NCBI GenBank assembly: GCA_022842245.1
Contig: JALHPZ010000004.1
Coordinates: 62,001 to 126,000, forward strand
Direction of reading: 5' to 3'
DNA: 64,000 nucleotides
Source of the DNA: Gemmataceae bacterium
GTDB taxonomy: Bacteria > Planctomycetota > Planctomycetia > Gemmatales > Gemmataceae
The notes under the pieces were generated by a model. That model was not told the origin of the DNA. It worked only from the letters and a program-made list of their open reading frames with translations, and searched no databases. Both the position numbers and the translations under genes were made by a program. Shown here one piece after another: positions 1 to 64,000 of this stretch; the first letter of the stretch is position 1, and each line of letters begins with the position of its first letter.

Positions 1-95
1 GTCAGTTCCGTGCCGCCGTAAAAAATGATCGGCACGTAGGTACCCCAGGCCAGTCCGGCAATGATCACGTAGACCCACCACGGCAAATTCGTCAT
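1..95 (-). CDS. N-terminal fragment of a membrane protein, cut by the window edge
   Basis: An ATG at 95-93 on the minus strand opens a frame that runs off the left edge. The visible 31 residues begin MTNLPWWVYVIIAGLAWGTY and are hydrophobic enough for a membrane segment within the first 25 residues. The aromatic, Gly-rich segment resembles the first helix of small planctomycete inner-membrane or transporter proteins, but too little is present to name a family. It is oriented like the histidine kinase gene next to it and lies downstream of it. Confidence 0.5.
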   Translation of the reverse strand, partial: MTNLPWWVYVIIAGLAWGTYVPIIFYGGTEL

Positions 96-149
96 GGTTC
101 AATGGCTCCGAGCGGTTGCGAAGCGATAGTGTATCGGGCAAAGCGTCGG

Positions 150-2636
150 CTAGAAGGCCGAACGGGCCGGCGGCACGAGTGCGCGACGCACCACAGTGCG
201 CAGATCGTCGAATCGATAGGGTTTTTGCAGAAATCCGGCGAGTTTGTGTCCGATGGCGGCCACGGATTGTTCGCTATAGCCGCTGGTCATGACCACTCGG
301 GCGTCGGGATCGAACAGCAGCAGCTCCCGTAAGGTCTCATCGCCATCCATCAGGGGCATCGTCCGATCCAGCAAGACTAGGTCGATCGGCTCCCTCGCGG
401 AACGGTAGACCTCCAGGGCGGACCGCCCGTCGGAGGCGGTGAGTACCGAAAAGCCCATCGTCTTCAACATTTGCCGCGCCAGTTGTACGATCGACGCTTC
501 ATCGTCGACCACGAGCACGGTGCCTCGACCACGCCAGAGATCGGTTGTCCGCGATGGTTCAGCCACATGATCCATTTCACGAGTCGTGGCCGGAAAAAAG
601 AGACGGAACGTGGTTCCGCGACCCGGTTCACTCTCGCACTGAATGCCGCCATGATGGCCGCGAACAATGCCGAGGACGGCCGAGAGGCCGAGTCCGCGAC
701 CCGTGAACTTGGTCGTGAAGAACGGATCGAAAATCCTGGATCGGGTCTCCGCCGTCATCCCGGCACCGGAATCGGCAACTTCCAGAACTACATATCGTCC
801 CGGCTGCAACGGCGGATCCGCGATCACCCCCGCCAGCGCCGTGGAGTCACACTCTTGGCTCGCGGCCGTGACGGCGATGGTGCCATCCCGATCGCCGATC
901 GCTTCCGAAGCGTTGATCACCAGATTCATAACGATTTGCCGAATCTGGGCGGAATCGGCTTCGATCGCCGGCAAGCGAGGGTCGAAATCGAAGCGAAGCA
1001 CGCATCGCTTCGAGATCGAAATCTGCAGCAAGCGAGCCATGTCCTCGATCAGATTCGAAAGGACAACGGGTTCGACCACGAACGTGCCTTTGCCCGAATA
1101 GGCCAGCATCTGCTTGGTGAGATCCGCGGCCTGGCGGGCGCCTCGCACGGCTTGCTCGATCAAATCGCCCACGGTCGATCCGGGCGGAAGTTCCCGGCGC
1201 GCGAGATCGCAATAACCGAGGATGCCGGTGAGCAGGTTGTTGAAATCGTGTGCGATGCCGCCCGCCATGACGCCGAGGCTCTCGAGCTTCTGGGCATGGC
1301 GAAGTTGATCCTCCAGTCGTCTGCGGTCCTCCTCGGCCTTTTTGCGGTCGGTGATGTCCTCAACGACGGCGATATTCAGGGACGGCGGTTCGCCGGGCCG
1401 CCACATCGCCGAAACGTTCAAGTTCACCCAACGGATCTCGCCGTCGGGCCTGAGATAACGCTTTTCCAGGGAATATTCGCGAACTTCGCCGGAGACGAGC
1501 CGCGCCAGCGCCCGAGTCGAGGACTCGCGATCGTCGGGGTGAGTGACCGTCGCGAAATCACACGCGCGCAGTTCCTGTTCGGAACGGCCGAGGATCCGAC
1601 AATATCGCTCGTTCATACGGACGAACCGATTGGTCCGCACGTCGAGTTGGACGACGCCAATGGCGGCCTGTTCAAAGATCACGCGAAAGCGTTCTTCGCT
1701 CTCTCGAAGCGATTCTTCAGCGAGCGTGCGCTCGATGGCGATACTCGCCAACGTGGCCGCAATACCTATAGTTTCGAGTTCGGTCGGAGTCGGCAACCGT
1801 GGTTGGTCGTGGTAGATCGCAAACGTCCCCAGCACCCGACCGGTCGACGAGAGAATCGGCTCGGACCAGCAGGAGCGCAATCGGGCGCGTTCGGCCAATT
1901 CGCAAAAGGCCGACCAGAACGGATGGGATGGAATGTCTTCGACAATGACGCGCCGGCCGGTGAATGCGCACGTTCCGCAGGAGCCAACGTTCGGACCGAT
2001 CGCGACACCGTCGATCGCGCGGATGTAGAATTCCGGCAGCCGTGGTGCCGCGCCGTGACGGAGGTGCCGTCCGTCCCGATCCAGCAACAACACCGAACAT
2101 AATGCATCACCCGATTCCGCTTCGACGAGGGCGACGATTTCCTCAAGGATCTCGGTCAAGGAATCATTTCGCGCGATACGTTCCAGTACGGCGGCCCGGT
2201 GGAGTTCCCGCCGCTCCGCCCGCTTGCGGTCGGTGATATCGCGTGCGATGCCGAAAAACCCGATCACCGCGCCCGTAGAATCGCGGCGCGGCGCCAGACG
2301 ATCTTCGAGCCAGATGTATTCGCCGGTGCGACCTTGGCGAAACCGATAGACGCGTGTCAGGTTCGGCCCGCCGGCGGCCAGTCGCTCCGTCGCCGCCACG
2401 ACCTTCGACCAGTCGTCCGGATGCACGGCACTGGACCAAAGTTTGGAGTTCGTGAGAAACTCCTCGGGTCGATGGCCCAGAATTTCCCACGATTGATTGC
2501 TGACAAACGTGGTCGGCGCGAGAAGAGGATCTTCGGCGAACCGTACCGACCAGACGACATCCTGCACGTTCTCGATCAACTCGCGAAACCGTTCCTCGCT
2601 GGCGCGAAGTTCGTTGTCCGCGTCCGGTTTGGTCAT
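150..2636 (-). CDS. PAS-GAF-PAS hybrid sensor histidine kinase with C-terminal receiver
   Basis: Cytoplasmic hybrid two-component kinase of about 828 residues. In order: PAS/PAC (about 12-140), GAF (about 147-307), second PAS (about 310-435), HisKA with the phospho-accepting His463 in GGIAHDFNN, HATPase with N box ([10 protein letters not shown]) and G boxes (DSGAGM, GRGLGLS), and a receiver domain with acidic pocket VVDDE and phospho-acceptor Asp757 in LLDRTMP. No transmembrane segment or signal peptide is visible, so it should sense a soluble cue. The HDFNN-type H box is common in NtrB-like and hybrid kinases. I chose the ATG at 2636; an in-frame GTG at 2675 would add 13 residues, and neither has a good Shine-Dalgarno. 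It follows the PQQ-like gene in the same direction; no DNA-binding partner regulator is adjacent. Confidence 0.92.
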
Positions 2637-2681
2637 GGCTGTCGCACCGGGAGGGCCGAGGTCCACTGACGCCACGAGTCG

Positions 2682-3950
2682 TCACTTCGCGCCAAGGCAA
2701 TACAGGAACCGGTTCGAGCGGATATAGACGCGATCGCCCGCGATGGCCGGGCTGGAATTGAACGCGCTGCGGTCCCCGAAATCGTTGAGCGCCAGCAATT
2801 CGAACTTGGGCTTCGCGGCCACGACCGCCACGCGGCCGTGGCGCGAGAGGTAATAGATCTTGCCGTCCGCCAGGACTGGCGACGCGTACACTTCCCCGAT
2901 GCGGGGAATTCGTTCTTCATAAACAATCTCGCCCGACTTGGCGTCCGCGCAGTACGCCGTTTCGTTCTTGTCGTTCATCCAATACAAATGGCCGTCATGG
3001 AGTAGTAGGGACGATACGTTCGAACCTTTCTTACCGCTCCAGAGTCGGCGATCCGCCGTGACATCGCCGGTGCCGCCGCCGCGAACGGCGAGCGCCCCGC
3101 CGGACCGGCCGCCGATGCAGTAAACGACACCATCTTTCGCCACCATCCCCGGCACCATGTACCAGTCGATGCCCGTGTCGCACGACCAACGGATGGCCCC
3201 CTTGTCCGGGTCGATCCCGAGGACCTTGCGGAACATCGACAAGACGATTTCTGTTTTTCCGTCGATCGTCTGCACGATCGGCGTATTCCACGATTCGCGG
3301 ATGCCGGTCGTGCGCCAGGCTTCCTTGCCGGTCTTCCGATCGAGCGCGACCAGACTTTCGCTTTCAACGCTGGCGTTGATCACGACGAGATTGCCGACGA
3401 GCACTGGCGAAGTGGCGCTGCCCCAGTCGTTCAGTTTGGAGCCGACGTCCGCGGTCCAGAGAGGATCGCCGCCGTGCGTGAACGCATGCACGCCGGATTT
3501 GCCGAAGAAGACATAGAGGCGATCGGAGTCGATTGCGGGCGTGCTGGAAGCATAGCCGTGTTCGTCGCGAATGGTCGGTTGTTCGGGAAGTTTCGGGGCC
3601 ACATTCTTCGTCCAGCGGATCTCACCGGTCGCACGGTCCAAACAATGAACGAGGAGCCGGAGTCGGTCCTGTTCGCCGCGATCCTGACCGGGCACGTTGT
3701 AGCCGCTGTAGCTGGTCAGAAAGATCTTGTCGCCATGGATCACGGGGCTGGACGTCCCTGCACCGGGCAGTGCTATTTTCCAGACGAGGTTTTCCGTTGC
3801 GCTCCATTTCACGGGAAGGTTTTTGGCAGTACCGACACCGAATCCGTTCGGCCCGCGAAACCCCGGCCATTCCAAGCCGGGTTGCGCCGCGGCAGCGCCG
3901 AGGCTCAATCCGACTCCGATCAGGCTCAAATACGATGCACGCAACAACAT
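2682..3950 (-). CDS. Secreted PQQ-like beta-propeller repeat protein
   Basis: 422 residues with an N-terminal signal peptide (hydrophobic LSLIGVGLSLGAAAA, cleavage probably before QPGLEWPGFRGP). The WPGFRGPNG motif followed by repeated blades (WKIALPGAGTSSPVIHGDKI, GEIRWTKN, YASSTPAIDSDRLYVFFG, GKIYYLSRHGRVAVV) is typical of the large planctomycete PQQ-like/PQQ_2 family. These are periplasmic propellers annotated as outer membrane biogenesis protein BamB-like or quinoprotein-like. None of the classical PQQ-dehydrogenase Asp/Cys-Cys features is evident, so it is more likely a binding scaffold than a dehydrogenase. Transcribed just upstream of the histidine kinase. Confidence 0.85.
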   Translation of the reverse strand: MLLRASYLSLIGVGLSLGAAAAQPGLEWPGFRGPNGFGVGTAKNLPVKWSATENLVWKIALPGAGTSSPVIHGDKIFLTSYSGYNVPGQDRGEQDRLRLLVHCLDRATGEIRWTKNVAPKLPEQPTIRDEHGYASSTPAIDSDRLYVFFGKSGVHAFTHGGDPLWTADVGSKLNDWGSATSPVLVGNLVVINASVESESLVALDRKTGKEAWRTTGIRESWNTPIVQTIDGKTEIVLSMFRKVLGIDPDKGAIRWSCDTGIDWYMVPGMVAKDGVVYCIGGRSGGALAVRGGGTGDVTADRRLWSGKKGSNVSSLLLHDGHLYWMNDKNETAYCADAKSGEIVYEERIPRIGEVYASPVLADGKIYYLSRHGRVAVVAAKPKFELLALNDFGDRSAFNSSPAIAGDRVYIRSNRFLYCLGAK

Positions 3951-4050
3951 GGGAATCCCCGGTAACGAGTGAACTCGATACCGGGGATTTCAAACGATTG
4001 CCGAGGAAAAGGAAACAGCAAAAACCCGAAATGTCTCTGCGAGGGCAAGT

Positions 4051-4959
4051 TCAGACGCTCGTACTGATAAACCCTCGGAGCAGGCCGCCATGACGCGCGA
4101 CCTGGCTACGGAGATTATTGAAAACGGGTCGATCCATTTCAGTCTGACGGGTAACGAGGTAAACACCGTCAAACGCCGGACTGGTCGCATCGCGGTGCGG
4201 CCGTTCCCCCCAGACGCCGCCATCGACGAGGACCCAGTCGAACCACTGTCGCAACTGGCCGATCAGCTTCGGGAAATCGGTGGCCATAAGCGGGAATGTG
4301 TCGGCGGAGGGTTTGCCCGCCCCAAGAACTTGCAGTTTCGCAACGGGGGTCGGTTGGAGCACCCACGCGGCCGGCATCGTTTGTCCGAGGACTTCGCTTA
4401 GACCGGGTACATCGGACAGGCCCATGGCCCGGGCGGCGGAGGGTCGGTCGAAGTCCGCATCCACCACCAAGACACGCGTGTGCGGCTCGCGGGCCAACGT
4501 GATGGCGAGATTCAACAGCACGGTCGTCGTGCCGTTGTCACTCGCAGCCGCCGTAAAGAGGATCGCCTTCGACGCCCCGTCGCAGGCCGTCTGCCGCCGG
4601 AGTTCGTCGCGGAGTTTCCGGTATTCCTCGCTCGACGCGTGATCGGGATGATGGAACGCGACCAGTGCGGGATGGACCGCCGGCACGGCTTCCACCGCGG
4701 GCTTCGGCGCGATACCGTGCATCCGGGCCGCCACGTATCGCGGCTCGTCAACCGGTTCCGACTTCAGCGCTTCGGCCGCGACCGGCGCCGGCGGCGCGAT
4801 CCGCGAGGGCAGTTTCGGCAATCCATGAAAGACCGGCTGCGGACCGCCAACCTCGATGTACGGCGCAGAACCTTCGATGAATGGCCCGTTCTCCACCGCC
4901 ACCGAGCGGCCCGGATAATCCAAGCTACCTTCGGAAATCAAGCGAAACATGCGGCCCAT
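4051..4959 (-). CDS. CpsD/CapB-like P-loop ATPase with atypical Walker A
   Basis: 302 residues. The C-terminal half resembles the cytoplasmic ATPase domain of bacterial tyrosine kinases/polysaccharide chain-length regulators: SSEEYRKLRDEL ahead of the nucleotide site, a Walker A-like TAAASDNGTTTV (about 136-147), Walker A' VLVVDADFDRP (163-173), and WVLVDGG as Walker B. The usual GEGKST lysine is replaced by threonine, although T-T-T variants occur in this family. The N-terminal 80 residues are low complexity. There is no Tyr-rich tail, so autokinase activity is doubtful. It sits 39 nt downstream of an ExeA-like ATPase in the same direction; together they suggest an exopolysaccharide or secretion-related pair. 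Confidence 0.75.
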   Translation of the reverse strand: MGRMFRLISEGSLDYPGRSVAVENGPFIEGSAPYIEVGGPQPVFHGLPKLPSRIAPPAPVAAEALKSEPVDEPRYVAARMHGIAPKPAVEAVPAVHPALVAFHHPDHASSEEYRKLRDELRRQTACDGASKAILFTAAASDNGTTTVLLNLAITLAREPHTRVLVVDADFDRPSAARAMGLSDVPGLSEVLGQTMPAAWVLQPTPVAKLQVLGAGKPSADTFPLMATDFPKLIGQLRQWFDWVLVDGGVWGERPHRDATSPAFDGVYLVTRQTEMDRPVFNNLRSQVARHGGLLRGFISTSV

Positions 4960-4998
4960 GATCCGAATTCCTTTCGAGGTCGCGACCGGCTAGCCCGT

Positions 4999-5943
4999 TC
5001 AGGCGGCTCGGCGGTTCCGTGCCTTTACCTTCGGCGACCGACCCGTCGGCGATTCACGACCTTCCGGTACATCCCCGGTTCCACCGCCATTGGACTTGGC
5101 CGGTTGCGACGACGTTGACGAACTTTCCGGTTCCCCTGCAAGTCCGACACCGACACCGGCCTCCATCACCACTTCCAAATCGACGCAATCCATCCCGTTC
5201 GCAACCGCAAGATCGAACGACGCCGCCGCCAGACGATTCAGCGTTCGAGGAATCCCGCCGGACTGGCTCACGATCCAGTCGATCGCTTCGTCGGTCAGAA
5301 CCTCCTCGGGCCGCCGGGAACAGGCTTCCAGTTGAGCGCGAAGGAATGTTCGGGCGTCGTTTGCCGAGAGGGGCTCGAGAGCCACACGACGATCGATCCG
5401 ACCGGCGATCAAGCGATCTTCCGGCCCCTGGAGTCGGGTCCGCAGTTCCGGCTGGGCAACGAGGACCGTGAACGTCGCCTTGACGCCGCGCGCGTCCCAG
5501 TTGTCCAGCAACCGCAGTTCCTCGAGTACGTCGGAGGACAGATGCTGCGCCTCGTCGAGTACGAGGACCGCCCGCTTGGAGTCCGCCAGGGATTTCAAGA
5601 AGAGATCGACCAGCGACAGCCGGAGTTCATGTTCGGGGAGGCCGCGATAGTCGCGACCAAGATCGAAGAGAATCGAGCGATGCAGATCAGCGATCGAGCC
5701 GAATCGGGCCGAGGGCACGTAAACCGGAAGCACATCACTGCCGAGGGATTCGAGAAACCGAAGCGCGATCAGCGATTTACCGGTCCCCGCGACACCGTCC
5801 AGCAGCGCGAGACCCGCTCCGCCTTGATACGCGGTTCGAAGCAGACCGATCGCGGATTCGTGCGCCGGCACCGGCACGTAGAGATCGAGCGCCGGCGTTG
5901 CGCGAAACGGTCGCCGTGTCAGTCCCAACCGTTCCCAAGTCAT
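4999..5943 (-). CDS. ExeA/MshM-like AAA ATPase
   Basis: 314 residues. Starts MTWERLGLTRRPFRATP, the usual opening of the ExeA/GspA family of AAA_22 ATPases. Walker A GVAGTGKS (about 50-57), Walker B VLVLDEAQHL (about 126-135), then a sensor/arginine region RLIAGRIDRRVALEPL and the ISGGIPRTLNRL-like lid motif SQSGGIPRTLNRLAAA. The last 60 residues are a low-complexity basic tail. ATG at 5943 was chosen because GGGAAAGG lies just upstream and the family consensus begins here; a longer in-frame extension to 6153 would be unlike the family. Pairs with the CpsD-like gene; in planctomycetes such pairs accompany polysaccharide export loci, which is inference here. Confidence 0.82.
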   Translation of the reverse strand: MTWERLGLTRRPFRATPALDLYVPVPAHESAIGLLRTAYQGGAGLALLDGVAGTGKSLIALRFLESLGSDVLPVYVPSARFGSIADLHRSILFDLGRDYRGLPEHELRLSLVDLFLKSLADSKRAVLVLDEAQHLSSDVLEELRLLDNWDARGVKATFTVLVAQPELRTRLQGPEDRLIAGRIDRRVALEPLSANDARTFLRAQLEACSRRPEEVLTDEAIDWIVSQSGGIPRTLNRLAAASFDLAVANGMDCVDLEVVMEAGVGVGLAGEPESSSTSSQPAKSNGGGTGDVPEGRESPTGRSPKVKARNRRAA

Positions 5944-6179
5944 GGCCGACCTTTCCCGCCGTGGCGCAGCGATCCCCCGAACGGTATCGTCCTCGCGGCC
6001 AGCACAACTTGAAGCCGAGGAACGGATGCCCGAACTTTGTCTCGATTTTTGACTCAATTTCCCGACAGGAATTGCCGAATGGCATCGGATTTTGACTTGC
6101 GAACCGACGGATCGGTCCGTTATATGAATCTCTCGCCGGTCAACGTTCGGCACATTTGAATCGTCAGGGAGACGGCAAG

Positions 6180-6920
6180 ATGAGCAGGATGCTCAACCTG
6201 TCCTGGATGGCGTGGTCGCGCGCTCGCGTCGCCGCGGTGATCGAACCCGCGACCGCTCGGCGGCAACTGGAGCAAATCCTGGCTATGGCGACGCTTCCCG
6301 AGAGCCAACTCGCGGAAGCGCATCGGACGCTGGCGGGATTGCACCTTCGCTCGGCTCGATATTCCGAGGCGCGCCGCCACCTGGCGGCCTCGATTCGCCT
6401 CGAACCCGCCGCAACCACCTGCCGTCGACTTGCTCAGGCGTGGGAAGACGATCCGTACGGCGACGACCGGCACGCCGCCGGAGCGTACCGGCGTGCCACG
6501 CGACTCGATCCGAGCGATGCGATCGCCTGGGCCGCACTCGGTCGCGCCGCCGTCCGTTGCGGACTCGACCGACTGGCCAATCGAGCCTTGCGCCGTGCCG
6601 TGCGGCTCGCGCCGGCGAACGCCGAAGTACTGGCCATCGTGGTCGACGGGTTCCGCGAGTCCGGCCGGCTGGCGACCGCACAACGCATCCTGTCGCAGGC
6701 ACGGTTTCGCGACCCGCAATCGACCGCCATCCGCGACCTCATCAACCGCGTTCGCTACGAAATGGTTCGGACACGGTACAACACTTGCGCGATCGGGAAC
6801 TCGACCAGTACGAACCTGCTGCCGTTCGTGCGCATCGTGGGAAGCGACGGCGAACGCCATGTGATCCGACGGGACAAAGCCTCCCGTCCCGCGCCGGTTT
6901 CGCTTCGTCTGCGTGGTTGA
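6180..6920 (+). CDS. TPR-repeat protein
   Basis: 246 residues, rich in Ala/Arg helices. Tetratricopeptide-like helical pairs are visible: ESQLAEAHRTLAGLHLRSARY, YSEARRHLAASIRLEPAA, AAGAYRRATRLDPSDAIAW, LANRALRRAVRLAPANAEVL, GRLATAQRILSQARFRDPQS. No signal peptide or membrane segment. ATG 6180 is preceded by CAGGGAG at a workable distance; a TTG at 6156 and an ATG at 6189 are alternatives. Probably a protein-interaction scaffold. Divergent from the ExeA-like gene and convergent, 6 nt apart, with a second TPR-like gene. Confidence 0.7.
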   Translation: MSRMLNLSWMAWSRARVAAVIEPATARRQLEQILAMATLPESQLAEAHRTLAGLHLRSARYSEARRHLAASIRLEPAATTCRRLAQAWEDDPYGDDRHAAGAYRRATRLDPSDAIAWAALGRAAVRCGLDRLANRALRRAVRLAPANAEVLAIVVDGFRESGRLATAQRILSQARFRDPQSTAIRDLINRVRYEMVRTRYNTCAIGNSTSTNLLPFVRIVGSDGERHVIRRDKASRPAPVSLRLRG

Positions 6921-6926
6921 GCGGAA

Positions 6927-7343
6927 TCAACTCGCGATTCCGCCGTAGTCCCGAAGGAGTTCGAGAAACTTCGGATCCTTCTGAATCGAGGCCAGGTCGG
7001 AATCGCGCACCATGTATCGGAAATCCCGGTACCCCAGTTCGACTGCGCGGCGCAACGTCTTTAGCGCCAGTTCGCGTTGGCGGAGCACGGCGTACCGACA
7101 TGCCAGATTGTAGTGTGCCGTCGCATCTCGGGGCCTTGTCTCGACGAGTCGCTGATCGACCTTTAGCCCTTCGCGGATCCGGCCTTTGAGCGTGAGGTTG
7201 CTGGCTTGGGCCCGCAGGACCTCAACGTAATCCGGTACTTGGGCGAGAACACGGTCGAAGAATTCGACTTCGAAATCGACTTGAGGCCGTTCCGAGAGGG
7301 CCGTGATCGCTGAGCCCACCGGTTGAGCGTTGAATAGCGGCAT
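6927..7343 (-). CDS. Short TPR-like protein
   Basis: 138 residues beginning MPLFNAQPVGSAITALSERP. One clear TPR core (HYNLACRYAVLRQRELALKT, LRRAVELGYRDFRYM) is followed by LASIQKDPKFLELLRDYGG, the closing motif common in planctomycete TPR proteins in which the last helix precedes a small C-terminal cap. GGAGAT lies 6 nt before ATG 7343. The frame is open further upstream, but that extension would be an antisense reading of the acidic gene's triplet tract and is not credible. Function unknown beyond protein binding. Confidence 0.75.
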   Translation of the reverse strand: MPLFNAQPVGSAITALSERPQVDFEVEFFDRVLAQVPDYVEVLRAQASNLTLKGRIREGLKVDQRLVETRPRDATAHYNLACRYAVLRQRELALKTLRRAVELGYRDFRYMVRDSDLASIQKDPKFLELLRDYGGIAS

Positions 7344-7479
7344 GGTCGATCTCCGGCGAACGGTCGGACGGTGGATCGATTTCCTTTGAGTATACCTGAC
7401 CGGATTACGTGATCGCAATGGTCGACGATCGGGAAATGACGCCGCCCGGAGATAGGCTCCGGGCGGCGTCCAGTCTCGG

Positions 7480-7806
7480 TCAATCCTCTTCGTCTTCGAA
7501 GTCTTCTTCCTCCTCGTCGTCGTCATCGTCGTCGTCGTCGTCGAGGTCGTCATCGAAGTCGTCGTCCAGATCGTCGAACTCTTCGTCGTCCAGATCGTCG
7601 TCGTCCTCGAGGTCGTCGTCGAAGTCGTCGTCCAGTTCGTCGTCGAAGTCGTCGTCTTCTTCCTCGTCATCATCTTCGAGGTCGTCATCGTCGTCTTCGA
7701 GTTCGTCTTCGTCGTCGGTCGCCATGCGGACGGATCCCGCAAGGCGATCCAGCCAATCGCGTTCCTCTTCGGGCCGGATCGGCACTGCCGGCAGTTTCAC
7801 GGCCAT
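7480..7806 (-). CDS. Highly acidic low-complexity protein
   Basis: 108 residues. A 30-residue ordered head (MAVKLPAVPIRPEEERDWLD..) is followed by a tail of almost only Asp and Glu with scattered Leu and Phe (for example EDDDDDLEDDDEEEDDDFDD). ATG 7806 has a strong GGAGGA 7 nt upstream, which argues for real translation. The tail should be intrinsically disordered and strongly negative; possible roles are a basic-protein or cation buffer, or DNA mimicry. No named family recognised. The Leu/Phe-spaced acid blocks look like a repeat expanded at DNA level. Confidence 0.7.
   Translation of the reverse strand: MAVKLPAVPIRPEEERDWLDRLAGSVRMATDDEDELEDDDDDLEDDDEEEDDDFDDELDDDFDDDLEDDDDLDDEEFDDLDDDFDDDLDDDDDDDDDEEEEDFEDEED
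7483..7720 (-). repeat. GAC/GAT/GAA triplet tract encoding the Asp/Glu tail
   Basis: On the plus strand the stretch is made of tcg/tca/ttc triplets over more than 230 bases, with uninterrupted tcg runs around 7516-7545. On the coding strand this is GAC/GAT/GAG/GAA. Triplet periodicity is kept in frame, so length change by slippage would lengthen or shorten the acidic tail without breaking it. Confidence 0.8.
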
Positions 7807-8125
7807 CGTTCGAATCCTCCGGTTCGGTGGTGACAGCGGATGCCGTTCATTCCGGTGTCCGCTCGTCGAAACTCCCTGAAACAGCGGCATTCGCCGCAGT
7901 CATTCGGTATCGGATGGGATCGGCCGTTCACGTTCGGCGACCGTCCATTCGTTGGGTGTCTTTCAAGTAGACGCTTCTTTAGCGACCGGCCCCGACCTGT
8001 CAAGCGCACGATGCGGTTTTTCCGACATCCTTCGCGGTTCCTGTTCGGCCCGGACCGCGAAGGCCGATAATGTATGCAAAAGTCACGATTTCCGTGACAA
8101 AGTCATCGATTGACGGAGGACCGCC
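7807..8125. other. Gene-free divergent spacer with one perfect hairpin
   Basis: 319 bases between the acidic gene (minus) and the CREST-like gene (plus). No supportable coding frame. It must hold both promoters. A perfect 10-bp inverted repeat, CCTTCGCGGT at 8029-8038 and ACCGCGAAGG at 8054-8063 with a 15-base loop, lies about 60 bases before the downstream start; it could be a terminator-like or operator structure. Confidence 0.5.
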
Positions 8126-8923
8126 GTGGAGGAACTTGCGGGCCGGCCGGAAGAGCCACCCGATTATTTTTTCGTGGGGAACTCCGGGCCTCGGCTGCCG
8201 GACGGCGGGCCGATCTACCGCGAATCACCGGCCGATCCGGCCACCCTTCCACCCGGCGCGATCGCGGAACCGTGGAACACGGCCACGGCGCTGCTCTTCG
8301 TGGCCCTCGCCCTGGTATGGTTGATCCGATTGCGCGGGCATTTCAGCCGACATCCGTTCACGCTCGCCTGCCTCCCGATCCTGCTCGCCGGCGGAATCGG
8401 CGGGACGCTCTATCACATGCACCGCTCCCGCTATGCCTATTTCCTTCTCGATGTGATCCCCATCAATCTTCTGGGCCTCGCCGCCGCGATATACCTCGCC
8501 GCACGGCTGGCCCGACAGAGCGGCTGGCGCAAAGTCGGCCTTACGGCCGCCGGCGCGGTCGGCGCGTACCTCCTCTTCAACGGTGTTCTGTTCCGCGGAT
8601 TGCTTGGCGCGCTCGGCGGCAACCGGCACATGATCGTGAATATTTCCTATGCATCCCTCGCCGCCGTCTTGCTGATCCCGCTCGTCGCGGTCCTCCTCCG
8701 CACGCGCTTCCGGCACGGCAACCTCGTCCTCGCGGCGCTCGCCAGCTTCGCCATCGCCTGGTTCCTCCGCCTCGCCGACGGCCTACCCGGCTCGCCGCCG
8801 ATGGGAACCCACTGGCTCTGGCACACCTTCGGAGCCTTGACGACCCTCGCCCTGCTGGAGTATTTCCATCGCATCGAGGTCGAAACTCTCGAACCGGACC
8901 CTACAGTAATCCGACCCGCTTAG
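8126..8923 (+). CDS. CREST-superfamily (ceramidase-like) membrane protein
   Basis: 265 residues with about seven hydrophobic segments. The conserved polar residues of the alkaline ceramidase/PAQR-type CREST hydrolases are present in order: Glu48 and Asn51 in AEPWNTATALLF, His97 and His99 in GGTLYHMH, Asp109 in LLDVIP, Asp218 in LADGLPG, and His229/His233 in GTHWLWHTFGA. These would bind zinc and hydrolyse an amide lipid; the substrate is not predictable from sequence alone. GTG start at 8126 with GGAGGA 5 nt upstream. It ends 12 nt before cysK, so the two are probably co-transcribed. Confidence 0.75.
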   Translation: MEELAGRPEEPPDYFFVGNSGPRLPDGGPIYRESPADPATLPPGAIAEPWNTATALLFVALALVWLIRLRGHFSRHPFTLACLPILLAGGIGGTLYHMHRSRYAYFLLDVIPINLLGLAAAIYLAARLARQSGWRKVGLTAAGAVGAYLLFNGVLFRGLLGALGGNRHMIVNISYASLAAVLLIPLVAVLLRTRFRHGNLVLAALASFAIAWFLRLADGLPGSPPMGTHWLWHTFGALTTLALLEYFHRIEVETLEPDPTVIRPA

Positions 8924-8935
8924 AAGGAGTCTCCC

Positions 8936-9955
8936 ATGCTTCCGACGGCCGACATCCGACCCAAGGTCTACGACAGCATCACCGACACCGTCGGCGGCAC
9001 GCCCCTCGTCCGAATCCACCGCATCACGGACGGCGCGAAGGGGATCGTGCTCGGCAAGCTCGAGAACTTCAACCCGCTCTGGTCGGTCAAGGACCGCATC
9101 GGCGTGGCGATGATCGAGGACGCCGAGCAGAAGGGGAAGATCACGAAGGACACGGTCATCATCGAACCGACGAGCGGCAACACCGGCGTCGGGCTCGCGT
9201 TCACCTGCGCCGCGCGGGGCTACAAGCTCGTGGTCACCATGCCGGAGAGCATGTCGATGGAGCGCCGCCGCCTACTCAAGGCTTTTGGCGCCGAACTCCA
9301 CCTGACACCCGCCGACAAGGGAATGAACGGCGCGGTCGCCCGGGCCGAGGATCTCGCACGTGAACTCGGCGGCGAACCGAAGGCGTTCATCCCCCAGCAG
9401 TTCAAGAACCCCGCCAACCCCGCCGTCCACCGCCGCACCACCGCCGAGGAGATCTGGACCGCGACCGGCGGCAAGTTCGATATCTTCGTCTCCGGCGTTG
9501 GCACCGGCGGCACGATCACCGGTTGCAGCGAGATCTTCAAGGACCGCAACCCCGCCATCCGAATTGTCGCCGTCGAACCGGTCGTCAGCAACGTGCTCAC
9601 GCAGCACATCGTCAACGGCGTCCCCGTGGAGAAAGTGACCCCGGCCCGCCACAAGATCCAGGGGATCGGCGCGGGCTTCGTTCCGGGCATCGTGCAGGAT
9701 GGCCTGAAGCGAGCTGAAGAACGAGGCCGGAAGTTGATCGATGAAATCGTTCAGGTCACGGACGACGAATCGTTCGAGGTCGCGCGGCGGATGGCGAAGG
9801 AAGAGGGGATGCTCTGCGGCATCTCGTGCGGCGCGGCCATGAGCGCGGCGATCAAGCTCGCCGGCCGGCCGGAAAACGCCGGTAAGACCATCGTGGTCAT
9901 TCTGCCCGACCTGGGCGAACGCTATCTGAGCACCGCGCTTTATCCCGAGGCGTAA
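8936..9955 (+). CDS. cysK: Cysteine synthase A (O-acetylserine sulfhydrylase)
   Basis: 339 residues, the usual length. PLP-dependent fold-type II enzyme making L-cysteine from O-acetylserine and sulfide in the cytoplasm. Visible landmarks: [12 protein letters not shown] near the N-terminus, PLP lysine Lys52 in [11 protein letters not shown], the substrate loop [13 protein letters not shown], the phosphate-binding loop [10 protein letters not shown], and the C-terminal [17 protein letters not shown] lies 6-7 nt before ATG 8936. It follows the CREST-like gene closely and is convergent with the anti-sigma-like gene, with 4 nt between stop codons. Confidence 0.95.
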
Positions 9956-9959
9956 GCGT

Positions 9960-11615
9960 CTATTTCTTGCCGGGGCGGTTCCGGTAGATCTGATCCCATT
10001 TGCTCGGCGGTCCGGGCGGTGTTACGCCCGGCACCGCCAAGTCGTACTTGCGAGCCAATTCCAGCATTCTCCGCGAGTGGTCCGGCCAGGGCGCGGACTC
10101 CAACTTCTTCAAGTCCGTCTTTTCCGAGGCGGACAATTTCGATGCCAGTTCGGTTTCCAGGAAAGCCTTCACCGGGGGTTGGTAGTCGTTGGGCTTGGAA
10201 GGACCAAAGACCAGTCCGGCCGGCAGTGGCACTTTCAACTCGTGGGACTCGCGGACGACGACCTCTGCGAATTCGGGCCACTTGCCCGCCGCCGGGTGTT
10301 GCACGAGCTGACGACGCCCCGGACCGGACTTCTTGCGAAGTTGCTGCAGGAACTCCGGAGGCAGGTCGCCGATCGCTTTGACGAGCTTGCCGCTCACCGG
10401 TTCGGGCAGCATCGGGTGCTGGTCTGACAGCCGGATCAGGTTGTTCCCGTACAGGTACCACTTGAACCAATCCCCCCCCTGCGCGAGGTCCCGGCGGTGC
10501 GTGTCCAGTTCCGCGCGTTCGTTGGAGGTCAGGCGGGGCCGCAACACGTTGTCGACGTACTCGTTCACCTGTCGGGTCAATTCGTCGTTGTCGAACGGCC
10601 ACGGTCGGCGATCGGTGCGGATGTTGGCCCACTCCCGTTTGGCGATCTCCCAGGTATTTCGCCGGCGGGCATCCTGCTGCTTCATGTCCGCGACGAGTTG
10701 ATCGCGCTGGGCACCTTCCGCGTTTTGGATCCGCTCGCGAACGCTCGCCGGCAGCCCCTCGCGCCACTGCCGCGCCTTCACGATCCGGATCGCTTCCAGC
10801 CGTTCGAACGGCGCCGGCGCGCCCAGCACTTCCTTACGATAACCGTCGGGTAGACGATCGAGCCAGATCGCGTACCGGTCGAGCGTGGCCAACAATCGGG
10901 TCTTTCCCGGCCCGTCCAGCGCCGCAATGTCCTCGTCGAGTTTGCGGAGTTGCTGTTGGCGGGCAAGCGGATAGGTCTTGAAGACGTTTTCCAATTGCTC
11001 CAATTCCGTCGAGGTCAGCGTGTCGACTGGCAGGGAGTGCGGGCCCTCTTCGGCATTCGGATCGCCAAAGAGGTCGGGAGCCTCCAGTTGCTGGGCGAAC
11101 GGCAAATCGTCCACGCCGAGCAGAAGCGGAAGTCGTTCCAAAAGGCGCACCTGCTCGCTTGTGCGTTTGGTTGGGTCTGCGGTTTCGAGATGAGGACGGG
11201 CAAGCAGGTGCCCGAAGTAGCCGAGTGCTCCGGTCGCCAGAAGCGCGAAGGCCCAACCCGCCAGGAATCGGCCCACGCGTCGCGTCGCGGGCGGCGGGAT
11301 CACAAATCCCGACGTGGCGGCGGCGACCGGTGCCGCCGGATGCGACGCCGCGCCCACCGGCGCGGCCAGGCTCAATTGCGTCAGCGTGCGGCTGGCGAAC
11401 GACGGCGACGGCTCCGTCGTCGGCAGATAATCCAGCAAATCGTAAGTCTTCTTGAACGACTCGATCTGCCGCCTCGCCGCGTCGTCGACCGCCAGTCGCG
11501 TCTCGATCGCCCGCGATTCCACGTCGTCCAACTCCCCGTCCAGATACGCGATCATGTCCTCCGACGTTTCTTCATCGGGCGGCAGATCGTCCGGCGCGGG
11601 CGCTTCGTCCGGCAT
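9960..11615 (-). CDS. Putative anti-sigma factor / single-pass membrane protein
   Basis: 551 residues encoded 5 nt after an ECF sigma gene, the standard place for an anti-sigma factor. Residues 20-60 (MIAYLDGELDDVESRAIETR, then DDAARRQIESF) have the helical pattern of the anti-sigma domain but lack the His/Cys zinc ligands of ZAS proteins. One transmembrane segment at about 117-139 (FLAGWAFALLATGALGYFG). The 400-residue remainder is predicted outside the membrane, highly charged, and has no recognised domain; the motifs DRYAIWLDRLPDGYRKE and LPPEFLQQLRKK suggest helical repeats. ATG 11615 fits the operon spacing; an upstream in-frame start would overlap the sigma gene. Confidence 0.75.
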   Translation of the reverse strand: MPDEAPAPDDLPPDEETSEDMIAYLDGELDDVESRAIETRLAVDDAARRQIESFKKTYDLLDYLPTTEPSPSFASRTLTQLSLAAPVGAASHPAAPVAAATSGFVIPPPATRRVGRFLAGWAFALLATGALGYFGHLLARPHLETADPTKRTSEQVRLLERLPLLLGVDDLPFAQQLEAPDLFGDPNAEEGPHSLPVDTLTSTELEQLENVFKTYPLARQQQLRKLDEDIAALDGPGKTRLLATLDRYAIWLDRLPDGYRKEVLGAPAPFERLEAIRIVKARQWREGLPASVRERIQNAEGAQRDQLVADMKQQDARRRNTWEIAKREWANIRTDRRPWPFDNDELTRQVNEYVDNVLRPRLTSNERAELDTHRRDLAQGGDWFKWYLYGNNLIRLSDQHPMLPEPVSGKLVKAIGDLPPEFLQQLRKKSGPGRRQLVQHPAAGKWPEFAEVVVRESHELKVPLPAGLVFGPSKPNDYQPPVKAFLETELASKLSASEKTDLKKLESAPWPDHSRRMLELARKYDLAVPGVTPPGPPSKWDQIYRNRPGKK

Positions 11616-11620
11616 GGGGA

Positions 11621-12268
11621 TCAATCCTCGTCCGCGGGGGGCGGTGGCTCTCGATCCATGTAAATATACGGTTGCAACACTTCGCGCAATCGTTCCCTGG
11701 CCCGACACAACAACGACTTGACTGCCTTAGACGTCAGCCCCATCACATCGGCGATTTCCGCATATCCCATGTCCTCGAACTTGTTCAGCACCACCGCGAC
11801 ACGCTGCCGTTCATTGAGGTCGTCGAGCGCCCGCCGCACGACGTCGGCGAGTTCCTCCTGCTGCACGCCGTGCTGCGGCGGCGCATCGCGGTGCGAGGCG
11901 AGAGCGACGCCCGGGCGCGCCGCGAGCGATCCGGAATCCCGCAATTCCAGCGGCAGTTGCTTCCGCCGTCCGCGGTCCCGCAGTGCGTTCAGGGCCAGGT
12001 TGTTCGCGATGGTGAAGAGCCAGGTGCTGAACTTCGCTTTGGGAGTGTACTTCTTGCGGGTTCGAAAGACGCGGAGAAAGACTTCCTGTGCGAGGTCCTC
12101 CGCTTCTTCCTTCGTCCCGACGATGTGGTGCATGATGCCGACGAGCCGGTGCTGATATCGTTCGACCAGATCGCCGAATGCGGCCTGATCGTCCCGGTCG
12201 CGCACGCGGAGCATCAGTCGGATGTCCGGGTCGCGGACGGCCATCATGGCGCTGGTTTGGCCAGTCAT
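11621..12268 (-). CDS. ECF-type RNA polymerase sigma factor
   Basis: 215 residues. Region 2 is clear (VERYQHRLVGIMHHIVGTKE, EDLAQEVFLRVFRTRKKY, STWLFTIANNLALNALRD), followed by a poorly conserved linker and region 4 (LNERQRVAVVLNKFEDMGYA, EIADVMGLTSKAVKSLLCRA). It should direct RNA polymerase to an extracytoplasmic-stress type regulon, controlled by the membrane protein encoded just downstream. ATG 12268 has no obvious Shine-Dalgarno; ATGs at 12247/12244 are alternatives. Confidence 0.92.
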   Translation of the reverse strand: MTGQTSAMMAVRDPDIRLMLRVRDRDDQAAFGDLVERYQHRLVGIMHHIVGTKEEAEDLAQEVFLRVFRTRKKYTPKAKFSTWLFTIANNLALNALRDRGRRKQLPLELRDSGSLAARPGVALASHRDAPPQHGVQQEELADVVRRALDDLNERQRVAVVLNKFEDMGYAEIADVMGLTSKAVKSLLCRARERLREVLQPYIYMDREPPPPADED

Positions 12269-12305
12269 GGAATCGGCAGTCGGAACATGGGGTGGGAGGA
12301 TGCCA

Positions 12306-13445
12306 TCATGATACCGGTTCCACCGGGTCCGACGCCAGTGTGCGTTCTTCGGCTTTCCGGCGAAGTTGACCGCAGGCGGCGTCGATTTCGGACCCCTTCC
12401 GCTTGCGGACCTTGACGCTCGTGCCGCTGCGCTTCAGCTCATCGATCAGACCGTTCAGGTCCTCGTCCCGGGGGCGGCGGTACGGGAGGCCTTCCACGTC
12501 GTTCCACGGTATGAGATTGACGTGTGCCTTGCGCCCCTTCAAGAGCTGCGCCAGTTGACGGGCATGGACCGGTTGATCGTTCAACCCGCCGAGGACGACG
12601 TATTCGAAAGTGACCTGCCGTCCGGTCTTTGCATAGAACGCATCGCTGGCGGCAAGGATGGCCGGGATGCCGGTCTTGTCATTCGTCGGCACGATCCGAG
12701 AGCGGAGTTCGTCGTTGGGCGCGTGCAACGAAACCGCGAGGTGGTACTGCTTTCCCGATTCGGCAAGCCGCTCGATCTTCGCCGGAATACCGACGGTCGA
12801 GATCGTTATGTGCCGGGCACCGATATCCAGGCCGTCCTTCGCGCCGGCGATGGCGAGAGCGGACAGGAGGTTGTCGAGGTTCGCGAGCGGTTCGCCCATG
12901 CCCATGACGACGATGTGCGTGAGTCGCGTGGCGAGAGGGCCGGTCTGACCGAACTGCGGAGTGCCGTTCGGGTCGACCGTGAGGTTGCGGAGCAGCACGA
13001 GTTGCTCGAGGATTTCGCCGACGGTCAGATTCCGTTCGACGCCATTGAGACCGCTAGCACAAAAGACGCACCCCATGCCGCAGCCGACCTGCGTACTGAT
13101 GCAGGCGGTGGCGCGGCCATCGTCCTGGATCAGCACGCATTCGATCCGCTTCCCGTCCGCGAGGCGCACAAGGAGCTTGTGCGTATCGTCCCGCGAGGCG
13201 AGATGCTTTTCGATCGTGGAGCCGAAGACAGAGAAGGCGTTCGCCAGTTCGGCCCGAAGGGACTTCGGCAGGTCGGACATCTGTTCGAAGTTCGTGGCGC
13301 GACCCTGGAGAATCCAGCGGCGAATCTGCTTGGCCCGCATCGGCGGCTCGCCGCGTGCCGTCAGCCACGCGCGGAACTCCTCCGGCGAAAGGTCGAGGAT
13401 GGCCGGCGGCGGTGCGGATTCGACGATCGTGAGCGGTGCGGACAT
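12306..13445 (-). CDS. rlmN: Dual-specificity 23S rRNA/tRNA adenine C2-methyltransferase RlmN
   Basis: 379 residues. Radical SAM enzyme that methylates C2 of A2503 in 23S rRNA and A37 of some tRNAs. N-terminal helical domain (FRAWLTARGEPPMRAKQIRR), radical SAM cluster motif Cys122-x3-Cys126-x2-Cys129 (CGMGCVFC), the SAM-binding GMGEPLANLDN, and the C-terminal catalytic Cys in EIDAACGQLRRK, which forms the protein-RNA crosslink in the family. Last gene of the sucA-sucB-lpdA-trhO/rluA run, 18 nt after the fusion gene, so RNA-modification genes cluster here. Confidence 0.95.
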   Translation of the reverse strand: MSAPLTIVESAPPPAILDLSPEEFRAWLTARGEPPMRAKQIRRWILQGRATNFEQMSDLPKSLRAELANAFSVFGSTIEKHLASRDDTHKLLVRLADGKRIECVLIQDDGRATACISTQVGCGMGCVFCASGLNGVERNLTVGEILEQLVLLRNLTVDPNGTPQFGQTGPLATRLTHIVVMGMGEPLANLDNLLSALAIAGAKDGLDIGARHITISTVGIPAKIERLAESGKQYHLAVSLHAPNDELRSRIVPTNDKTGIPAILAASDAFYAKTGRQVTFEYVVLGGLNDQPVHARQLAQLLKGRKAHVNLIPWNDVEGLPYRRPRDEDLNGLIDELKRSGTSVKVRKRKGSEIDAACGQLRRKAEERTLASDPVEPVS

Positions 13446-13463
13446 ACCGGAATCTTATGAAGC

Positions 13464-15239
13464 CTACGCGGGCGGATCGGCTTCGAAAGTGGATCGTTGA
13501 CGGGTCAGCGGATGGAGGAAACTCAACCGCCGGGCATGCAGGCACAGCGGCGGGTCGCCGACCGCGAGCGTCTGCGTTTCCCCGATCGCCTTCTTGGGCC
13601 GATACATTGGATCGCCCGAGATGGGGAAGCCGAGGTGCCAGAGGTGGATGCGGATCTGGTTCGTGCGGCCGGTGCGCGGAACCGCTTCGACCAGTGCGGT
13701 GCCGTCGGCGCGGCGTTCGAGCGTACGGAGTTCGGTGCGGGCTTGGAGGCCGTCGGGTGAAACGTCCCGCGCGCCGGCCGGGCCGGGCGTCTCGCGGATC
13801 GGTGCCTCGCAGATTATCGCGTCCCAGGGCGGATGGCCGAGGACGCGGGCGAGGTAAAGTTTCTCCACGGTGCCCGCTTCGAACTGCTTTTGCACGAAGC
13901 CGGCGTAACGGGCCTCGCGCGTGAAGACCGTCACGCCCGTCGTGTTTGCGTCCAGCCGGTGCGCCGGGCGGGGTTTCTGCGGGGCGTAGACCGTGCGCAG
14001 GATCTCCTGCAAGGTGTTCCGATTGAACCGCCCACACGGATGCACCGGCAGCGGGGCGGGTTTATCCACCACGATCAGCGCGTCGTCTTCGTACAGGAAC
14101 CGGATCGCCGCGTTCACGTCCGGTTCGGCCGCAAGGGGTTGCACGTGGACGAACCGCTCGCCGGACCTCACGACCCGGTCCGACGTCACGACTTGGCCCG
14201 ACGCATCGCGGACATTCCCGGCCGCGCACTCGGCGAGCCACGTCGTAAGCGGATACTGCGGAAGGATCGCAACGAGGAAGTCGATCGCCGTGCGGCCGTC
14301 GTATCGACCGGAAACGACCAAGGGGCGCTCGTTCCGATACGGCACGCTCCCCGGCAACGGATTCACGGCTCGAGCGAGTGCCGATTGGCGTTCGGCTGTC
14401 GCGATCGCCTTCTGATCTTCCCGGGAGCGGTAGCAACGCGGGCACGAGACGCCCTCAACATACCGCGAGTCCTTGAGGTCCGCTTCCGCGAGCGGTGCCT
14501 GGCAGGCGAAGCAGAGCGCCCGGCCCGTCGCGTGCAGGTCCGGGTCCAGGCCGACGCGCTTGTCGAAGACGAAGCACTCCCCCTCATAATGCTCTCGGCC
14601 GACCTCTTCGAAATACTTGAGAATGCCCCCGTCGAGTTGCAGGACGTTCGCGAAGCCCTTCGATCGCAGGTACGGTGCGGCCTTCTCGCAGCGAATGCCG
14701 CCGGTGCAGAATGTCACGATCGGCCGTTGCTTCCACTCCTCCGGCAGCATTTCGACGGCAGCGGGGAAGTCGCGGAAGTGGGCGACTCCGGCGCGGCGGG
14801 CACTCCGGAAGGTGCCAAGGTCGATCTCGAATTCATTACGTGTGTCGAGCAGTTCGAACGGTCGTCCCTCGTCCAGCCATCGCTTCAATTCCCGCGCCGA
14901 AATGCGCGGGGCCGGGTCTCGCACCGGATCCACGCCATCGACGCCAAACGCGATGATCTCCTTCTTGATCTTCACGAGCATCCGCGTGAAGGGTTGCCCC
15001 GTGCTCTCGCTAAATTTGGCTTCAAGACTTTCGAGTCCGGGTAGGGAACGCAATTCGTGGAGAAGCGCTTCGACGTGCTCGGCCTGGCCCGCGACGAAGA
15101 GATTGATCCCTTCGGCGGCGAGCAGGATCGAGCCCTTCAGATTCCGCTCGAGGCAGAACGTCTTCAGCCGTTCGCGGAGCGGTTTGAGGTCGGCGAGCGG
15201 AGCGAACTTGTATGCGGCAATATTGGTGATGGCGGCCAT
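13464..15239 (-). CDS. Fusion of TrhO-like tRNA uridine hydroxylase and RluA-family pseudouridine synthase
   Basis: 591 residues in one frame. Residues 1-280 match the TrhO/YceA rhodanese-related tRNA U34 hydroxylase layout: an acylphosphatase-like N-terminal domain, a rhodanese domain with active-site Cys178 in TFCTGGIRCEKA, and a cysteine knuckle Cys243/246 and Cys266/269. Residues 300-591 are an RluA-type pseudouridine synthase with catalytic Asp430 in HRLDANTTG, the LYLARVLG region and the RTGRTNQIRIHL motif. Both halves keep their key residues, so it is likely bifunctional; the RluA substrate cannot be assigned. It lies 3 nt after lpdA. Confidence 0.9.
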   Translation of the reverse strand: MAAITNIAAYKFAPLADLKPLRERLKTFCLERNLKGSILLAAEGINLFVAGQAEHVEALLHELRSLPGLESLEAKFSESTGQPFTRMLVKIKKEIIAFGVDGVDPVRDPAPRISARELKRWLDEGRPFELLDTRNEFEIDLGTFRSARRAGVAHFRDFPAAVEMLPEEWKQRPIVTFCTGGIRCEKAAPYLRSKGFANVLQLDGGILKYFEEVGREHYEGECFVFDKRVGLDPDLHATGRALCFACQAPLAEADLKDSRYVEGVSCPRCYRSREDQKAIATAERQSALARAVNPLPGSVPYRNERPLVVSGRYDGRTAIDFLVAILPQYPLTTWLAECAAGNVRDASGQVVTSDRVVRSGERFVHVQPLAAEPDVNAAIRFLYEDDALIVVDKPAPLPVHPCGRFNRNTLQEILRTVYAPQKPRPAHRLDANTTGVTVFTREARYAGFVQKQFEAGTVEKLYLARVLGHPPWDAIICEAPIRETPGPAGARDVSPDGLQARTELRTLERRADGTALVEAVPRTGRTNQIRIHLWHLGFPISGDPMYRPKKAIGETQTLAVGDPPLCLHARRLSFLHPLTRQRSTFEADPPA

Positions 15240-15242
15240 CGG

Positions 15243-16646
15243 TCACGCGTGGATGGCGGCGCCGAGCCAGGCGGCGCGAGCGGCTTCGCCGACGGTCTCC
15301 GTCAGCGTCGGGTGGCCGTGGATGCAACGGGCCAGATCCTCCGCGCTGCCGTGGTATTCCATCACGGTGACCGCTTCCGCGATGAGGTCCGACGCCCGCG
15401 GGCCAAGGATGTGCACGCCGAGGATGCGATCGGTCTTCGCATCCGTCAGGATCTTCACGTATCCGTCCTGCTCATCCATCGCCTTGGCGCGGCCGCTGGC
15501 GGCGAACGGCACCTTCCCCGTCTTGTACTGTCGGCCGCTCGCCTTCACCTGCTCTTCCGTCTGCCCGACGGCGGCGACCTCCGGCCAAATGTAGATGGCG
15601 CTCGGGATGAGGTCGTAGTTCAAGTGCGCCTTTTGGCCCGCGAGAATCTCGGCGAGGGCGACGCCCTCTTCCATCGCCTTGTGCGCGAGCGTCGGGCCGT
15701 CGATCAGGTCGCCGATGGCGAAGACGCCGGGCACGTTCGTGCGGAACTGCTTGTCGACCGCGACCTTGCCGGACTTTTTGTCGTAGTTCACGCCGGCGTC
15801 GTCCAAACCCAACCCCGCCGTGTAGGGTCGCCGGCCGACGGCGACGAGCACCTTGTCGCCGCTGAACGACACCGCCTTGCCGCCCTGCTCGGCCGTCACG
15901 GTCACTTTCTTGCCGTCAACCTTCGCGCCGGTCACCTTTGTTTCGAGGTGGAACTCCATCCCCTGTTTGGTCAGGATCTTCTGCACGCTCGCCGCCACTT
16001 CGCCATCGGTCACGGGGAGAATGCGCGGCAGGAACTCGAGTACCGTCACCTTCGCGCCCAGTCGCTTCCAGACGCTGCCGAGTTCAAGCCCGATATATCC
16101 GGCCCCAACGACGATAAGGTGCTCCGGGACGGCGTCGAACGCCAACGCCTCGGTGGAACTCACCACGAACTTCCCGTCGTATTTCATGAACGGCAGTTCG
16201 GTACTCTCACTGCCGGTCGCGAGCAGCACGTTCGCGGCTTCGAGGACGGTCTTCGTGCCGTCGGCGGCCGTCACTTCCACTTTCTTTCCGGGCAGCAGTT
16301 TCCCGGTGCCGTAGACGGACGTGACTTTGTTCTTCTTGAAGAGGAAGGCGATGCCGTCGGTGAGCGACTTCACGACGGCGTCTTTGCGGGCCATCATCGT
16401 CGGCAGGTCCAGTCCGACGGTGCTCACGAACACGCCGTGCTTCTTGAGCTTGTTGAGCGTGATGTCGAACAGTTCGCTGGAGTCGAGGAGTGCCTTGGAG
16501 GGGATGCAGCCGACGTTCAAGCAGGTGCCGCCGAGGGCCTTGTTCGAACGTCGTTCGACGACGGCGACCTTTTTGCCAAGCTGGGCCGCACGAATGGCCG
16601 CGACGTACCCGCCGGGACCGGCACCGATGACGACGAGATCGAACAT
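15243..16646 (-). CDS. lpdA: Dihydrolipoyl dehydrogenase (E3)
   Basis: 467 residues. FAD/NAD flavoprotein that reoxidises dihydrolipoamide in 2-oxo acid dehydrogenase complexes. FAD motif VIGAGPGGYVAAIRAAQLG at the N-terminus, redox disulfide GGTCLNVGCIPSKA, NAD motif VVGAGYIGLELGSVWKRLG, second FAD motif GVFAIGDLIDGPTLAHKA, and C-terminal active-site HGHPTLTE (His-Glu pair contributing to the partner subunit). It lies 118 nt downstream of sucB in the same direction, giving the order sucA-sucB-lpdA. Confidence 0.97.
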   Translation of the reverse strand: MFDLVVIGAGPGGYVAAIRAAQLGKKVAVVERRSNKALGGTCLNVGCIPSKALLDSSELFDITLNKLKKHGVFVSTVGLDLPTMMARKDAVVKSLTDGIAFLFKKNKVTSVYGTGKLLPGKKVEVTAADGTKTVLEAANVLLATGSESTELPFMKYDGKFVVSSTEALAFDAVPEHLIVVGAGYIGLELGSVWKRLGAKVTVLEFLPRILPVTDGEVAASVQKILTKQGMEFHLETKVTGAKVDGKKVTVTAEQGGKAVSFSGDKVLVAVGRRPYTAGLGLDDAGVNYDKKSGKVAVDKQFRTNVPGVFAIGDLIDGPTLAHKAMEEGVALAEILAGQKAHLNYDLIPSAIYIWPEVAAVGQTEEQVKASGRQYKTGKVPFAASGRAKAMDEQDGYVKILTDAKTDRILGVHILGPRASDLIAEAVTVMEYHGSAEDLARCIHGHPTLTETVGEAARAAWLGAAIHA

Positions 16647-16652
16647 GCGAAT

Positions 16653-16682
16653 AGTGGCCAGTTGTCAGTGGCAGTGGCCAGT
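16653..16682. repeat. Tandem AGTGGCCAGT copies in the sucB-lpdA gap
   Basis: AGTGGCCAGT occurs at 16653-16662 and again at 16673-16682 with TTGTCAGTGGC-type sequence between. Further related CTGACA/CACTG pieces lie near 16745-16765. This is the only sizeable spacer inside the operon (118 nt). It looks like an interspersed short repeat, not a terminator. Confidence 0.45.
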
Positions 16683-16764
16683 GAAGACCCGAGCCATCCA
16701 ACTCCCGCCGCTCTCCTGTTGTGTATTGGATCGACCTGCCCACTAACGACTGACACCGACACTG

Positions 16765-17937
16765 CTAAATATCGAACAGCATCCGCTCCGGGTTCTCGAC
16801 GCATTCCTTGATGCGCACCAGGAATTGCACCGCCTCGCGGCCATCGATGAGCCGGTGATCATAGCTGAGCGCGAGGTACATCATCGGGCGGATCACGATC
16901 GCGTCGTTCACGACGACGGCGCGTTTCTGGATGCTATGCAGCCCGAGGATTGCGGATTGCGGCGGGTTCAGGATTGGCGTGCTGAGCATCGAACCGAAGA
17001 TGCCGCCATTCGTGATCGTGAAGCTGCCTCCCATCATGTCGGCGGGCGTGATCTTCCCGTCGCGGGCCTTCTTGGCGACGGCGGCGATCTCCTTCTCGAT
17101 CTCGGCGAAACCGAGGCAGTCCACGTTTCGGACGACCGGCACCATCAACCCCTTTTCGGTGCTGACGGCCATGCCGAGGTCGTAAAAGTGCTGCATGACC
17201 ACGTCGCCGCCGTCGATGCGGGCGTTCACGAGCGGAAAGGCTTTCAGCCCCTCGACGGCGGCCCTTGCGAAGATCGACATGAAACCGAGTTTCACGCCGT
17301 GCTTCTTCTCGAACTTCTCGTTGTATTTCGTCCGCAGGTCCATCGCGGCGGTCATGTCGACTTCGTTGAACGTCGTCAGCGTGGCCGTGGTGTTCTGGCT
17401 TTCGAGCAACCGCTCGGCGATGCGGCGGCGGATCATCGTCATCGGCTGGCGCGTCTCGCGCGGGCCGTCGGACTTCGCCGCGACCGGCGCGGGGGCCGGC
17501 TTCGGCGCGGAATGGTTCAGCACGTCTTCCTTCGTCACGCGGCCGCCCGGTCCTGTCGCCGCGATCGCCTTGGGGTCGACGCCCGACTCCGCCACCATCG
17601 CCCGCGCCGCCGGAGAGAGGATCACGTCCGGCCGGCCCTCGTCCTTCGGCGCGGCGACCGGCGCGATCGTCGGAATCGCCGCCGGGGCAACGGTCGGAAT
17701 GCCATTCGGATCGATCGAGCCAACGACCTGCCCGATTTTCACCATCTGCCCGGCAGGCACGGAAATGAAGAGAACGCCGGCGTTCGGCGCGGCGATCTCC
17801 AAGGAGGCTTTGTCAGTCTCCAATTCAAAAAGCGGTTCGTCGACCTTCACCGCTTGTCCGTGGCCCTTCATCCAGCGCGCGATGCGCGCCTCCGTCACGG
17901 ACTCGCCAGCCGAAGGGACCTTCAATTCGATAGCCAT
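16765..17937 (-). CDS. sucB: Dihydrolipoamide succinyltransferase (E2 of 2-oxoglutarate dehydrogenase)
   Basis: 390 residues. N-terminal lipoyl domain with the lipoylated Lys43 in ETDKASLEI, a Pro/Ala-rich linker, an E1/E3-binding peripheral domain ([31 protein letters not shown]), then a second linker and the acyltransferase domain with the catalytic His-Asp motif [13 protein letters not shown] near the end. It transfers the succinyl group to CoA in the TCA cycle. It starts 20 nt after sucA, confirming that this E2 serves 2-oxoglutarate and not pyruvate. Confidence 0.96.
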
Positions 17938-17957
17938 GAATCGTTCTCGTGGTGGGC

Positions 17958-20747
17958 TTAGACCTTCACGCCGTGGGCGATGACGCTGGTGCCGTTCTTG
18001 CCGGCGGTCACGGCGTAGCCGCCGGTGGCGGTGAACGCCTGTTCGATCAGTTCCTTCTGTTCATGCTCGTGGATCTTGTGCGAGCCGGTGGCCGGGCTGG
18101 CGCTGGCGTCGCGGCCGATGTACTCGACCGGCAGGCCGATCGCCCTCAGGCGCGGTTCCGCGAAGAACCACGCCCCCATGTTCTGCGACTCTTCCTGCAC
18201 CCAGCGCCACTCGACGGCGCGCCGGTACTTCCCGGCGATGGCGGCAAGTTGGGCTTCCGGCCACGGGTAGACCTGTTCAATTCGCACGATCGCAACGTCA
18301 TTCGTGCCGCGCTCATTCCGCTTCGCGAGCAGGTCGTAGTAAACCTTGCCGGAACAGAACAGTACCCGGCGCACGCCGTCAGCGGGTACATCGTCGTCGA
18401 TCACTTCCAGGAACTTTCCTTCGACGAAATCGGACACCGGCGAGAGCGGCAAGCGCAACAAACTCTTGGGTGACATCACGACGAGCGGTTTGCGGAACCG
18501 CCGTTTCAGCTGCCGGCGCAGGGCGTGGAAATAGTTCGCCGGCGTCGTGAAATTACAGACCTGGATATTGTCTTCGGCGCAGAGTTGGAGGAATCGCTCG
18601 TACCGCGCCGAGGAGTGCTCCGGCCCCGCGCCTTCGTAGCCGTGGGGCAGGAGCATCACGAGACCGCTACTGCGGGTCCATTTCGATTCCCCGGAGCTGA
18701 TGAACTGGTCGATGATGACCTGCGCGCCGTTGGCGAAGTCGCCGAACTGCGCCTCCCAGAGCACGAGCGAGTTCGGGTCGTCGAGCGAGTAGCCGTACTC
18801 GAAACCGAGGACTGCGGCCTCGCTGAGGTTGCTGTCGAAGACGTCGAAGGGGGCCTGATTCGGATCGAGGTTCGCGAGTGGGCAGTGCGGGGCACCGGTC
18901 TCGAAGTCGTAGAGATAGGCGAACCGGTGGCTGAACGTGCCGCGGCGACTGTCCTGGCCGCTTAATCGGATCGGATGGCCCTCGAGCACGAGCGAGCCGA
19001 ACGCGAGCGCCTCGCCGGCGCCCCAGTCGATCCTGTTGCGGGCAAGAATGTCGGCGCGGCGTTTTTCCAGGATGTCCTTCAGCTTCGGATGGATCGTGAA
19101 GCCGTCGGGCACGACCGCGATCTGATTCGCAATCCGGTCGATCGTTTCGTAGCCGATCGCCGTCTCGACCGGGGCGGTATTGAACTTGTTCGTCAGACCC
19201 GCCCAAACACCGCCGTAGCCTTTCATCCCCTTCTTGCGGGGCGCAGTCGTGCGGACCTCCGTGAGTGAGCCGTCCAGTTTGGCGCGGAACTCGGCGTCGA
19301 TGGCGTCCGCCTCGTCCGGCGACAGCGTGCCGTTCGCCACGAGTTGCTTCGTGTACACCGCCGACGCGCTCTCCTTGGCGCGGATGAGCTTGTACTCCAG
19401 CGGCTGGGTGTACGACGGTTCGTCCCCTTCGTTGTGCCCCCACTTCCGGTAGCAGAACATGTCGATGACGACATCGCTCTTGAATTGCTGCCGGTATTCG
19501 AGTGCCAGTTCGGAGACGTATACGCACGCCTCGGGGTCCTCGGCGTTGACGTGGAAGATCGGTGCCTGAATGAACTTGGCGATGTCGGTGCAATACTGGG
19601 TACTGCGGGAATCGCGGGGATTCGTCGTGAAACCGATCTGGTTGTTGACGACGACGTGGATGGTGCCGCCTACTCGGTAGCCGTGGAGGTTCGCCATGTT
19701 CAGCGTCTCGGCGACGAGGCCCTGTCCGGCGAAGGCGGCATCGCCATGGATGAGGATGGGGATGCCCATCGCGCGCTCGGCGTCGCGGTACAGCCGCTGT
19801 TTGGCACGGACTCGACCCTCGACGACCGGATTCACGGCTTCCAGGTGGCTGGGGTTCGGCGCGAGGCTGAGGTGAATCGAGTTGCCATCGAGGGTGGTCA
19901 CGTCGGCGGAGAAACCCATGTGGTACTTCACGTCGCCGTCGCCGCCGTCGGCGTCGACATAGAAGCGGTCCTCGAATTCGTTGAAGATTTCCTCGAAAGG
20001 CTTGCGGAGAATATTCGCGAGGACGTTGAGGCGCCCGCGGTGCGCCATGCCGATGACGATTTCCTTCACGCCGGCGCTCGGAGCCTTCTCGACGATCGCC
20101 TCCAGGATTGGCAGCAAAGTTTCGCCGCCTTCGAGCGAGAAGCGCTTCTGGCCGACGAACTTCGTGTGCAGGAACTTCTCGAACAGTTCGGCGTAGTGGA
20201 GCGACATCAGCGTTCGGATCTTCTGCCGCGTCGACAGCTGGGGTTGGTTGCGGCGCGGCTCCATCTTTTTCGCCAGCCACGACCGCGCGGTAATGTCCTG
20301 GATGTGCATGTATTCGACGCCGATGGTGCGTGAATACGTTTCCTGGAGGATCTGCAGGAGCTCGCGGAGTTTCAGCGGGCCGTCGATGCCGAAGTACATG
20401 GAGGCGTCGACGTCGGAATCGAGGTCGGCCGGGGACAGTTTGAACCGGCCGAGGCTGATGAGCCACGGTTCCTTGTTGGGGGCTGGGTTGAGCGGATCGA
20501 GGTGAGCCGCGAGGTGGCCGAGGTCGCGGTAGGCGGTGATGAGCCGGACCGCGCCGGTTTGTAATCGCGAATCGACCGCGATTGCGGGTCCGGACGGGGA
20601 CGCGCCTCCGATGGTGCCGGCGAATTCGGCACCCGCGAAGAAGGCTTGCCAGGTCGGTTCCACGCTGTCCGGGTCCGCCTTCCAACGCCGGTAGGCGTCG
20701 TCGACAAGGTCGGCGTTGTAGTGGTTCGCAAACGAGTCGCGGGCCAT
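17958..20747 (-). CDS. sucA: 2-oxoglutarate dehydrogenase E1 component
   Basis: 929 residues, normal length. Thiamine-diphosphate enzyme that decarboxylates 2-oxoglutarate and reductively succinylates the E2 lipoyl group. The N-terminal [19 protein letters not shown] segment is the E2-binding region typical of SucA. ThDP-binding stretches [33 protein letters not shown] and [13 protein letters not shown] are intact, as are [16 protein letters not shown]-type ([17 protein letters not shown]) and [16 protein letters not shown] in the C-terminal half. First gene of the operon; promoter expected in the 85-nt gap before it. Confidence 0.97.
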
Positions 20748-20832
20748 CGCGTGGCTCCGAAGATCTAGCGCGGAGAGGTAAGGTTATCCATAGTCGCCGG
20801 ACTTGCCGGCGAACATGGGAAAAGAGGATCTA

Positions 20833-21663
20833 TCAGGCGGCACTGATCCGTGCCGGATTGGCTGGGACGCGGATCGGCTTCGTCGCCCGCAGGATCAGGA
20901 CGCGCCCGGCCACCCGTTCCAGCAGGCTGGGCGGCAACGCCCGCCACAGCGGCGGCAACTCGGATCGGCGCAAATGTCTTTGGAGGATCGAAATCCGTTC
21001 GAAGCCGATGCAAGCGCGACGCAATTCGCGTGCTGAACGCTTTGTGGCCCCGAACGGATGGGGTTGCGTCGTGAAGAGTCTACGGAACGGGAGCAGCCAG
21101 CGCTGCCAGTGGTCCACATCGTGGCGGGCGGGGGCGAGGGCGAACAGTTTCCCGCCCGATTTCAAGACGCGATGCAATTCGCCGATCGTGGGCCCGGGGT
21201 CGTCGGGCGCATCGTGCATCAGGTTCCAATAGGCCAGATCGAACTCTCCGTTGGCGAACGGGAGTCGTTCACGCGAGGAAACGGGGATGATCGGCGGTTC
21301 GGTGCCACGATGCGAGAAGTTGCGACGGATCGCTTCGACGGGGTCGACGGACGTGACGGCGATCGTGACTCGGGTGCCATGCCGACCGTACTGGATGGCA
21401 TCCATTCCGAGGCCGGGGCCGAGCATGAGGAGCGTTTCGTCCCGGTGACGGGTGAATTCCAGAACGCGAGGCAGCCACTCCCCGGCTCGAGTGTAGCGTT
21501 TCTGCTCGATTTCTTCGAACCAGGCCCGCGAATACGGCTCCAGATCGCGGGCACCGCCGCGTTCCCCGGCGGGACGAAGCAGTTCGCGGCTGGCCAGGTC
21601 ATGGGCGGTCGCATCCGGGGAATCGGGCGCGTAGAGTCTCAGGTGCGGCACGTCGTGGGGCAT
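20833..21663 (-). CDS. Class I SAM-dependent methyltransferase
   Basis: 276 residues. Rossmann-type methyltransferase: motif I LLMLGPGLGMDAIQYG, acidic residue region VTSVDPVEAIRRNF, motif post-I PFANGEFDLAYWNLMHDAP and ELHRVLKSGGKLFALAPA, typical of Methyltransf_11/25. The N-terminal 60 residues include YSRAWFEEIEQKRYTRAGEW, seen in many small-molecule/lipid methyltransferases. Substrate unknown. The start is uncertain: ATG 21663 is used, but ATG 21702 or TTG 21726 are possible; the last would begin 2 nt after the ubiX stop. Likely co-transcribed with ubiX. Confidence 0.8.
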   Translation of the reverse strand: MPHDVPHLRLYAPDSPDATAHDLASRELLRPAGERGGARDLEPYSRAWFEEIEQKRYTRAGEWLPRVLEFTRHRDETLLMLGPGLGMDAIQYGRHGTRVTIAVTSVDPVEAIRRNFSHRGTEPPIIPVSSRERLPFANGEFDLAYWNLMHDAPDDPGPTIGELHRVLKSGGKLFALAPARHDVDHWQRWLLPFRRLFTTQPHPFGATKRSARELRRACIGFERISILQRHLRRSELPPLWRALPPSLLERVAGRVLILRATKPIRVPANPARISAA

Positions 21664-21728
21664 CGCGGAAACCGAACGGTTCGTTGGCTTTCCCCGCTCC
21701 ATACCGGCCCGATCGGGGCCTGTCAATT

Positions 21729-22340
21729 TCAGCCCGCTTGCGCTCCCCAGCGGGCGGAAAGATCCGCCGTCACCCCCAATTGATCGCAGACCCGCGCGAC
21801 CACGAAATCCACGAGATCGGCGACCGATTGCGGCCGATGATAGAACCCCGGCATCGCGGGAAGGACGACCGCTCCCGCCTCCGTCAGCGCCGTCATGTTC
21901 CGCAGTTGCACCAGACCCAACGGCGTCTCACGGGGCACCACGATCAATTTCCGCCGTTCCTTCAAATGCACATCCGCCGCTCGCTGGATCAGGTTCTCCG
22001 ACATTCCGTGTGCCAGCGCCGCGAGCGTCCCCATGCTGCACGGGCACAGCACCATGCCGTCGGTCGGGAACGAACCGCTGGCGATGCCGGCGGAAAAATC
22101 CCGAAAATGATGATACGCCAGCCGCGCCCGGTCCGCCGGCGCGTGACCGAGGAAGACCCTCGCATCGAACGAATCCAGTTTCAGCGTCCGGCCGATCTCG
22201 CGTTCAAAGACCTCCACCGCCGCCGGGCTGATGGACAGGTGGACCGAACAGTCGGCATTCAACAGCACATCCAGTAGCCGGACGGCGTAGACGGACCCGC
22301 TCGCGCCGGTCACACCCAGGACAATGGTTTTCGCCGCCAT
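21729..22340 (-). CDS. ubiX: Flavin prenyltransferase UbiX
   Basis: 203 residues. Makes prenylated FMN, the cofactor of UbiD-type decarboxylases, from FMN and dimethylallyl phosphate. The opening IVLGVTGASGSVYAVRLLDV is diagnostic, with the FMN/phosphate sites VLCPCSMGTLAALAHGMSEN, ERRKLIVVPRETPLGLVQL and PAMPGFYHRPQSVADLVDF. GGAGGA stands 6 nt before ATG 22340. No ubiD homologue is visible in this window, so its partner is elsewhere. Confidence 0.95.
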   Translation of the reverse strand: MAAKTIVLGVTGASGSVYAVRLLDVLLNADCSVHLSISPAAVEVFEREIGRTLKLDSFDARVFLGHAPADRARLAYHHFRDFSAGIASGSFPTDGMVLCPCSMGTLAALAHGMSENLIQRAADVHLKERRKLIVVPRETPLGLVQLRNMTALTEAGAVVLPAMPGFYHRPQSVADLVDFVVARVCDQLGVTADLSARWGAQAG

Positions 22341-22430
22341 TTGCACTCCTCCGCTTTCCCTTCGCGCTCCGCCCGGACACAATCACGATAGGACGCCAAC
22401 CGGTAGCCCCTTCCACGGGAATCCGATTTG

Positions 22431-23816
22431 ATGACCGCCGCACTCCTCGGCCTGCTCCTTCTGGGTCAACCGGCACCCATGCCGGTGGTCGAGTGGAAAC
22501 TCGACGAATTGATCGCCGTCAACGGTGCGCGGTATCGAGGCCTCGTGCTGGACCAGTCCGACAAAGGCGTGCGTTTCCGAGTTGTGCGGCGGCCGCCGGG
22601 GCGCTCCGCCGTCACCTTCACCTCGTTCTTTCTGAAACACGAAGTCGCGCGCATCGAAAAGATCTCCGACGCCGATCGGGCCGCGGTGAAGATCAAACTG
22701 GCGGAACTCGATCCGACCGGCAGCGGAGAACGGAAGCGGATGGAGGGCCTCGAACTGACCGCCGCCGAATGGCTCGGCGCGCCCAACGCCGCGAAACGGT
22801 ACGATGCCGAGCAATTCATTCTCGTTTCGTCGGCGTCGGAGGAGATCACGCGCCGCGCCGCGGTACGGTTGGAGCAGATCTTCATTGCCTACGGTCGATT
22901 CCTCCCGCCACGCGTCCGACCGGCCGCGGACAAGCCGCTCACCGTTTACCTCGCGCCCGACAAGGCCGAGTACGCGAAACTCCTCGTCGGGTTGAACGGT
23001 CCGATCCTGAACCCCGCCATCTACGATCCGGTCCGCAACAGGATCACCTGCGGGACCGACCTGCGCCGGCTCGGCCAGGACCTCACCGCGGCCCGCGTCC
23101 ACAACGTCCAGCAACTCGCCACACTCGACCAATACGAGGCGGACGTGCGGCGGTTGTACAAGGACAGCCGCACCGAACGGGATCGCCATCTCGCGACCGT
23201 CGCAGAGCAAAGGAAGAAGATCTGGGCCGTCGAGGCCGCCAACGAGACGAAATTCAATGAAACAACGGCACGGCTCTTCGCGCTGTTGTACCACGAATCG
23301 TTCCACGCCTACGTGACGACGTTCGTCTACCCGCCGATGCCCCCGGCGGACGTGAAGGCCGGCAAAGGCACGGGAGAACTGCCGCGCTGGCTGAACGAGG
23401 GTTTGGCGCAAATCTTCGAGACCGCCATCCTGGATGGTGGGGAGCTCCGCGTCGGCCATGCCGACCGCGAGAGGCTCCAACGCATCCGCGAGATGCGGGC
23501 GAAGGGGGGTCCGCCGCAGGTGGCGGAACTCATCCGCGTCGGCGGCGAGTCGTTTCTCGCCTCGCATACCGTTCAAAAGGCCATGGCCGACCGCACCTAC
23601 CTCGGAGCCTGGGCCGTCGCGTATCACCTGGTCTTCGAGCGGCGGCTCTTCGGCACTCCGGAGTTGGATCGGTACCTGACTACGATCAATTCGGGTGGGG
23701 ATCCGGGGCCGGCGTTTCAGAAACTCGTCGGCAAGACCCTGGCGGAATACGACACGGAACTGGCCGATTACTTCCAACGACTCCGGCCCGATGGAACCCT
23801 CGAAGCGACGAAATGA
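22431..23816 (+). CDS. Secreted DUF1570-type zinc metallopeptidase
   Basis: 461 residues with a short N-terminal hydrophobic leader (AALLGLLLLGQPAPMP). HESFH at about 288-292 is an HExxH zinc site, and the downstream RWLNEGLAQIFE supplies the third Glu ligand about 31 residues later, the gluzincin arrangement. Layout (head region, FILVSSASEE segment, then the peptidase core with AWAVAYHLVFERR) matches the DUF1570 family abundant in planctomycetes. Probably periplasmic; substrate unknown. ATG 22431 is used (TTG 22428 precedes it). The HtrA-like gene follows after 92 nt. Confidence 0.8.
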   Translation: MTAALLGLLLLGQPAPMPVVEWKLDELIAVNGARYRGLVLDQSDKGVRFRVVRRPPGRSAVTFTSFFLKHEVARIEKISDADRAAVKIKLAELDPTGSGERKRMEGLELTAAEWLGAPNAAKRYDAEQFILVSSASEEITRRAAVRLEQIFIAYGRFLPPRVRPAADKPLTVYLAPDKAEYAKLLVGLNGPILNPAIYDPVRNRITCGTDLRRLGQDLTAARVHNVQQLATLDQYEADVRRLYKDSRTERDRHLATVAEQRKKIWAVEAANETKFNETTARLFALLYHESFHAYVTTFVYPPMPPADVKAGKGTGELPRWLNEGLAQIFETAILDGGELRVGHADRERLQRIREMRAKGGPPQVAELIRVGGESFLASHTVQKAMADRTYLGAWAVAYHLVFERRLFGTPELDRYLTTINSGGDPGPAFQKLVGKTLAEYDTELADYFQRLRPDGTLEATK

Positions 23817-23908
23817 GTTTCGGTATCCAGTTATTTTGCAGTTACGGACCAACGATTCTACGAGTACACTGTTTACCATTCATTCGTGCCCGCTGGAGCT
23901 TCCAGATC

Positions 23909-26608
23909 ATGGCGCTTTCGATTACGTGTTCGGGCTGTGATGCGGTTTATCCCGTCGGCGAAAATCTCATCGGCAAAACGATCCGCTGCAAGAAGTGCGG
24001 CGAGATGATGCCCGTGACGGCGCCGAGTAAATCCAAACCGGCCATCGAAATCGAAGACGACGAAGATGATTCGCCCCGCCGACCCGCCAAGGCCCGCGCG
24101 GAAGAATCGGACGACGACACCCCGCGCCGGCCCTCGCGTCGCCGGGATGACGACGAAGGAGAGGAAGAAGAAACTCCCAAAGCGCGATCCCGTCGGCGAT
24201 CCGAAGACGAAGACGAGGAGGACGACGATCGCCCGCGACGCGGACGCGGTCGAAGCCGAGACGAGGACGCGCCGAAATCGAAGAAGCCCCTGTTGATAGG
24301 CGGCCTATTGGCGCTGGTGTTGATTGGTGGTGGCCTTGGGGCCGCAGCCCTGTCCGGCGTGTTCGACGGGGATGACAACGACAACCCGCCGATTGCGGCG
24401 AACGTCAACGCCAAGGACCCGGCGACGACGCCGAACCCCGTGCCGAATCCCACGCCCGCACCCAAGCCGAATCCGTCGAACACGAACACGGCGAAGCCGC
24501 CGACTCCGCCGGCCCCGATGCCGAACGTCACGCCGATGCAGCCGACGCCGGCTCCCGCGCCGATGACCACTACCACGTCGGTCGAACGCAACCCGCCGCC
24601 GGCCCCCCGGCCCATGAACAACGAACCGCCGGTCGCCGTTGGTCGCGGGACCGCTGGCACAAGCCGTAATCCATCCGGTCTTTCCGATGCCGAGTACTTC
24701 AACGGCAACATACCCGACCACAAGATGCGCCAAGCCACCCGCGCCAGCGTCTTCATCAAGTGCGAAACCGATCTCGGCAGCGGTACCGGCAGCGGCTGGT
24801 TCGGCGTCGAGGAAGGCATCGTCTTCACAAACGCTCACGTCCTCCGGATGAAGTCGCCGAACAGCCCCGAACCGAAGAAGCTAACGTTCTATCTGAACGC
24901 CGGCACCCCGGACCAGCGCGAAATCCCCCACGCCAAACTCAAGATCCTGGCCGTCGACCGCGATATCGACCTCGCCGTGATTCAGATCATCGGAACCCCC
25001 GATCTTCCGTCCCCTCTCAAGGTGAAACCGTCTTCGGAACTGAAACTCGGACAGAACGTCTTCACGATCGGCTATCCGCTGGGTTACACGCTTTCCGCCG
25101 TGGCCGGGGGATCCTCCAAGGAACCGGAAGTGTCGGCCCGCAAGACTTCTTATTTCGGCCTGGCCTCGAACGAATACGGTCAGCCCCGCAGTGTGAAACT
25201 CGAAAGCGGTGCCAATCCGGGCAACTCGGGCGGTGCGGTGATCGACGCGAATGCCGAAGTCGTCGGCGTGGTCGTCGCGGGCACCAACGGCGGTTCTTCC
25301 AGCGGCAACTTCATCACGCTTTGCGTGCCCACCGAGTACGTCAACGGCCTCGTCGCCGGTCGCGTCTCTACCATCGAATACGGGACGCCGTACCGCGATA
25401 AAGGCAAGATCCGCGTCCCCGTCACCGCTCAAGTGCTCAATCCGCTCAAGAAGTCCATTGAAGTGAAGGCGCGAACCTGGATCGGCGACATCAATGCGAA
25501 ATACCGACCGCCAGGCGGCTTCCGACCCACGGGCGAACCGAACGACGCCGACGAATCCACCGTCGAGTTGACCTACAACCCGGCCACGAATACCGCCAAG
25601 GGCGAACTCGTCTACAACGAAGCCCCGACCGGACGCACCTACTGGGTCCAGCCGTACTATTCGAACGTCTTCACCTCCTACTCCCTGCCGGGCATCAAGG
25701 TGCCCATGTCCGGCCCGCCGGTGGAACGGATCCCGGCGAACCTCGTTTCCAATCCCAAGCAGGGATCGCGCCGCGCGGTCACGCTATCCAACAGCAGCGA
25801 CCTGACCGAATCCCACGAGGGAGAAGGCGAATCGAAAGATGAAAAGACCAAACTCACCACGACGCTCAAGCTGAACGAAACGGTGGAGAAGCCCGACAAT
25901 ACGGATCAGATCCAATCCGCCAAGCTTCGCCTGCGGTTCGAATCGATCAACCTCGGCATCGAAGCCCTCGGGGGTGCGATCAAACAGGACATCATCAGCA
26001 AGAAGAATCAGGAGCAGTTGAATTCGCTGATCAAGGTCGCGGAAGCGTATGGACTCCTGAACCGTTTCGGCGAAATGTACAAGTACACGATCGGGGTCCG
26101 CGGGGCTGCCGATCCTCTCTTCACGTTCCTCGTGAACACGATGGCGGGCGACGCCCTCGAAGCGCTCCAGGCCACGTCGCTGCCGATGCCGAACCGGCAG
26201 GTCAACCCGGGCGAGACATGGACCTCTACAAAGGACATGCGCTTCTACATCATCAGCGGCCCGACAACGCTGACGCCCGATGCGGGCGGCAAGGTCTCGG
26301 TCCGGCAGCCCAAGCCGCGAGAATTCAAGTATCGAGACCTTGTGACCTACACCTACCTCGGCGTGCGCGAGCGGAACGGTCGCAAGGAAGCGGTCGTGCA
26401 GGTCGAAGGCAAGTCGATCCAGGCCCCCGGTTCCAAACAAACTGTGAGCGGGAGTGTGAAGGGACTGGCTTGGGTCGAAATCGATACCGGCGTCGTCGTC
26501 GAGGCGACGATCAGCAAGGAATTCGAATTCGACACCTCCAGCGAAGGGGTCAAGAAACACGTCTCCGGCGAGAACGAGTACAAGATCACGCGCGGCGCCG
26601 CACAGTGA
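23909..26608 (+). CDS. Membrane-anchored HtrA-like serine protease with N-terminal zinc ribbon
   Basis: 899 residues. A zinc ribbon of the MJ0042/GF-like type (Cys7, Cys10, Cys27, Cys30; ITCSGCDAVYPV, IRCKKCGEMM) is followed by an Asp/Glu/Arg-rich linker, one transmembrane segment at about 127-151, and a Pro/Asn/Thr-rich spacer. Next comes a trypsin-like protease domain with the full triad: His310 in FTNAHVL, Asp354 in DRDIDLAVI, Ser440 in NPGNSGGAVI. No PDZ domain is recognised; the remaining 400 residues hold an uncharacterised C-terminal region. The ribbon is cytoplasmic and the protease periplasmic if the topology is as inferred. ATG 23909 has GGAG upstream. A strong terminator follows. 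Confidence 0.85.
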   Translation: MALSITCSGCDAVYPVGENLIGKTIRCKKCGEMMPVTAPSKSKPAIEIEDDEDDSPRRPAKARAEESDDDTPRRPSRRRDDDEGEEEETPKARSRRRSEDEDEEDDDRPRRGRGRSRDEDAPKSKKPLLIGGLLALVLIGGGLGAAALSGVFDGDDNDNPPIAANVNAKDPATTPNPVPNPTPAPKPNPSNTNTAKPPTPPAPMPNVTPMQPTPAPAPMTTTTSVERNPPPAPRPMNNEPPVAVGRGTAGTSRNPSGLSDAEYFNGNIPDHKMRQATRASVFIKCETDLGSGTGSGWFGVEEGIVFTNAHVLRMKSPNSPEPKKLTFYLNAGTPDQREIPHAKLKILAVDRDIDLAVIQIIGTPDLPSPLKVKPSSELKLGQNVFTIGYPLGYTLSAVAGGSSKEPEVSARKTSYFGLASNEYGQPRSVKLESGANPGNSGGAVIDANAEVVGVVVAGTNGGSSSGNFITLCVPTEYVNGLVAGRVSTIEYGTPYRDKGKIRVPVTAQVLNPLKKSIEVKARTWIGDINAKYRPPGGFRPTGEPNDADESTVELTYNPATNTAKGELVYNEAPTGRTYWVQPYYSNVFTSYSLPGIKVPMSGPPVERIPANLVSNPKQGSRRAVTLSNSSDLTESHEGEGESKDEKTKLTTTLKLNETVEKPDNTDQIQSAKLRLRFESINLGIEALGGAIKQDIISKKNQEQLNSLIKVAEAYGLLNRFGEMYKYTIGVRGAADPLFTFLVNTMAGDALEALQATSLPMPNRQVNPGETWTSTKDMRFYIISGPTTLTPDAGGKVSVRQPKPREFKYRDLVTYTYLGVRERNGRKEAVVQVEGKSIQAPGSKQTVSGSVKGLAWVEIDTGVVVEATISKEFEFDTSSEGVKKHVSGENEYKITRGAAQ

Positions 26609-26623
26609 AAAATCGTTTGCGTT

Positions 26624-26658
26624 CCGGGGCCGGGAAGGCATCCCCTTCCCGGCCCCGG
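26624..26658 (+). terminator. Perfect 15-bp terminator hairpin
   Basis: CCGGGGCCGGGAAGG (26624-26638) pairs exactly with 26644-26658 around a 5-base loop, 15 nt after the HtrA-like stop codon, followed by TCGTTTCC. The stem is very GC-rich and the U tract weak, so it is a strong-stem intrinsic terminator candidate. Confidence 0.75.
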
Positions 26659-26679
26659 TCGTTTCCGTACCCCATCTCC

Positions 26680-27366
26680 ATGCCGGAACCGCTGCTCACC
26701 CGTTGTCCGCACTGCCGCCACGCCCTCCGATTGCCGGAAGACTATCTCGGCCAGGTCGTCAGTTGCCTCGAATGCCACGCGCCGTTCCGCGCCCCCGTTC
26801 GCGACGGCGAGGGCCTGACCGAACCCGTGCCGCTGCCCAAGCCGACACGCATCCCGGCCAAGCTCTTCATCCCGACCTTCGGCCTGATGCTGCTCGGCTT
26901 CGCCGGATTGTTCATCAACGTCTACCTCGCCGTCTGGATGATGAACGAACCCGCGGCCGCTCGCCAGTTCGCCGAGGCAAACCTGTTCTTCATGCTCGAA
27001 ACCGATCCGCCCGCGGCGAAAACGAAGGACGGAAAGGACGAAAAACTCGCACCCGAAGAAGAAAAGAAACGTCGTGACGAACTGGCCGAGAAGCAAGGGC
27101 AACTGGCGAAGGACGCGGCAGCGCGCGTTTCGGTGGAGGGGATGATCCGCATCCGGATCGTCTTTGCGGTCGTGAGCCTCGGCGTGCTCGCGGGCGCATT
27201 CTGCCTCGCGCTGCGTCGGGGTTACCCGATCTGCTTCCTGTCCTGCGCGCTTGCGGCCGTGAACTCGCCGGATATCGGCTGCTGTTTCGTCGGCGTCGTC
27301 GTCGGCATCTGGGGCTTCATGGCCCTCATCTCCGACGACGGTCGCAAGCACTTCGGCCGGGCGTGA
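26680..27366 (+). CDS. Zinc-ribbon membrane protein
   Basis: 228 residues. N-terminal zinc ribbon with Cys9/Cys12 (CPHCRHALRL) and Cys29/Cys32 (CLECHAPF), then a transmembrane segment (IPTFGLMLLGFAGLFINVYL), a charged Lys/Glu coiled stretch at about 110-150 (EEEKKRRDELAEKQGQLAKD), and two or three further hydrophobic helices to the C-terminus. Small MJ0042-type ribbon membrane proteins like this are common in Gemmata relatives; function unknown. No Shine-Dalgarno at ATG 26680. Its stop codon abuts the stop of the convergent FAH-family gene with no base between. Confidence 0.7.
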   Translation: MPEPLLTRCPHCRHALRLPEDYLGQVVSCLECHAPFRAPVRDGEGLTEPVPLPKPTRIPAKLFIPTFGLMLLGFAGLFINVYLAVWMMNEPAAARQFAEANLFFMLETDPPAAKTKDGKDEKLAPEEEKKRRDELAEKQGQLAKDAAARVSVEGMIRIRIVFAVVSLGVLAGAFCLALRRGYPICFLSCALAAVNSPDIGCCFVGVVVGIWGFMALISDDGRKHFGRA

Positions 27367-28227
27367 TCAAGTCCCGACCGGGTTCGACAGCGTTCCGATG
27401 CCGCCGATCGTAATGTCCACGACATCGCCCGGCTTCAGGGTGAAGGCGTCCGGCGGAACGATGCCGGTGCCGGTCAGCAGCAGGACGCCGTGCGGGAATT
27501 CGTTTTCGGTGCCGAGCCACTTCACCAGGTCGTGCGGCGTCCGCGCCATCATCGCCAGGCTCGTCTTCCCTTCGAAGGCCACCTGACCGGCGCGACGGAT
27601 GACGAGTGTGATCTCCGTCTCGTCCAGTTTCGGCATCGCCGCGACGGGTGTGACCAGCGGGCCGATCGAACACGACTTCGCGTAGATCTTCGCCTGCGGC
27701 AGGTATAGCGGATTTTCGCCTTCGATGTCGCGGGCGCTGACGTCGTTGCCGATGGTATACCCGACGATGCGCAGGTCGGACGAAACGACGAGCGTGAGTT
27801 CCGGTTCCGGCACGCTCCAGGTGCTGTCGGCCCGCACGCGGATCGCGTCGCCGGGGTTCACGACGCGCTCCGGCGTCGCCTTCATGAACAATTCGGGTCG
27901 CGGAGCCGAGTAGACCTTGTCGTAGAACTGGGCGGCTCCAACCGACTCCTCCTGCCGGGCGATCTTGCTGCGCTTGTACGTGACGCCCGCGGCCCAGATC
28001 TCCTGACGATCGACCGGAGCGAGGTACGTCAGCCCGGCAGCGGGTTCGGGCGGGATGGCGGGGTCGACGAGGCCTCGCGCCGCATCGCACGGGTTCGGCA
28101 GCGCGAGCAGGTCCGCCAGGCAGCGCACCGTCGGATGGCGCGACACGCTCAACGGGATGGCCCTGTCGCCCTCGATCATCACTACGGTCACCGCGCCGCT
28201 GGCGCGCCGAACCTTGCCGAATTGCAT
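27367..28227 (-). CDS. Fumarylacetoacetate hydrolase (FAH) family protein
   Basis: 286 residues. The FAH fold core is clear: EIWAAGVTYKRSKIARQEES, metal ligands in VPEPELTLVVSSD, the signature VGYTIGNDVSARDIEGENPL, YAKSCSIGPLVTP, and the C-terminal LLTGTGIVPPDAFTLKPGD and TIGGIGTLSNPV. The arrangement is closest to 2-keto-3-deoxy-acid (arabinonate-type) dehydratases in this superfamily, but acylpyruvase-type activity is equally possible. Last gene of the argS-obgE-coaX-mnmE-like run, 33 nt after the GTPase gene. Confidence 0.85.
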   Translation of the reverse strand: MQFGKVRRASGAVTVVMIEGDRAIPLSVSRHPTVRCLADLLALPNPCDAARGLVDPAIPPEPAAGLTYLAPVDRQEIWAAGVTYKRSKIARQEESVGAAQFYDKVYSAPRPELFMKATPERVVNPGDAIRVRADSTWSVPEPELTLVVSSDLRIVGYTIGNDVSARDIEGENPLYLPQAKIYAKSCSIGPLVTPVAAMPKLDETEITLVIRRAGQVAFEGKTSLAMMARTPHDLVKWLGTENEFPHGVLLLTGTGIVPPDAFTLKPGDVVDITIGGIGTLSNPVGT

Positions 28228-28260
28228 GGGAAGCCCCGGAAGAATTTGGATGTGTGCAGT

Positions 28261-29247
28261 CTACGATTCGCGAACGCGGGCGGCCTCGGCTTCCACGCGA
28301 TCCGCGAGTTCGGGCGTGTACGGCACGGCTTCCCCCGGTTCGGGCGAGACCGGGACCAGCCGGTGGACGATGGCGGCGATCAACGCTTCGATTCCCGCAC
28401 CGGTGGAAGCCGAGACCGGGATCGCGCCGGCGGGCGCTTCGAATGCCGGCGGGCAATCGCACTTGTTGACGACGAGAATCGGATCGCCGCCGTCGGGAAA
28501 GATCGGGTTCGGGTCGGTGCCGTCGAGCAGCCAGACGACGAGGTCGGCTTGGTCGAGGAACCGGCGAGCGAGCGCGATGCCCTCGGCTTCGAGCGATTCG
28601 GTCGCGCGGCGAAGGCCGGCGGTATCCGCGAGTTCCACCGGCCACCCGTCGAGGGCGACGAACGTCGTCACGACGTCGCGCGTCGTGCCGGCGACCGGCG
28701 AAACGATACTGCGCTCGAAGCCGGCGATGGCGTTCACGAGGGAGCTTTTTCCGGCGTTGGGCGCGCCGGCGATCACGACCTTCCACGGTTCGACGAGATG
28801 CCGGCCCACGGGCGAGAGGGCCGCCAGACGGGGGATGTTTCGTGGATCGCGCACGGCGCGATCGAACGCCCCGTGCGTCTGGTCGAGAAGGATCGCGGCG
28901 GTGCGCAATGTCCGCGCCTGTTCGACCGGTGCCCGCGGACGAACGTCCGCGGGCTTCGCCCGACAACCATTGTCCTCAAACAGCCTTTGCAAGCGTTTGA
29001 CGACCTGTGTTCCACCGTGGGCGTGAATCTCGATCGTCGGCTCCGGTACGACGCGCGTCACGGCGAGCACGACTTCGTCGTCGAGCGTGCCGAACCAGGT
29101 CCGATGGAGGACCGGCGATTCCGGCAGCGACTTGCCATTCGCTGGTTGGAATAGTTTGCAAACGATCCGCCACGCGTCGGAGCCCGCGATTTCAAGCACG
29201 GCAATGGCGCCGATGCCGGGTGGCGTCAGTAGCGCGACGGTCGTCAC
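28261..29247 (-). CDS. Short MnmE/TrmE-like GTPase
   Basis: 328 residues, against about 450 for MnmE. N-terminal folate-binding-like domain (VALLTPPGIGAIAVLEIAGS, HAHGGTQVVKRLQRLFE), then a G domain with Walker A GAPNAGKSSLVNAIAG, switch region VAGTTRDVV, DTAGLR, and NKCD as G4. Missing are the GEFTKRAFLNGK-type helix that introduces the helical domain, most of that domain, and the C-terminal C-x-G-K catalytic motif of MnmE. It may therefore not carry out cmnm5U34 synthesis, or does so differently. Overlaps the coaX stop by 4 nt (ATGA), a translational coupling. Confidence 0.78.
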   Translation of the reverse strand: MTTVALLTPPGIGAIAVLEIAGSDAWRIVCKLFQPANGKSLPESPVLHRTWFGTLDDEVVLAVTRVVPEPTIEIHAHGGTQVVKRLQRLFEDNGCRAKPADVRPRAPVEQARTLRTAAILLDQTHGAFDRAVRDPRNIPRLAALSPVGRHLVEPWKVVIAGAPNAGKSSLVNAIAGFERSIVSPVAGTTRDVVTTFVALDGWPVELADTAGLRRATESLEAEGIALARRFLDQADLVVWLLDGTDPNPIFPDGGDPILVVNKCDCPPAFEAPAGAIPVSASTGAGIEALIAAIVHRLVPVSPEPGEAVPYTPELADRVEAEAARVRES

Positions 29248-29984
29248 GGCAAACCCTCAGCCGCGAGTCGGATTCCTTCGAGCGTGAGCGTCGGCGCGTG
29301 GATCAATGGGGGCAAGAGCTTATCGATCAGAAGTTCGGCGTCTCCGCCGGTAACGATCGTCTTCTGGCGATCGCGCGGCACATCGCGCAGCCAAAGGGAT
29401 CGGGAGCAATTGCAGGCGCCCACAATGGAAAGGTAAATGCCGTTGCGGATCGCGTCGACCGTGTTGCGGCCGCCCTCGCCGCCCATGTTCTCCGCGAAGT
29501 CCACTTCCGGTAACCGGGCCGTCCCCGCCGCCAGCGCCTTCGCCATCATGCGGAAGCCGGGAAGGATCGCCCCACCCAGGAACTCGCCGCCCTCGCCGAC
29601 GTGATTGATGACGACCGCCGTGCCGACCTGGACGACCAGCATAGGCCCCGGGCCATGCAGGCGATAGGCCGCCCACGATGCGCAGAGCCGGTCGATGCCG
29701 ACCCTCGAGGGGTCCGTCAGGTCCGTTTTCAGCGGGATCTGCGTGAACGAATCGATGACGGCGACCGGTTCGGATCGCGATCCGATCCAGCGAGTGAACC
29801 GGCAAGCCCGCTCCGGATGCACGCTCGCGACGGCCCAGTTCACCGGCCCGGAACGCGCAGCGATCTCGTGTTTCCATTCCTCTTCGCCGTCGCCGAGGTT
29901 CGAGACTCGTTCGACTCGTCCGCCCTCGCACCAGCCCCATTTGATCCGGCTGTTGCCGATATCCACCACAATGTCCGGCGTCAT
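29244..29984 (-). CDS. coaX: Type III pantothenate kinase (CoaX)
   Basis: 246 residues. First step of CoA synthesis, phosphorylating pantothenate; the family uses an ASKHA fold. Seen: phosphate-1 motif VVDIGNSRIKWGW, the GIDRLCASWAAY motif, the phosphate-2 region VQVGTAVVINHVGEGGEFLG, GGAILPGFRMM and the C-terminal VTGGDAELL. In most CoaX proteins the second motif reads D-x-G-T-A-x-T-x-D; here both acidic positions are changed (Gln and Asn), so activity is less certain than the fold. Overlaps obgE and the MnmE-like gene by 4 nt each. Confidence 0.85.
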   Translation of the reverse strand: MTPDIVVDIGNSRIKWGWCEGGRVERVSNLGDGEEEWKHEIAARSGPVNWAVASVHPERACRFTRWIGSRSEPVAVIDSFTQIPLKTDLTDPSRVGIDRLCASWAAYRLHGPGPMLVVQVGTAVVINHVGEGGEFLGGAILPGFRMMAKALAAGTARLPEVDFAENMGGEGGRNTVDAIRNGIYLSIVGACNCSRSLWLRDVPRDRQKTIVTGGDAELLIDKLLPPLIHAPTLTLEGIRLAAEGLP

Positions 29985-31051
29985 GACGTCGACTCGCGGA
30001 TGGCCTTCTCCAACGGGAATTCGATCGGCTTCCGCTTCGCGGCCTCCTCGGCTTCCGCGCGCTTCAATTCCGCAATCGTCTGCGCCACGCGACCGACGAG
30101 TTGTGACAGCCCCTGCCCCGTGACGGAGGAAATCAGCAGCACTTCCTGGCCCAACTCGGCCGCGAGCCGATCGCGCACAGCCTCGGAATCGGTCAGTTCC
30201 GCCTTGCTGACGCAGATCACTTCCGGTTTCTCGGCCAGCGGCAGACTGTAAAGGCTCAGTTCCTTCCGGATCGCGCGGTAGTTCTCGACCGGATCGCGTT
30301 CGTCCGTGGGGAAGGGTTCGACGAGATGGACGAGTACGCGTGTGCGCTCGACGTGTCGGAGGAATTCGTGCCCGAGTCCGACGCCTTGCGCGGCACCTTC
30401 GATGAGGCCGGGCAGGTCGGCGAGGACGAAGCCGTGGTCGCCGCCGACGTTGACGATGCCGAGGTTCGGCGACTTGGTTGTGAACGGATAATCGGCGATC
30501 TCCGGCGTGGCCCGGCTGAGCCGCGAGAGCAGAGTCGACTTTCCGGCGTTCGGGAAGCCGACGAGACCCGCATCGGCGATCACCTTGAGTTCCAAGGAGA
30601 TCCAGCGTTCCTCGCCGTCGTCGCCGGGGCCGAACTGGCGCGGCGTGCGGTTCGTTGCGGTGGCGTAGTACTTGTTCCCGCGCCCGCCCTTGCCCCCCTG
30701 CCCGACCGTCACCTCGTCGCCGACGTTCACGAGGTCCTTGAGGATGTTCCCCCGATCGCGGTCGCGGACGATGGTTCCGGGAGGTACGGGAATAATCAGA
30801 TCGGCCGCGTCCTTGCCGGCGCAGAGCGAGGTACCGCCGGGGTCGCCGGGCTTCGCTTTCCAGTGTTTCTTGGTGGTGAGCGGCGCGAGGTTATCGGCAT
30901 TCGCCACGGCGCGCACGATGACGGAGCCGCCGTCGCCGCCGTCGCCGCCGTCCGGCCCGCCGCGCGGCACGTACTTCTCCCGCCGGAACGAGACCATGCC
31001 CCGCCCGCCATCCCCGCCCCGCACGTAGAGTTCGACACGATCGACAAACAT
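29981..31051 (-). CDS. obgE: GTPase Obg
   Basis: 356 residues. Ribosome-assembly GTPase. N-terminal glycine-rich Obg domain (MFVDRVELYVRGGDGGRGMV, GPDGGDGGDGGSVIV, GQGGKGGRGNKYYATATN), then the G domain: G1 GFPNAGKSTLLSRLS, switch TTKSPNLG, G3 DLPGLIEGA, G4 CVSKAEL (variant of NKxD), G5 ISSVTGQG. ATG 31051 is the family start; the frame upstream lies over the end of argS and is not used. Co-transcribed with argS (8-nt gap) and coupled to coaX by ATGA. Confidence 0.95.
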   Translation of the reverse strand: MFVDRVELYVRGGDGGRGMVSFRREKYVPRGGPDGGDGGDGGSVIVRAVANADNLAPLTTKKHWKAKPGDPGGTSLCAGKDAADLIIPVPPGTIVRDRDRGNILKDLVNVGDEVTVGQGGKGGRGNKYYATATNRTPRQFGPGDDGEERWISLELKVIADAGLVGFPNAGKSTLLSRLSRATPEIADYPFTTKSPNLGIVNVGGDHGFVLADLPGLIEGAAQGVGLGHEFLRHVERTRVLVHLVEPFPTDERDPVENYRAIRKELSLYSLPLAEKPEVICVSKAELTDSEAVRDRLAAELGQEVLLISSVTGQGLSQLVGRVAQTIAELKRAEAEEAAKRKPIEFPLEKAIRESTS

Positions 31052-31059
31052 GGTTTCCC

Positions 31060-32880
31060 TTACATCCGCTCCACGGTGCGGATGCCCAACAGGTTGAGGA
31101 CAAGCTGTATCGCGCGGGCCACGAGGTCGACGAGCACGAGCCGGCTGTCCCGCAGGTCCGGCGTCTCGGCCTTCAGCACTGGGCACGCCTCGAAGAAGGT
31201 GCTGTAGGCCTTCGCCAAGTCCCAGAGGTACGCGGTCAGGTAATGCGGCAGGTACTCGGCCGCCGCCGCTTCGATGGCCTCGGGAAGCTTCAGCAGTTGC
31301 ACGACCAGGGCGCGTTCTTGCGGTGTCGTGTTCGACACCGCCGGCAACTTCGATCTGAAGGCCGTCTCATCGATGTCGCCCTTGCGGAAGATGCTCCGGC
31401 ACCGCGCATAGGCGTACTGCATGTACGTCGCCGTGTTCCCCTCGGTCGCGAGCATCTTGTCGTAATCGAAGATGTAATCGCTCGTTCGATTCCCGCTCAG
31501 GTCGGCGTATTTCACTGCCCCGTAGCCGACCGTCTCCGCGATCGTCCGCTTAACCTCATCCGTCAATTCCGGAACTTCGTGGCCGACGGCCTTCCGGGAA
31601 GCGTAGCTCTCCTCGTACTTCTTCAGACCCAGTTCCGCCGCCTCGTCGAGAAGCGCCGCGAGCTCGACCGTGCCGCCGTCGCGCGTCCGGTATGGCTTCT
31701 TGTCGCGGCCGAGGATCGAACCGAACTGAATGTGCTGGAAATCGACGTTCGCATAGCCCCACCGCTTCGCGTTCGCGAAGAGGGTCTTGAAGTGCAGTGC
31801 CTGCCGTGCGTCCACGACGTAGAGCATCACGTCCGGCTTCCAGGTCTCAACGCGATACTTGATCGTCGCGAGATCGGTCGTCGTGTAGGTGAACGCGCCG
31901 TCCCGCTTGCGGATCAACGCGGGAGGCTCTTCCTTCTTGGCCTGTTCGTCGTCCTTCGGAATGATTCCCTTCGCGTTCGGCACGACGACGGCGCCATTAC
32001 TTTCGACCGCGATCCCTTTCTCCAGCAAGTCCGAGACGACCCCCGGCAGCATGCCGTGGTAGAAGCTCTCGCCGAGGGCGTGGTCGATCTTAACGTCGAG
32101 CCGTTCGTAGATCGGCCTCAGCATTTCAAGGCAGGCCGGCATGAACTTCTGCCAGAGGGCGACGTTTTCCGGATCGCCGGCGTGGAGCTTGGCGGTTTCC
32201 TTGCGGCAGGCGTCCATGATGTCGCCGGTCGCCGTATCCTCGTCATCGTCGCTCGCCTTCGCCAGGTTGCGGACAAGGATGTACAGGCGAGCGAGTTCCC
32301 GCACCGGGTCGGCGGCGTAGGCCGCGTCGTCGCGGTGGTGTTTGTAGCCGTAGATGAGAATGCCGAACTGCGTGCCCCAGTCGCCGAGGTGGTTGTCGCC
32401 CACCACGGTATGGCCGCAAAAGCGGAGGATGCGAACGAGCGCATCCCCGATGATCGTGCTGCGGAGGTGGCCGACGTGAAGCGGCTTCGCAACGTTCGGG
32501 CCGCTCAGGTCCACGACGAACGACTTCGGCTTCGCCACCGTCGGCACGCCGAGGCGCTCGTCCCTCGCCATCGCCGCAATCCGCGATTCGAGGTGCGACG
32601 GCTTCAACTTGATGTTGATGAAGCCAGGCCCCGCGACGGTCGCGGACTCGATCAGATGGTTCGCGGGAATCTTCGCAATGATTGTCTTCGCCAACTCCGG
32701 CGGTTTCTGGCCGACCGCTTTCGCCAAGGCCATCGCGAAGTTCGCCTGGTAGTCGCCATGATCCGCGTTCGCGGCCGGCTTCACCATCGCCAGATAGTCG
32801 GCCACCTTCGCGCGGTCCGGCGACATCTCCGCGAGGATTGGCTCGAACATGTCTCGAATGGCAACCACCAGGCTCATCAT
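31060..32880 (-). CDS. argS: Arginine--tRNA ligase
   Basis: 606 residues, class I synthetase. N-terminal Add-1 domain, ATP-site signature VAKPLHVGHLRSTIIGDALV (HVGH), FCGHTVVGDNHLGDWGTQFG, YTTTDLATIKYR, YVVDARQALHFKTLF, and the C-terminal anticodon-binding DALR domain (YLWDLAKAYSTFFEACPVL, RAIQLVLNLLGIRTVERM). ArgS usually lacks a canonical KMSKS; here FGSILGRDKKPYRTRDGG is in the equivalent place. Heads the translation-linked operon continuing to obgE. Confidence 0.97.
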   Translation of the reverse strand: MMSLVVAIRDMFEPILAEMSPDRAKVADYLAMVKPAANADHGDYQANFAMALAKAVGQKPPELAKTIIAKIPANHLIESATVAGPGFINIKLKPSHLESRIAAMARDERLGVPTVAKPKSFVVDLSGPNVAKPLHVGHLRSTIIGDALVRILRFCGHTVVGDNHLGDWGTQFGILIYGYKHHRDDAAYAADPVRELARLYILVRNLAKASDDDEDTATGDIMDACRKETAKLHAGDPENVALWQKFMPACLEMLRPIYERLDVKIDHALGESFYHGMLPGVVSDLLEKGIAVESNGAVVVPNAKGIIPKDDEQAKKEEPPALIRKRDGAFTYTTTDLATIKYRVETWKPDVMLYVVDARQALHFKTLFANAKRWGYANVDFQHIQFGSILGRDKKPYRTRDGGTVELAALLDEAAELGLKKYEESYASRKAVGHEVPELTDEVKRTIAETVGYGAVKYADLSGNRTSDYIFDYDKMLATEGNTATYMQYAYARCRSIFRKGDIDETAFRSKLPAVSNTTPQERALVVQLLKLPEAIEAAAAEYLPHYLTAYLWDLAKAYSTFFEACPVLKAETPDLRDSRLVLVDLVARAIQLVLNLLGIRTVERM

Positions 32881-32966
32881 CGTCCCCGAAACAATCGTCG
32901 GCCGGTCGGCACCCCACGAGGGGCACCGGCAGGCCGACGGTGAAATTCTACGGAATCGCTATCGAA

Positions 32967-33395
32967 TCAGTCGATTTCCTTTTCCCAATCGACCGGCTTG
33001 GCGTCGGCCCACACTTCGTCGAGCCGGTAGTAGTCGCGCGTGTCGGGGTCGAAGACGTGGACCATCACGTCGCCGTAGTCCTGCACCACCCACTTGCTCG
33101 CCTCGTAGCCGTTCACGCCCATGCGAGTATCGCCGGCCGCCCGCATCGCCGCGTCCACTTCCTCGACGATCGTGTGCACCTGCCGCCGGCTCGCGCCGGT
33201 GGCGAGCACGAAGAAGTCGAACTCCGTGGTGATGTCGCGGAGATCGAAGACTTCGACCTTGTCGCCCTTGTTCTCGCGGGCCACCTTGGCGGCGAGACAG
33301 GCGCGGTGCAGGCCGCTGGGCAGATTGGCACGGGACGCGATGGGAGCGGGGATCGCTCCGTTGGAGATCGGCATCGGAGTGGCGACGTTGTTCAA
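32967..33395 (-). CDS. rsfS: Ribosomal silencing factor RsfS
   Basis: About 142 residues. RsfS binds uL14 and blocks 30S-50S joining in starvation. Family landmarks: ENKGDKVEVFDLRDITTEFD, FFVLATGASRRQVHTIVEEV, GYEASKWVVQDYGDVMVHVF, RDYYRLDEVWADAKPVDW. The start is ambiguous: a TTG at 33395 has GGAGG 4 nt upstream, whereas the first ATG (33374) has no Shine-Dalgarno; both give a normal-sized protein. Separated from argS by 86 nt. Confidence 0.92.
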   Translation of the reverse strand: MNNVATPMPISNGAIPAPIASRANLPSGLHRACLAAKVARENKGDKVEVFDLRDITTEFDFFVLATGASRRQVHTIVEEVDAAMRAAGDTRMGVNGYEASKWVVQDYGDVMVHVFDPDTRDYYRLDEVWADAKPVDWEKEID

Positions 33396-33691
33396 GCGGC
33401 CTCCGGGGGTGGAATGGGTCCTCCCGATGGCCGTTGGTGCTGGGGCAAGATCGAAACTCGATTTGCCGTGAGCGTGGGTCCGGCCCTCGGGAAAGGGTGA
33501 AGATACGGAAACGGCGGCGCGGGACAACGAACCCGACCGCCTATCGGAATCTTCGACGCGTCCATCGTAAAAATCAACAGTCATTTTGGATTTCGCCGGG
33601 AATTCATGGTTCGGAAGACGGACACGCGCCGGACGCGCGGGTTCGCGGTCGGTATGCTGACGCCATTCGCTACCTCTTCGAGCGCCCCGCC
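33396..33691. other. Divergent spacer between rsfS and the dehydrogenase gene
   Basis: About 296 bases. Open frames exist across it in several phases but none has a family signature or a ribosome binding site; nothing else recognised. It should contain the two divergent promoters. Confidence 0.4.
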
Positions 33692-34681
33692 ATGAACCGC
33701 GTTCTGATCGGCCCCGCCCCGCTCCGCGAGATCCCGGAAGCCTACGTGCCCGTTCTGGAGGCCGCCGGCCTCGTGCCCGTCTTCGGGCCAGTCACGCCGA
33801 AGTTCACCGAGGCGCAGGTCGCCGAACTCCTTCCCGGTTGCGTGGCGTCGCTCGCCGGTTCGGAGCCGTACACCCCCGCCGTCATCGCGTCGGCAGCGAA
33901 GCAAGGGCTGAAGGTGATCGCCCGCGCCGGCGTCGGGTACGACGAGGTGAACGTGTCCGCCGCGACGGAGCACGGCGTCGCCGTCACGATTGCGGCGGGG
34001 TCCAACCAACTCGCCGTGGCCGAGCACACCTTCATGCTGATTCTCGCGCTGGCGCGGAAGCTCCTTCCGCAGCATGCCGCCACCAAGGCCGGCCAGTGGC
34101 CCCGCAAGGCCAACGAACCGATCCGCGGCAAGACGCTCGGGGTCATCGGCGTCGGTCGGATCGGCCACGAGGTCATCCGCCTCGGCCACGCGTTCGGCAT
34201 GAACCTCCTCGCCTGCGAGATCGCACCGGACCACCTCTTCTTCGAACGCTTCGGCGCCAAGCTCGTCAGCGCCGACGAGGTCTTCGCCCAGGCCGACTAC
34301 GTCACGCTCCATACGCCGATGACGCCCCTGACCGAACACATGGTGAACGAGCGGACGCTCGGGCTCATGAAGCCTACGGCGTACCTCATCAACACCTCGC
34401 GCGGGCCGGTCGTGGACGAGGGGGCCTTGTTGAAGGCCTTGACGGAAAAGAAAATCGCCGGCGCGGCCCTCGACGTCTTCGAACACGAACCGGCTAAGCA
34501 GAATCCGCTCTTCTCGCTCGACAACGTCGTCCTCACGGCCCACACCGCCGGCGTCGACACCCGCAGCATCCGCGACATGGCCAACTACGCGGCCCGCGCC
34601 ATCGTGAAACTCCTCGCGAAGGAGTGGCCCGATGAATGGGTCGTCAATCCCGAAGTTCGCACGCGATTTTTCGCAGGATAA
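33692..34681 (+). CDS. D-isomer-specific 2-hydroxyacid dehydrogenase (phosphoglycerate dehydrogenase-like)
   Basis: 329 residues. NAD-dependent dehydrogenase: substrate-domain start, VIARAGVGYDEVNVSAATEHG, NAD-binding GVIGVGRIGHEVIRLGHAFG, catalytic Arg in INTSRGPVVDEGAL, Glu in DVFEHEPAKQNPLF, and His in VVLTAHTAGVDT. The length matches SerA-like dehydrogenases without an ACT domain; formate or glyoxylate reductase activity is also possible. Last gene of the core-like region; the composition and gene content change directly after it. Confidence 0.9.
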   Translation: MNRVLIGPAPLREIPEAYVPVLEAAGLVPVFGPVTPKFTEAQVAELLPGCVASLAGSEPYTPAVIASAAKQGLKVIARAGVGYDEVNVSAATEHGVAVTIAAGSNQLAVAEHTFMLILALARKLLPQHAATKAGQWPRKANEPIRGKTLGVIGVGRIGHEVIRLGHAFGMNLLACEIAPDHLFFERFGAKLVSADEVFAQADYVTLHTPMTPLTEHMVNERTLGLMKPTAYLINTSRGPVVDEGALLKALTEKKIAGAALDVFEHEPAKQNPLFSLDNVVLTAHTAGVDTRSIRDMANYAARAIVKLLAKEWPDEWVVNPEVRTRFFAG

Positions 34682-34686
34682 GTGCT

Positions 34687-34821
34687 TGCAAGGCATGCCA
34701 CCGCCGCCCGGCCTGTGTGAAACGCGGCGTTGTTGCAGATCACATGAATGCGTGTGGCCCAGCGGAACCGGCTCCGCAACACGTCGAGGTGGGCCGGGAA
34801 CAACGCCGAGTTCGAGATGCT
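34687..34821 (-). pseudogene. Decayed IS630-type transposase fragment
   Basis: The minus strand encodes SISNSALFPAHLDVLR, then FRWATRIHVICNNAAFHTGR and CLA, a clear match in style to the C-terminal DDE core of IS630-family transposases (usual form HVICDNAxFH). About 45 codons remain, with no start, no upstream DDE parts, and the catalytic Asp changed to Asn. It marks a past insertion exactly where core-like sequence gives way to accessory genes. Confidence 0.7.
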
Positions 34822-34851
34822 ATGGGGGAGAGGGGCACGGAGGGTGACGGT

Positions 34852-35331
34852 GTGAAGATTCTCTTCCTCCACGGCTGGCACTCGGTTCCGGGCGGCGTCA
34901 AACCGACCTACCTGAAGGACCACGGCCACACCGTCATCAACCCGGCCCTCGATGACGACGACTTCGAGGCCGCTGTCCGCATCGCTCAGGAAGCATTCGA
35001 TCAGCATCAGCCGGCAGTCGTCGTCGGCAGTTCCCGTGGCGGCGCTATCGCCATGAACATCAACAGCAGTGATGCCAAGCTCGTGCTACTCTGTCCGGCG
35101 TGGAAGAATTGGGGAACAGCCAATACGGTCAGGCCCGACACCGTGATCCTGCACAGCAGTTCCGACGACGTGATCCCATTTGCCGACAGCGAAGAGTTGG
35201 CGGCCAAGAGCGGGGCCAAGGTGATCGAGGTCGGCAGCGATCACCGACTGGCCGACCCGGAGCCGCTGGCGGCGATGTTGAAGGCGTGCCACACCCATGT
35301 CGAGCCGATTCAAGAAGAAGATTTTTTCTGA
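34852..35331 (+). CDS. Small alpha/beta hydrolase
   Basis: 159 residues. LFLHGWHSVPGGVKPTYL is the oxyanion-hole end of an alpha/beta hydrolase, VVVGSSRGGAIAM carries the nucleophile Ser (G-x-S-x-G), HSSSDDVIPF the Asp, and GSDHRLADPEPL the His. Short hydrolases of this kind resemble the UPF0227/YqiA or RBBP9 group. GTG start at 34852 with GGAGGG 7 nt upstream. First intact gene right of the transposase remnant. Confidence 0.72.
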   Translation: MKILFLHGWHSVPGGVKPTYLKDHGHTVINPALDDDDFEAAVRIAQEAFDQHQPAVVVGSSRGGAIAMNINSSDAKLVLLCPAWKNWGTANTVRPDTVILHSSSDDVIPFADSEELAAKSGAKVIEVGSDHRLADPEPLAAMLKACHTHVEPIQEEDFF

Positions 35332-35430
35332 CAAGACGGGACCGTCCTCTGTGAGGATGCCTTCCAAAAGGGGAACCGAAGCCGGCTCAACGAGCCGCGG
35401 GAAGACCGACAGCAAGTGGAGGCGTGTCCA

Positions 35431-35760
35431 ATGCCCTTCAGGGAAACACTCGCCGCCCGCATTCGGGATGACTTGGCCCGCCTCAGGAACATCGCAGAGA
35501 AGAAGATGTTCGGCTGCATCTGCTTCTTTCACAATGGCAACCCATTCCTGGGCGTTTGGAACGACCGGCTGATCGCGCGCCTCGGTCCCGAAGAGGGCAG
35601 AGCGTCGCTGCGGGAGCCTTATGTTCGGGAATTTGATATTACCGGCAGGCCGATGCGGAATTGGGTCGCGGTCGAGTCAGCGGGCGTTGAGGACGAGACC
35701 CAACTGCTCAATTGGATCGAGCGGGCGATGAAATTCGTGAAGACGTTACCGAAGACGTGA
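35431..35760 (+). CDS. TfoX N-terminal domain protein
   Basis: 109 residues. Matches the TfoX/Sxy N-terminal domain: KKMFGCICFFHNGNPFLGVW, DRLIARLGPEEG, FDITGRPMRNWVAVE, LLNWIERAMKFVKTLP. In Gammaproteobacteria the full protein is a competence regulator, but stand-alone N-terminal domains like this are widespread and uncharacterised. GGAGG lies 8 nt before ATG 35431. Followed closely by a cupin gene. Confidence 0.8.
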   Translation: MPFRETLAARIRDDLARLRNIAEKKMFGCICFFHNGNPFLGVWNDRLIARLGPEEGRASLREPYVREFDITGRPMRNWVAVESAGVEDETQLLNWIERAMKFVKTLPKT

Positions 35761-35787
35761 ACGATCACATCGAGGGAGAGCGATCGA

Positions 35788-36264
35788 ATGATTCCACCCA
35801 CCATCAATACACCGCCCCAAGGCCGTACCGTCTCCGTTGTCGGCGATGTATATCGCTTCCTCGTCACTGGCGAAGAAACGAATGGCAAGTACGCCACCTG
35901 GGAAGCCCTCGTGCCTCCGGGCGGCGGCCCACCTCCGCACGTCCACAGTCGGGAAGAGGAAAGCTTCTACGTACTCGAAGGCGAAATCACTTTTACGATC
36001 AATGGCGAGCGGGTCGTGGCAACAGCCGGGACCTTTGCCAATATGCCGGTCGGGACACCGCACAACTTTAAGAATGAGAGTCACCGCCCGGCCAAAATGC
36101 TCATTTCCGTTGCCCCTGCCGGCCTGGAGCAGATGTTCCTTGAGGTCGGCGTGCCGTTGGCCGAAGGGACGACGACCGCAGCGCCGACGACGAAGAACGA
36201 TATCGAGAGACTCCTCGCTGCGGCTCCAAACTACGGAGTCGAGATCCAGCTTCCGGGGCATTGA
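35788..36264 (+). CDS. Cupin-domain protein
   Basis: 158 residues. Single cupin barrel: PPHVHSREEESFYVLEGE contains the His-x-His and Glu metal ligands of motif 1, and PVGTPHNFKNES the His of motif 2. The sequence resembles quercetinase/Pirin-like small cupins; substrate unknown. GGGAG 8-9 nt before ATG 35788. Starts 27 nt after the TfoX-N gene, so these small accessory genes are probably one transcript. Confidence 0.82.
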   Translation: MIPPTINTPPQGRTVSVVGDVYRFLVTGEETNGKYATWEALVPPGGGPPPHVHSREEESFYVLEGEITFTINGERVVATAGTFANMPVGTPHNFKNESHRPAKMLISVAPAGLEQMFLEVGVPLAEGTTTAAPTTKNDIERLLAAAPNYGVEIQLPGH

Positions 36265-36574
36265 ACACGAGAAGAAATCGGTATACGCACACGATCCAGG
36301 CAGAATTGATAGCTATCCGAACGGCCTACGGCGGACCTGCGGTGGTTCTGAAGTTGACGCGGTAGCCGGAAATGATCAGCCGAATGACGCGACGTGTGAA
36401 TCTCGACTTTTTACCGGCGCACGGCCCGTTGTTGGAACGAAGGACCACGGGAAGCCGCGCTCAGCGATCTATCTCGCCCATCATAACATCAAGTTGACCA
36501 AAAACGCCGTGTTTTGTAGGCTTTTCTGAACACGATGCACCTTTGATGCACCGTATTCTAGCGGGAAGGCCACG
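36265..36574. other. Gene-free stretch upstream of the integrase
   Basis: 310 bases with no supportable gene and no tRNA. The last 50 bases hold a pair of 8-bp direct repeats. This is the most likely place for the left attachment site and the integrase promoter, but no consensus can be demonstrated. Confidence 0.45.
36534..36552 (+). repeat. GATGCACC direct repeat, 11-bp period
   Basis: GATGCACC at 36534-36541 and 36545-36552, start-to-start 11 bp, i.e. on one face of the helix, 23 nt before the integrase ATG. Candidate operator or arm-type integrase/excisionase site. Confidence 0.5.
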
Positions 36575-37708
36575 ATGCGGCAACCACACCCTTGGTACTC
36601 GGAAACTCGATCTGGCGGCGGCTGGTTCGTGAAATTGAGCGGCGAACAACACTACCTCGGTAAGCATCCGGTCGGTGCTGCGAAGCCGGTGAAACGCAAT
36701 GGACGCTGGAACCCGCCGTCCGAGATCTTGGCCGAGTACCACAAGCTGATGGCCGTGCGGGACACGGCATCGAAGGCCGACTACACCTTCGACAACATCT
36801 GTGCCCTCTACCTTGCCGAATTGGAGCCGGAGAACCCGGCGTTGGCAAAGCGGTATAGGCAAATTCTCGACAAGTTCTCCGTCCACGTTTACAAGGGGCG
36901 ACGGATCGGAAAGTTCCTCGTGAACGCCGAACTCGAAGCGGTTCATTTGGAGTCGTGGGCGAAGCAGTACCCTTCCGATCAGACACAGCGGACCTACATC
37001 ACCTTCTGCAAGGCCGTCATGGAGTGGGCGGTCAAGAAGAAGAGCATCAACGTCCGCCAGAACCCGTTTGCCGAAACGAAAGTTCCGAAAGTCACGAGCC
37101 GTGCGGTCGTGATTTCCGAGGAAGAACACAAAGCTCTTCTGAAATTCTGGAACAACGACTGCTTCTGCGACTTCTTGCAGGGACTTTGGTACACGGGCGC
37201 TCGCCCCGGTGAACTGGCCAAAGTCGAGGCACGGCACTTCGAGGAAGGGTTGTGGCGACTTGATCCGACCGAACACAAGACAGGACGGGTGACGGGAAAG
37301 GATCGGCTAATCGGCGTGGCTGACGAATTGCTGGAAATCGTCAGTCGCCTCAGCAAGCTCCACCCGGAAGGCCCGATCTTCAGGAACACCTTCGGCAAGA
37401 AGTGGACGATTTCAGCCATGCACGTTCGCTTTGAAGCAGCGAGAGAGAAAGAAATCATCCGGCCAGAAGTCGTGCCGTATTCTTACCGCCACGCTTGGGC
37501 AACGCACGCCTTGGAAAACGACCGCTTGGACGTTTACGAGGTTGCCAAAGCGTTAGGCCACCGAACGATCCAGATGGTGACGCTCCACTACGATCATTCC
37601 CGAAAGAATGCGGCCCACATGAAGGACATTTTCCAACGTGCCCGGAGAGGCAAAAAGGCTAATCAGGCCGGGACCGCAAAAACTCGTAAGCGATCCCGCC
37701 CTTCTTGA
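36575..37708 (+). CDS. Tyrosine recombinase / integrase
   Basis: 377 residues. Starts with an AP2-like/arm segment (MRQPHPWYSETRSGGGWFVK), then a core-binding domain (about 70-165) and a catalytic domain with Arg210 in YTGARPGEL, Lys235 in EHKTGR, Arg305 in SYRHAWATH, His329 in ALGHRTIQMV and nucleophile Tyr339 in LHYDH. The usual first His of the HxxR box is Tyr302, a tolerated change in some integrases. Expected to catalyse site-specific integration and excision of the element. Its last 50 nt overlap the end of the converging HTH gene. Confidence 0.92.
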   Translation: MRQPHPWYSETRSGGGWFVKLSGEQHYLGKHPVGAAKPVKRNGRWNPPSEILAEYHKLMAVRDTASKADYTFDNICALYLAELEPENPALAKRYRQILDKFSVHVYKGRRIGKFLVNAELEAVHLESWAKQYPSDQTQRTYITFCKAVMEWAVKKKSINVRQNPFAETKVPKVTSRAVVISEEEHKALLKFWNNDCFCDFLQGLWYTGARPGELAKVEARHFEEGLWRLDPTEHKTGRVTGKDRLIGVADELLEIVSRLSKLHPEGPIFRNTFGKKWTISAMHVRFEAAREKEIIRPEVVPYSYRHAWATHALENDRLDVYEVAKALGHRTIQMVTLHYDHSRKNAAHMKDIFQRARRGKKANQAGTAKTRKRSRPS

Positions 37709-38249
37709 AGTCGCCCACCAGTTTGACCTTGGGCCGCTTGACCTTTACCTCTGCGATCTGCGGTTCAGGCTTCTGTACCGTCTTGGCCAGCAGGTATTCC
37801 TCGACCCAATCTTTTCGAGAGCGGAGCAACCGACCGTCTTTGATCGACTTCAGCCGCCCGTCCAGCATGAGCTTTCGAGCTTGGGAGTACGAGCAACCGA
37901 GAAGCTGACTGACCTCCTTCGTGTTCAGCATTTCGGACGATTTATCGACGTTGTTTCTGCGAGCGCCACGTCCATCAAGCCGGTCTTCGAGCCGCTGAAT
38001 TGCCGCCAGAATCTGAGAGTTGCCCGAACCCTTGAAGTCGAATTCATCGAGGTTGATCCCGAAGAAGCCAGCTATCCGGACGGGATCAACACACTGTTCG
38101 GGCAGATACGGGGGAAGGTCCGGGATGTGCTGCCGAAGCCATTCGTGTTCTTGCTGGAAGTAGGCTACGAAACCACCAAGACGCCACTTGCCGTTCGCCT
38201 GCACAACAGGACGACCTTGTTCGATCAGATTTTGCTCATCCGAATTCAT
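37659..38249 (-). CDS. Helix-turn-helix (excisionase-type) DNA-binding protein
   Basis: 196 residues. The middle carries a MerR/excisionase winged HTH (about 108-155: LNTKEVSQLLGCSYSQARKL, RLLRSRKDWVEEYLL). Flanks are uncharacterised and basic at the C-terminus. Last gene of a minus-strand run that begins with the SprT-like protein; its end overlaps the integrase end by 50 nt on the opposite strand. Could be the recombination directionality factor for the neighbouring integrase or a repressor of the operon; sequence alone does not decide. Confidence 0.75.
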   Translation of the reverse strand: MNSDEQNLIEQGRPVVQANGKWRLGGFVAYFQQEHEWLRQHIPDLPPYLPEQCVDPVRIAGFFGINLDEFDFKGSGNSQILAAIQRLEDRLDGRGARRNNVDKSSEMLNTKEVSQLLGCSYSQARKLMLDGRLKSIKDGRLLRSRKDWVEEYLLAKTVQKPEPQIAEVKVKRPKVKLVGDFKKGGIAYEFLRSRPD

Positions 38250-38334
38250 GGCTGCTTACCGAACTTCTCAACTGAGCCGATTCGCCACCGGCAATCGTGG
38301 AGTTGCAATCCGCCCATTGCAGACTGCCTACCAA

Positions 38335-38658
38335 CTATTCGGAAAGTTGTCGGGCACTCCCACTTCTGGCCGACAATTCCAGCCATTCTCCCACCATCCT
38401 GACCGCCTCTTCGAGCCAGCCTTCATTCCTCAATCCCCGGCACTGGCTGCATTCGGTGATGGGCGGGAAGACGTAATCTTCCGGCAGCATCTCGGTCGGG
38501 AGTCCGCAGTGGCGGCAGTAAAAGTACATCGGGGAACCGGCATGGAGGGTGCTGTTGTCAACCTTCTTGATGTTCGCCGCAAGTCGCCGCCGACGCCCGA
38601 ACTGCTCAATGGCCTTTTGCCTGCTGCCGCTGTAAACCACTTTGGTCTTGCCGGTCAT
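38335..38658 (-). CDS. Small zinc-ribbon protein
   Basis: 107 residues. Two CxxC pairs, YFYCRHCGLPTEMLPE and ITECSQCRGL, form a zinc ribbon; the N-terminal 40 residues are basic (SRQKAIEQFGRRRRLAANIK), so nucleic-acid binding is possible. Its ATG overlaps the stop of the E1-like gene (ATGA), so the two are translationally coupled. No named family. Only its operon places it with the ubiquitin-like genes. Confidence 0.7.
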   Translation of the reverse strand: MTGKTKVVYSGSRQKAIEQFGRRRRLAANIKKVDNSTLHAGSPMYFYCRHCGLPTEMLPEDYVFPPITECSQCRGLRNEGWLEEAVRMVGEWLELSARSGSARQLSE

Positions 38659-39518
38659 CGACGCTCCGATTTGGAAAGAAGTCGCTCCCTGACAAAGACT
38701 CTCGGCAAGTTAGCCTCGACGTAGAATTCGCAGGGGTCGAAGAAATCGTCCATCATCAGCCGCCGCAGCACCGCCAGAATCACCGCAGCCACCATGTTCA
38801 CGTTCACGATTGCCTGTGGCGCTGAGTCCGGCATCGTTTCGCCTTCGGCCAAGTCGCCCGGATTGCGGTCGGTCGGCTTGAGAAGCTCCGGGTGGTAATG
38901 GTTCGCCAGCGGCAGCGTCAGGCTCTTTCCCTTCCGCCTAACGAAGAGCTTCACGGACCCGTCGAGATAATCGCAGCCGCCAGCGATCACGGTCACGTTG
39001 GCTAGCGTCTGGACATGATCCGAAATCAACTTCAGCGTGGCATGGTTACTCGTGCAGGCCAGTACCACGTCGCCTTCAACGATGATCCGCCCGGCATTTG
39101 CTTGAACAAGATATTCGGGGACAGGGACAACTTGCCCTTCGCCTTCGATCAGGCCGCTCGCTTTGGCTTCATCGCCATCAACGGCCCGAATCTCGGCATC
39201 CAGATCGGGCAACGATTCAAGATGCCAGATCAACGGGTGAATCAGGCACTTCGCCATCTGGCCGCAACCTACGATGATGATCCGCTGCTTTCGACATGCC
39301 TTTTCTTTTTTCTTTCGGGCCGGTTCGACGAACTCGACTTTATCCCCCGGCTCCAAGACGAGGCTGGCCTTGGCCTTCTCCCCGTTCACGAAAGTTCTGG
39401 CGTTCGGGGGAATGTTGAAAGCGACGGCCAATGCCTGCCGAAGCTCTCCGACTTTTCGACCGGCAAGATCGAACTGGCCGTCACACGAGCCGAGGATGAC
39501 TTGGATGGGGTCGGGCAT
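38655..39518 (-). CDS. Ubiquitin-like (ThiS/MoaD-type) domain fused to ThiF/E1-like Rossmann protein
   Basis: 287 residues. Residues 4-66 form a beta-grasp domain of ThiS/MoaD type (VGELRQALAVAFNIP, FVNGEKAKASLVLEPGDKVE). A Lys-rich linker leads to a Rossmann domain beginning RIIIVGCGQMAKCL (GxGxxA) with the acidic VDGDEAKASG and GDVVLACTSNHATLKLISD, which parallels the DVVxDATDN region of ThiF/MoeB/E1 enzymes. The E1 arginine-finger box, CxxC zinc pairs and an obvious catalytic cysteine are not seen, so it may bind without activating. AGGAG 5 nt before ATG 39518. Sits 38 nt after the methylase fusion. Confidence 0.72.
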   Translation of the reverse strand: MPDPIQVILGSCDGQFDLAGRKVGELRQALAVAFNIPPNARTFVNGEKAKASLVLEPGDKVEFVEPARKKKEKACRKQRIIIVGCGQMAKCLIHPLIWHLESLPDLDAEIRAVDGDEAKASGLIEGEGQVVPVPEYLVQANAGRIIVEGDVVLACTSNHATLKLISDHVQTLANVTVIAGGCDYLDGSVKLFVRRKGKSLTLPLANHYHPELLKPTDRNPGDLAEGETMPDSAPQAIVNVNMVAAVILAVLRRLMMDDFFDPCEFYVEANLPRVFVRERLLSKSERR

Positions 39519-39556
39519 CGGTTCTCCTACTGTCAATCAATGCACAGGCACAACGT

Positions 39557-40663
39557 CTAACCTGCCATCAGCCCCGAAGCGGGCAGACAGTGCGGGCTGA
39601 ACCAGATTCGCTCCTTGGGACCGTTCTTGCTCCCGCCGCTTTTCCACCCGTAGACCGACCAGTTCGACGGCATTTCGTACTCGCCCTCGTAGCCACATAA
39701 GGCGATCCGAAGAAGTGGGTTGTTACCATTTTCAACCGCCCACTTCTGAACTTGATGGCCCACCCGAAGATCGTCCTTGGCATAAAGCCGGGCACTGCGT
39801 CCCGATTCCTTGGTGTAGGGTGGATCAAGAAAGATTCCGGTGATCCCGTATCGGTGTGTCATCGACTCGGTGACTGCCCGTGACCAATCACCGTGAAAGA
39901 TGCGGACGTGTTCCAGCCGCTTGGCCAATCGCCCGAATTCTTCTCGAAGCCGGTCGCCACGGAGTTGATCGAATACCAAGCGGTGGACGCCACGCCCTTC
40001 AACGCTGGGCCGTCCCCGTGAATCCTTTCGTGGAAAGCCGCCGCCGATTTGTTGGCTCACTCCCCAGACCCACCAAGCGGCAACTTTCGGATCACACCAC
40101 GCCTCTTGCTTCCGAAGCTGCTCGGTAATCGTTTCTTGCTGTTCCAGCATCCAACTTTGACGGGCATGGAAGTCGAGTTCGCTGATCGGGTAGTCAGCAG
40201 CCTTGGCCAGCTTGCGGGGATGGAACTTGAGCGCTCGCCAAAAATTCGTGAGAAGGGCGTCAATGTCGTTCACGATTTCGAGGCTACTGACACTCCACCG
40301 AGGGCGGTTGAGCAGGACAGCCCCGCCGCCGAAAAATGGCTCGACGTAATTATTCACGTCGCCAAACCGCCGCCAGATTTCGGGAGCTACTCTCGCCTTG
40401 CCCCCGAAGTATGGGAAGGGCGACCGAAGCGGTTGATCGTCGGGGATGCCTCCCTTGCGACCGAACGTATAGACGAACTCGACCGAATCACCGGGCCTTA
40501 GAACATACTGCTCAGCAACGACAACGCCATCTACGAAGGCGAACGCTTCGACCGACACGTTCAGGGCGTGTTTCAACGACTCCTGAATCTGGCCGATGGT
40601 GTGCCCAGCGGCATCAATCAGAGCATCGGCGGAACCATGAACAACTCGAATCAGACTTTGCAC
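39557..40663 (-). CDS. Ubiquitin-like domain fused to N6-adenine DNA methylase (Dam/D12 class)
   Basis: 368 residues. Residues 3-69 are the same beta-grasp domain as in the E1-like neighbour (HTIGQIQESLKHALNV, FVDGVVVAEQYVLRPGDSVE). After RKGG (69-72) comes a D12-type adenine methylase: SAM motif FPYFGGK (83-89), NYVEPFFGGGAVLLNRP, and catalytic DPPY at 280-283. Length of the methylase part is normal for Dam-like enzymes. GTG 40663 is chosen because AAGGAG lies 7 nt upstream; an ATG at 40702 would extend it. No restriction endonuclease is adjacent, so it is an orphan methylase or acts with its operon partners. Confidence 0.85.
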   Translation of the reverse strand: MQSLIRVVHGSADALIDAAGHTIGQIQESLKHALNVSVEAFAFVDGVVVAEQYVLRPGDSVEFVYTFGRKGGIPDDQPLRSPFPYFGGKARVAPEIWRRFGDVNNYVEPFFGGGAVLLNRPRWSVSSLEIVNDIDALLTNFWRALKFHPRKLAKAADYPISELDFHARQSWMLEQQETITEQLRKQEAWCDPKVAAWWVWGVSQQIGGGFPRKDSRGRPSVEGRGVHRLVFDQLRGDRLREEFGRLAKRLEHVRIFHGDWSRAVTESMTHRYGITGIFLDPPYTKESGRSARLYAKDDLRVGHQVQKWAVENGNNPLLRIALCGYEGEYEMPSNWSVYGWKSGGSKNGPKERIWFSPHCLPASGLMAG

Positions 40664-40742
40664 GGCACATCTCCTTGAAATGAAAACTGAAACGTCACGC
40701 ATGGTGTTCGCCCCGGTGGACAGGACGAACGAAGGAGATGGG

Positions 40743-40883
40743 CTACTGTTTGGGGACGTAGAAGCCCGTAACTCGATGCTGGTCGTCCTCGACTGCTTGG
40801 TTGGAGAGGTCTTTGGGGCCACAGGTCATACGGGAACCGCCTCCGCACTCCCACTTCGCAGCCGAGAGCGATACGTTCTTCAT
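40743..40883 (-). CDS. Small Cys-containing hypothetical protein
   Basis: 46 residues from ATG 40883: MKNVSLSAAKWECGGGSRMT, then CGPKDLSNQAVED and so on. Third codon positions are strongly G/C, unlike random frames here, and it fits between the SprT-like and methylase fusion genes on the same strand. Two Cys. No Shine-Dalgarno seen and no family recognised; it may be a small partner protein or simply a conserved spacer reading. Confidence 0.4.
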   Translation of the reverse strand: MKNVSLSAAKWECGGGSRMTCGPKDLSNQAVEDDQHRVTGFYVPKQ

Positions 40884-40952
40884 GCACCGCTGTTGCACGA
40901 GTTGCACATGTTGCGTGGCCGAGTGTATTTGCAAGTACAAAGCGGCCTGCAA

Positions 40953-41645
40953 CTACTGGCGATCCTCGATTGCGGCCTTGATTTCTTCGGGGTTCAGGAA
41001 CCGCTCTTGGCAGTCCTCACAGGTCACGTTGAGCGTCTCGACCTTGGCAGTGATGACCGTCAGGCACGAAGGGCAGAGGAACTTGAACTTCTTGTGCTGG
41101 GGATTCTTCGGCTTGTTCGCTTCGTTCGGCCCGGCGCTAACCCAAGGCAGGACGTACTCGGTCGGCATTCGATTGAGGGCGTCGAGAAACCGACCATTCG
41201 GGTCAATGTAATGGGTCATCCTTTGTCCGGTTGGTCGCCCTCCCGGTAGGCCGGTGTCGCTCGGAATCAGGCCGACCTCGACCATCTTCTCGGCCCATTC
41301 CCTGTTGTGGTAACAACGCCGGGGTGGAGTGCCGTGATCCTGCTGCCACTGATGCACCATCTCGTGAACCAGCGTGCCCATTACCGCTTCGAGCGTTCTG
41401 CTGAGACAATCAGGGTTGAGACTGATTTCGTGGACGGCAACATCGCCCCGACTCCATCGCTTTGGTGTGAAGAATCCGAGCGTTCCCCGATGCCGGGAGA
41501 AGTTGAGCAGACAGGGTTCAAGGGTGCCGCCGAACAATTCGGCGTTAAACCATTCCCACGCCTTCTGGTACTTCGAGAATTGCTCCAACGTGGGCGGTAC
41601 TGGCTCGGTCTGCGGCTTTCGTGGTGGTTCTCTTCGTGAGGCCAT
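40953..41645 (-). CDS. SprT-like zinc metalloprotease-domain protein
   Basis: 230 residues. SprT fold: YQKAWEWFNAELFGGTLEPC near the N-terminus, the zinc site HEMVH (94-98) in TLVHEMVHQWQQDHG, and the third His in CYHNREWAEKM, followed by a C-terminal zinc ribbon (FLCPSC..CEDCQERF). This is the domain set of SprT/Spartan proteins, whose eukaryotic member cleaves DNA-protein crosslinks; bacterial roles are unclear. GGGAG lies 6 nt before ATG 41645. First gene of the operon that carries the two ubiquitin-like fusions. Confidence 0.85.
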   Translation of the reverse strand: MASRREPPRKPQTEPVPPTLEQFSKYQKAWEWFNAELFGGTLEPCLLNFSRHRGTLGFFTPKRWSRGDVAVHEISLNPDCLSRTLEAVMGTLVHEMVHQWQQDHGTPPRRCYHNREWAEKMVEVGLIPSDTGLPGGRPTGQRMTHYIDPNGRFLDALNRMPTEYVLPWVSAGPNEANKPKNPQHKKFKFLCPSCLTVITAKVETLNVTCEDCQERFLNPEEIKAAIEDRQ

Positions 41646-42058
41646 TGGGTTCTCCCGCTCTGTAATCGGCACTGCGACAGCACCGATTCGGGAGATGCCG
41701 TTCTACTCTCACTTCTGCCGATTTTTTTTCGGCGGCGGGCATAATCGGAGGGCAGCTTGTCGGGTGTACAACCAACTGGCGTGGCTGCGAATATTTTTTC
41801 GCCATCGCTCTTGTTTTGTTGAAAAGAAGACTCTTATAGTTACATAACTTCAACGACTTCGCTTCGACTTATTCTCAACTGGCCTGCCCGCTGATCGGTA
41901 TCAGCACCTTGGCAGCCGCTCCTGCCAATCACGGCGGTTGAGCAACTCCCCAGACCGATTCCTGACCATATTGTTTTGGTTCACGGCTGGCTGCTGGGGA
42001 GCCACGACATGAAGAACTCCGCATACGCCGGGGTGATGACAAAATAAAGGATGCAAAG
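41646..42058. other. AT-richer gene-free control region with several inverted repeats
   Basis: 413 bases between the divergent SprT-like operon and the small plus-strand genes. No gene. It holds GGTGTACAACCAA (41763-41775), CTGAT..ATCAG (41891-41904), TTGGCAG/CTGCCAA (41909-41915 and 41922-41928) and CTCCCCAG/CTGGGGAG (41946-41953 and 41994-42001). The density of symmetry suggests a promoter/operator or replication-control region of the element. Confidence 0.5.
41811..41840 (+). promoter_or_regulatory. Candidate sigma-70-type promoter
   Basis: TTGTTT (41811-41816) and TATAGT (41835-41840) with an 18-bp spacer, in the AT-rich part of the control region, reading toward the small HTH genes and the primase-like gene. 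Seen by eye only. Confidence 0.35.
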
Positions 42059-42337
42059 ATGATTAGTGATACTTTGTGTGATGCCATTGACCACATCCGT
42101 GAATACCAACGGATTCTTGGACGCAGAGAAGAAGTCGATAATATTGTCGCAGTGATGGATGCCTTCGTACTTCTCTCCGCTTGCACAGATGGGTATGACG
42201 ACGAGCATCAGGCGCTGCTTGATGATCTCAGAGCCGGACTCAAAGACTTGAAGAACTCAGGTGCGATTGCTGCTCGTAAGCGGCTGCTTGACTGGGTGAA
42301 AAGAGAACGCCGGAAAAACCGCAAACGCCTGAGTTAA
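42059..42337 (+). CDS. Small hypothetical protein
   Basis: 92 residues, mostly helical: acidic front (EYQRILGRREEVDNIVAVMD, YDDEHQALLDDLRAGLKD) and a basic tail (RKRLLDWVKRERRKNRKRLS). No family recognised. AAGG stands about 9 nt before ATG 42059. First plus-strand gene after the control region, so possibly an element-specific regulator or stability factor; that is positional inference only. Confidence 0.55.
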   Translation: MISDTLCDAIDHIREYQRILGRREEVDNIVAVMDAFVLLSACTDGYDDEHQALLDDLRAGLKDLKNSGAIAARKRLLDWVKRERRKNRKRLS

Positions 42338-42453
42338 CCCGGTTATGAACCGAAGAATCTTTTTCTGGCTGTGGCCTCGCCGTCCGGGTCCACGGAATTC
42401 TTTTTCTCACCAAGAAATAAACTCAACAGCATAGATACCGAAGGAGGCCACAA

Positions 42454-42657
42454 ATGACAAAAACACAATTCATTTTGAACGAAGTGGCGAAGATCGCCGG
42501 GGTGAAGCCCCACGTCATCGCCTACGCCATCTCTGCCGGGAACCTTCCTGAACCGAAGCTCAGAATCGCTGGCAAGAGAGTTTTCTCGGCCAAGGAGGTC
42601 GAGAACATCAAGACCTATTTTGAGAACAGAAACAAGAAGGAAGACCATGACAAATGA
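42454..42657 (+). CDS. Small MerR/AlpA-like HTH protein
   Basis: 67 residues. EVAKIAGVKPHVIAYAISAG, LPEPKLRIAGKRVFSAKEVE is a compact winged HTH of the excisionase/AlpA type. GGAGG lies 6 nt upstream of ATG 42454. Its stop overlaps the next gene by 11 nt, so the two are co-translated. Likely a regulator of the element's replication or excision. Confidence 0.7.
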   Translation: MTKTQFILNEVAKIAGVKPHVIAYAISAGNLPEPKLRIAGKRVFSAKEVENIKTYFENRNKKEDHDK

Positions 42658-42919
42658 AGATGACAAGTACGTTTCGCTCGCCCACATCGCCTATCTCTAC
42701 GGCGTCCAAGTCTCAGATGTCCAGAAGTGGCTTTTCTACGTCGCCCTTTGGACGAACTATGACAAGCCGTCCGAGTCCGCTCTCAAGAACGAGCTTGCAA
42801 AGCAACTGCCCGACTCGACCTATCCCGACTATCGCTGGCATCGAGGTCGAATCTGCAAGTTGCTCGACTCGTTTGGTTATCCAAGAGTCACGAACACCGT
42901 ATTCGGTCCACCAGCCTGA
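42647..42919 (+). CDS. Small HTH-like protein, possibly frameshifted at its end
   Basis: 90 residues from ATG 42647 (AAGGA upstream). The N-terminal third has an HTH-like pattern (VSLAHIAYLYGVQVSDVQKW). The frame ends at 42919, but the next frame continues with coding-like sequence to 43022, 9 nt before a terminator; the intended product may be about 34 residues longer. Overlaps the preceding HTH gene by 11 nt. No family recognised. Confidence 0.6.
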   Translation: MTNEDDKYVSLAHIAYLYGVQVSDVQKWLFYVALWTNYDKPSESALKNELAKQLPDSTYPDYRWHRGRICKLLDSFGYPRVTNTVFGPPA

Positions 42920-43022
42920 AGGCATTCGTCAGGAAATCAAGGATGAGGATGGGTTGACCGTTGTGTGGACGGTCAACCCCGAACTGGCCCATCGGATCGT
43001 TCGCCTGCTGAACAGCGAATGA
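42915..43022 (+). other. Coding-like tail in a shifted frame
   Basis: Thirty-five codons beginning PEGIRQEIKDEDGLTVVWTV and ending RIVRLLNSE, with no start codon of their own, directly continuing the preceding gene in the +1 frame and stopping just before the terminator. Either a frameshift (mutation, sequencing error or programmed) in the gene at 42647, or chance. Confidence 0.4.
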
Positions 43023-43031
43023 CCCAAACGA

Positions 43032-43063
43032 AAACGCCGTCCCAGAAGGTCGGGACGGCGTTT
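43032..43063 (+). terminator. 12-bp perfect terminator hairpin
   Basis: AAACGCCGTCCC (43032-43043) pairs with GGGACGGCGTTT (43052-43063) around an 8-base loop, giving a 3' T run within the stem. It ends the small-gene transcript before the primase-like gene. Confidence 0.7.
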
Positions 43064-43104
43064 CGCATGTGCAAAATGAATTTTACCGAGCCAAGGCACG
43101 AACC

Positions 43105-45276
43105 ATGACTCACCTGTATTTATCCAGCAAGTCGCACATTTCGGAACGAATATCCGCAGATTCTTCCGGCCCGCAGACAAAGGCAATCAGCCTCGTCGGG
43201 GAGACGGTGTTCGACCTTTCCGACGCAGCAGCCAACGCCCCTTGTTCGTTGTCCTTCGTGGACGTGTACCATCCCGATGAAAACGAACTCGATCTTTCGG
43301 AGGAGGCCCAGCTTGGCTTTGGGATGCGCCGCTCCGAACTGAACCCGACCGAATTCCACCTTTTTTGGGAACGGTTCATCAAGTTCTGGCCTCGCAGCAC
43401 CTTTCATGTCAAGCGTAGCTACCAGACCGGATTCTGTGAAAAGAAAACGAAAAACGGGCAATCCCTGCCGCTCTTCCCCGCTCTGGCAGTGGAATACGCC
43501 GAGCGGCACCTTTGTCATGACTATTGGGGAATGTGGCAGTCGGTTCAATCTGGGCAGCACGTCCCGTCGTCCCCGATCTGGCTGGCCCTGCACATGCCCA
43601 AGAAATCCACCGTGGACGCCATCGACTTCGACGCCAAGCAACATCTTGTCGGTTACTACGGCAATGGGATCGACGCCCGGCCCCTCGTTCACCTTCCCCT
43701 TGAGCATTTCCAAACTCTGAAGCGGCTGTACGACGCTTTCCCCGGAAGGATGTGGTGCATTAGTTCGGAAACCTTGGGGATGCACGCTTGGCGGGTCCAC
43801 GAATATCCCGTCGATTCCCTGACGATTCACCATCAGAACAAGCGGGTACTGACGAACATCGGTTTACCCACAATCGAGGCTCACCCAATGCCGGGCCGAT
43901 GCTTCCGCCGTCCGTTTGGCTACGACTACCGGGTCATCACGCCGGAACGCATTCTTGATTGCTGGCTGTATCAGGTCGAGTATTTCGAGTTCGACCGCCG
44001 AACGCCCACCTTCCCGCAAATCTGCGAAGCCTTGATCGACGCCATGCTCGCCCAGCAGGAAAACTGGAATCGAGCCGACCACCGGAGCGCCACGAACGGT
44101 AAGCCAAGAGAAGTTCCCAAGAAGGTTCCGCACCTGAAAGAAATTCGGGAATGGCTGGCCGCTGGTTGCCCGCTATCGCCGGTCGTGACCGTGAGTGTCC
44201 CAGCGGCGATCCCCAGCTACCAATCCGAAACTGACCGGATCGCACAGGAGGTTTTTCTCGTTGCGTCCGGCGAGAAACTGCCAGCATCATCTCCGCTTCC
44301 GACATTTTCACCAGACGACACGATTATCAACTGGCAACCGACACCTTCGACGTTGCATTACCGCAATGGCCAATGGACGAAGGCTTTGAGAACTTGGGCC
44401 AAGATGGGACTTGTTGAGCCTGATTCCGTTGGCACCGTGATTCACGAGATGGCGAAGTGGCTCTATTGGGTCGAACTCTTCCAGAAGCCCGACTCCGAAC
44501 GGAAAAAGGAAACTTGTGCCTTGCTGACCACTTTCGTCATGGCCAAGCACAATGGTTTCGTTTCGAGGTTGTTGGTGGGAAAAGAGTCCGAAGTGAAGAA
44601 GCAGGTCAAACGATGTGTCGATTCCGCAGTCAGGCTTCAGTCCAAAGGCCGAGAACTGAGCCTCATCAAGTTTGCAAACATTCGCAAAAAGCTGGCTGAC
44701 GGAAAATACAAATATCCGTTACGGCTGGTTCCTATCCTGACCGGAGAGAAAGCCGAAGAAAAGACAACATCTTCTTCTTCCTTGTCTACTTCCTTTATGT
44801 GTATCCGGTTTGCTCCTGAAACTCTCCCCCAGAACATCATCGAGAGGATCAAGGAGAAGGCCGGTCGGAGAAGAATCCTTTCTTTCGCCGCAAAGTTGAT
44901 TTCGTTTCTGGTTGAGCATGACGGAGCAGCCTTCATTGCCAGACCCACCTATTACGAAATGCTTGGCTACGAGAATCCCACGAGATTGACCGAGTACCTC
45001 ACGGTCCTTGAAGAATCAGGGGTAATAACAAGAGGTATGTCCTACTCAGTGAAAAGAAACGGCAAGCAATGCTCGCTATTACCGTGGGTGCTTCAAGCTC
45101 TCGAAATCGACAAGCCAATGGAAGGCCCAGAATCGCTATTACAGCCCACAAATAAAATGGAAGGCAACGGAATCCATAAGCAGCCATCCGATTTAACTGA
45201 GGGCATCTGGGAGCGTGTGGAGCCTGTCTTCGTTGGAGTGAGTGGAGGTCTGACTATTAACGAGGATGCTGCCTGA
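43105..45276 (+). CDS. Large protein with archaeo-eukaryotic-primase-like motifs (replication protein candidate)
   Basis: 723 residues. The central part carries AIDFDAKQH (Asp174, Asp176) and, about 50 residues later, ISSETLGMHAWRVH (His227), the spacing and form of AEP primase motifs I (hhDhD) and II (sGxGxHxW). Near the C-terminus, RPTYYEMLGYENPTRLTEYL and VLEESGVITRG form a winged-helix-like segment. No helicase motifs. A role as replication primase/initiator of the element fits, but the third primase motif was not located with confidence. ATG 43105 has AAGG upstream; an in-frame GTG at 43069 lies against the terminator hairpin. Confidence 0.6.
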   Translation: MTHLYLSSKSHISERISADSSGPQTKAISLVGETVFDLSDAAANAPCSLSFVDVYHPDENELDLSEEAQLGFGMRRSELNPTEFHLFWERFIKFWPRSTFHVKRSYQTGFCEKKTKNGQSLPLFPALAVEYAERHLCHDYWGMWQSVQSGQHVPSSPIWLALHMPKKSTVDAIDFDAKQHLVGYYGNGIDARPLVHLPLEHFQTLKRLYDAFPGRMWCISSETLGMHAWRVHEYPVDSLTIHHQNKRVLTNIGLPTIEAHPMPGRCFRRPFGYDYRVITPERILDCWLYQVEYFEFDRRTPTFPQICEALIDAMLAQQENWNRADHRSATNGKPREVPKKVPHLKEIREWLAAGCPLSPVVTVSVPAAIPSYQSETDRIAQEVFLVASGEKLPASSPLPTFSPDDTIINWQPTPSTLHYRNGQWTKALRTWAKMGLVEPDSVGTVIHEMAKWLYWVELFQKPDSERKKETCALLTTFVMAKHNGFVSRLLVGKESEVKKQVKRCVDSAVRLQSKGRELSLIKFANIRKKLADGKYKYPLRLVPILTGEKAEEKTTSSSSLSTSFMCIRFAPETLPQNIIERIKEKAGRRRILSFAAKLISFLVEHDGAAFIARPTYYEMLGYENPTRLTEYLTVLEESGVITRGMSYSVKRNGKQCSLLPWVLQALEIDKPMEGPESLLQPTNKMEGNGIHKQPSDLTEGIWERVEPVFVGVSGGLTINEDAA

Positions 45277-45545
45277 CAGGAATGGTCGATGAGTCCGCCT
45301 ATTAAATGAGATTCACTGGCCGTCAGAGCGCTAAAGCTGAGAAATCAATGTCAGTTGCAAAAGTATGGTGTACAACCAAATGACCTCAATCGTTCCAGTA
45401 TTGTAGGAGAGTGACGGGGCGTCTGATCTGGCCTTACTTCTTGTGGAAGCATTTCCACCGGACGCACCGTTGAGAAAGCGTAACATGAGGTCTGCTGCTG
45501 CGGCCATTTGTTGCGAATGGTGAAACTCATCTCGCTATTATTTGC
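45277..45545. other. Gene-free stretch after the primase-like gene
   Basis: About 270 bases between convergent genes; no coding frame supported. It holds the second copy of GGTGTACAACCAA at 45367-45379, matching 41763-41775. Confidence 0.4.
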
Positions 45546-45698
45546 TTACCTGTCATTGCTGCTGTCGCCATTATCAACTCGATCCATCACGGTCTTCCCC
45601 TTCGCCTTGGCTGACTTCAGGATACTGGCGACGTAGGCGGCGTAATAAACGGTGGCATGTCCCGGCGTCACTTCTTCCCATTTCCCATGTGAAATCAC
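45546..45698 (-). CDS. Small hypothetical protein at the end of the lipoprotein operon
   Basis: 50 residues from GTG 45698: VISHGKWEEVTPGHATVYYA, AYVASILKSAKAKGKTVMDR, then an acidic tail. Codon use looks like its neighbours and it begins 10 nt after the stop of the membrane protein gene. The motif could form one helix. No family; could also be a fragment of a longer lost gene. Confidence 0.4.
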   Translation of the reverse strand: MISHGKWEEVTPGHATVYYAAYVASILKSAKAKGKTVMDRVDNGDSSNDR

Positions 45699-45708
45699 CC
45701 CGCAGCGG

Positions 45709-47106
45709 CTACCTGCGTTTGTGATCGTGGTCCCGGATTACGATCTTGGCAAGCGTGTACTTGTCACGAAAGTCGATTGGAATGTAGAGTGTGACCCTGC
45801 ACTTGCGGCCTTTCACAAATTCGGATGGTCCACGAAGCACAGTATCGCTTGTCTCGACACCCGCTGTGTCGTAGAGGTAGACCCGAAACTCGGTGATGTG
45901 GGTACGATCTTTACCAGCCAGCATTGAGGGCAGACCGAGGTTCGAGACATTGAACATCGCTCGGTCCAGCTTTCGCAACAGCGATGGCTCCCACGTTACG
46001 ACTGACTCCAACTCTAGTTTTTGCGGATTGAACGTCCACGGCTCGAAGATGAGGGTTTTCGCCTCATTTACGATTTGGAATGCCGGGAACTCCTTCGACT
46101 TGGGAACGTCCCAAGCAGTGACGTATTCCGCCACTGGTTCTTCCTTGGTTTGCGGTGTGGGTGCAGTCTTGCCGTCGCCACTTCCCGCCCGCTTTCCCAC
46201 CGTCGTCGTGTAAGTGGTCGCCACCCCGTTCTCCGAAAGCACCATTTGCTTGGAAGAAAGAGAGATAATCTTAAATTCCAGCGGGGTCTTGTCGGTCAGC
46301 GTGACGGAAATCGTCTTGGAGGTCCAATCGACCGCATATTTGCCTGCCTTGCCGTCACTGCGGACAAAAGCCCCATCGCCGGTGAACTCGATGGAGGGAG
46401 AACTTCCGTCCTGCGGCGTCCACTTCGCCTGTAACCTTGCGTTTTCCTGACTGTACTTCATGGCATCCCATACGGCCCCTAATCCGGCGCTTGCGGTCGA
46501 GGCGGAAGCGGCGGAAGTATCCCGCTTGTACTCGTGGAGTTGTCCTTGATCGTCCTTTACCAGCAGGGTCGTCTGGTCGCATTTGACGACTTCCCATTTC
46601 GTGGCCAGCGTGTCGCCGTCGTATAGGAGCAAATCGTTGCGCCGAGTGGCGTAGCGGTAGACCTTTCCGTTGCTCAGGATCACGTTTCCATCGAGGGTGA
46701 ACTCCAAAGTCAAGCCGCCCTCGTGAGCCGGAAGGAACTTGCCTTGAAGGGACACTTTCCGGCCCATTTCTCGAATGAATTGGATTCCCGTCCAGAGGTT
46801 CAGCGGAATAAGGATGAGAACGGTGAATCCCGCCATCGCACTTTCGCTGAAAAATGGCAGCGTCCCCAGCAGCATGAAGACGCCCAACCCAAGGTCAAGC
46901 CCGTAAAGCCAGAGCAGGCTCATGATCGGGTGACGCTGCACGACCACGTTGAAGAACACGAGGGCCAGCACGATGTTGAAGAAGATCAGTCCTCCGTCAG
47001 GCATCCACCCGAAGATGGCCGGTAGGAAGGTGACAGCGAAGATTACTGCGAGAATTCCACCGCCGATCTGAACCCATTTGTCCGCCAGAATCGCCTGAAT
47101 GTTCAT
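45709..47106 (-). CDS. Multi-spanning membrane protein of unknown function
   Basis: 465 residues. Three or four hydrophobic helices in the first 110 residues (GGGILAVIFAVTFLPAIFGW, GLIFFNIVLALVFFNVVV, FTVLILIPLNLWTGIQFI), then a soluble beta-rich portion with two Lipocalin_5-like/TIGR-type segments (LTLEFTLDGNVILSNGKVYR, IEFTGDGAFVRSDGKAGKYA) that recall planctomycete 'DUF' domains measuring a value against a model. Unknown C-terminal domain. ATG 47106 has AGGGA upstream. It starts 10 nt after the preceding lipoprotein gene. Confidence 0.65.
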   Translation of the reverse strand: MNIQAILADKWVQIGGGILAVIFAVTFLPAIFGWMPDGGLIFFNIVLALVFFNVVVQRHPIMSLLWLYGLDLGLGVFMLLGTLPFFSESAMAGFTVLILIPLNLWTGIQFIREMGRKVSLQGKFLPAHEGGLTLEFTLDGNVILSNGKVYRYATRRNDLLLYDGDTLATKWEVVKCDQTTLLVKDDQGQLHEYKRDTSAASASTASAGLGAVWDAMKYSQENARLQAKWTPQDGSSPSIEFTGDGAFVRSDGKAGKYAVDWTSKTISVTLTDKTPLEFKIISLSSKQMVLSENGVATTYTTTVGKRAGSGDGKTAPTPQTKEEPVAEYVTAWDVPKSKEFPAFQIVNEAKTLIFEPWTFNPQKLELESVVTWEPSLLRKLDRAMFNVSNLGLPSMLAGKDRTHITEFRVYLYDTAGVETSDTVLRGPSEFVKGRKCRVTLYIPIDFRDKYTLAKIVIRDHDHKRR

Positions 47107-47116
47107 GGAGTGTCCC

Positions 47117-48046
47117 TCATGGAATGCGTTTGAGCCGACCGAACAGCCATGTGAAGCCAAGGCCCGATTGCTTGGCGACGAGCAGTTCGTCGTTGGAAAG
47201 GAATTCGATTTGCCGCTGGCTCTCGCTGCCGTAGTCCCCGGCTTCGGTGATCTTCAGAGTCGAACGAGTCAGGGTGTACTTGCCGGTTTGGACCCAATCC
47301 TTCTTCAGCCCCGAGTGGAACCATGTGAAAAGAACAGTGCCACCGGCAGTGAACTCCACGGTTCCATCGACTTCCCCCTTTTCGATCTTCCACTTGCCCA
47401 CGATTGACTTGCGGGACGAAGGTGGTGAGGGAGTTCCACTCAGTTCTTTGGCCAGCAACGCATCGAGGTTGGCGGGGTCAGTGGCGGTCGGCGGAAGGTC
47501 TTGCCCGGAGCCTACGGTCAGGGCGGCGAGTTCCTCGTCCGTGATGCGAACTTTTTCTTGGTCAGCCCGGCGCTTCAGGGCTTTGGCCTGCGTGATCGCC
47601 TCATCGAGCCTCCCAATCTCAGACTGAATTCCCGCAATGTCGTGGCTGACCTTCTGCAACGCAGCCGCATACCGCTGGGCAACGGAGTTGTTCTTGAGTT
47701 CCGACGCCTTGGTAACGCCAGCCTCTCGCAGCTTCGCCACAAGATCGGCCTTTTCGTCCTCAGCCTTCTCAAGCAATGGAACCAGCCTCTCACGCCGTTC
47801 TTCGAGTTTGGCGACCTGCGGATCAATTTCGGTCAGTGCAGAATCGGTTGTTCGTGAAGGCGAAAACCCAAGTGCAGGCGGCTCTGGCGGGCCGAACTGC
47901 GGCGGCGGGGGAATAGCGGGGCCGTTCGTTGCAGCCTGTTGCTCGGTGTTGGGTGTCTTGGTCCAGCAGCCGCTGAAAGCACACAGGCCGAACATCAGGA
48001 GAGCGATAGCTCCCACTACTTGCCGCTTCTGGTGAGAAAAGCCCAT
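47117..48046 (-). CDS. Lipoprotein with coiled coil and C-terminal beta domain
   Basis: 309 residues. Signal peptide with lipobox-like end (LLMFGLCAFSGC, lipidated Cys expected), a Pro-rich segment, a coiled coil at about 85-180 (AKLEERRERLVPLLEKAEDE, HDIAGIQSEIGRLDEAITQA), then a C-terminal domain (VGKWKIEKGEVDGTVEFTAG, WVQTGKYTLTRSTLKITEAG) of the lipocalin-like type seen in the membrane protein next to it. The shared domain suggests the two work together in the envelope. ATG 48046 lies 1 nt after the preceding stop. Confidence 0.68.
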   Translation of the reverse strand: MGFSHQKRQVVGAIALLMFGLCAFSGCWTKTPNTEQQAATNGPAIPPPPQFGPPEPPALGFSPSRTTDSALTEIDPQVAKLEERRERLVPLLEKAEDEKADLVAKLREAGVTKASELKNNSVAQRYAAALQKVSHDIAGIQSEIGRLDEAITQAKALKRRADQEKVRITDEELAALTVGSGQDLPPTATDPANLDALLAKELSGTPSPPSSRKSIVGKWKIEKGEVDGTVEFTAGGTVLFTWFHSGLKKDWVQTGKYTLTRSTLKITEAGDYGSESQRQIEFLSNDELLVAKQSGLGFTWLFGRLKRIP

Positions 48047-48047
48047 G

Positions 48048-48863
48048 TCATTTCCCACCTTCCAGAATGCGGTCGATTTCGGCCAACGTGTCCTTCGGGC
48101 CTTGGGCGGCGGAAATGATGGAGTCGATGCTGTCGATTTCCTTCGTGGCGGCGGCTTCATCGAACATCTGGCCTTCTGTCGCCAGTTCCACCCGAATGTC
48201 CGCCAGCAGGTCGTTCACCTTGTCTTCGAGTTTCGCAACATTTTCACCGAGGGACGCATCGCCATCGCCCATCGCCGTCTTCGCCTCCCGCAGCGAACGC
48301 ACGGCGACCATCTGGGAGTCGATCTGGGCGATCTTGCTTTGTAGAGCGGTCAGTTGGGTGTTGAGTTCCTTCTGTTTTGCCTCGAAGCCCGTCACCACCT
48401 TCTGAAGTTCAGCCTTCGATTTCTCGTAGCTGCCGATTTCGTCGGCGTATTGCTTGCGTGCGGCAAGGAGCTTCTCGGCATTCGCCTTCAGTTGATCGGG
48501 GGTGAGCGTCTTGCCCGCCAGTTCCACCGCCTCGTTCTTGGCGAGGTATTCCCGATATTTCTTGAGCGTGGCGTCGATTTCGCCTTGCTTGGCTTGCAAC
48601 GGTTCGACCTTGCGGTTCAGTTCTTCCAGCTTGACCTGTGCCTTGATCTTGGCTTTTCCGATCCCTGCGATCCCCTGCTTCAGACCCTGCACTTGCAGGT
48701 CGATTTCCTTCCGCTTCACGTCCATGCTGCCAAGCAGGTCATCGAGTTGTTTGAGCGCCTTTTCCTTGGCGACTTGGACACGGGCTTTGGTGCCGTCGCC
48801 GCAGCCGTAGATGCCGATGCCTGCGATTGCGAGCAGGCCGATGAGCAGAAAGAGTTTCTTCAT
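48048..48863 (-). CDS. Coiled-coil putative lipoprotein
   Basis: 271 residues. N-terminal leader MKKLFLLIGLLAIAGIGIYG followed by Cys-Gly, a plausible lipoprotein signal. Almost all the rest is a long heptad-rich helix (KEKALKQLDDLLGSMDVKRK, LEELNRKVEPLQAKQGEIDA, YEKSKAELQKVVTGFEAKQK). No catalytic motif. Probably a periplasmic structural or spacer protein. Member of the four- or five-gene operon that runs from 49477 leftwards. Confidence 0.7.
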   Translation of the reverse strand: MKKLFLLIGLLAIAGIGIYGCGDGTKARVQVAKEKALKQLDDLLGSMDVKRKEIDLQVQGLKQGIAGIGKAKIKAQVKLEELNRKVEPLQAKQGEIDATLKKYREYLAKNEAVELAGKTLTPDQLKANAEKLLAARKQYADEIGSYEKSKAELQKVVTGFEAKQKELNTQLTALQSKIAQIDSQMVAVRSLREAKTAMGDGDASLGENVAKLEDKVNDLLADIRVELATEGQMFDEAAATKEIDSIDSIISAAQGPKDTLAEIDRILEGGK

Positions 48864-48907
48864 GATGGTTCTCCGGGACATTAGGAGAGCGGAAGGACTT
48901 GGTTGAG

Positions 48908-49477
48908 CTAGTTCGGGATCACGTCTTCGATGCGCACGAGCCGATTGGGAATGACTTCTCCCACGAAGCGAAGAGTTCCATCGCTGCACTTGAGTTCCCA
49001 CCGGGCCTTGCGTCCGCTGCGATTGGCGTCAACAAGATCATCAAGCTCCCCGAACACGCTCTTGTAGAGAGCGGGGGAAAGGTCCAAGGCTCCCATTCCG
49101 TAGCACTTGCCGTTCTGATTCGAGTCGTAGTAGACACATTGAGCGGGCCGCAGCATCAGCAACGCCTGAAACGCATCGGCCATCGTTCCTGCGGAGTGTT
49201 CCGCTTTTTCGAGCGAGTAAGTGCCGCCGTTCTTTGCGAGCGGCCCCTTGCCAGCACCGCCGTTGTTGATCGACAGGGTTCCTTTGCGTGATCCGCTCTT
49301 CCTGAGTCCCCCGACGTAGGACTTCTCGTCCAGATTCAGAACCTTCTGGGCGAATCCTTTGCCGCCTCCACCAGACGCCGCCCCTTTGTCGTCGTTCTTT
49401 GCCCCGGACCCACTTCCCCCGCACCCGGCAAGGAGGATCGAAAAACCGATCAGGGAAATAAGCTGCAAATGTCGCAT
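48908..49477 (-). CDS. Lipoprotein of unknown function
   Basis: 189 residues. Clear lipobox: LIGFSILLAGCGGSGSG, lipidated Cys about residue 19. A Gly/Ser/Ala-rich linker leads to a domain with two Cys in the middle (RPAQCVYYDSNQNGKCYGMG), possibly a disulfide, and the ending VGEVIPNRLVRIEDVIPN. No family recognised. GAGGG 6-7 nt before ATG 49477. First gene of the envelope operon, divergent from the ECF sigma/kinase pair. Confidence 0.72.
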   Translation of the reverse strand: MRHLQLISLIGFSILLAGCGGSGSGAKNDDKGAASGGGGKGFAQKVLNLDEKSYVGGLRKSGSRKGTLSINNGGAGKGPLAKNGGTYSLEKAEHSAGTMADAFQALLMLRPAQCVYYDSNQNGKCYGMGALDLSPALYKSVFGELDDLVDANRSGRKARWELKCSDGTLRFVGEVIPNRLVRIEDVIPN

Positions 49478-49508
49478 GGTTTGGCCCTCGGCAGGTGTGC
49501 GGATCGCT

Positions 49509-49632
49509 GGGTTTTCCAGCCATGCGACACTCGCCGGGAAAAAGGGCCACGAGGCCGAAAGATTTTTTTCTGGCCCCTTTTCTCCCCGGCTGTCGCAGAG
49601 CCAGTTGGCCGGTGAATTGCGGTGGAAAACCC
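49509..49632. repeat. Nested imperfect inverted repeat between divergent operons
   Basis: GGGTTTTCCA (49509-49518) matches TGGAAAACCC (49623-49632); TGCGACA (49523-49529) matches TGTCGCA (49591-49597); GCCGGG (49533-49538) matches CCCGGC (49585-49590); AAAAGGGCC (49540-49548) matches GGCCCCTTTT (49572-49581) with one mismatch-size difference. The arms nest in order around a 20-base centre, covering most of the intergenic region and probably the sigma-gene promoter. Confidence 0.6.
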
Positions 49633-49665
49633 GATAAAATGGCTTGATTCCCAGCGACTCAAGCC

Positions 49666-50283
49666 ATGACGGGGGTTCCATTTGTGCGAGCAGAGGCAAC
49701 CGATACGCAGATACAAAACCTGATCGACCTTGCGGCGTCCGGGCAGGTGAAGGCCCGGCAAGCCCTGCTCGATCACGCCTGCGACCGGTTGCTTCGACTC
49801 ACTCGCAAGATGTTCCACGGCTACCCGAACCTTCGCCGCTGGGAGCAAACCGATGACGTGTTTCAGAACTCGCTCATTCGCCTTCACCGGGCGCTGGCCG
49901 AGGTCCAAGTCGAATCGGTTCGGCACTTTTTCAATTTGGCAGCGGTGCAAGTGCGGCGGGAACTGCTCGACCTTGCCAAGCATCACTTCGGGCCGCACGG
50001 GATTGGGGCCAACCACCACACGGATGGCCAGCCCGCTGATAACCACGGTGGATCACTTCAGAAGACGGGCGACGAACCGAAGGACGCTGGCGAATGGACC
50101 GAGTTCCATCAGCACGTCGAAGCGCTACCGGATGAAGAGAAGGAAGTGGTGAACCTCTTGTGGTACGAAGGACTCACACAAGAAGAAGCGGGGAAGTTGC
50201 TGGGGATTTCACTCCGCACCGTGAAGCGAAGATGGCATTCAGCACGGACGAAGCTATACGAGGCATTGGCAAATGACGGATGA
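49666..50283 (+). CDS. ECF-type sigma factor paired with the kinase-FGE gene
   Basis: 205 residues. Region 2 (DHACDRLLRLTRKMFHGYPN, EQTDDVFQNSLIRLHRALAE, RHFFNLAAVQVRRELLDLAK) and region 4 (LPDEEKEVVNLLWYEGLTQE, LGISLRTVKRRWHSARTKLY) place it in the ECF group that planctomycetes often encode beside serine/threonine kinases. The kinase start overlaps its end by 11 nt. It may drive the divergent lipoprotein operon. No Shine-Dalgarno at ATG 49666. Confidence 0.9.
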   Translation: MTGVPFVRAEATDTQIQNLIDLAASGQVKARQALLDHACDRLLRLTRKMFHGYPNLRRWEQTDDVFQNSLIRLHRALAEVQVESVRHFFNLAAVQVRRELLDLAKHHFGPHGIGANHHTDGQPADNHGGSLQKTGDEPKDAGEWTEFHQHVEALPDEEKEVVNLLWYEGLTQEEAGKLLGISLRTVKRRWHSARTKLYEALANDG

Positions 50284-52207
50284 GGAACTACTGGCCGATC
50301 TGATGATCCAGTGGGAAGAGTCACTGGAAGAAGGCCGGGACGTTTCCGCCGACGACCTTTGCAAAGACTGCCCCCATCTCGTTGGAGAGCTTTCCCGTCG
50401 CATTGAAGCCCTGCGGGGTACGTCATGGATGGATAAGCCGGTGGACGGTAACGGAGATGATTCGCCGCCAATCGAGACGCCTGATCCCGACACTCCCCCT
50501 CGCACACTCGTCAATCGCTACCGTCTCGATCAGAGAATAGCTGAAGGCGGGTTCGCTCAGGTCTTCAAAGGCTACGACCTCGAATTGCTCCGAACGGTCG
50601 CCGTGAAGATGCCAAAGCCGTCATACATCGGGGCGGTCGATTCGTTCATGGCCGAGGCGAGAAGAGTCGCCCGTCTCAAGCATCCCGGCATCGTGCCAGT
50701 GCATGATGTGGGGAAAGACGGCGACGACTTCTTCATCATTTCCGAGTTCGTAGAAGATGGCAGTCTTGGCGACCGGCTTAAGCAAGGACCGATTTCGCCC
50801 GAACAATCCTGTCGTTGGCTGGCCGAACTTGCCGACGCCCTCGATTACGCCCACAAGAACGGCGTCATTCATCGGGACATAAAACCGGCGAACATCCTCA
50901 TCGACCATCACGGGCGGGCGCTTCTGGCTGATTTCGGCATCGCCCTGTCCGCCAACAAGACCGGCCAGTTCGCTCCGAGCATCGGGACGCTGGCCTATAT
51001 GTCTCCCGAACAACTCGAAGGCAAGCCGCTCGATCCCCGGTCGGACGTGTACAGCGTCGGCGTTTTGCTCTGTCAATTGCTCACGGGGAAGCTGCCCTAC
51101 GATGCCCGTGACACGAACAGCTTGCGAAAAGAAATCGTCTCCGGGGCGATTCGCTTGTCAGGGAATGGCGGCACACTCAGCCCGGAATTGCGTGGCATCT
51201 GCCTGAAGTGTCTGGCTCATGATCCCAAAGAGCGTTACGCCACGGCCAAGGATTTGGCGAACGACTTGCGAACTGTGCAACCCATCAAGAGCCATCGAAC
51301 GGTACTGATAATTTCGGGCATCGCCGTTCTTGTGACACTCCTTTCCATGCCATTCGTTTGGAATTCTTTTCTCATACCGAAGCAGGAAGACTCGCAGCCT
51401 GTGCCAGTAACGGCCACGAATCCGACGAATAAAGGAAATGACGACGAAGCCTCGAAACGCCCCGATCCCATCACCAACAGCATCGGCATGGTGCTGGTCC
51501 ACATACCGGCTGGCGAGTTCTTGATGGGGACACCGGACAATGATCCGAGCAAGGCTTGGGATGAAATCCCGCACCGAGTCAGAATCAGCAAGCCGTTCTT
51601 CATGGGCAAGTACGAGGTCACTCAAGCCCAATATCAGAAGGTGACGGGGAAAAATCCCAGCTACTGTGCCAAGCTGCCGGACCCCGATCAGCACCCGGTT
51701 GAGCAAGTCTCTTGGGATGATTCCGTGGCGTTCTGCCGAAAACTGTCCGAATTGCCCGATGAAAAAGCCGCTGGACGCAGTTACCGGCTTCCGACCGAAG
51801 CGGAATGGGAATATGCGTGCCGAGCCGGAACAACCACGGCGTACCACTTCGGCAACGACCCTGACGACCTCAGCAAGTACGCACTCTTCGGAGGACACAA
51901 GGCTGGGGTTTGGGCCACGCAGAAAGTCGGCATCAAGCTGCCAAACGCTTGGGGCTTGCACGACATGCACGGCAACGTCTGGGAGTGGTGTGCCGACGAA
52001 TACGGTCCCTATCAAGTGGAAACCGAAGTCGTTGATCCGCAAGGGCCGGACAAGGGCGTTGGCAAAGTCGCTCGTGGCGGAAGTTGGGACTACGGGGCGA
52101 TCAAGTGCCGCTCAGCCCAACGCTATGGCGGTGAAGTTCTGACGAGGAGCTTCACGAACTTCGCCTTCGGCTTCCGGGTTGTGATGGTGCAAGAAGCCCG
52201 TCCCTGA
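50273..52207 (+). CDS. Membrane serine/threonine kinase fused to an FGE-sulfatase-modifying domain
   Basis: 644 residues. A short N-terminal helix bundle, then a Hanks-type kinase: glycine loop IAEGGFAQV, Lys112 in VAVKMP, HRDIKPAN (His200-Asp202), DFG at 220-222, APE-like MSPEQLEG. One transmembrane segment (about 342-362). The C-terminal half is a formylglycine-generating enzyme/SUMF1-like domain (MVLVHIPAGEFLMGTP, GKYEVTQAQYQKVTGKNPSY, RLPTEAEWEYACRAGTT, GNVWEWCADEY, VARGGSWDYGAIKCRSAQR). Such fusions are frequent in planctomycetes; the domain may act as a sensor rather than an enzyme. Translationally coupled to the sigma gene. Confidence 0.9.
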   Translation: MTDEELLADLMIQWEESLEEGRDVSADDLCKDCPHLVGELSRRIEALRGTSWMDKPVDGNGDDSPPIETPDPDTPPRTLVNRYRLDQRIAEGGFAQVFKGYDLELLRTVAVKMPKPSYIGAVDSFMAEARRVARLKHPGIVPVHDVGKDGDDFFIISEFVEDGSLGDRLKQGPISPEQSCRWLAELADALDYAHKNGVIHRDIKPANILIDHHGRALLADFGIALSANKTGQFAPSIGTLAYMSPEQLEGKPLDPRSDVYSVGVLLCQLLTGKLPYDARDTNSLRKEIVSGAIRLSGNGGTLSPELRGICLKCLAHDPKERYATAKDLANDLRTVQPIKSHRTVLIISGIAVLVTLLSMPFVWNSFLIPKQEDSQPVPVTATNPTNKGNDDEASKRPDPITNSIGMVLVHIPAGEFLMGTPDNDPSKAWDEIPHRVRISKPFFMGKYEVTQAQYQKVTGKNPSYCAKLPDPDQHPVEQVSWDDSVAFCRKLSELPDEKAAGRSYRLPTEAEWEYACRAGTTTAYHFGNDPDDLSKYALFGGHKAGVWATQKVGIKLPNAWGLHDMHGNVWEWCADEYGPYQVETEVVDPQGPDKGVGKVARGGSWDYGAIKCRSAQRYGGEVLTRSFTNFAFGFRVVMVQEARP

Positions 52208-52294
52208 ATTCTGTGCTGGCTCTGCTTTTCTCTTCTTTCCCGCTCCCGATCTGGGAGTGCGGACGAAGCACCCGTATTGACCAAAAGGTTCCAA

Positions 52295-52310
52295 GTTAGG
52301 GTGTACCCGA
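52295..52310 (+). promoter_or_regulatory. GTTAGGGTGTACCCGA, element motif copy 1
   Basis: First of five related 16-bp sites; 21 nt before the ardC start. Shares GTT at 1-3 and GTACC at 9-13 with copies at 56135, 57229, 57807 and 59386, differing mainly at position 14. Confidence 0.5.
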
Positions 52311-52331
52311 TGGTGCAAAGGAGATTGCACC

Positions 52332-53252
52332 ATGCAGAGCCAAAACGAGATTCGCCAGAGTATCACCGACCGGATCGTTGAAGCGTTGAAACAGGGCAAG
52401 ATCATCCCGTGGCGTCGGCCTTTTACCGAGGTTCCCGATCCCGTGCGATTGCCGACGAATTATTCGAGCAATCGGGCATACAGTGGGATTAACATTCTGG
52501 CACTTTGGTTGAGCCAGCAAGAACGTGGTTTTCCAATCAGTTATTGGGCCTCGTTCCAGCAGTGGAAAGCTCTGGGTGCTGTGGTCAAGAAGGGTGAGAA
52601 GGCTACGCAGATCGTCTTCTATCGGCAGGTCCGCAAGACAGTGGAGCAAGAGAACGGCGAGAAGCGTGTGGAGGCTTTTCCCCTGATGAGAACTTGGTCC
52701 GTTTTCAACATCGCTCAGGTTGAAGGCGAAGTTGCCGAGCAGTTCAACCCGAAGCCGCAGGCCGATGGCGTCGAAACCTTCGAGGGTTTGGACCGAGCGG
52801 ATTTTGATCGGTTGATTTCAGCGATTGGTGCCGACATTCGTTACGGCTCCGGGCTGCGAGCGGCGTACTATCGCCCGCCCCACGACTACATCACCATGCC
52901 CGAAGAAAGGCAGTTCGTCAGCTTCCCAGCGTTTGCCGAGACACTGCTGCATGAACTTTCTCACATGAGCGAGGCTGAAGGACGCTGCGGGTGGACCGGA
53001 ACCTACGCCGAAGGCGAGCTTCGAGCCGAAATGGCGTCCTGCTTCTTGATGGCCGCTCTGGGCATTCCGGGCGGTGATCTAACGAACCATGCGGCTTACG
53101 TCCAGTCGTGGTTGCAAGCCCTTGAGAACGATCCCCGGCACATCTTCAAGGCCGCTGCTGCCGCCTCGAAAGCAAGTGATTACCTGCTCGGCTTTGTTCG
53201 CCCCAAGGAAGGTGCCGCCAAAGTGGAAGAAGAGGCGGCGGTTTCGGCGTGA
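52332..53252 (+). CDS. ardC: ArdC-family antirestriction protein
   Basis: 306 residues. ArdC pattern: N-terminal ssDNA-binding domain (RQSITDRIVEALKQGKIIPW, YSSNRAYSGINILALWLSQQ, GAVVKKGEKATQIVFY) and C-terminal zincin with HELSH at 207-211 and a following EMASCFL. Carried by conjugative plasmids and ICEs, where it protects incoming DNA. AAAGGAG lies 8 nt before ATG 52332. Supports a mobile origin of the region. Confidence 0.9.
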   Translation: MQSQNEIRQSITDRIVEALKQGKIIPWRRPFTEVPDPVRLPTNYSSNRAYSGINILALWLSQQERGFPISYWASFQQWKALGAVVKKGEKATQIVFYRQVRKTVEQENGEKRVEAFPLMRTWSVFNIAQVEGEVAEQFNPKPQADGVETFEGLDRADFDRLISAIGADIRYGSGLRAAYYRPPHDYITMPEERQFVSFPAFAETLLHELSHMSEAEGRCGWTGTYAEGELRAEMASCFLMAALGIPGGDLTNHAAYVQSWLQALENDPRHIFKAAAAASKASDYLLGFVRPKEGAAKVEEEAAVSA

Positions 53253-53289
53253 GTTGGAACGAACCAGAGTGGAAGGAAAGGAACGCACC

Positions 53290-54234
53290 ATGAACCCCGA
53301 CACCAACGGTCAAGTTGTTCCGACTCTCGATCACGTCATCGGGCAGCAACGAGCCGTCGCCATCCTGCGGACGGCGATTGATGCCTACTTCCATGATCGA
53401 ACCAAGGCGACCGAGGAGCAGGCGTTCCCGCACTTGCTCATGACGGGTCCGGCTGGGACAGGCAAAACATTGCTGAGCGAAACCGTCGCAAGGGAAGTCG
53501 CTTGCAACCTGCACACCGAGTTGGCTCAGAACCTCAAAACACCAGAGCATGTCCACGGAACGCTGATGATGCTTGAACCGGGAGACATATTGTTCGTGGA
53601 TGAAATCCATGAACTACCAATTTTGTCAGCGGTGACGTTCTATAGGGCACTCGAAGAAAGAAAACTGTTCCTCGGCAAACGTCACGTCGTCACTCTGCCA
53701 GCGTTTTGCCTCATAGGAGCCACTACTGAGGAACACTCGCTAACAAGATCAATGCGAGAAAGATTTCGCATCCACATCCGGCTGACCCACTACTCCGAAG
53801 AAGAAATGTTCTTGCTCATTCGGCAGCGGGCAAAGCGGCTGGGATGGGCCATCGAAGATGACGCCGTGCGAATGCTCGCAGGGAAATGTCGTGGCACTGC
53901 CCGCCTTGCTGTTCGATTCCTTGAATCGGCCAAACGCCAAGCGTCGTCCGAGGCAACAGACCAGATTACGGCGGCACACGTTCAATGCATGTGCGAAGTC
54001 GAGCAAATCGACAACCTCGGCCTCGATGCGGTCGAGCAACAGTACCTCCGAATTCTCAAGGACGGCGATGGTCCAGTGCGTCTTAACGTGATCGCCACGC
54101 AGATGGGGTTGCCCCGCCAGAGCATCGATATGTTCGAGGCGGACTTCATTCGGCTGGGCCTGATTTCCAAGTCGGACAAGGGCCGAATGCTGACGCCGAG
54201 GGGCATTGAGCATCTGGCCGCAACGACCGGCTGA
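53290..54234 (+). CDS. RuvB-like AAA+ ATPase
   Basis: 314 residues. Starts TLDHVIGQQRAVAILRTAID; Walker A GPAGTGKT (53-60), Walker B DILFVDEIHEL, sensor LIGATTEEHSLTRSMRERF, then helical lid and C-terminal winged helix (LRILKDGDGPVRLNVIATQM), the arrangement of RuvB. It differs from chromosomal RuvB in its short N-terminus and the context on a mobile element; there is no ruvA or ruvC next to it. Possibly a replication/recombination helicase loader. AAAGGA upstream of ATG 53290. Confidence 0.85.
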   Translation: MNPDTNGQVVPTLDHVIGQQRAVAILRTAIDAYFHDRTKATEEQAFPHLLMTGPAGTGKTLLSETVAREVACNLHTELAQNLKTPEHVHGTLMMLEPGDILFVDEIHELPILSAVTFYRALEERKLFLGKRHVVTLPAFCLIGATTEEHSLTRSMRERFRIHIRLTHYSEEEMFLLIRQRAKRLGWAIEDDAVRMLAGKCRGTARLAVRFLESAKRQASSEATDQITAAHVQCMCEVEQIDNLGLDAVEQQYLRILKDGDGPVRLNVIATQMGLPRQSIDMFEADFIRLGLISKSDKGRMLTPRGIEHLAATTG

Positions 54235-54275
54235 GCCTGTTGAAGACTGTTCGATTTCGGAAGCGAAGGTGAACC

Positions 54276-54734
54276 ATGAGTGTTGCCATGAAAGACGAAA
54301 TCCCTGCGAAAGCCGCTGTGTCGGTGAGCCATTTGTGTCGGTTGCTGAAGATGAGCCGCAGCCAGTTTTATTTCCATGTACGACGGGGCACGTTCCATGC
54401 TCCGCTACGGTTGGCGGCGAACAACCGACCATACTTCACCGCCTCGATGGTGGAAGACAACCTGCGGGCCAGACAAACCGGCGTCGGGGTGAACGGGGAG
54501 TACGTTTTGTTCTACGAGCGAGTGGCAACCGGCCTGAAGCCGGAAGGCAGCAAGGGCAAAAGCGAAATTGCGAGCTTGCTGGACGGGTTGAAGGCCAGCG
54601 GGTTGAAGACCGTTACCCGTGAGCAGGTCGAAGCGGCTCTGGCGACACGTTACCCGAATGGGACGGCCGGCCAGAACGAAAACACGGTCCTCACTGTCGT
54701 GTTTCGGCACTTGAAGAGTTCGGGGATTGTTTGA
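54276..54734 (+). CDS. HTH-domain protein of the element
   Basis: 152 residues. N-terminal HTH (SVSHLCRLLKMSRSQFYFHV, RRGTFHAPLRLAANNRPYFT), reminiscent of AlpA/excisionase-type winged helices; the C-terminal half (LLDGLKASGLKTVTREQVEA, VLTVVFRHLKSSGIV) is a second small helical domain. Between the RuvB-like gene and the second recombinase, so it may be the excisionase or regulator of that recombinase; inferred from position. Confidence 0.65.
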   Translation: MSVAMKDEIPAKAAVSVSHLCRLLKMSRSQFYFHVRRGTFHAPLRLAANNRPYFTASMVEDNLRARQTGVGVNGEYVLFYERVATGLKPEGSKGKSEIASLLDGLKASGLKTVTREQVEAALATRYPNGTAGQNENTVLTVVFRHLKSSGIV

Positions 54735-54912
54735 GGTTTGTGCAGCACCCCAGCGGAGTCTGTGCAAGAACCGTTGAGAGTTGTGCTGATCGGCGGCGAA
54801 TCCCCAACTGAATCCCGACTAAACCAGTTCTGAACGTGGAAGAAAAGGCGTCGGCACCCAGCGGGAAACCGTTGGAGTCCGTTCGGAATTACTCAAGCTA
54901 AGAGGCATTATC

Positions 54913-55818
54913 TTGCATTCGACCCCAAACACGACCGGCGAACTCGTCCCGCTGGCTCCGACCGCCCTTGTTGTCCCCCAACAAGCGGAATCAGACCAGC
55001 ACTTGATCGAACTTTGGCTCCACGGTCGCAGTCGCCACACCCAGCGGGCCTATCGAGCCGACACCGAGCGGTTCTTTGAGGCAGTGGCGAAGCCGCTGCA
55101 TCGGATCACCCTTGGCGACCTGCAAGCCTTTGGGGGCCAGCTAGTCGAATCCGGCCTTGAGCCGTCATCGGTGCATCGCTCCATGTCGGCGGTGAAGAGT
55201 TTGTTCGCCTTCGGGCATCGCCTCGGTTACTTGCCGTTCGATGTGGCCCGACCGCTGCGATTGCCCGCCCTTCGTGACGGGCTGGCAGACCGAATCCTAG
55301 AAGAAACCGACGTAGTGAAGATGATCGCCTTGGAGCAAATGCCGAGGAACCGGGCGATCCTGTTGACGCTCTATGCTGGCGGCTTCCGGGTAGCGGAATT
55401 GTGCAGCCTGAAATGGCGTGACCTGCAAAGTCGAGACGCTGCCGGGCAAATCACGGTGTTCGGCAAGGGCGGCAAGACTCGCACCGTGCTGATGCCGCAG
55501 TCCGTGTGGAATGTGGTGCAATTGTTGCGAAAAGACGCCAAGGACGAAGCCCCCGTGTTCAGGTCACGAAAAGGCGGGCATCTCGATGAGTCCCAAGTGT
55601 GGCGAATCGTCCGCAAAGCGGCTAAGCGGGCAGGAATCGAAAAGGAAGTGTCATGCCACTGGCTGCGACACGCCCATGCTTCCCACGCCCTTGATCGAGG
55701 CGCTCCGATTCATCTTGTGCAGGCCACGTTGGGGCACAGCAGTGTTGCGACCACGGGCAGGTATCTTCATGCCCGACCGACCGAATCGAGTTCGAGTTAT
55801 CTGCTTACCGACATTTGA
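54913..55818 (+). CDS. Second tyrosine recombinase (XerC/XerD-like)
   Basis: 301 residues, the short Xer length. SAM-like N-terminal domain (HLIELWLHGRSRHTQRAYRA) and catalytic domain with Arg159 in AGGFRVAEL, Lys188 in GKGGKTRTV, His249-x2-Arg252 in HWLRHAHASHAL, His275 in TLGHSSVATT and Tyr284 in GRYLHARP. TTG start at 54913 with GAGG upstream. Unlike the integrase at 36575 it has no arm-binding extension; it may resolve multimers or drive inversion/excision inside the element. Confidence 0.92.
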   Translation: MHSTPNTTGELVPLAPTALVVPQQAESDQHLIELWLHGRSRHTQRAYRADTERFFEAVAKPLHRITLGDLQAFGGQLVESGLEPSSVHRSMSAVKSLFAFGHRLGYLPFDVARPLRLPALRDGLADRILEETDVVKMIALEQMPRNRAILLTLYAGGFRVAELCSLKWRDLQSRDAAGQITVFGKGGKTRTVLMPQSVWNVVQLLRKDAKDEAPVFRSRKGGHLDESQVWRIVRKAAKRAGIEKEVSCHWLRHAHASHALDRGAPIHLVQATLGHSSVATTGRYLHARPTESSSSYLLTDI

Positions 55819-55832
55819 GAAAGGATCATCCC

Positions 55833-56135
55833 ATGACCCGTTCAATCATTGCCGTTTTGCTTTGTGCAACTCTCGCCATCGCCTGCCTATCGCCAGAGGC
55901 CAGTGGACAGGAGAAAGGACGTAAAGGCTTCTTGTCCGTGCTGAAGGAAGGACAAGGCGTGGTGCTGAAGGAATCAGCCGGACGCTACGAAATCACGCTG
56001 ATGGAAGGTGGTCACAAAGTCATCGAGGTTGGCCCCGATTTCGTCGTTGTCGAAGACCTCGCAGGCGTCACCGAAACTCGGATTCCGGTCTACTCGATCA
56101 AGAGCATCACCCGGATCAAGGGGCCGAAGCGATAG
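55833..56135 (+). CDS. Small secreted protein
   Basis: 100 residues with a signal peptide (SIIAVLLCATLAIACLSPEA) and a mature part containing GQGVVLKESAGRYEITLMEG and VVVEDLAGVTETRIPVYSIK, a beta-rich pattern similar to small planctomycete periplasmic proteins. No family recognised. AAAGGA 7-8 nt before ATG 55833. Its stop codon lies inside element motif copy 2. Confidence 0.65.
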   Translation: MTRSIIAVLLCATLAIACLSPEASGQEKGRKGFLSVLKEGQGVVLKESAGRYEITLMEGGHKVIEVGPDFVVVEDLAGVTETRIPVYSIKSITRIKGPKR

Positions 56136-56150
56136 TTGGCAAGTACCAGA
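56135..56150 (+). promoter_or_regulatory. GTTGGCAAGTACCAGA, element motif copy 2
   Basis: 39 nt before the start of the next gene and overlapping the preceding TAG stop. Keeps GTT, GTACCAGA of the shared 16-bp pattern. Confidence 0.5.
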
Positions 56151-56189
56151 GAGAGCCGGACACCAACCGCCTCTCTTTGGAGCCAGCAA

Positions 56190-56795
56190 ATGCCAACGCT
56201 CGGAACGCTTACGCTTGAAGATGCCGCCAAGAAAGCCGCTGGAAATTGGCAACGGTTCGACTCGTTCGTCTGGTTTCGTGACAAAGACGTTGAGAACACC
56301 GACAAGTGGGCGATCATCTACACCCACAATCGGGACAGCGGACTGCTCGACCAGAGCAACGCCAGCGTCATTGCAAAGGCAATGGCACCATTCACCGAAG
56401 GCGATGATCCCGACGTGGTTTTCGAGAGCCATTCTCATTGGGCCGTTGGCCACGTTGACGGCTTCAGCGTTCGGGTCTTCGACGGCGACGGGGAAATCAC
56501 CGAGGCATTTCGGAAGTATCACGAACTTGCCGAGGCGATGCACGATTACGCAATTCTCGATGAAGAGGGCTACTCGGAGCGGGAACTCGAAGCCACGTTG
56601 GAGAACATCGAAGATGCCGCATGGCGACTGAAGAACGAGTTCGAGTTGCCCGAAGGCTGGGTGTGGTCAGTCTACGATTGGCTCTCAGAACATCGCAGCG
56701 GTGAAGTTGAAAATGTCGATGACCGTGGCGGCTATCCCAGCGAAGAAGCAATGAGGGAAGCGTTCGAGGCGTTGGACTTTGAGCCGGTGGAGTAA
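56190..56795 (+). CDS. Plasmid-type hypothetical protein
   Basis: 201 residues, acidic. Recognisable segments AAGNWQRFDSFVWF, SHWAVGHVDGFSVRVFDGD, MHDYAILDEEGYSERELEAT and LPEGWVWSVYDWLSEH resemble a family of small proteins found on plasmids and ICEs of diverse bacteria; function unknown. GGAG lies 8 nt before ATG 56190. The next gene starts 3 nt after its stop. Confidence 0.6.
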   Translation: MPTLGTLTLEDAAKKAAGNWQRFDSFVWFRDKDVENTDKWAIIYTHNRDSGLLDQSNASVIAKAMAPFTEGDDPDVVFESHSHWAVGHVDGFSVRVFDGDGEITEAFRKYHELAEAMHDYAILDEEGYSERELEATLENIEDAAWRLKNEFELPEGWVWSVYDWLSEHRSGEVENVDDRGGYPSEEAMREAFEALDFEPVE

Positions 56796-56798
56796 ACC

Positions 56799-57233
56799 AT
56801 GCAAGCGACGATTCCCCTGAAAGACTTCGACCTTGCCCGGTTCATCGCCGCCATTGCGACGTTCTGTGATGGGCCGGACTTGGCCTTCCAGTGTGTCGAT
56901 GATGGCTTCGCCATTTACGACCCCTCAACGACGCCGATGCAAAAACTCGAAAGCGGGCAATCCGTATTCGCCCGCTTCACCAGTGGCGAAGGCGAGAGAT
57001 TCAACCTTGCAGACGGAACTCAACTCGAACTGTCCGACGAATTCGACGGCGAAGGCTATTTCGATGATTCATCGTGCTACGGCTTTGTGGTCCGACTGGC
57101 CGATGGTCAACTGACGTTCGAGAGTGCCGTGATGCGGGACGAACGGGAGGAAACCATCGTCTTTGAAGTTGACGACGGTGGCCCGTTTGAAGCGGCGATG
57201 GTCCAGTTCATCGAGTCCATGCGGGCAAGTTAG
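56799..57233 (+). CDS. Hypothetical acidic protein
   Basis: 144 residues, acidic, with no signal peptide, membrane segment or catalytic motif. Pieces such as FARFTSGEGERFNLADGTQL and CYGFVVRLADGQLTFESAVM suggest a beta-rich fold. Co-transcribed with the preceding gene (3-nt gap). Unrecognised. Confidence 0.55.
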   Translation: MQATIPLKDFDLARFIAAIATFCDGPDLAFQCVDDGFAIYDPSTTPMQKLESGQSVFARFTSGEGERFNLADGTQLELSDEFDGEGYFDDSSCYGFVVRLADGQLTFESAVMRDEREETIVFEVDDGGPFEAAMVQFIESMRAS

Positions 57234-57244
57234 ACAGTACCAGA
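57229..57244 (+). promoter_or_regulatory. GTTAGACAGTACCAGA, element motif copy 3
   Basis: 31 nt before the next start and overlapping the TAG stop of the preceding gene, the same placement as copy 2. Confidence 0.5.
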
Positions 57245-57275
57245 GCATGGCGATCCTCAACGAAAGGAACGCCAG

Positions 57276-57761
57276 ATGCCTGAGTACAACGTCGTCAACG
57301 GCACGAGTTACCACGTCGAAACGCCCGCCGCCGTTATCGAAGTCCTTGAGCGGTCACGGCAGAACCGCACCCGGATTCACGTCAGCTACGGCGATGCCAC
57401 AACGGGTCGAGACTGGCTCGAAGAATGGGACATTACGGGCTTCGTTGGGCGGTCAATGGGTCCGATCAGAGTTCCGTTGCTTATCGCCAACCGAAGAAGC
57501 ATTGGTGGCGGGGCAATTCTCGACCATTGCGTCGTCCGAATTCGGTCGAGTGTTGGCGGTCGAGTCCTCTACCAGCACCCGGCCTACCACTTCGGCAGTC
57601 TCAACATTCGACCGAAAGCCGAACCCGTCACGCTTTCTGATGGCCGCACGCTCAAGATCGACGTGATTCGTGACGGCCAGCTTCACGCCGCATTCGAGAC
57701 GGTCGAGAAAGCCCGCCATTGGGTCCGCAAGCTCGGCGTCGTCGCCCCGATTTCTGCCTGA
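57276..57761 (+). CDS. Plasmid-type hypothetical protein
   Basis: 161 residues. Landmarks GTSYHVETPAAVIEVLERSR, RIHVSYGDATTGRDWLEEWD, ITGFVGRSMGPIRVPLLI and RRSIGGGAILDHCVVRI recur in small proteins of proteobacterial and planctomycete mobile elements; no function known. AAAGGAA 7 nt before ATG 57276. Confidence 0.6.
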   Translation: MPEYNVVNGTSYHVETPAAVIEVLERSRQNRTRIHVSYGDATTGRDWLEEWDITGFVGRSMGPIRVPLLIANRRSIGGGAILDHCVVRIRSSVGGRVLYQHPAYHFGSLNIRPKAEPVTLSDGRTLKIDVIRDGQLHAAFETVEKARHWVRKLGVVAPISA

Positions 57762-57806
57762 GATGTGGGAGTAGCGAGCCAATCCCCGAATTGGCTTTGA
57801 ACGGAT

Positions 57807-57822
57807 GTTAGGGCGTACCAGA
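57807..57822 (+). promoter_or_regulatory. GTTAGGGCGTACCAGA, element motif copy 4
   Basis: 42 nt before the GHKL-like gene; differs from copy 1 at two positions only. Confidence 0.5.
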
Positions 57823-57864
57823 AACAACCAGAACGAAACAGCAACCAGCACCTGAGAGAACGAA

Positions 57865-59349
57865 ATGCCAGCCTACCTGAAGATCGAAAATATCGGCGTC
57901 TGCCCGCCCGAAGGCTTCACCGTGCTAGGCGTCAGCCTTGCCGACACGACCGACCGCCAAGGCGTCATCGGCCAGTTCGGATCGGGCAACAAACATGGGG
58001 TTGCCGTCCTGCTCCGCAACGAACTCGCCCCGGTCGTCTTCGCCGGAACGCTCAAGCTCGAATTTGGCACCAAGCCGCAGACGGTGGGCGATGGCCTTGC
58101 GGAGAAAGAATTTGCCCGTGTCGTGGTCAAGTACGGCGGGACCGATCCCATCACCGGCAGCAGTCGAAGTGCCACGGAAGACTTGGGGTTCGTGCTGGAT
58201 TACGGCAAGCAGGATTGGAACGAGGTTGCCCTCGCCCTGCGGGAATTCGTCAGCAACGCCATCGACCGCTCAATTCGGGAGCATGGGGATTGGTCCGGCG
58301 TGAAGATCGAAATCGTTGATGAAAGCCGAGTGCGGGCCAAGGCCGGACATACTCGTGTATTCGTCCCGCTGAGTTCTGATGTGCTGGCCTTTTACAACGA
58401 TCTGGGGAAATGGTTCCTGCACTTCTCGGAACCGGAATCACTCTCGAAGGCGATACTTCCGAAACGCAATCGCAACCTTGGCGACCGGAAGGCGGCGGTC
58501 ATCTACCGCCGTGGCGTCCGGGTCCGTGAGTTCGAGTCGTCCGACACTGAAAGCCTCTTCGATTACAACCTTGACTCACTCACGATTGATGAAGCTCGCA
58601 AGGCCAGTGATTGGGACGTTCGGCACCATTGCGGGCGGGCCTTGGCTGGTGCCGACAAAGCGACCTTGGCCATTCTCTTCGATCACTTGATGAACTCGGA
58701 CAAGGTGGTGTGGGAGTACAGCTTCGATACTTACGCTCTCCAACCTTCGTATCGAGACAGCGATGCCGACCGCCAACGGCAGAAGAACTGGCAGGAAGCG
58801 TTTGTTCAAGTCGCTGGTGACGATGCCGTTCTGACGCAGGAGGGCACGAAGGGGCAATTGGAACGGAAGGGCTACAAGCCTGTGAAGGCTCCCGAAGGTC
58901 TTGTGAACGCCGCCTCTCGGTACGGCCTTCAGACCGCCGCCAGCGTGCTTTCGATGGACGAACTGTCGGGCCGGGAGATTACGGCCCCCAGCCCTGACGC
59001 TCAAGCCGCAGTCGATCTGGTTTGGGAATGGATCGTGGAAGCCGGACTGACGAACGGAAAGAGCAAGCCTCCGGTGAAGTGCTTCACGAGCATCTTGGAC
59101 GGCGGGACGATGTGTAACGGGTACTACCGGGAAGGCACGGTCTACATCAACGCCGATCTTGCGGGAACGTCGTCGGAGTTCGCTGGGCCGGATGTTTTGT
59201 CGAACCGCTTGTTGAAAGTGGCGATGGAAGAGCTTGCTCACTTCGTCACAAACGGGGCGACCGACAACAGCCGTGATTTCCAAGACTACTTGCTGGAACT
59301 GGCGGTCAAGGTGGCTCGGAAGCGAAGGTCCAAGAAAGTGTCGGCGTAA
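57865..59349 (+). CDS. GHKL-type ATP-binding protein with a C-terminal EExxH motif
   Basis: 494 residues. GQFGSGNKHGVAVLLRN near the N-terminus resembles the G2 box of the Bergerat (GHKL) fold, and ALREFVSNAIDRS the N box (E-x3-N-A-x-D); here the G box precedes the N box, a permuted order. The C-terminus has AMEELAHFVTNGATDNSRDF, like HExxH zincins but with Glu instead of the first His. Proteins with this pair of ends recur on plasmids and ICEs. It may be an ATPase-gated protein of unknown role. Confidence 0.6.
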   Translation: MPAYLKIENIGVCPPEGFTVLGVSLADTTDRQGVIGQFGSGNKHGVAVLLRNELAPVVFAGTLKLEFGTKPQTVGDGLAEKEFARVVVKYGGTDPITGSSRSATEDLGFVLDYGKQDWNEVALALREFVSNAIDRSIREHGDWSGVKIEIVDESRVRAKAGHTRVFVPLSSDVLAFYNDLGKWFLHFSEPESLSKAILPKRNRNLGDRKAAVIYRRGVRVREFESSDTESLFDYNLDSLTIDEARKASDWDVRHHCGRALAGADKATLAILFDHLMNSDKVVWEYSFDTYALQPSYRDSDADRQRQKNWQEAFVQVAGDDAVLTQEGTKGQLERKGYKPVKAPEGLVNAASRYGLQTAASVLSMDELSGREITAPSPDAQAAVDLVWEWIVEAGLTNGKSKPPVKCFTSILDGGTMCNGYYREGTVYINADLAGTSSEFAGPDVLSNRLLKVAMEELAHFVTNGATDNSRDFQDYLLELAVKVARKRRSKKVSA

Positions 59350-59385
59350 GTGGGAGTAACGGCGGGCTTTCCGAATAGATTCTGG

Positions 59386-59401
59386 GTTACGACGTACCAG
59401 A
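59386..59401 (+). promoter_or_regulatory. GTTACGACGTACCAGA, element motif copy 5
   Basis: 39 nt before the next start; same GTT/GTACCAGA pattern as copies 2-4. Confidence 0.5.
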
Positions 59402-59440
59402 GAAGGTCGGGCACCACTAACCCGAACCAGAAAGGTATCC

Positions 59441-59746
59441 GTGATTACCGTGACAACACCCAAGTTCCAAATCGCCAAAACGCTCATCACCCCCGGCGCT
59501 CAAGATGCGTTTGCAGCAACCGGCGAAAGCCCGCTGGCATATATTTTCGGTCGCCATGCGAAAGGCGATTGGGGCGACGTGGACGCCGAAGATGCGGCAT
59601 TGAACGACGAGGCGTTGAAGGACGGCTCCCGCCTTCTGAGTGCTTACCACTTGAAGGACGGCACCAAGATTTGGGTCATCACCGAGGCGGTGGGCGAAAA
59701 CGGCCAGCGGGAAGCGACGACGATCTTGCTGCCAGAGGAATACTGA
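59441..59746 (+). CDS. Plasmid/ICE-type conserved small protein
   Basis: 101 residues. ITPGAQDAFAATGESPLAYI, RHAKGDWGDVDAEDAALNDE, DGSRLLSAYHLKDGTKIWVI, TEAVGENGQREATTILLPEE match a widely spread small protein on mobile elements that databases often mislabel as a type I restriction subunit; function unknown. GTG 59441 has AAAGG 6 nt upstream. Confidence 0.75.
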   Translation: MITVTTPKFQIAKTLITPGAQDAFAATGESPLAYIFGRHAKGDWGDVDAEDAALNDEALKDGSRLLSAYHLKDGTKIWVITEAVGENGQREATTILLPEEY

Positions 59747-59747
59747 G

Positions 59748-60167
59748 ATGAACTGGAAGGAAAGACTCAAACGGGCAGTGGAACGCTGCTGGAAATACCA
59801 CGGACCCGCTTCCGCCATCGGCTGGCTCCACACTCGTGACCTGTTCGGCAAGGAATTCATCATTGGATTCCCTGCTTATCAGGAAATCGTCGGAGGGAAG
59901 AGCGACGGCAAGAAGGTGTGGGTTGGCTTCCGCCTTTCCGTTACGGAATTGCTGAAGATCGAGAACCTGACGGTGAAGCAAATCGAGATTGCTTCACCGT
60001 GTTCTCACTGCAACCCACACCCGCTGCTTGACTTGGCAGGGACGTTTGAAGGCAACGACTTCGACCTGATCGTGCTGCTCGAACCCAAGTACGACACCGA
60101 CGCCGCAGAGTTGCGGGATGCTGCGACCCAGACCTTGCGGCCAATCAAGAGAGGACCACAAACGTGA
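59748..60167 (+). CDS. Hypothetical protein, paralogue A flanking the thioredoxin gene
   Basis: 139 residues. Visible landmarks: WKYHGPASAIGWLHTRD, PAYQEIVGGKSDGKKVWVGF, IASPCSHCNPHPLLDLAGTF and TLRPIKRGP. The Cys-Ser-His-Cys pair may bind metal or be redox active. It resembles the protein at 60716. Starts 1 nt after the preceding stop and overlaps the thioredoxin start by 4 nt, implying a shared role. Confidence 0.6.
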   Translation: MNWKERLKRAVERCWKYHGPASAIGWLHTRDLFGKEFIIGFPAYQEIVGGKSDGKKVWVGFRLSVTELLKIENLTVKQIEIASPCSHCNPHPLLDLAGTFEGNDFDLIVLLEPKYDTDAAELRDAATQTLRPIKRGPQT

Positions 60168-60484
60168 TCGCCGTTACTGAAGACAACTTCGACGCCCTAC
60201 TTACGAGCAAGCTGCCGGTACTGCTCGACGTGTACGCCGACTGGTGCCCGCCTTGCCGCAGGATGCTGCCATTGATCGAATCGCTTGCGAATGAACTCGA
60301 AGGCCGGACGGTCGTTGGCAAGCTCGATTCGGAGGCCAATCCGAACCTGATCGCAAGGTTGGGAATCAATTCGTTGCCGACCTTCATCGTGTTCGACAAA
60401 GGTGCCGAAGTGCATCGGATGGTTGGGCTTCAATCACGGGAGATGCTGCTGGCACGTTTGGGGACGACGACTTTGGCTGGGTAG
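60164..60484 (+). CDS. Thioredoxin
   Basis: 106 residues. Active site DVYADWCPPCRRMLPLIESL, a Cys-Pro-Pro-Cys variant (classical is Cys-Gly-Pro-Cys), with the cis-Pro at NSLPTFIVF and GKLDSEANPNLIARLGI. Cytoplasmic, no signal peptide. GTG start overlapping the preceding stop (GTGA). Confidence 0.9.
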   Translation: MIAVTEDNFDALLTSKLPVLLDVYADWCPPCRRMLPLIESLANELEGRTVVGKLDSEANPNLIARLGINSLPTFIVFDKGAEVHRMVGLQSREMLLARLGTTTLAG

Positions 60485-60485
60485 G

Positions 60486-60528
60486 AACTTTCGCAAAGTT
60501 AACAATCGAAAAACTTTTTTGAAAAAAG
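60486..60528. repeat. Two AT-rich palindromes in the spacer before paralogue B
   Basis: AACTTTCGCAAAGTT (60486-60500) and CTTTTTTGAAAAAAG (60514-60528) are perfect palindromes around odd centres, just after the thioredoxin stop. A-tracts suggest bent DNA, a terminator or an operator. Confidence 0.45.
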
Positions 60529-60629
60529 CTGGGAGCCGGTTCCATACGGCCCCCGGTGTATACGCTGTGACGGGCTTTGTTTTTATGGGACTCCAAAGTT
60601 CTTCCTTGGCCCCGATCCAAAAAATCGCC

Positions 60630-60639
60630 GGGGGGGGGG
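60630..60639 (+). repeat. Run of ten G
   Basis: G at 60630-60639 in the leader of the next gene, an unusual homopolymer for this sequence; candidate slippage site or base-call uncertainty. Confidence 0.6.
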
Positions 60640-60715
60640 TAAACGATGGCAAGCCTTGGAATTCAACAAAAGCTGCTGGGACTCCGGTGACAAATGCAGA
60701 AGGCGGAAAAGGAAA

Positions 60716-61156
60716 ATGGATCGGGACTCCAAAGATCGGCCACGTTGGGTGCAAAAGCTCTTCACGCTCATCGCCAAGCACTGGCATCATCACGGGCCGT
60801 GCAAGTCGATTCATTTCGATGCCCGTCACACGCCTGAAAACGAATCATGGGAAGTCGAGGCCGCTCCCGCATTCCAAGAGGTCTTTGGCGGCGAACAGGA
60901 CGGCCAGCATGTGTGGACGGGGTTCATCTTTGAAGCAGGCGAGTTTTCACGAGAGACGGGCCTTTGGCTTCAAGACTTCGCAGTGGCCAGCCAATGTACC
61001 GATTGTTGTCCTCGACCGAAGATGATGATGAAGGGGAAGTTCCGGGGCCACAACGTCTTCGTCACCATTCGGCTTGAGCCAGAGAAGGGATCGGCACCCA
61101 CCGAATTGCTCGACACGATCACGAAAGAAGTCCGGCCCAAAGGGGAAACGCCATGA
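60716..61156 (+). CDS. Hypothetical protein, paralogue B
   Basis: 146 residues. Shares with the protein at 59748 the pattern HGP.., F..AFQEVFGGEQDGQHVWTG, ASQCTDCCPRPKMMMKG and ITLEPEKG-like ending (IRLEPEKGSAPTELL, EVRPKGETP), so the pair arose by duplication. Two Cys clusters (CTDCC) may bind metal. ATG 60716 has AAAAGGA before it. No named family. Confidence 0.6.
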   Translation: MDRDSKDRPRWVQKLFTLIAKHWHHHGPCKSIHFDARHTPENESWEVEAAPAFQEVFGGEQDGQHVWTGFIFEAGEFSRETGLWLQDFAVASQCTDCCPRPKMMMKGKFRGHNVFVTIRLEPEKGSAPTELLDTITKEVRPKGETP

Positions 61157-61234
61157 GAGGCGTCGATGCTCAGACTCTTTGCGTAACAACTGCGTCGTTT
61201 CTGTACCGTCTCAATGCAAAGAGGATAGCTCGCA

Positions 61235-61621
61235 ATGAAACTCTACACCTGCTGCCCCAAGGAAACCTGCAACTCATTTCAGAAGGCTTTCAACTGGCTC
61301 AAGTTTTTCGGGATTGAACCAGCCCTTGAGTTCGACGGCGAGTTTAATTTCTTCGAGTTCGACATTCCCGACGAATGGGGAATCGACAAGCGAATCGAGT
61401 TCAAATGGCAACTCGCACATAGGGCCACAGGACTGGTCTTTTGCCGATGTGAGCGGTGGCTCGATGAAGCGGCGGAAGGGCAAGTAGGTAAACTCGTATG
61501 CCGCTCTTGTGGAACGGAGTACCTATTCTGCAAGGAGTGTGATGCCTTCAGTCAATGGGCTGGATGTGATTGTGACAAGGACGAGTCTTCGTCGTGTGAC
61601 ACGCACCCCGCTGACGAATAG
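61235..61621 (+). CDS. Cys-rich hypothetical protein
   Basis: 128 residues. Multiple Cys pairs in the second half (FCRCERWLDE, CRSCGTEYLFCKECDAF, CDCDKDESSSC) suggest one or two zinc sites. The N-terminal half is aromatic and acidic. No family recognised. GAGGA 8 nt before ATG 61235. Confidence 0.6.
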   Translation: MKLYTCCPKETCNSFQKAFNWLKFFGIEPALEFDGEFNFFEFDIPDEWGIDKRIEFKWQLAHRATGLVFCRCERWLDEAAEGQVGKLVCRSCGTEYLFCKECDAFSQWAGCDCDKDESSSCDTHPADE

Positions 61622-61639
61622 GCCCAAAGAGGAAACGCC

Positions 61640-61990
61640 ATGAGCAACCAGATTCAGATCATCAGCCCCTACTGGCTGCACGAAACATGGGTTTTCGATG
61701 ACAACCGAGTGGGACTCGTGCAAGAGCCGTTCGTGAGCGGCGTGCCGGAAATGATTGACGACCTCGTGGCCGACATTCCCGATGCCCGCAGCGGGTTCCG
61801 GCTCTTGTTCTCTGCCGCTCCATTCCCCGGATTTCAGCGGAAGCTCACTTGGCTTCGAGAAGAGATGGGCGGCAACTGGTATCGGGCCGATCAACCGCAA
61901 AGCGAAGGCTGGCTCTGTCCGGCCTTGTTCCGGTACTTCGAGTCGGCACCAGCGGAGTTGTTCGTCAAGGCTGAGGCGATGAAGAGGTGA
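61640..61990 (+). CDS. DUF6717-like small protein
   Basis: 116 residues. SPYWLHETWVFDDNRVGLVQ, EPFVSGVPEMIDDLVADIPD, GFRLLFSAAPFPGFQRKL, EEMGGNWYRADQP and EGWLCPALFRYFESAP are the landmarks of a small protein group I know as DUF6717; function unknown. Starts 18 nt after the Cys-rich gene. Confidence 0.75.
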   Translation: MSNQIQIISPYWLHETWVFDDNRVGLVQEPFVSGVPEMIDDLVADIPDARSGFRLLFSAAPFPGFQRKLTWLREEMGGNWYRADQPQSEGWLCPALFRYFESAPAELFVKAEAMKR

Positions 61991-61993
61991 TTC

Positions 61994-62563
61994 ATGAAGA
62001 CCATCCAACTGACTGACGGCGGCATCCTGCTCTACGAAGAAGCCTTCCTGCCTGCTGACCTTGCCGACCGCTACTTCGCCGAGTTGCGGGATACAGCCCC
62101 GTGGGAACAAAAGCCTGGAGTATTCGGCCACATGCAGCCCCGGCTCACGGCTTCCTACGGCGACGAAGGCGTGACGTACCGCTATTCCGGCACGGTGAAC
62201 GTGGCGCTGCCGTGGACGCCAACCCTGCTGGAGATCAAGGAGAAGATCGAGGCCGTTCAGGGGGAGTACAATTACTGCCTCCTGAACCGCTACCGATCCG
62301 GCCAAGACAGCATGGGGATGCACTCCGACGACGAGCCGGGAATGGGCAATGTGATCGGCTCTCTTTCGTTGGGAGCAACCCGAACCTTTCGGATCAAGCA
62401 CAACAAGACGAAAGAGACGATGAACTTCCCGGTCGGAAACGGCACGCTCATCATCATGGCTGGGACGATGCAGAAGTATTGGAAGCACGAAATACCTAAG
62501 ACGAAGGAGAACGTCGAGGAGCGCATCAACCTGACGTTCAGGCAGATTGTGGAGTCAGCATGA
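61994..62563 (+). CDS. AlkB-like 2-oxoglutarate/Fe(II) dioxygenase
   Basis: 189 residues. Double-stranded beta-helix: MGMHSDDEPGMG carries the His-x-Asp ligands, YWKHEIPKT the distal His, and RINLTFRQI the 2-oxoglutarate-binding Arg pair (R-x-N-x-T-F-R of AlkB). AlkB enzymes remove alkyl groups from DNA or RNA bases. Stop overlaps the next start by 4 nt (ATGA). Confidence 0.9.
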   Translation: MKTIQLTDGGILLYEEAFLPADLADRYFAELRDTAPWEQKPGVFGHMQPRLTASYGDEGVTYRYSGTVNVALPWTPTLLEIKEKIEAVQGEYNYCLLNRYRSGQDSMGMHSDDEPGMGNVIGSLSLGATRTFRIKHNKTKETMNFPVGNGTLIIMAGTMQKYWKHEIPKTKENVEERINLTFRQIVESA

Positions 62564-63192
62564 CCATCACCGTTGACGTGATCTCCGACGTGATCTGCCC
62601 GTGGTGCTTCATCGGCAAACGGCGGCTGGAAAAGGCCATCGCCGCTCTCGACTTGCCGGTGCAGGTCCGCTGGCTCCCCTTTCAACTGAACCCGACGATG
62701 CCAAAGGAAGGCATCAGCCGCCGTGAGTATCGAATCACAAAGTTTGGAAGCTGGGAGCGGTCGCAGGAACTTGATGCGAAGGTAATTGCGGTCGGCAAGG
62801 AAGAGAGCATTAACTTCGCTTTCGACCGGATCGAGCGAACACCGAACACACTCGACGCCCACCGTCTGATCTGGCTGGCCGATGCCAAGGGGATTCAGGA
62901 CGCCGTGGTGGAGGCGTTATTCCTGGCATACTTCACCAAGGGCCGGGACATCAGCAACCGGCAGACGCTCCTCGACGTGGTGGCCGAGGCGGGCCAGGAC
63001 CGGGTGAAGGCCGAGTCCCTTCTGAAAGGCGACAAGGGAACGGAAGCGTTGAGGGAAGCAGGTGAACTGTCTCGTCGCCATCTCGTAGACGGCGTGCCGT
63101 TCTTCATCATCAACGGCCAGATCACACTGTCTGGTGCGCAGCCGCCCAATGCGTTCGTGGAGGCGTTCAGGCAGGTGGGTGGCTCGAAGTAG
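62560..63192 (+). CDS. DsbA-family (FrnE-like) oxidoreductase
   Basis: 210 residues. DVICPWCFIGKRRLEKAI is the redox Cys-Pro-Trp-Cys of FrnE/2-hydroxychromene-isomerase-like DsbA proteins; VDGVPFFIINGQITLSGAQP is the cis-Pro loop. Cytoplasmic. Coupled to the AlkB-like gene by the ATGA overlap, an arrangement often seen in stress-response cargo. Confidence 0.9.
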   Translation: MTITVDVISDVICPWCFIGKRRLEKAIAALDLPVQVRWLPFQLNPTMPKEGISRREYRITKFGSWERSQELDAKVIAVGKEESINFAFDRIERTPNTLDAHRLIWLADAKGIQDAVVEALFLAYFTKGRDISNRQTLLDVVAEAGQDRVKAESLLKGDKGTEALREAGELSRRHLVDGVPFFIINGQITLSGAQPPNAFVEAFRQVGGSK

Positions 63193-63212
63193 AAGAGGTC
63201 AGGTTGGCGTCT

Positions 63213-63680
63213 ATGCCCCGTGTCAGCGCTGGGCTGTTGATGTATCGGCTTCAGGATGGCAAGTTGCAGGTGCTTCTTGCTCATCCCGGTGGTCCATTCT
63301 TCCAGAACAAGGACGATGGGGCCTGGACCATCCCCAAGGGCGAGATCGAGCCGGGCGAGGACATGCTCGAAGCCGCAAAGAGGGAGTTCGAGGAAGAAAC
63401 CGGCATCACGCCAAGTGGACCATTCATCGCATTGACGCCGATCAAGCAGAAGGGCGGCAAGATTGTCCACGCCTGGGCGTTCCAGGGCGACTGCGATACG
63501 AGTGCCGTCGTCAGCAACACCTTCAGGATGGAATGGCCTCCGAAGTCAGGGCGGCAGATGGAGTTTCCTGAGATGGATCGGGCGGAATTCTTCGACGTGG
63601 CGACGGCGGGTCAAAAGATCAAAGCCGCACAGATGCCGTTGGTGAAGGAGTGCGAGCAGATCGTCTTGGGAAAGGGCTGA
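63213..63680 (+). CDS. NUDIX hydrolase
   Basis: 155 residues. Complete Nudix box G-x5-E-x7-REUxEExG: GEIEPGEDMLEAAKREFEEE, TG. The opening SAGLLMYRLQDGKLQVLLAH and FEEETGITPSGPFIALTPIK are typical of the diadenosine-polyphosphate/nucleoside-diphosphate group that handles small nucleotides. ATG 63213 is used; an upstream TTG at 63204 with GAGG is possible. Confidence 0.88.
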   Translation: MPRVSAGLLMYRLQDGKLQVLLAHPGGPFFQNKDDGAWTIPKGEIEPGEDMLEAAKREFEEETGITPSGPFIALTPIKQKGGKIVHAWAFQGDCDTSAVVSNTFRMEWPPKSGRQMEFPEMDRAEFFDVATAGQKIKAAQMPLVKECEQIVLGKG

Positions 63681-63691
63681 TGTGGTGACTT

Positions 63692-64000
63692 ATGGCCAAG
63701 TTCATTCCGGCAGAGGAACTGAAAAGCAAGTTCGGCGTGTTCGGCCATTTCTACTCTGTCCTGGTCGCTCCGAAGATAGTGGTCGAATGTCGAAGCGTGC
63801 TTGAAATCGTTGAGAGAGATCACGCCCCGCAGAAGACGGCAGCACTTTCCAGCCGCAAGCCAAATGCCGTTTTCATCATGATGAATCCCGGCTCATCCCG
63901 ACCGCTGGCCGAGGTAAACAATCGCATCCACGCCAAGGCGATCCACGAATTGCCGATCTCGCTGGTCCCGACGAAGCCCGACACGACGCAGTATCAGGTG
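63692..64000 (+). CDS. DUF1643-like protein, truncated by the window edge
   Basis: 103 visible residues. VFIMMNPGSSRPLAEVNNRI resembles the signature of DUF1643-type proteins that look like small-nucleotide or phage-linked factors; the assignment is tentative because the C-terminus is missing. The frame is open to the end. Starts 11 nt after the NUDIX stop. Confidence 0.5.
   Translation, partial: MAKFIPAEELKSKFGVFGHFYSVLVAPKIVVECRSVLEIVERDHAPQKTAALSSRKPNAVFIMMNPGSSRPLAEVNNRIHAKAIHELPISLVPTKPDTTQYQV

Follow-up and report, generated by a model that had tools for sequence, protein, structure and literature searches.

In a planctomycete, a DNA methylase and an E1-like protein encoded side by side each carry a ubiquitin-like (UBL) domain; what do these domains do? 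Work on bacterial UBL proteins has mostly treated them as sulfur carriers or as covalent modifiers. A sequence-only reading of the 64,000-nucleotide stretch analysed here (the window) had suggested a modification or signalling module with an SprT-like protease as partner. That reading listed six minus-strand genes in a row, and the row is present: an SprT-like zincin (40953..41645, 230 aa; Pfam SprT-like 1.6e-8, phrog_6361 3e-26), a 69-aa Cys-containing ORF (40743..40952), a UBL-fused, Dam-type (D12) N6-adenine DNA methyltransferase (39557..40663, 368 aa; MethyltransfD12 8.7e-12, phrog_56 2e-26), the UBL-fused E1-like protein P0002 (38655..39518, 287 aa), a small zinc-ribbon-like protein (CRHC...CSQC; 38335..38658, 107 aa; no family above the Pfam cut-off) and an HTH_17 or excisionase-like protein without a UBL (37659..38249, 196 aa; TIGR01764 excise 3e-7, HTH_17 2.9e-6). 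Its small Cys protein is doubtful, being an open frame with a TTG start that is absent from the set of the codon-usage gene caller and has no family match. For the methylase, the GTG start preceded by AAGGAG was used and a longer 421-aa ORF set aside. The start of the zinc-ribbon-like gene overlaps the stop of the P0002 gene (ATGA), and the 3' end of the excisionase-like gene overlaps, tail to tail, that of the element's tyrosine integrase on the plus strand (36575..37708; Pfam Phage_integrase 1.4e-11). The UBL-methylase, P0002 and the zincin are probably encoded in one operon.

Judged by sequence comparison, both N-termini belong to one ubiquitin-like beta-grasp family. The methylase UBL (residues 1-71, 40451..40663, minus strand; recognised by AlphaFold, Foldseek and the family alignment; tail GRKGG) and the P0002 UBL (residues 1-70, 39309..39518, minus strand; recognised by BLASTP and alignment) are identical at 27 of 70 positions without a gap (38.6%; BLASTP E 6e-9 and 8e-9), which bears out both the earlier hand count of 25 in 64 and the claim that a DNA methylase and an E1-like domain are fused to related ubiquitin-like domains. 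The beta-grasp fold that had been proposed for these N-termini is predicted for the methylase UBL at a pLDDT of 87-97 over residues 1-60 (AlphaFold), and the model matches NEDD8, Mth1743, SUMO and other ubiquitin-like domains (Foldseek, E 2e-3 to 1e-2, probability 1.00), with the UBL domains of ubiquilin and UBL4A also among the matches. The model of the P0002 UBL has low confidence (pLDDT about 41-66), since the alignment behind it contained nothing but E1 rows in that region, and the putative beta-grasp fold of this UBL therefore rests mainly on homology; a mixed E1/UBL alignment, misaligned by MAFFT, was left out of folding and another was used. The idea that one duplication seeded both domains was not recovered in the best tree, which places sequences of other elements closest to each (L042 to the methylase UBL, L095/L011 to the P0002 UBL), and a constraint to a single duplication was not rejected (p-AU 0.146). 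No third UBL of the family was found in the same genome above a weak 0.003 level, and a search of it with the PF14454 (Prok_Ub) profile gave no match, but the controls were equally silent.

P0002 is, to judge from its residues, a catalytically dead pseudo-E1, and its E1-like domain descends from the E1 of the type 6d (PRTRC-like) operons described below. It belongs in sequence to the operon E1 family (operon-E1 profile, E 2e-33); its Pfam ThiF match (5.8e-4, 19.5 bits) lies under the 28.1 cut-off. Missing from it are N45, R48, N59-K60, D104, R109, N129, C171 and two GxGGxG glycines, all positions at which seven intact E1s show no variation and which were mapped to ThiF 1zud. An in-frame deletion of 26 residues has removed the Asn/Arg/Lys block, GCGQMA stands in place of GxGGxG, the Mg-binding Asp is replaced by Ser and the conserved Cys is lost. 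P0002 still has its Rossmann core, two of the glycines and a DGD motif, and the core is modelled at a pLDDT of 85-95 over most of its length as a Rossmann adenylation fold, for which UBA5 and ThiF are the best Foldseek matches (E 4e-6 to 5e-6). The UBL of P0002 ends in RKKK and has lost GxKG, the C-terminal glycine motif. As a single query, P0002 found no relatives among genome contigs, viral contigs and plasmids.

The standalone form of the UBL family ends in GxKG; its gene neighbours, in planctomycete operons of type 6d (PRTRC-like), are Prok-E2_D, Prok-JAB and an intact E1 (Iyer et al. 2006, PMC1779556; Pfam Prok-E2_D, Prok-JAB; TIGR03736 PRTRC_ThiF, TIGR03737 PRTRC_B). The UBL and E1 families are common to these operons and the window, whereas in the window there is no E2, JAB or free UBL ending in glycine, the E1 is apparently dead and both UBLs are fused N-terminally. 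In the same genome, a cognate JAB was not found at E 0.01 (positive controls 1e-67 and 1e-95), no intact E1 of the operon family was detected, and PF14460 (Prok-E2_D) gave no match, but no control genome gave a signal with it either; among the window genes, no match to the Prok-E2_D profile was found. A cognate JAB was present in 0 of 16 fused-UBL host genomes and an intact E1 of that kind in none, against 2 of 2 controls with a standalone UBL. With the residues invariant in its relatives gone from the E1-like domain and the cognate JAB, E2_D and intact E1 undetected, the proposed protein-modification system is not supported, and a reading by conjugation fails. N-terminal UBL-ThiF fusions are known, for example in Campylobacter ThiF (PMC1779556), and have the UBL ahead of a ThiF-like Rossmann domain as in P0002; in contrast to them, P0002 is not a thiamine gene, has lost its catalytic residues and has the planctomycete operon E1 as its nearest family. 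HTH, integrase, recombinase, ParB and methylase are not mentioned in that survey (PMC1779556). Bacterial UBL conjugation also has a part in phage defence (PMC10097602), and CBASS Cap2/Cap3 and Bil (BilABCD) follow a UBL/E1/JAB logic amid mobile-element conflict (PMC10097602, PMC11354881), the setting met here too, whereas the window is without an active E1, E2, JAB or CD-NTase.

The catalytic domains of the methylase and the zincin are of ordinary phage or element types, namely phage orphan Dam-type methyltransferases (phrog_56) and SprT-like zincins (phrog_6361). The MethyltransfD12 domain contains the FFGGGAV (FxGxG) and DPPY motifs; the AlphaFold model of the methylase is of low confidence past the UBL and was left uninterpreted there. 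Phage-type relatives found by BLASTP (L060-L062) are without a UBL, in contrast to the UBL-fused enzyme of the window. The SprT-like protein has an HEMVH (HExxH) motif and a C-terminal zinc ribbon (CPSC/CEDC), and a relative 75% identical to it adjoins a Dam gene on an independent viral contig (L111, IMGVR_UViG_3300032160_001195), where the methylase-SprT-UBL neighbourhood is repeated. An SprT-like gene thus accompanies the methylase in two elements; BLASTP found no SprT-like relatives in other fused-UBL loci. Of the gene order whose conservation the sequence-only reading had proposed to check, L111 repeats the neighbouring methylase and SprT-like genes with a gene for a UBL protein close by, but not the full order. 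Neither of the two conditions that were to refute that reading (no predicted beta-grasp fold, no conservation of the gene order) therefore applies.

A further 20 or so UBL genes of planctomycetes encode fusions to HTH (HTH_17) or winged-helix proteins, and their carriers are usually mobile elements in which they adjoin recombinases or DNA methylases. The UBL handle is common to the methylase and the E1-like protein, as had been claimed, but it is not private to them and recurs as a module on mobile elements of planctomycetes. GxKG is kept in 18 of the 20 mobile fused UBLs, and KG in 19 of 20 (window included), though it lies inside the chain. Fused-UBL queries gave no match to phages and plasmids, and the UBL alignment is too variable for pattern scans of contigs. 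A literature search turned up no paper joining a UBL domain with an excisionase, and the sources searched held no description of fused UBLs as a class on mobile-element DNA-handling proteins. In eukaryotes, proteins of the ubiquilin type have a permanently fused UBL; it is integral and non-conjugated, as we would read it here, whereas the present fusions are bacterial, involve mobile-element proteins that handle DNA and still conserve GxKG at the C-terminal end of the UBL.

In this planctomycete, the locus is carried as cargo by an integrative mobile element. All genes described here lie in a GC-poor island of ~69 kb, recognised by a drop in GC, that runs from 35289 through the end of the window at 64000 to about 104760 (window coordinates); in a genome of the same genus (G053) both flanks are joined directly and the island is missing. 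Within it are the integrase, which is ~95% identical over its first 216 residues to copies in two other elements (L011/L108), and the excisionase-like gene, whose product is 66% identical to the copy beside the same integrase in both. A search for att direct repeats near the integrase, in which 35700-36700 was compared with the 104 kb around it, gave no exact repeat of at least 14 bases; a shorter or inexact core may exist. The island also carries an ArdC-type antirestriction gene. The PADLOC output consists of type II or orphan methyltransferase matches and one weak HTH match, and a defence-system label was rejected on that ground.

We favour, at a probability of roughly 0.4, the reading that the UBL is a fixed docking domain on DNA-handling proteins of the element and the pseudo-E1 a non-covalent adaptor for the methylase. 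A UBL with free relatives, the putative modifier of a UBL-E2-JAB-E1 operon, would have become permanently fused to an intact-looking Dam-type methylase and, separately, to a catalytically dead E1 derived from that operon family, and would have ceased to act as a covalent tag. The pseudo-E1 would most likely keep the E1's hold on UBLs of the family and bind the methylase via the methylase UBL, which might place or regulate adenine methylation of the element's or the host's DNA, with the SprT-like zincin as a methylase-linked accessory. We favour docking because the two UBLs are homologous and the first is modelled as a beta-grasp, because P0002 has lost its catalytic residues and UBL tail while its operon-E1 membership holds, because the cognate JAB and an intact E1 are missing from the fused-UBL genomes and present in the standalone controls, because fused UBLs recur with HTH_17 or winged-helix domains beside recombinases and DNA methylases, and because the island is missing in G053 and the Dam-SprT-UBL neighbourhood occurs in L111.

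Tentatively, and with some doubt, this may be widened to a UBL that is a permanent address label on the element's DNA-binding, recombination and methylation proteins and is read by dedicated partners, here a captured, dead E1 that reads the methylase UBL and so controls methylation or recombination. If true, planctomycete mobile elements would have evolved ubiquitin-type recognition without any conjugation. One UBL family is in any case seen in two forms: free, as a putative modifier together with its whole machinery, and in other genomes as a fixed domain of mobile-element DNA-handling proteins that lack this machinery, plus a pseudo-E1. This would provide a concrete bacterial case in which a covalent tag has turned into a docking domain, as is known for eukaryotic UBL-domain proteins. 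It also opens a direct test of whether E1-type UBL recognition is reused for the control of DNA methylation or excision.

Several observations weigh against docking: the GxKG tail conserved in the other fusions is not required of a plain docking domain, other ThiF/MoeB-like E1s of the genome (20-39 bits) might act on UBL tails, and the methylase and pseudo-E1, whose UBL-fused pair was seen in one genome only, may be mere neighbours among variable cargo. The UBLs could be neutral passengers or folding/oligomerisation domains, the methylase an orphan or anti-restriction enzyme protecting the element's DNA and the UBL-pseudo-E1 an unrelated leftover from a UBL operon that has decayed. The phage type of the methylase, whose relatives L060-L062 work without a UBL, the methyltransferase matches of PADLOC, the ArdC-type gene and the lost catalytic residues all fit such an account, which we nevertheless consider doubtful: the 287-aa reading frame of P0002 is intact and its operon tightly spaced, and two adjacent UBLs of one family, with ~20 independent-looking fusions to DNA-handling proteins, exceed what passengers would lead one to expect. 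Ubiquitin is released from fusions to ribosomal proteins, and by this parallel the fused UBLs may be precursors that a host protease or the SprT-like zincin cuts after GxKG, freeing the UBL and a trimmed methylase. Although GxKG forms the C-terminus of standalone UBLs and is kept internally in the fusions, and an SprT-like gene accompanies the methylase twice, we think this unlikely, given the missing cognate JAB, the zincin's absence from other fused-UBL loci, the loss of the cleavage site from P0002 and a genome with no known user of a released UBL.

The remaining explanations invoke conjugation itself. The UBL could be an anti-defence mimic that captures or poisons host UBL conjugation of the Bil, CBASS or 6d type, with the pseudo-E1 as a dominant-negative decoy; UBL conjugation is active in phage defence (PMC10097602), the pseudo-E1 has its origin in exactly this type 6d operon family and the carriers are mobile. 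The cognate operon is missing from fused-UBL genomes, which would leave only other hosts as the place of a target, and the UBLs are found mostly on regulators beside integrases and not on abundant virion or effector proteins, which makes such a role highly improbable. Least probable of all is an active modification or signalling module, as first suggested, in which a UBL, once activated by the E1-like protein, would modify the methylase or further targets: the retained Rossmann core, glycines and DGD motif, the fold matches to active E1s and the known UBL-ThiF fusions (PMC1779556) speak for it, but the adenylation residues and the C-terminal glycine motif of the P0002 UBL are gone, and neither a cognate JAB in the genome nor a Prok-E2_D match was found.

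Links to other UBL-carrying elements extend beyond the operon. Two small HTH-like genes on the plus strand (42454..42919: a MerR_1-like gene at 42454-42657, Pfam MerR_1 6.7e-6, and a second at 42647-42919) have relatives in L098, L099, L103 and L106. A 689-aa protein (43207..45276, plus strand), which has no match in Pfam, PHROG or PDB, is shared with L106 (BLASTP E 7e-72) and has remoter relatives in L042, L093 and L103.

The five genes of the probable operon encode a SprT-like protein (41645-40953), a ubiquitin-like beta-grasp (UBL) domain fused to a D12/Dam N6-adenine methylase (UBL-Dam, 40663-39557), a UBL-ThiF-like protein (P0002, 39518-38655), a zinc-ribbon-like protein (38658-38335) and an HTH protein with an excisionase-like C-terminus (38249-37659). 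Their positions, all on the minus strand and tightly spaced, agree with the sequence-only reading: the ThiF-like and zinc-ribbon genes overlap through ATGA, and the 3' ends of the HTH gene and a tyrosine integrase gene (36575-37708) overlap. The best choice of methylase start is the GTG at 40663, preceded by AAGGAG, and the 69-aa 'Cys protein' frame is open but lacks coding support.

Residues 1-70 of UBL-Dam and the UBL-ThiF-like protein are 38.6% identical without gaps (E about 7e-9). In an AlphaFold model, the methylase UBL has strands at residues 5-9, 12-16, 41-44, 47-49 and 60-64 and a helix at 23-34 (pLDDT 87-97), and Foldseek matched it to NEDD8, Mth1743, SUMO and ISG15; the P0002 UBL was modelled with low confidence, the alignment used for folding spanning the E1 part only. 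Since the UBLs gave only sub-threshold ThiS matches in Pfam and none in NCBIfam, neither database has a dedicated model for the family. The split of fused from standalone UBLs in a 33-row tree is weakly supported (61/61). The window's own two UBLs, for which a single duplication had been proposed, are not recovered as sisters in this tree, yet their forced pairing is not rejected (p-AU 0.146).

Two kinds of UBL emerged from searching planctomycete genomes with profiles and reading the neighbourhoods: standalone proteins of 61-115 aa, which end at or shortly past a GxKG motif, and domains fused to a larger protein. Eight of the 13 standalone UBLs compared are accompanied by E2, JAB and ThiF genes (in locus L054 confirmed by Pfam as Prok-E2_D, Prok-JAB and ThiF), and the remaining five are either orphans or located at the end of a contig. 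These operons, which gave weak PRTRC matches (TIGR03736, 8e-9; TIGR03737, 2e-5), are of type 6d [Iyer et al. 2006, PMC1779556]. In two different genomes, the E2-JAB-E1-UBL operon is directly preceded by a gene that by eye is reverse-transcriptase-like (L045, 6345-7271; L054, 2357-3199). At L010, L105 and L126, the standalone operon is followed by a conserved extra cluster, read partly by eye as encoding an ATPase-like protein together with JAB-like, small beta-grasp-like (about 97 aa) and E1-like proteins, each of these three the second of its kind and the E1-like one larger than the first.

Fused UBLs occur in 16 of 398 class-level genomes (the window's included), in genome G757 and on the viral contig L111. 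Many have an HTH_17 or winged-helix C-terminus, and many directly adjoin a recombinase gene, of tyrosine type in L094, L096, L097, L100, L101, L102 and L125 and of serine type in L012, L098 and L099 (identified by Pfam in L094, L096, L097, L102 and L012, by BLASTP elsewhere). A DNA methylase gene is the neighbour in L041 (recognised by motif), L042 (Pfam ParB_N and N6_N4_Mtase) and L043 (a homologue of L042). A membrane, Cys-rich protein of three genomes in one genus bears a UBL-like C-terminus without GxKG (L055, 8090-8707; L056, 7921-8544; L107, 9993-10598). Among the family members surveyed, UBL-Dam and UBL-E1 fusions are found in the window only. Iyer et al. (PMC1779556) make no mention of HTH, integrase, recombinase, ParB or methylase as UBL partners, and a search of the open-access literature returned nothing on a UBL domain with an excisionase.

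Cognate JAB and E1 were sought in 18 genomes. The two with standalone UBLs (G093 and G602) gave matches at E 1e-67 to 1e-101, against no JAB match in any of the 16 with fused UBLs, where the only E1 matches were P0002 and generic ThiF/MoeB-like proteins (20-39 bits). The latter genomes are 93-100% complete, so that any one absence may reflect missing sequence; such gaps hardly account for 0 of 16. Fused UBLs thus occur without cognate conjugation machinery. The window system belongs with bacterial UBL proteins, not with the conjugation operons. The absence concerns cognate machinery; unrelated proteases or ligases are conceivable.

The ThiF-like domain of P0002 belongs to the operon E1 family (E 2e-33). 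A comparison with seven intact E1s shows which of their invariant residues are gone from it: N45, R48, N59-K60 (through an in-frame 26-residue deletion), D104 (replaced by Ser), R109, N129 and C171, as well as two GxGGxG glycines; the operon-E1 Asn, Arg-Gln, Lys and Asp correspond to NLQRQ, K and TDN in E. coli ThiF (structure 1zud). The P0002 UBL ends in RKKK instead of GxKG, whereas the other 19 of 20 mobile fused UBLs keep KG. With both catalytic residues and GxKG tail lost, P0002 very probably does not adenylate a UBL.

Most economically, the UBL of these mobile elements would be a fixed protein-protein docking domain and the window's pseudo-E1, derived from an E1 that handled the same UBL family, an adaptor for the UBL-tagged methylase. 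Alternatively, the fused UBL tail may be recognised, or cleaved to release the UBL; conservation of GxKG in the fusions leaves room for both. The missing cognate JAB and the RKKK tail of P0002 speak against release. Methylase-SprT adjacency with a nearby UBL protein is not unique to the window, since it recurs in L111, whose Dam (N-terminus cut off by the contig end) and SprT are 64% and 75% identical to the window's. L111 also has an ATPase-like gene, a UBL joined to a winged-helix-like part, a gene for a serine recombinase and a capsid-like ORF, with all but the UBL assigned by eye; its gene order differs from the window's, and the pseudo-E1 and zinc ribbon are missing.

The same-genus genome G053 matches the left flank through 35288 and then, within about 50 bases, 104760 onward (past the window end), so about 69 kb of GC-poor DNA is extra in the window's genome. 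The part of this island inside the window holds two integrase genes. An uncultured Gemmataceae MAG (L011, the same as L108) carries an integrase about 95% identical to the window's over the first 216 residues, a 66% identical HTH gene and a different fusion, of a UBL to a Trans_reg_C-like winged helix; L106 has two fused UBLs and, in common with the window, genes for a MerR-like, a small and a 689-aa protein. The family of the MAG suggests a Gemmataceae host for the window's element as well. Through these shared genes, related elements are seen to bear UBL fusions repeatedly.

Several UBL-carrying elements have in common a family of 640-690-aa proteins (window, 43207-45276; L106, 8524-10440; L042, 4251-6293; L093, 6206-8248; L103, 7449-9452), without a match in Pfam, PHROG or PDB. 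Two stretches close to the island's left end, 34858-35288 and 35449-36264, have same-strand copies toward the right end, at 91089-91519 (85% identical) and 94039-94854 (77%), past the window end. The island further contains an ArdC-type antirestriction gene, 55% identical to that of L011, followed by a RuvB-like AAA gene (52332-54234), and two paralogous small proteins (59748-60167 and 60716-61156; 31% identical, E 1e-22).
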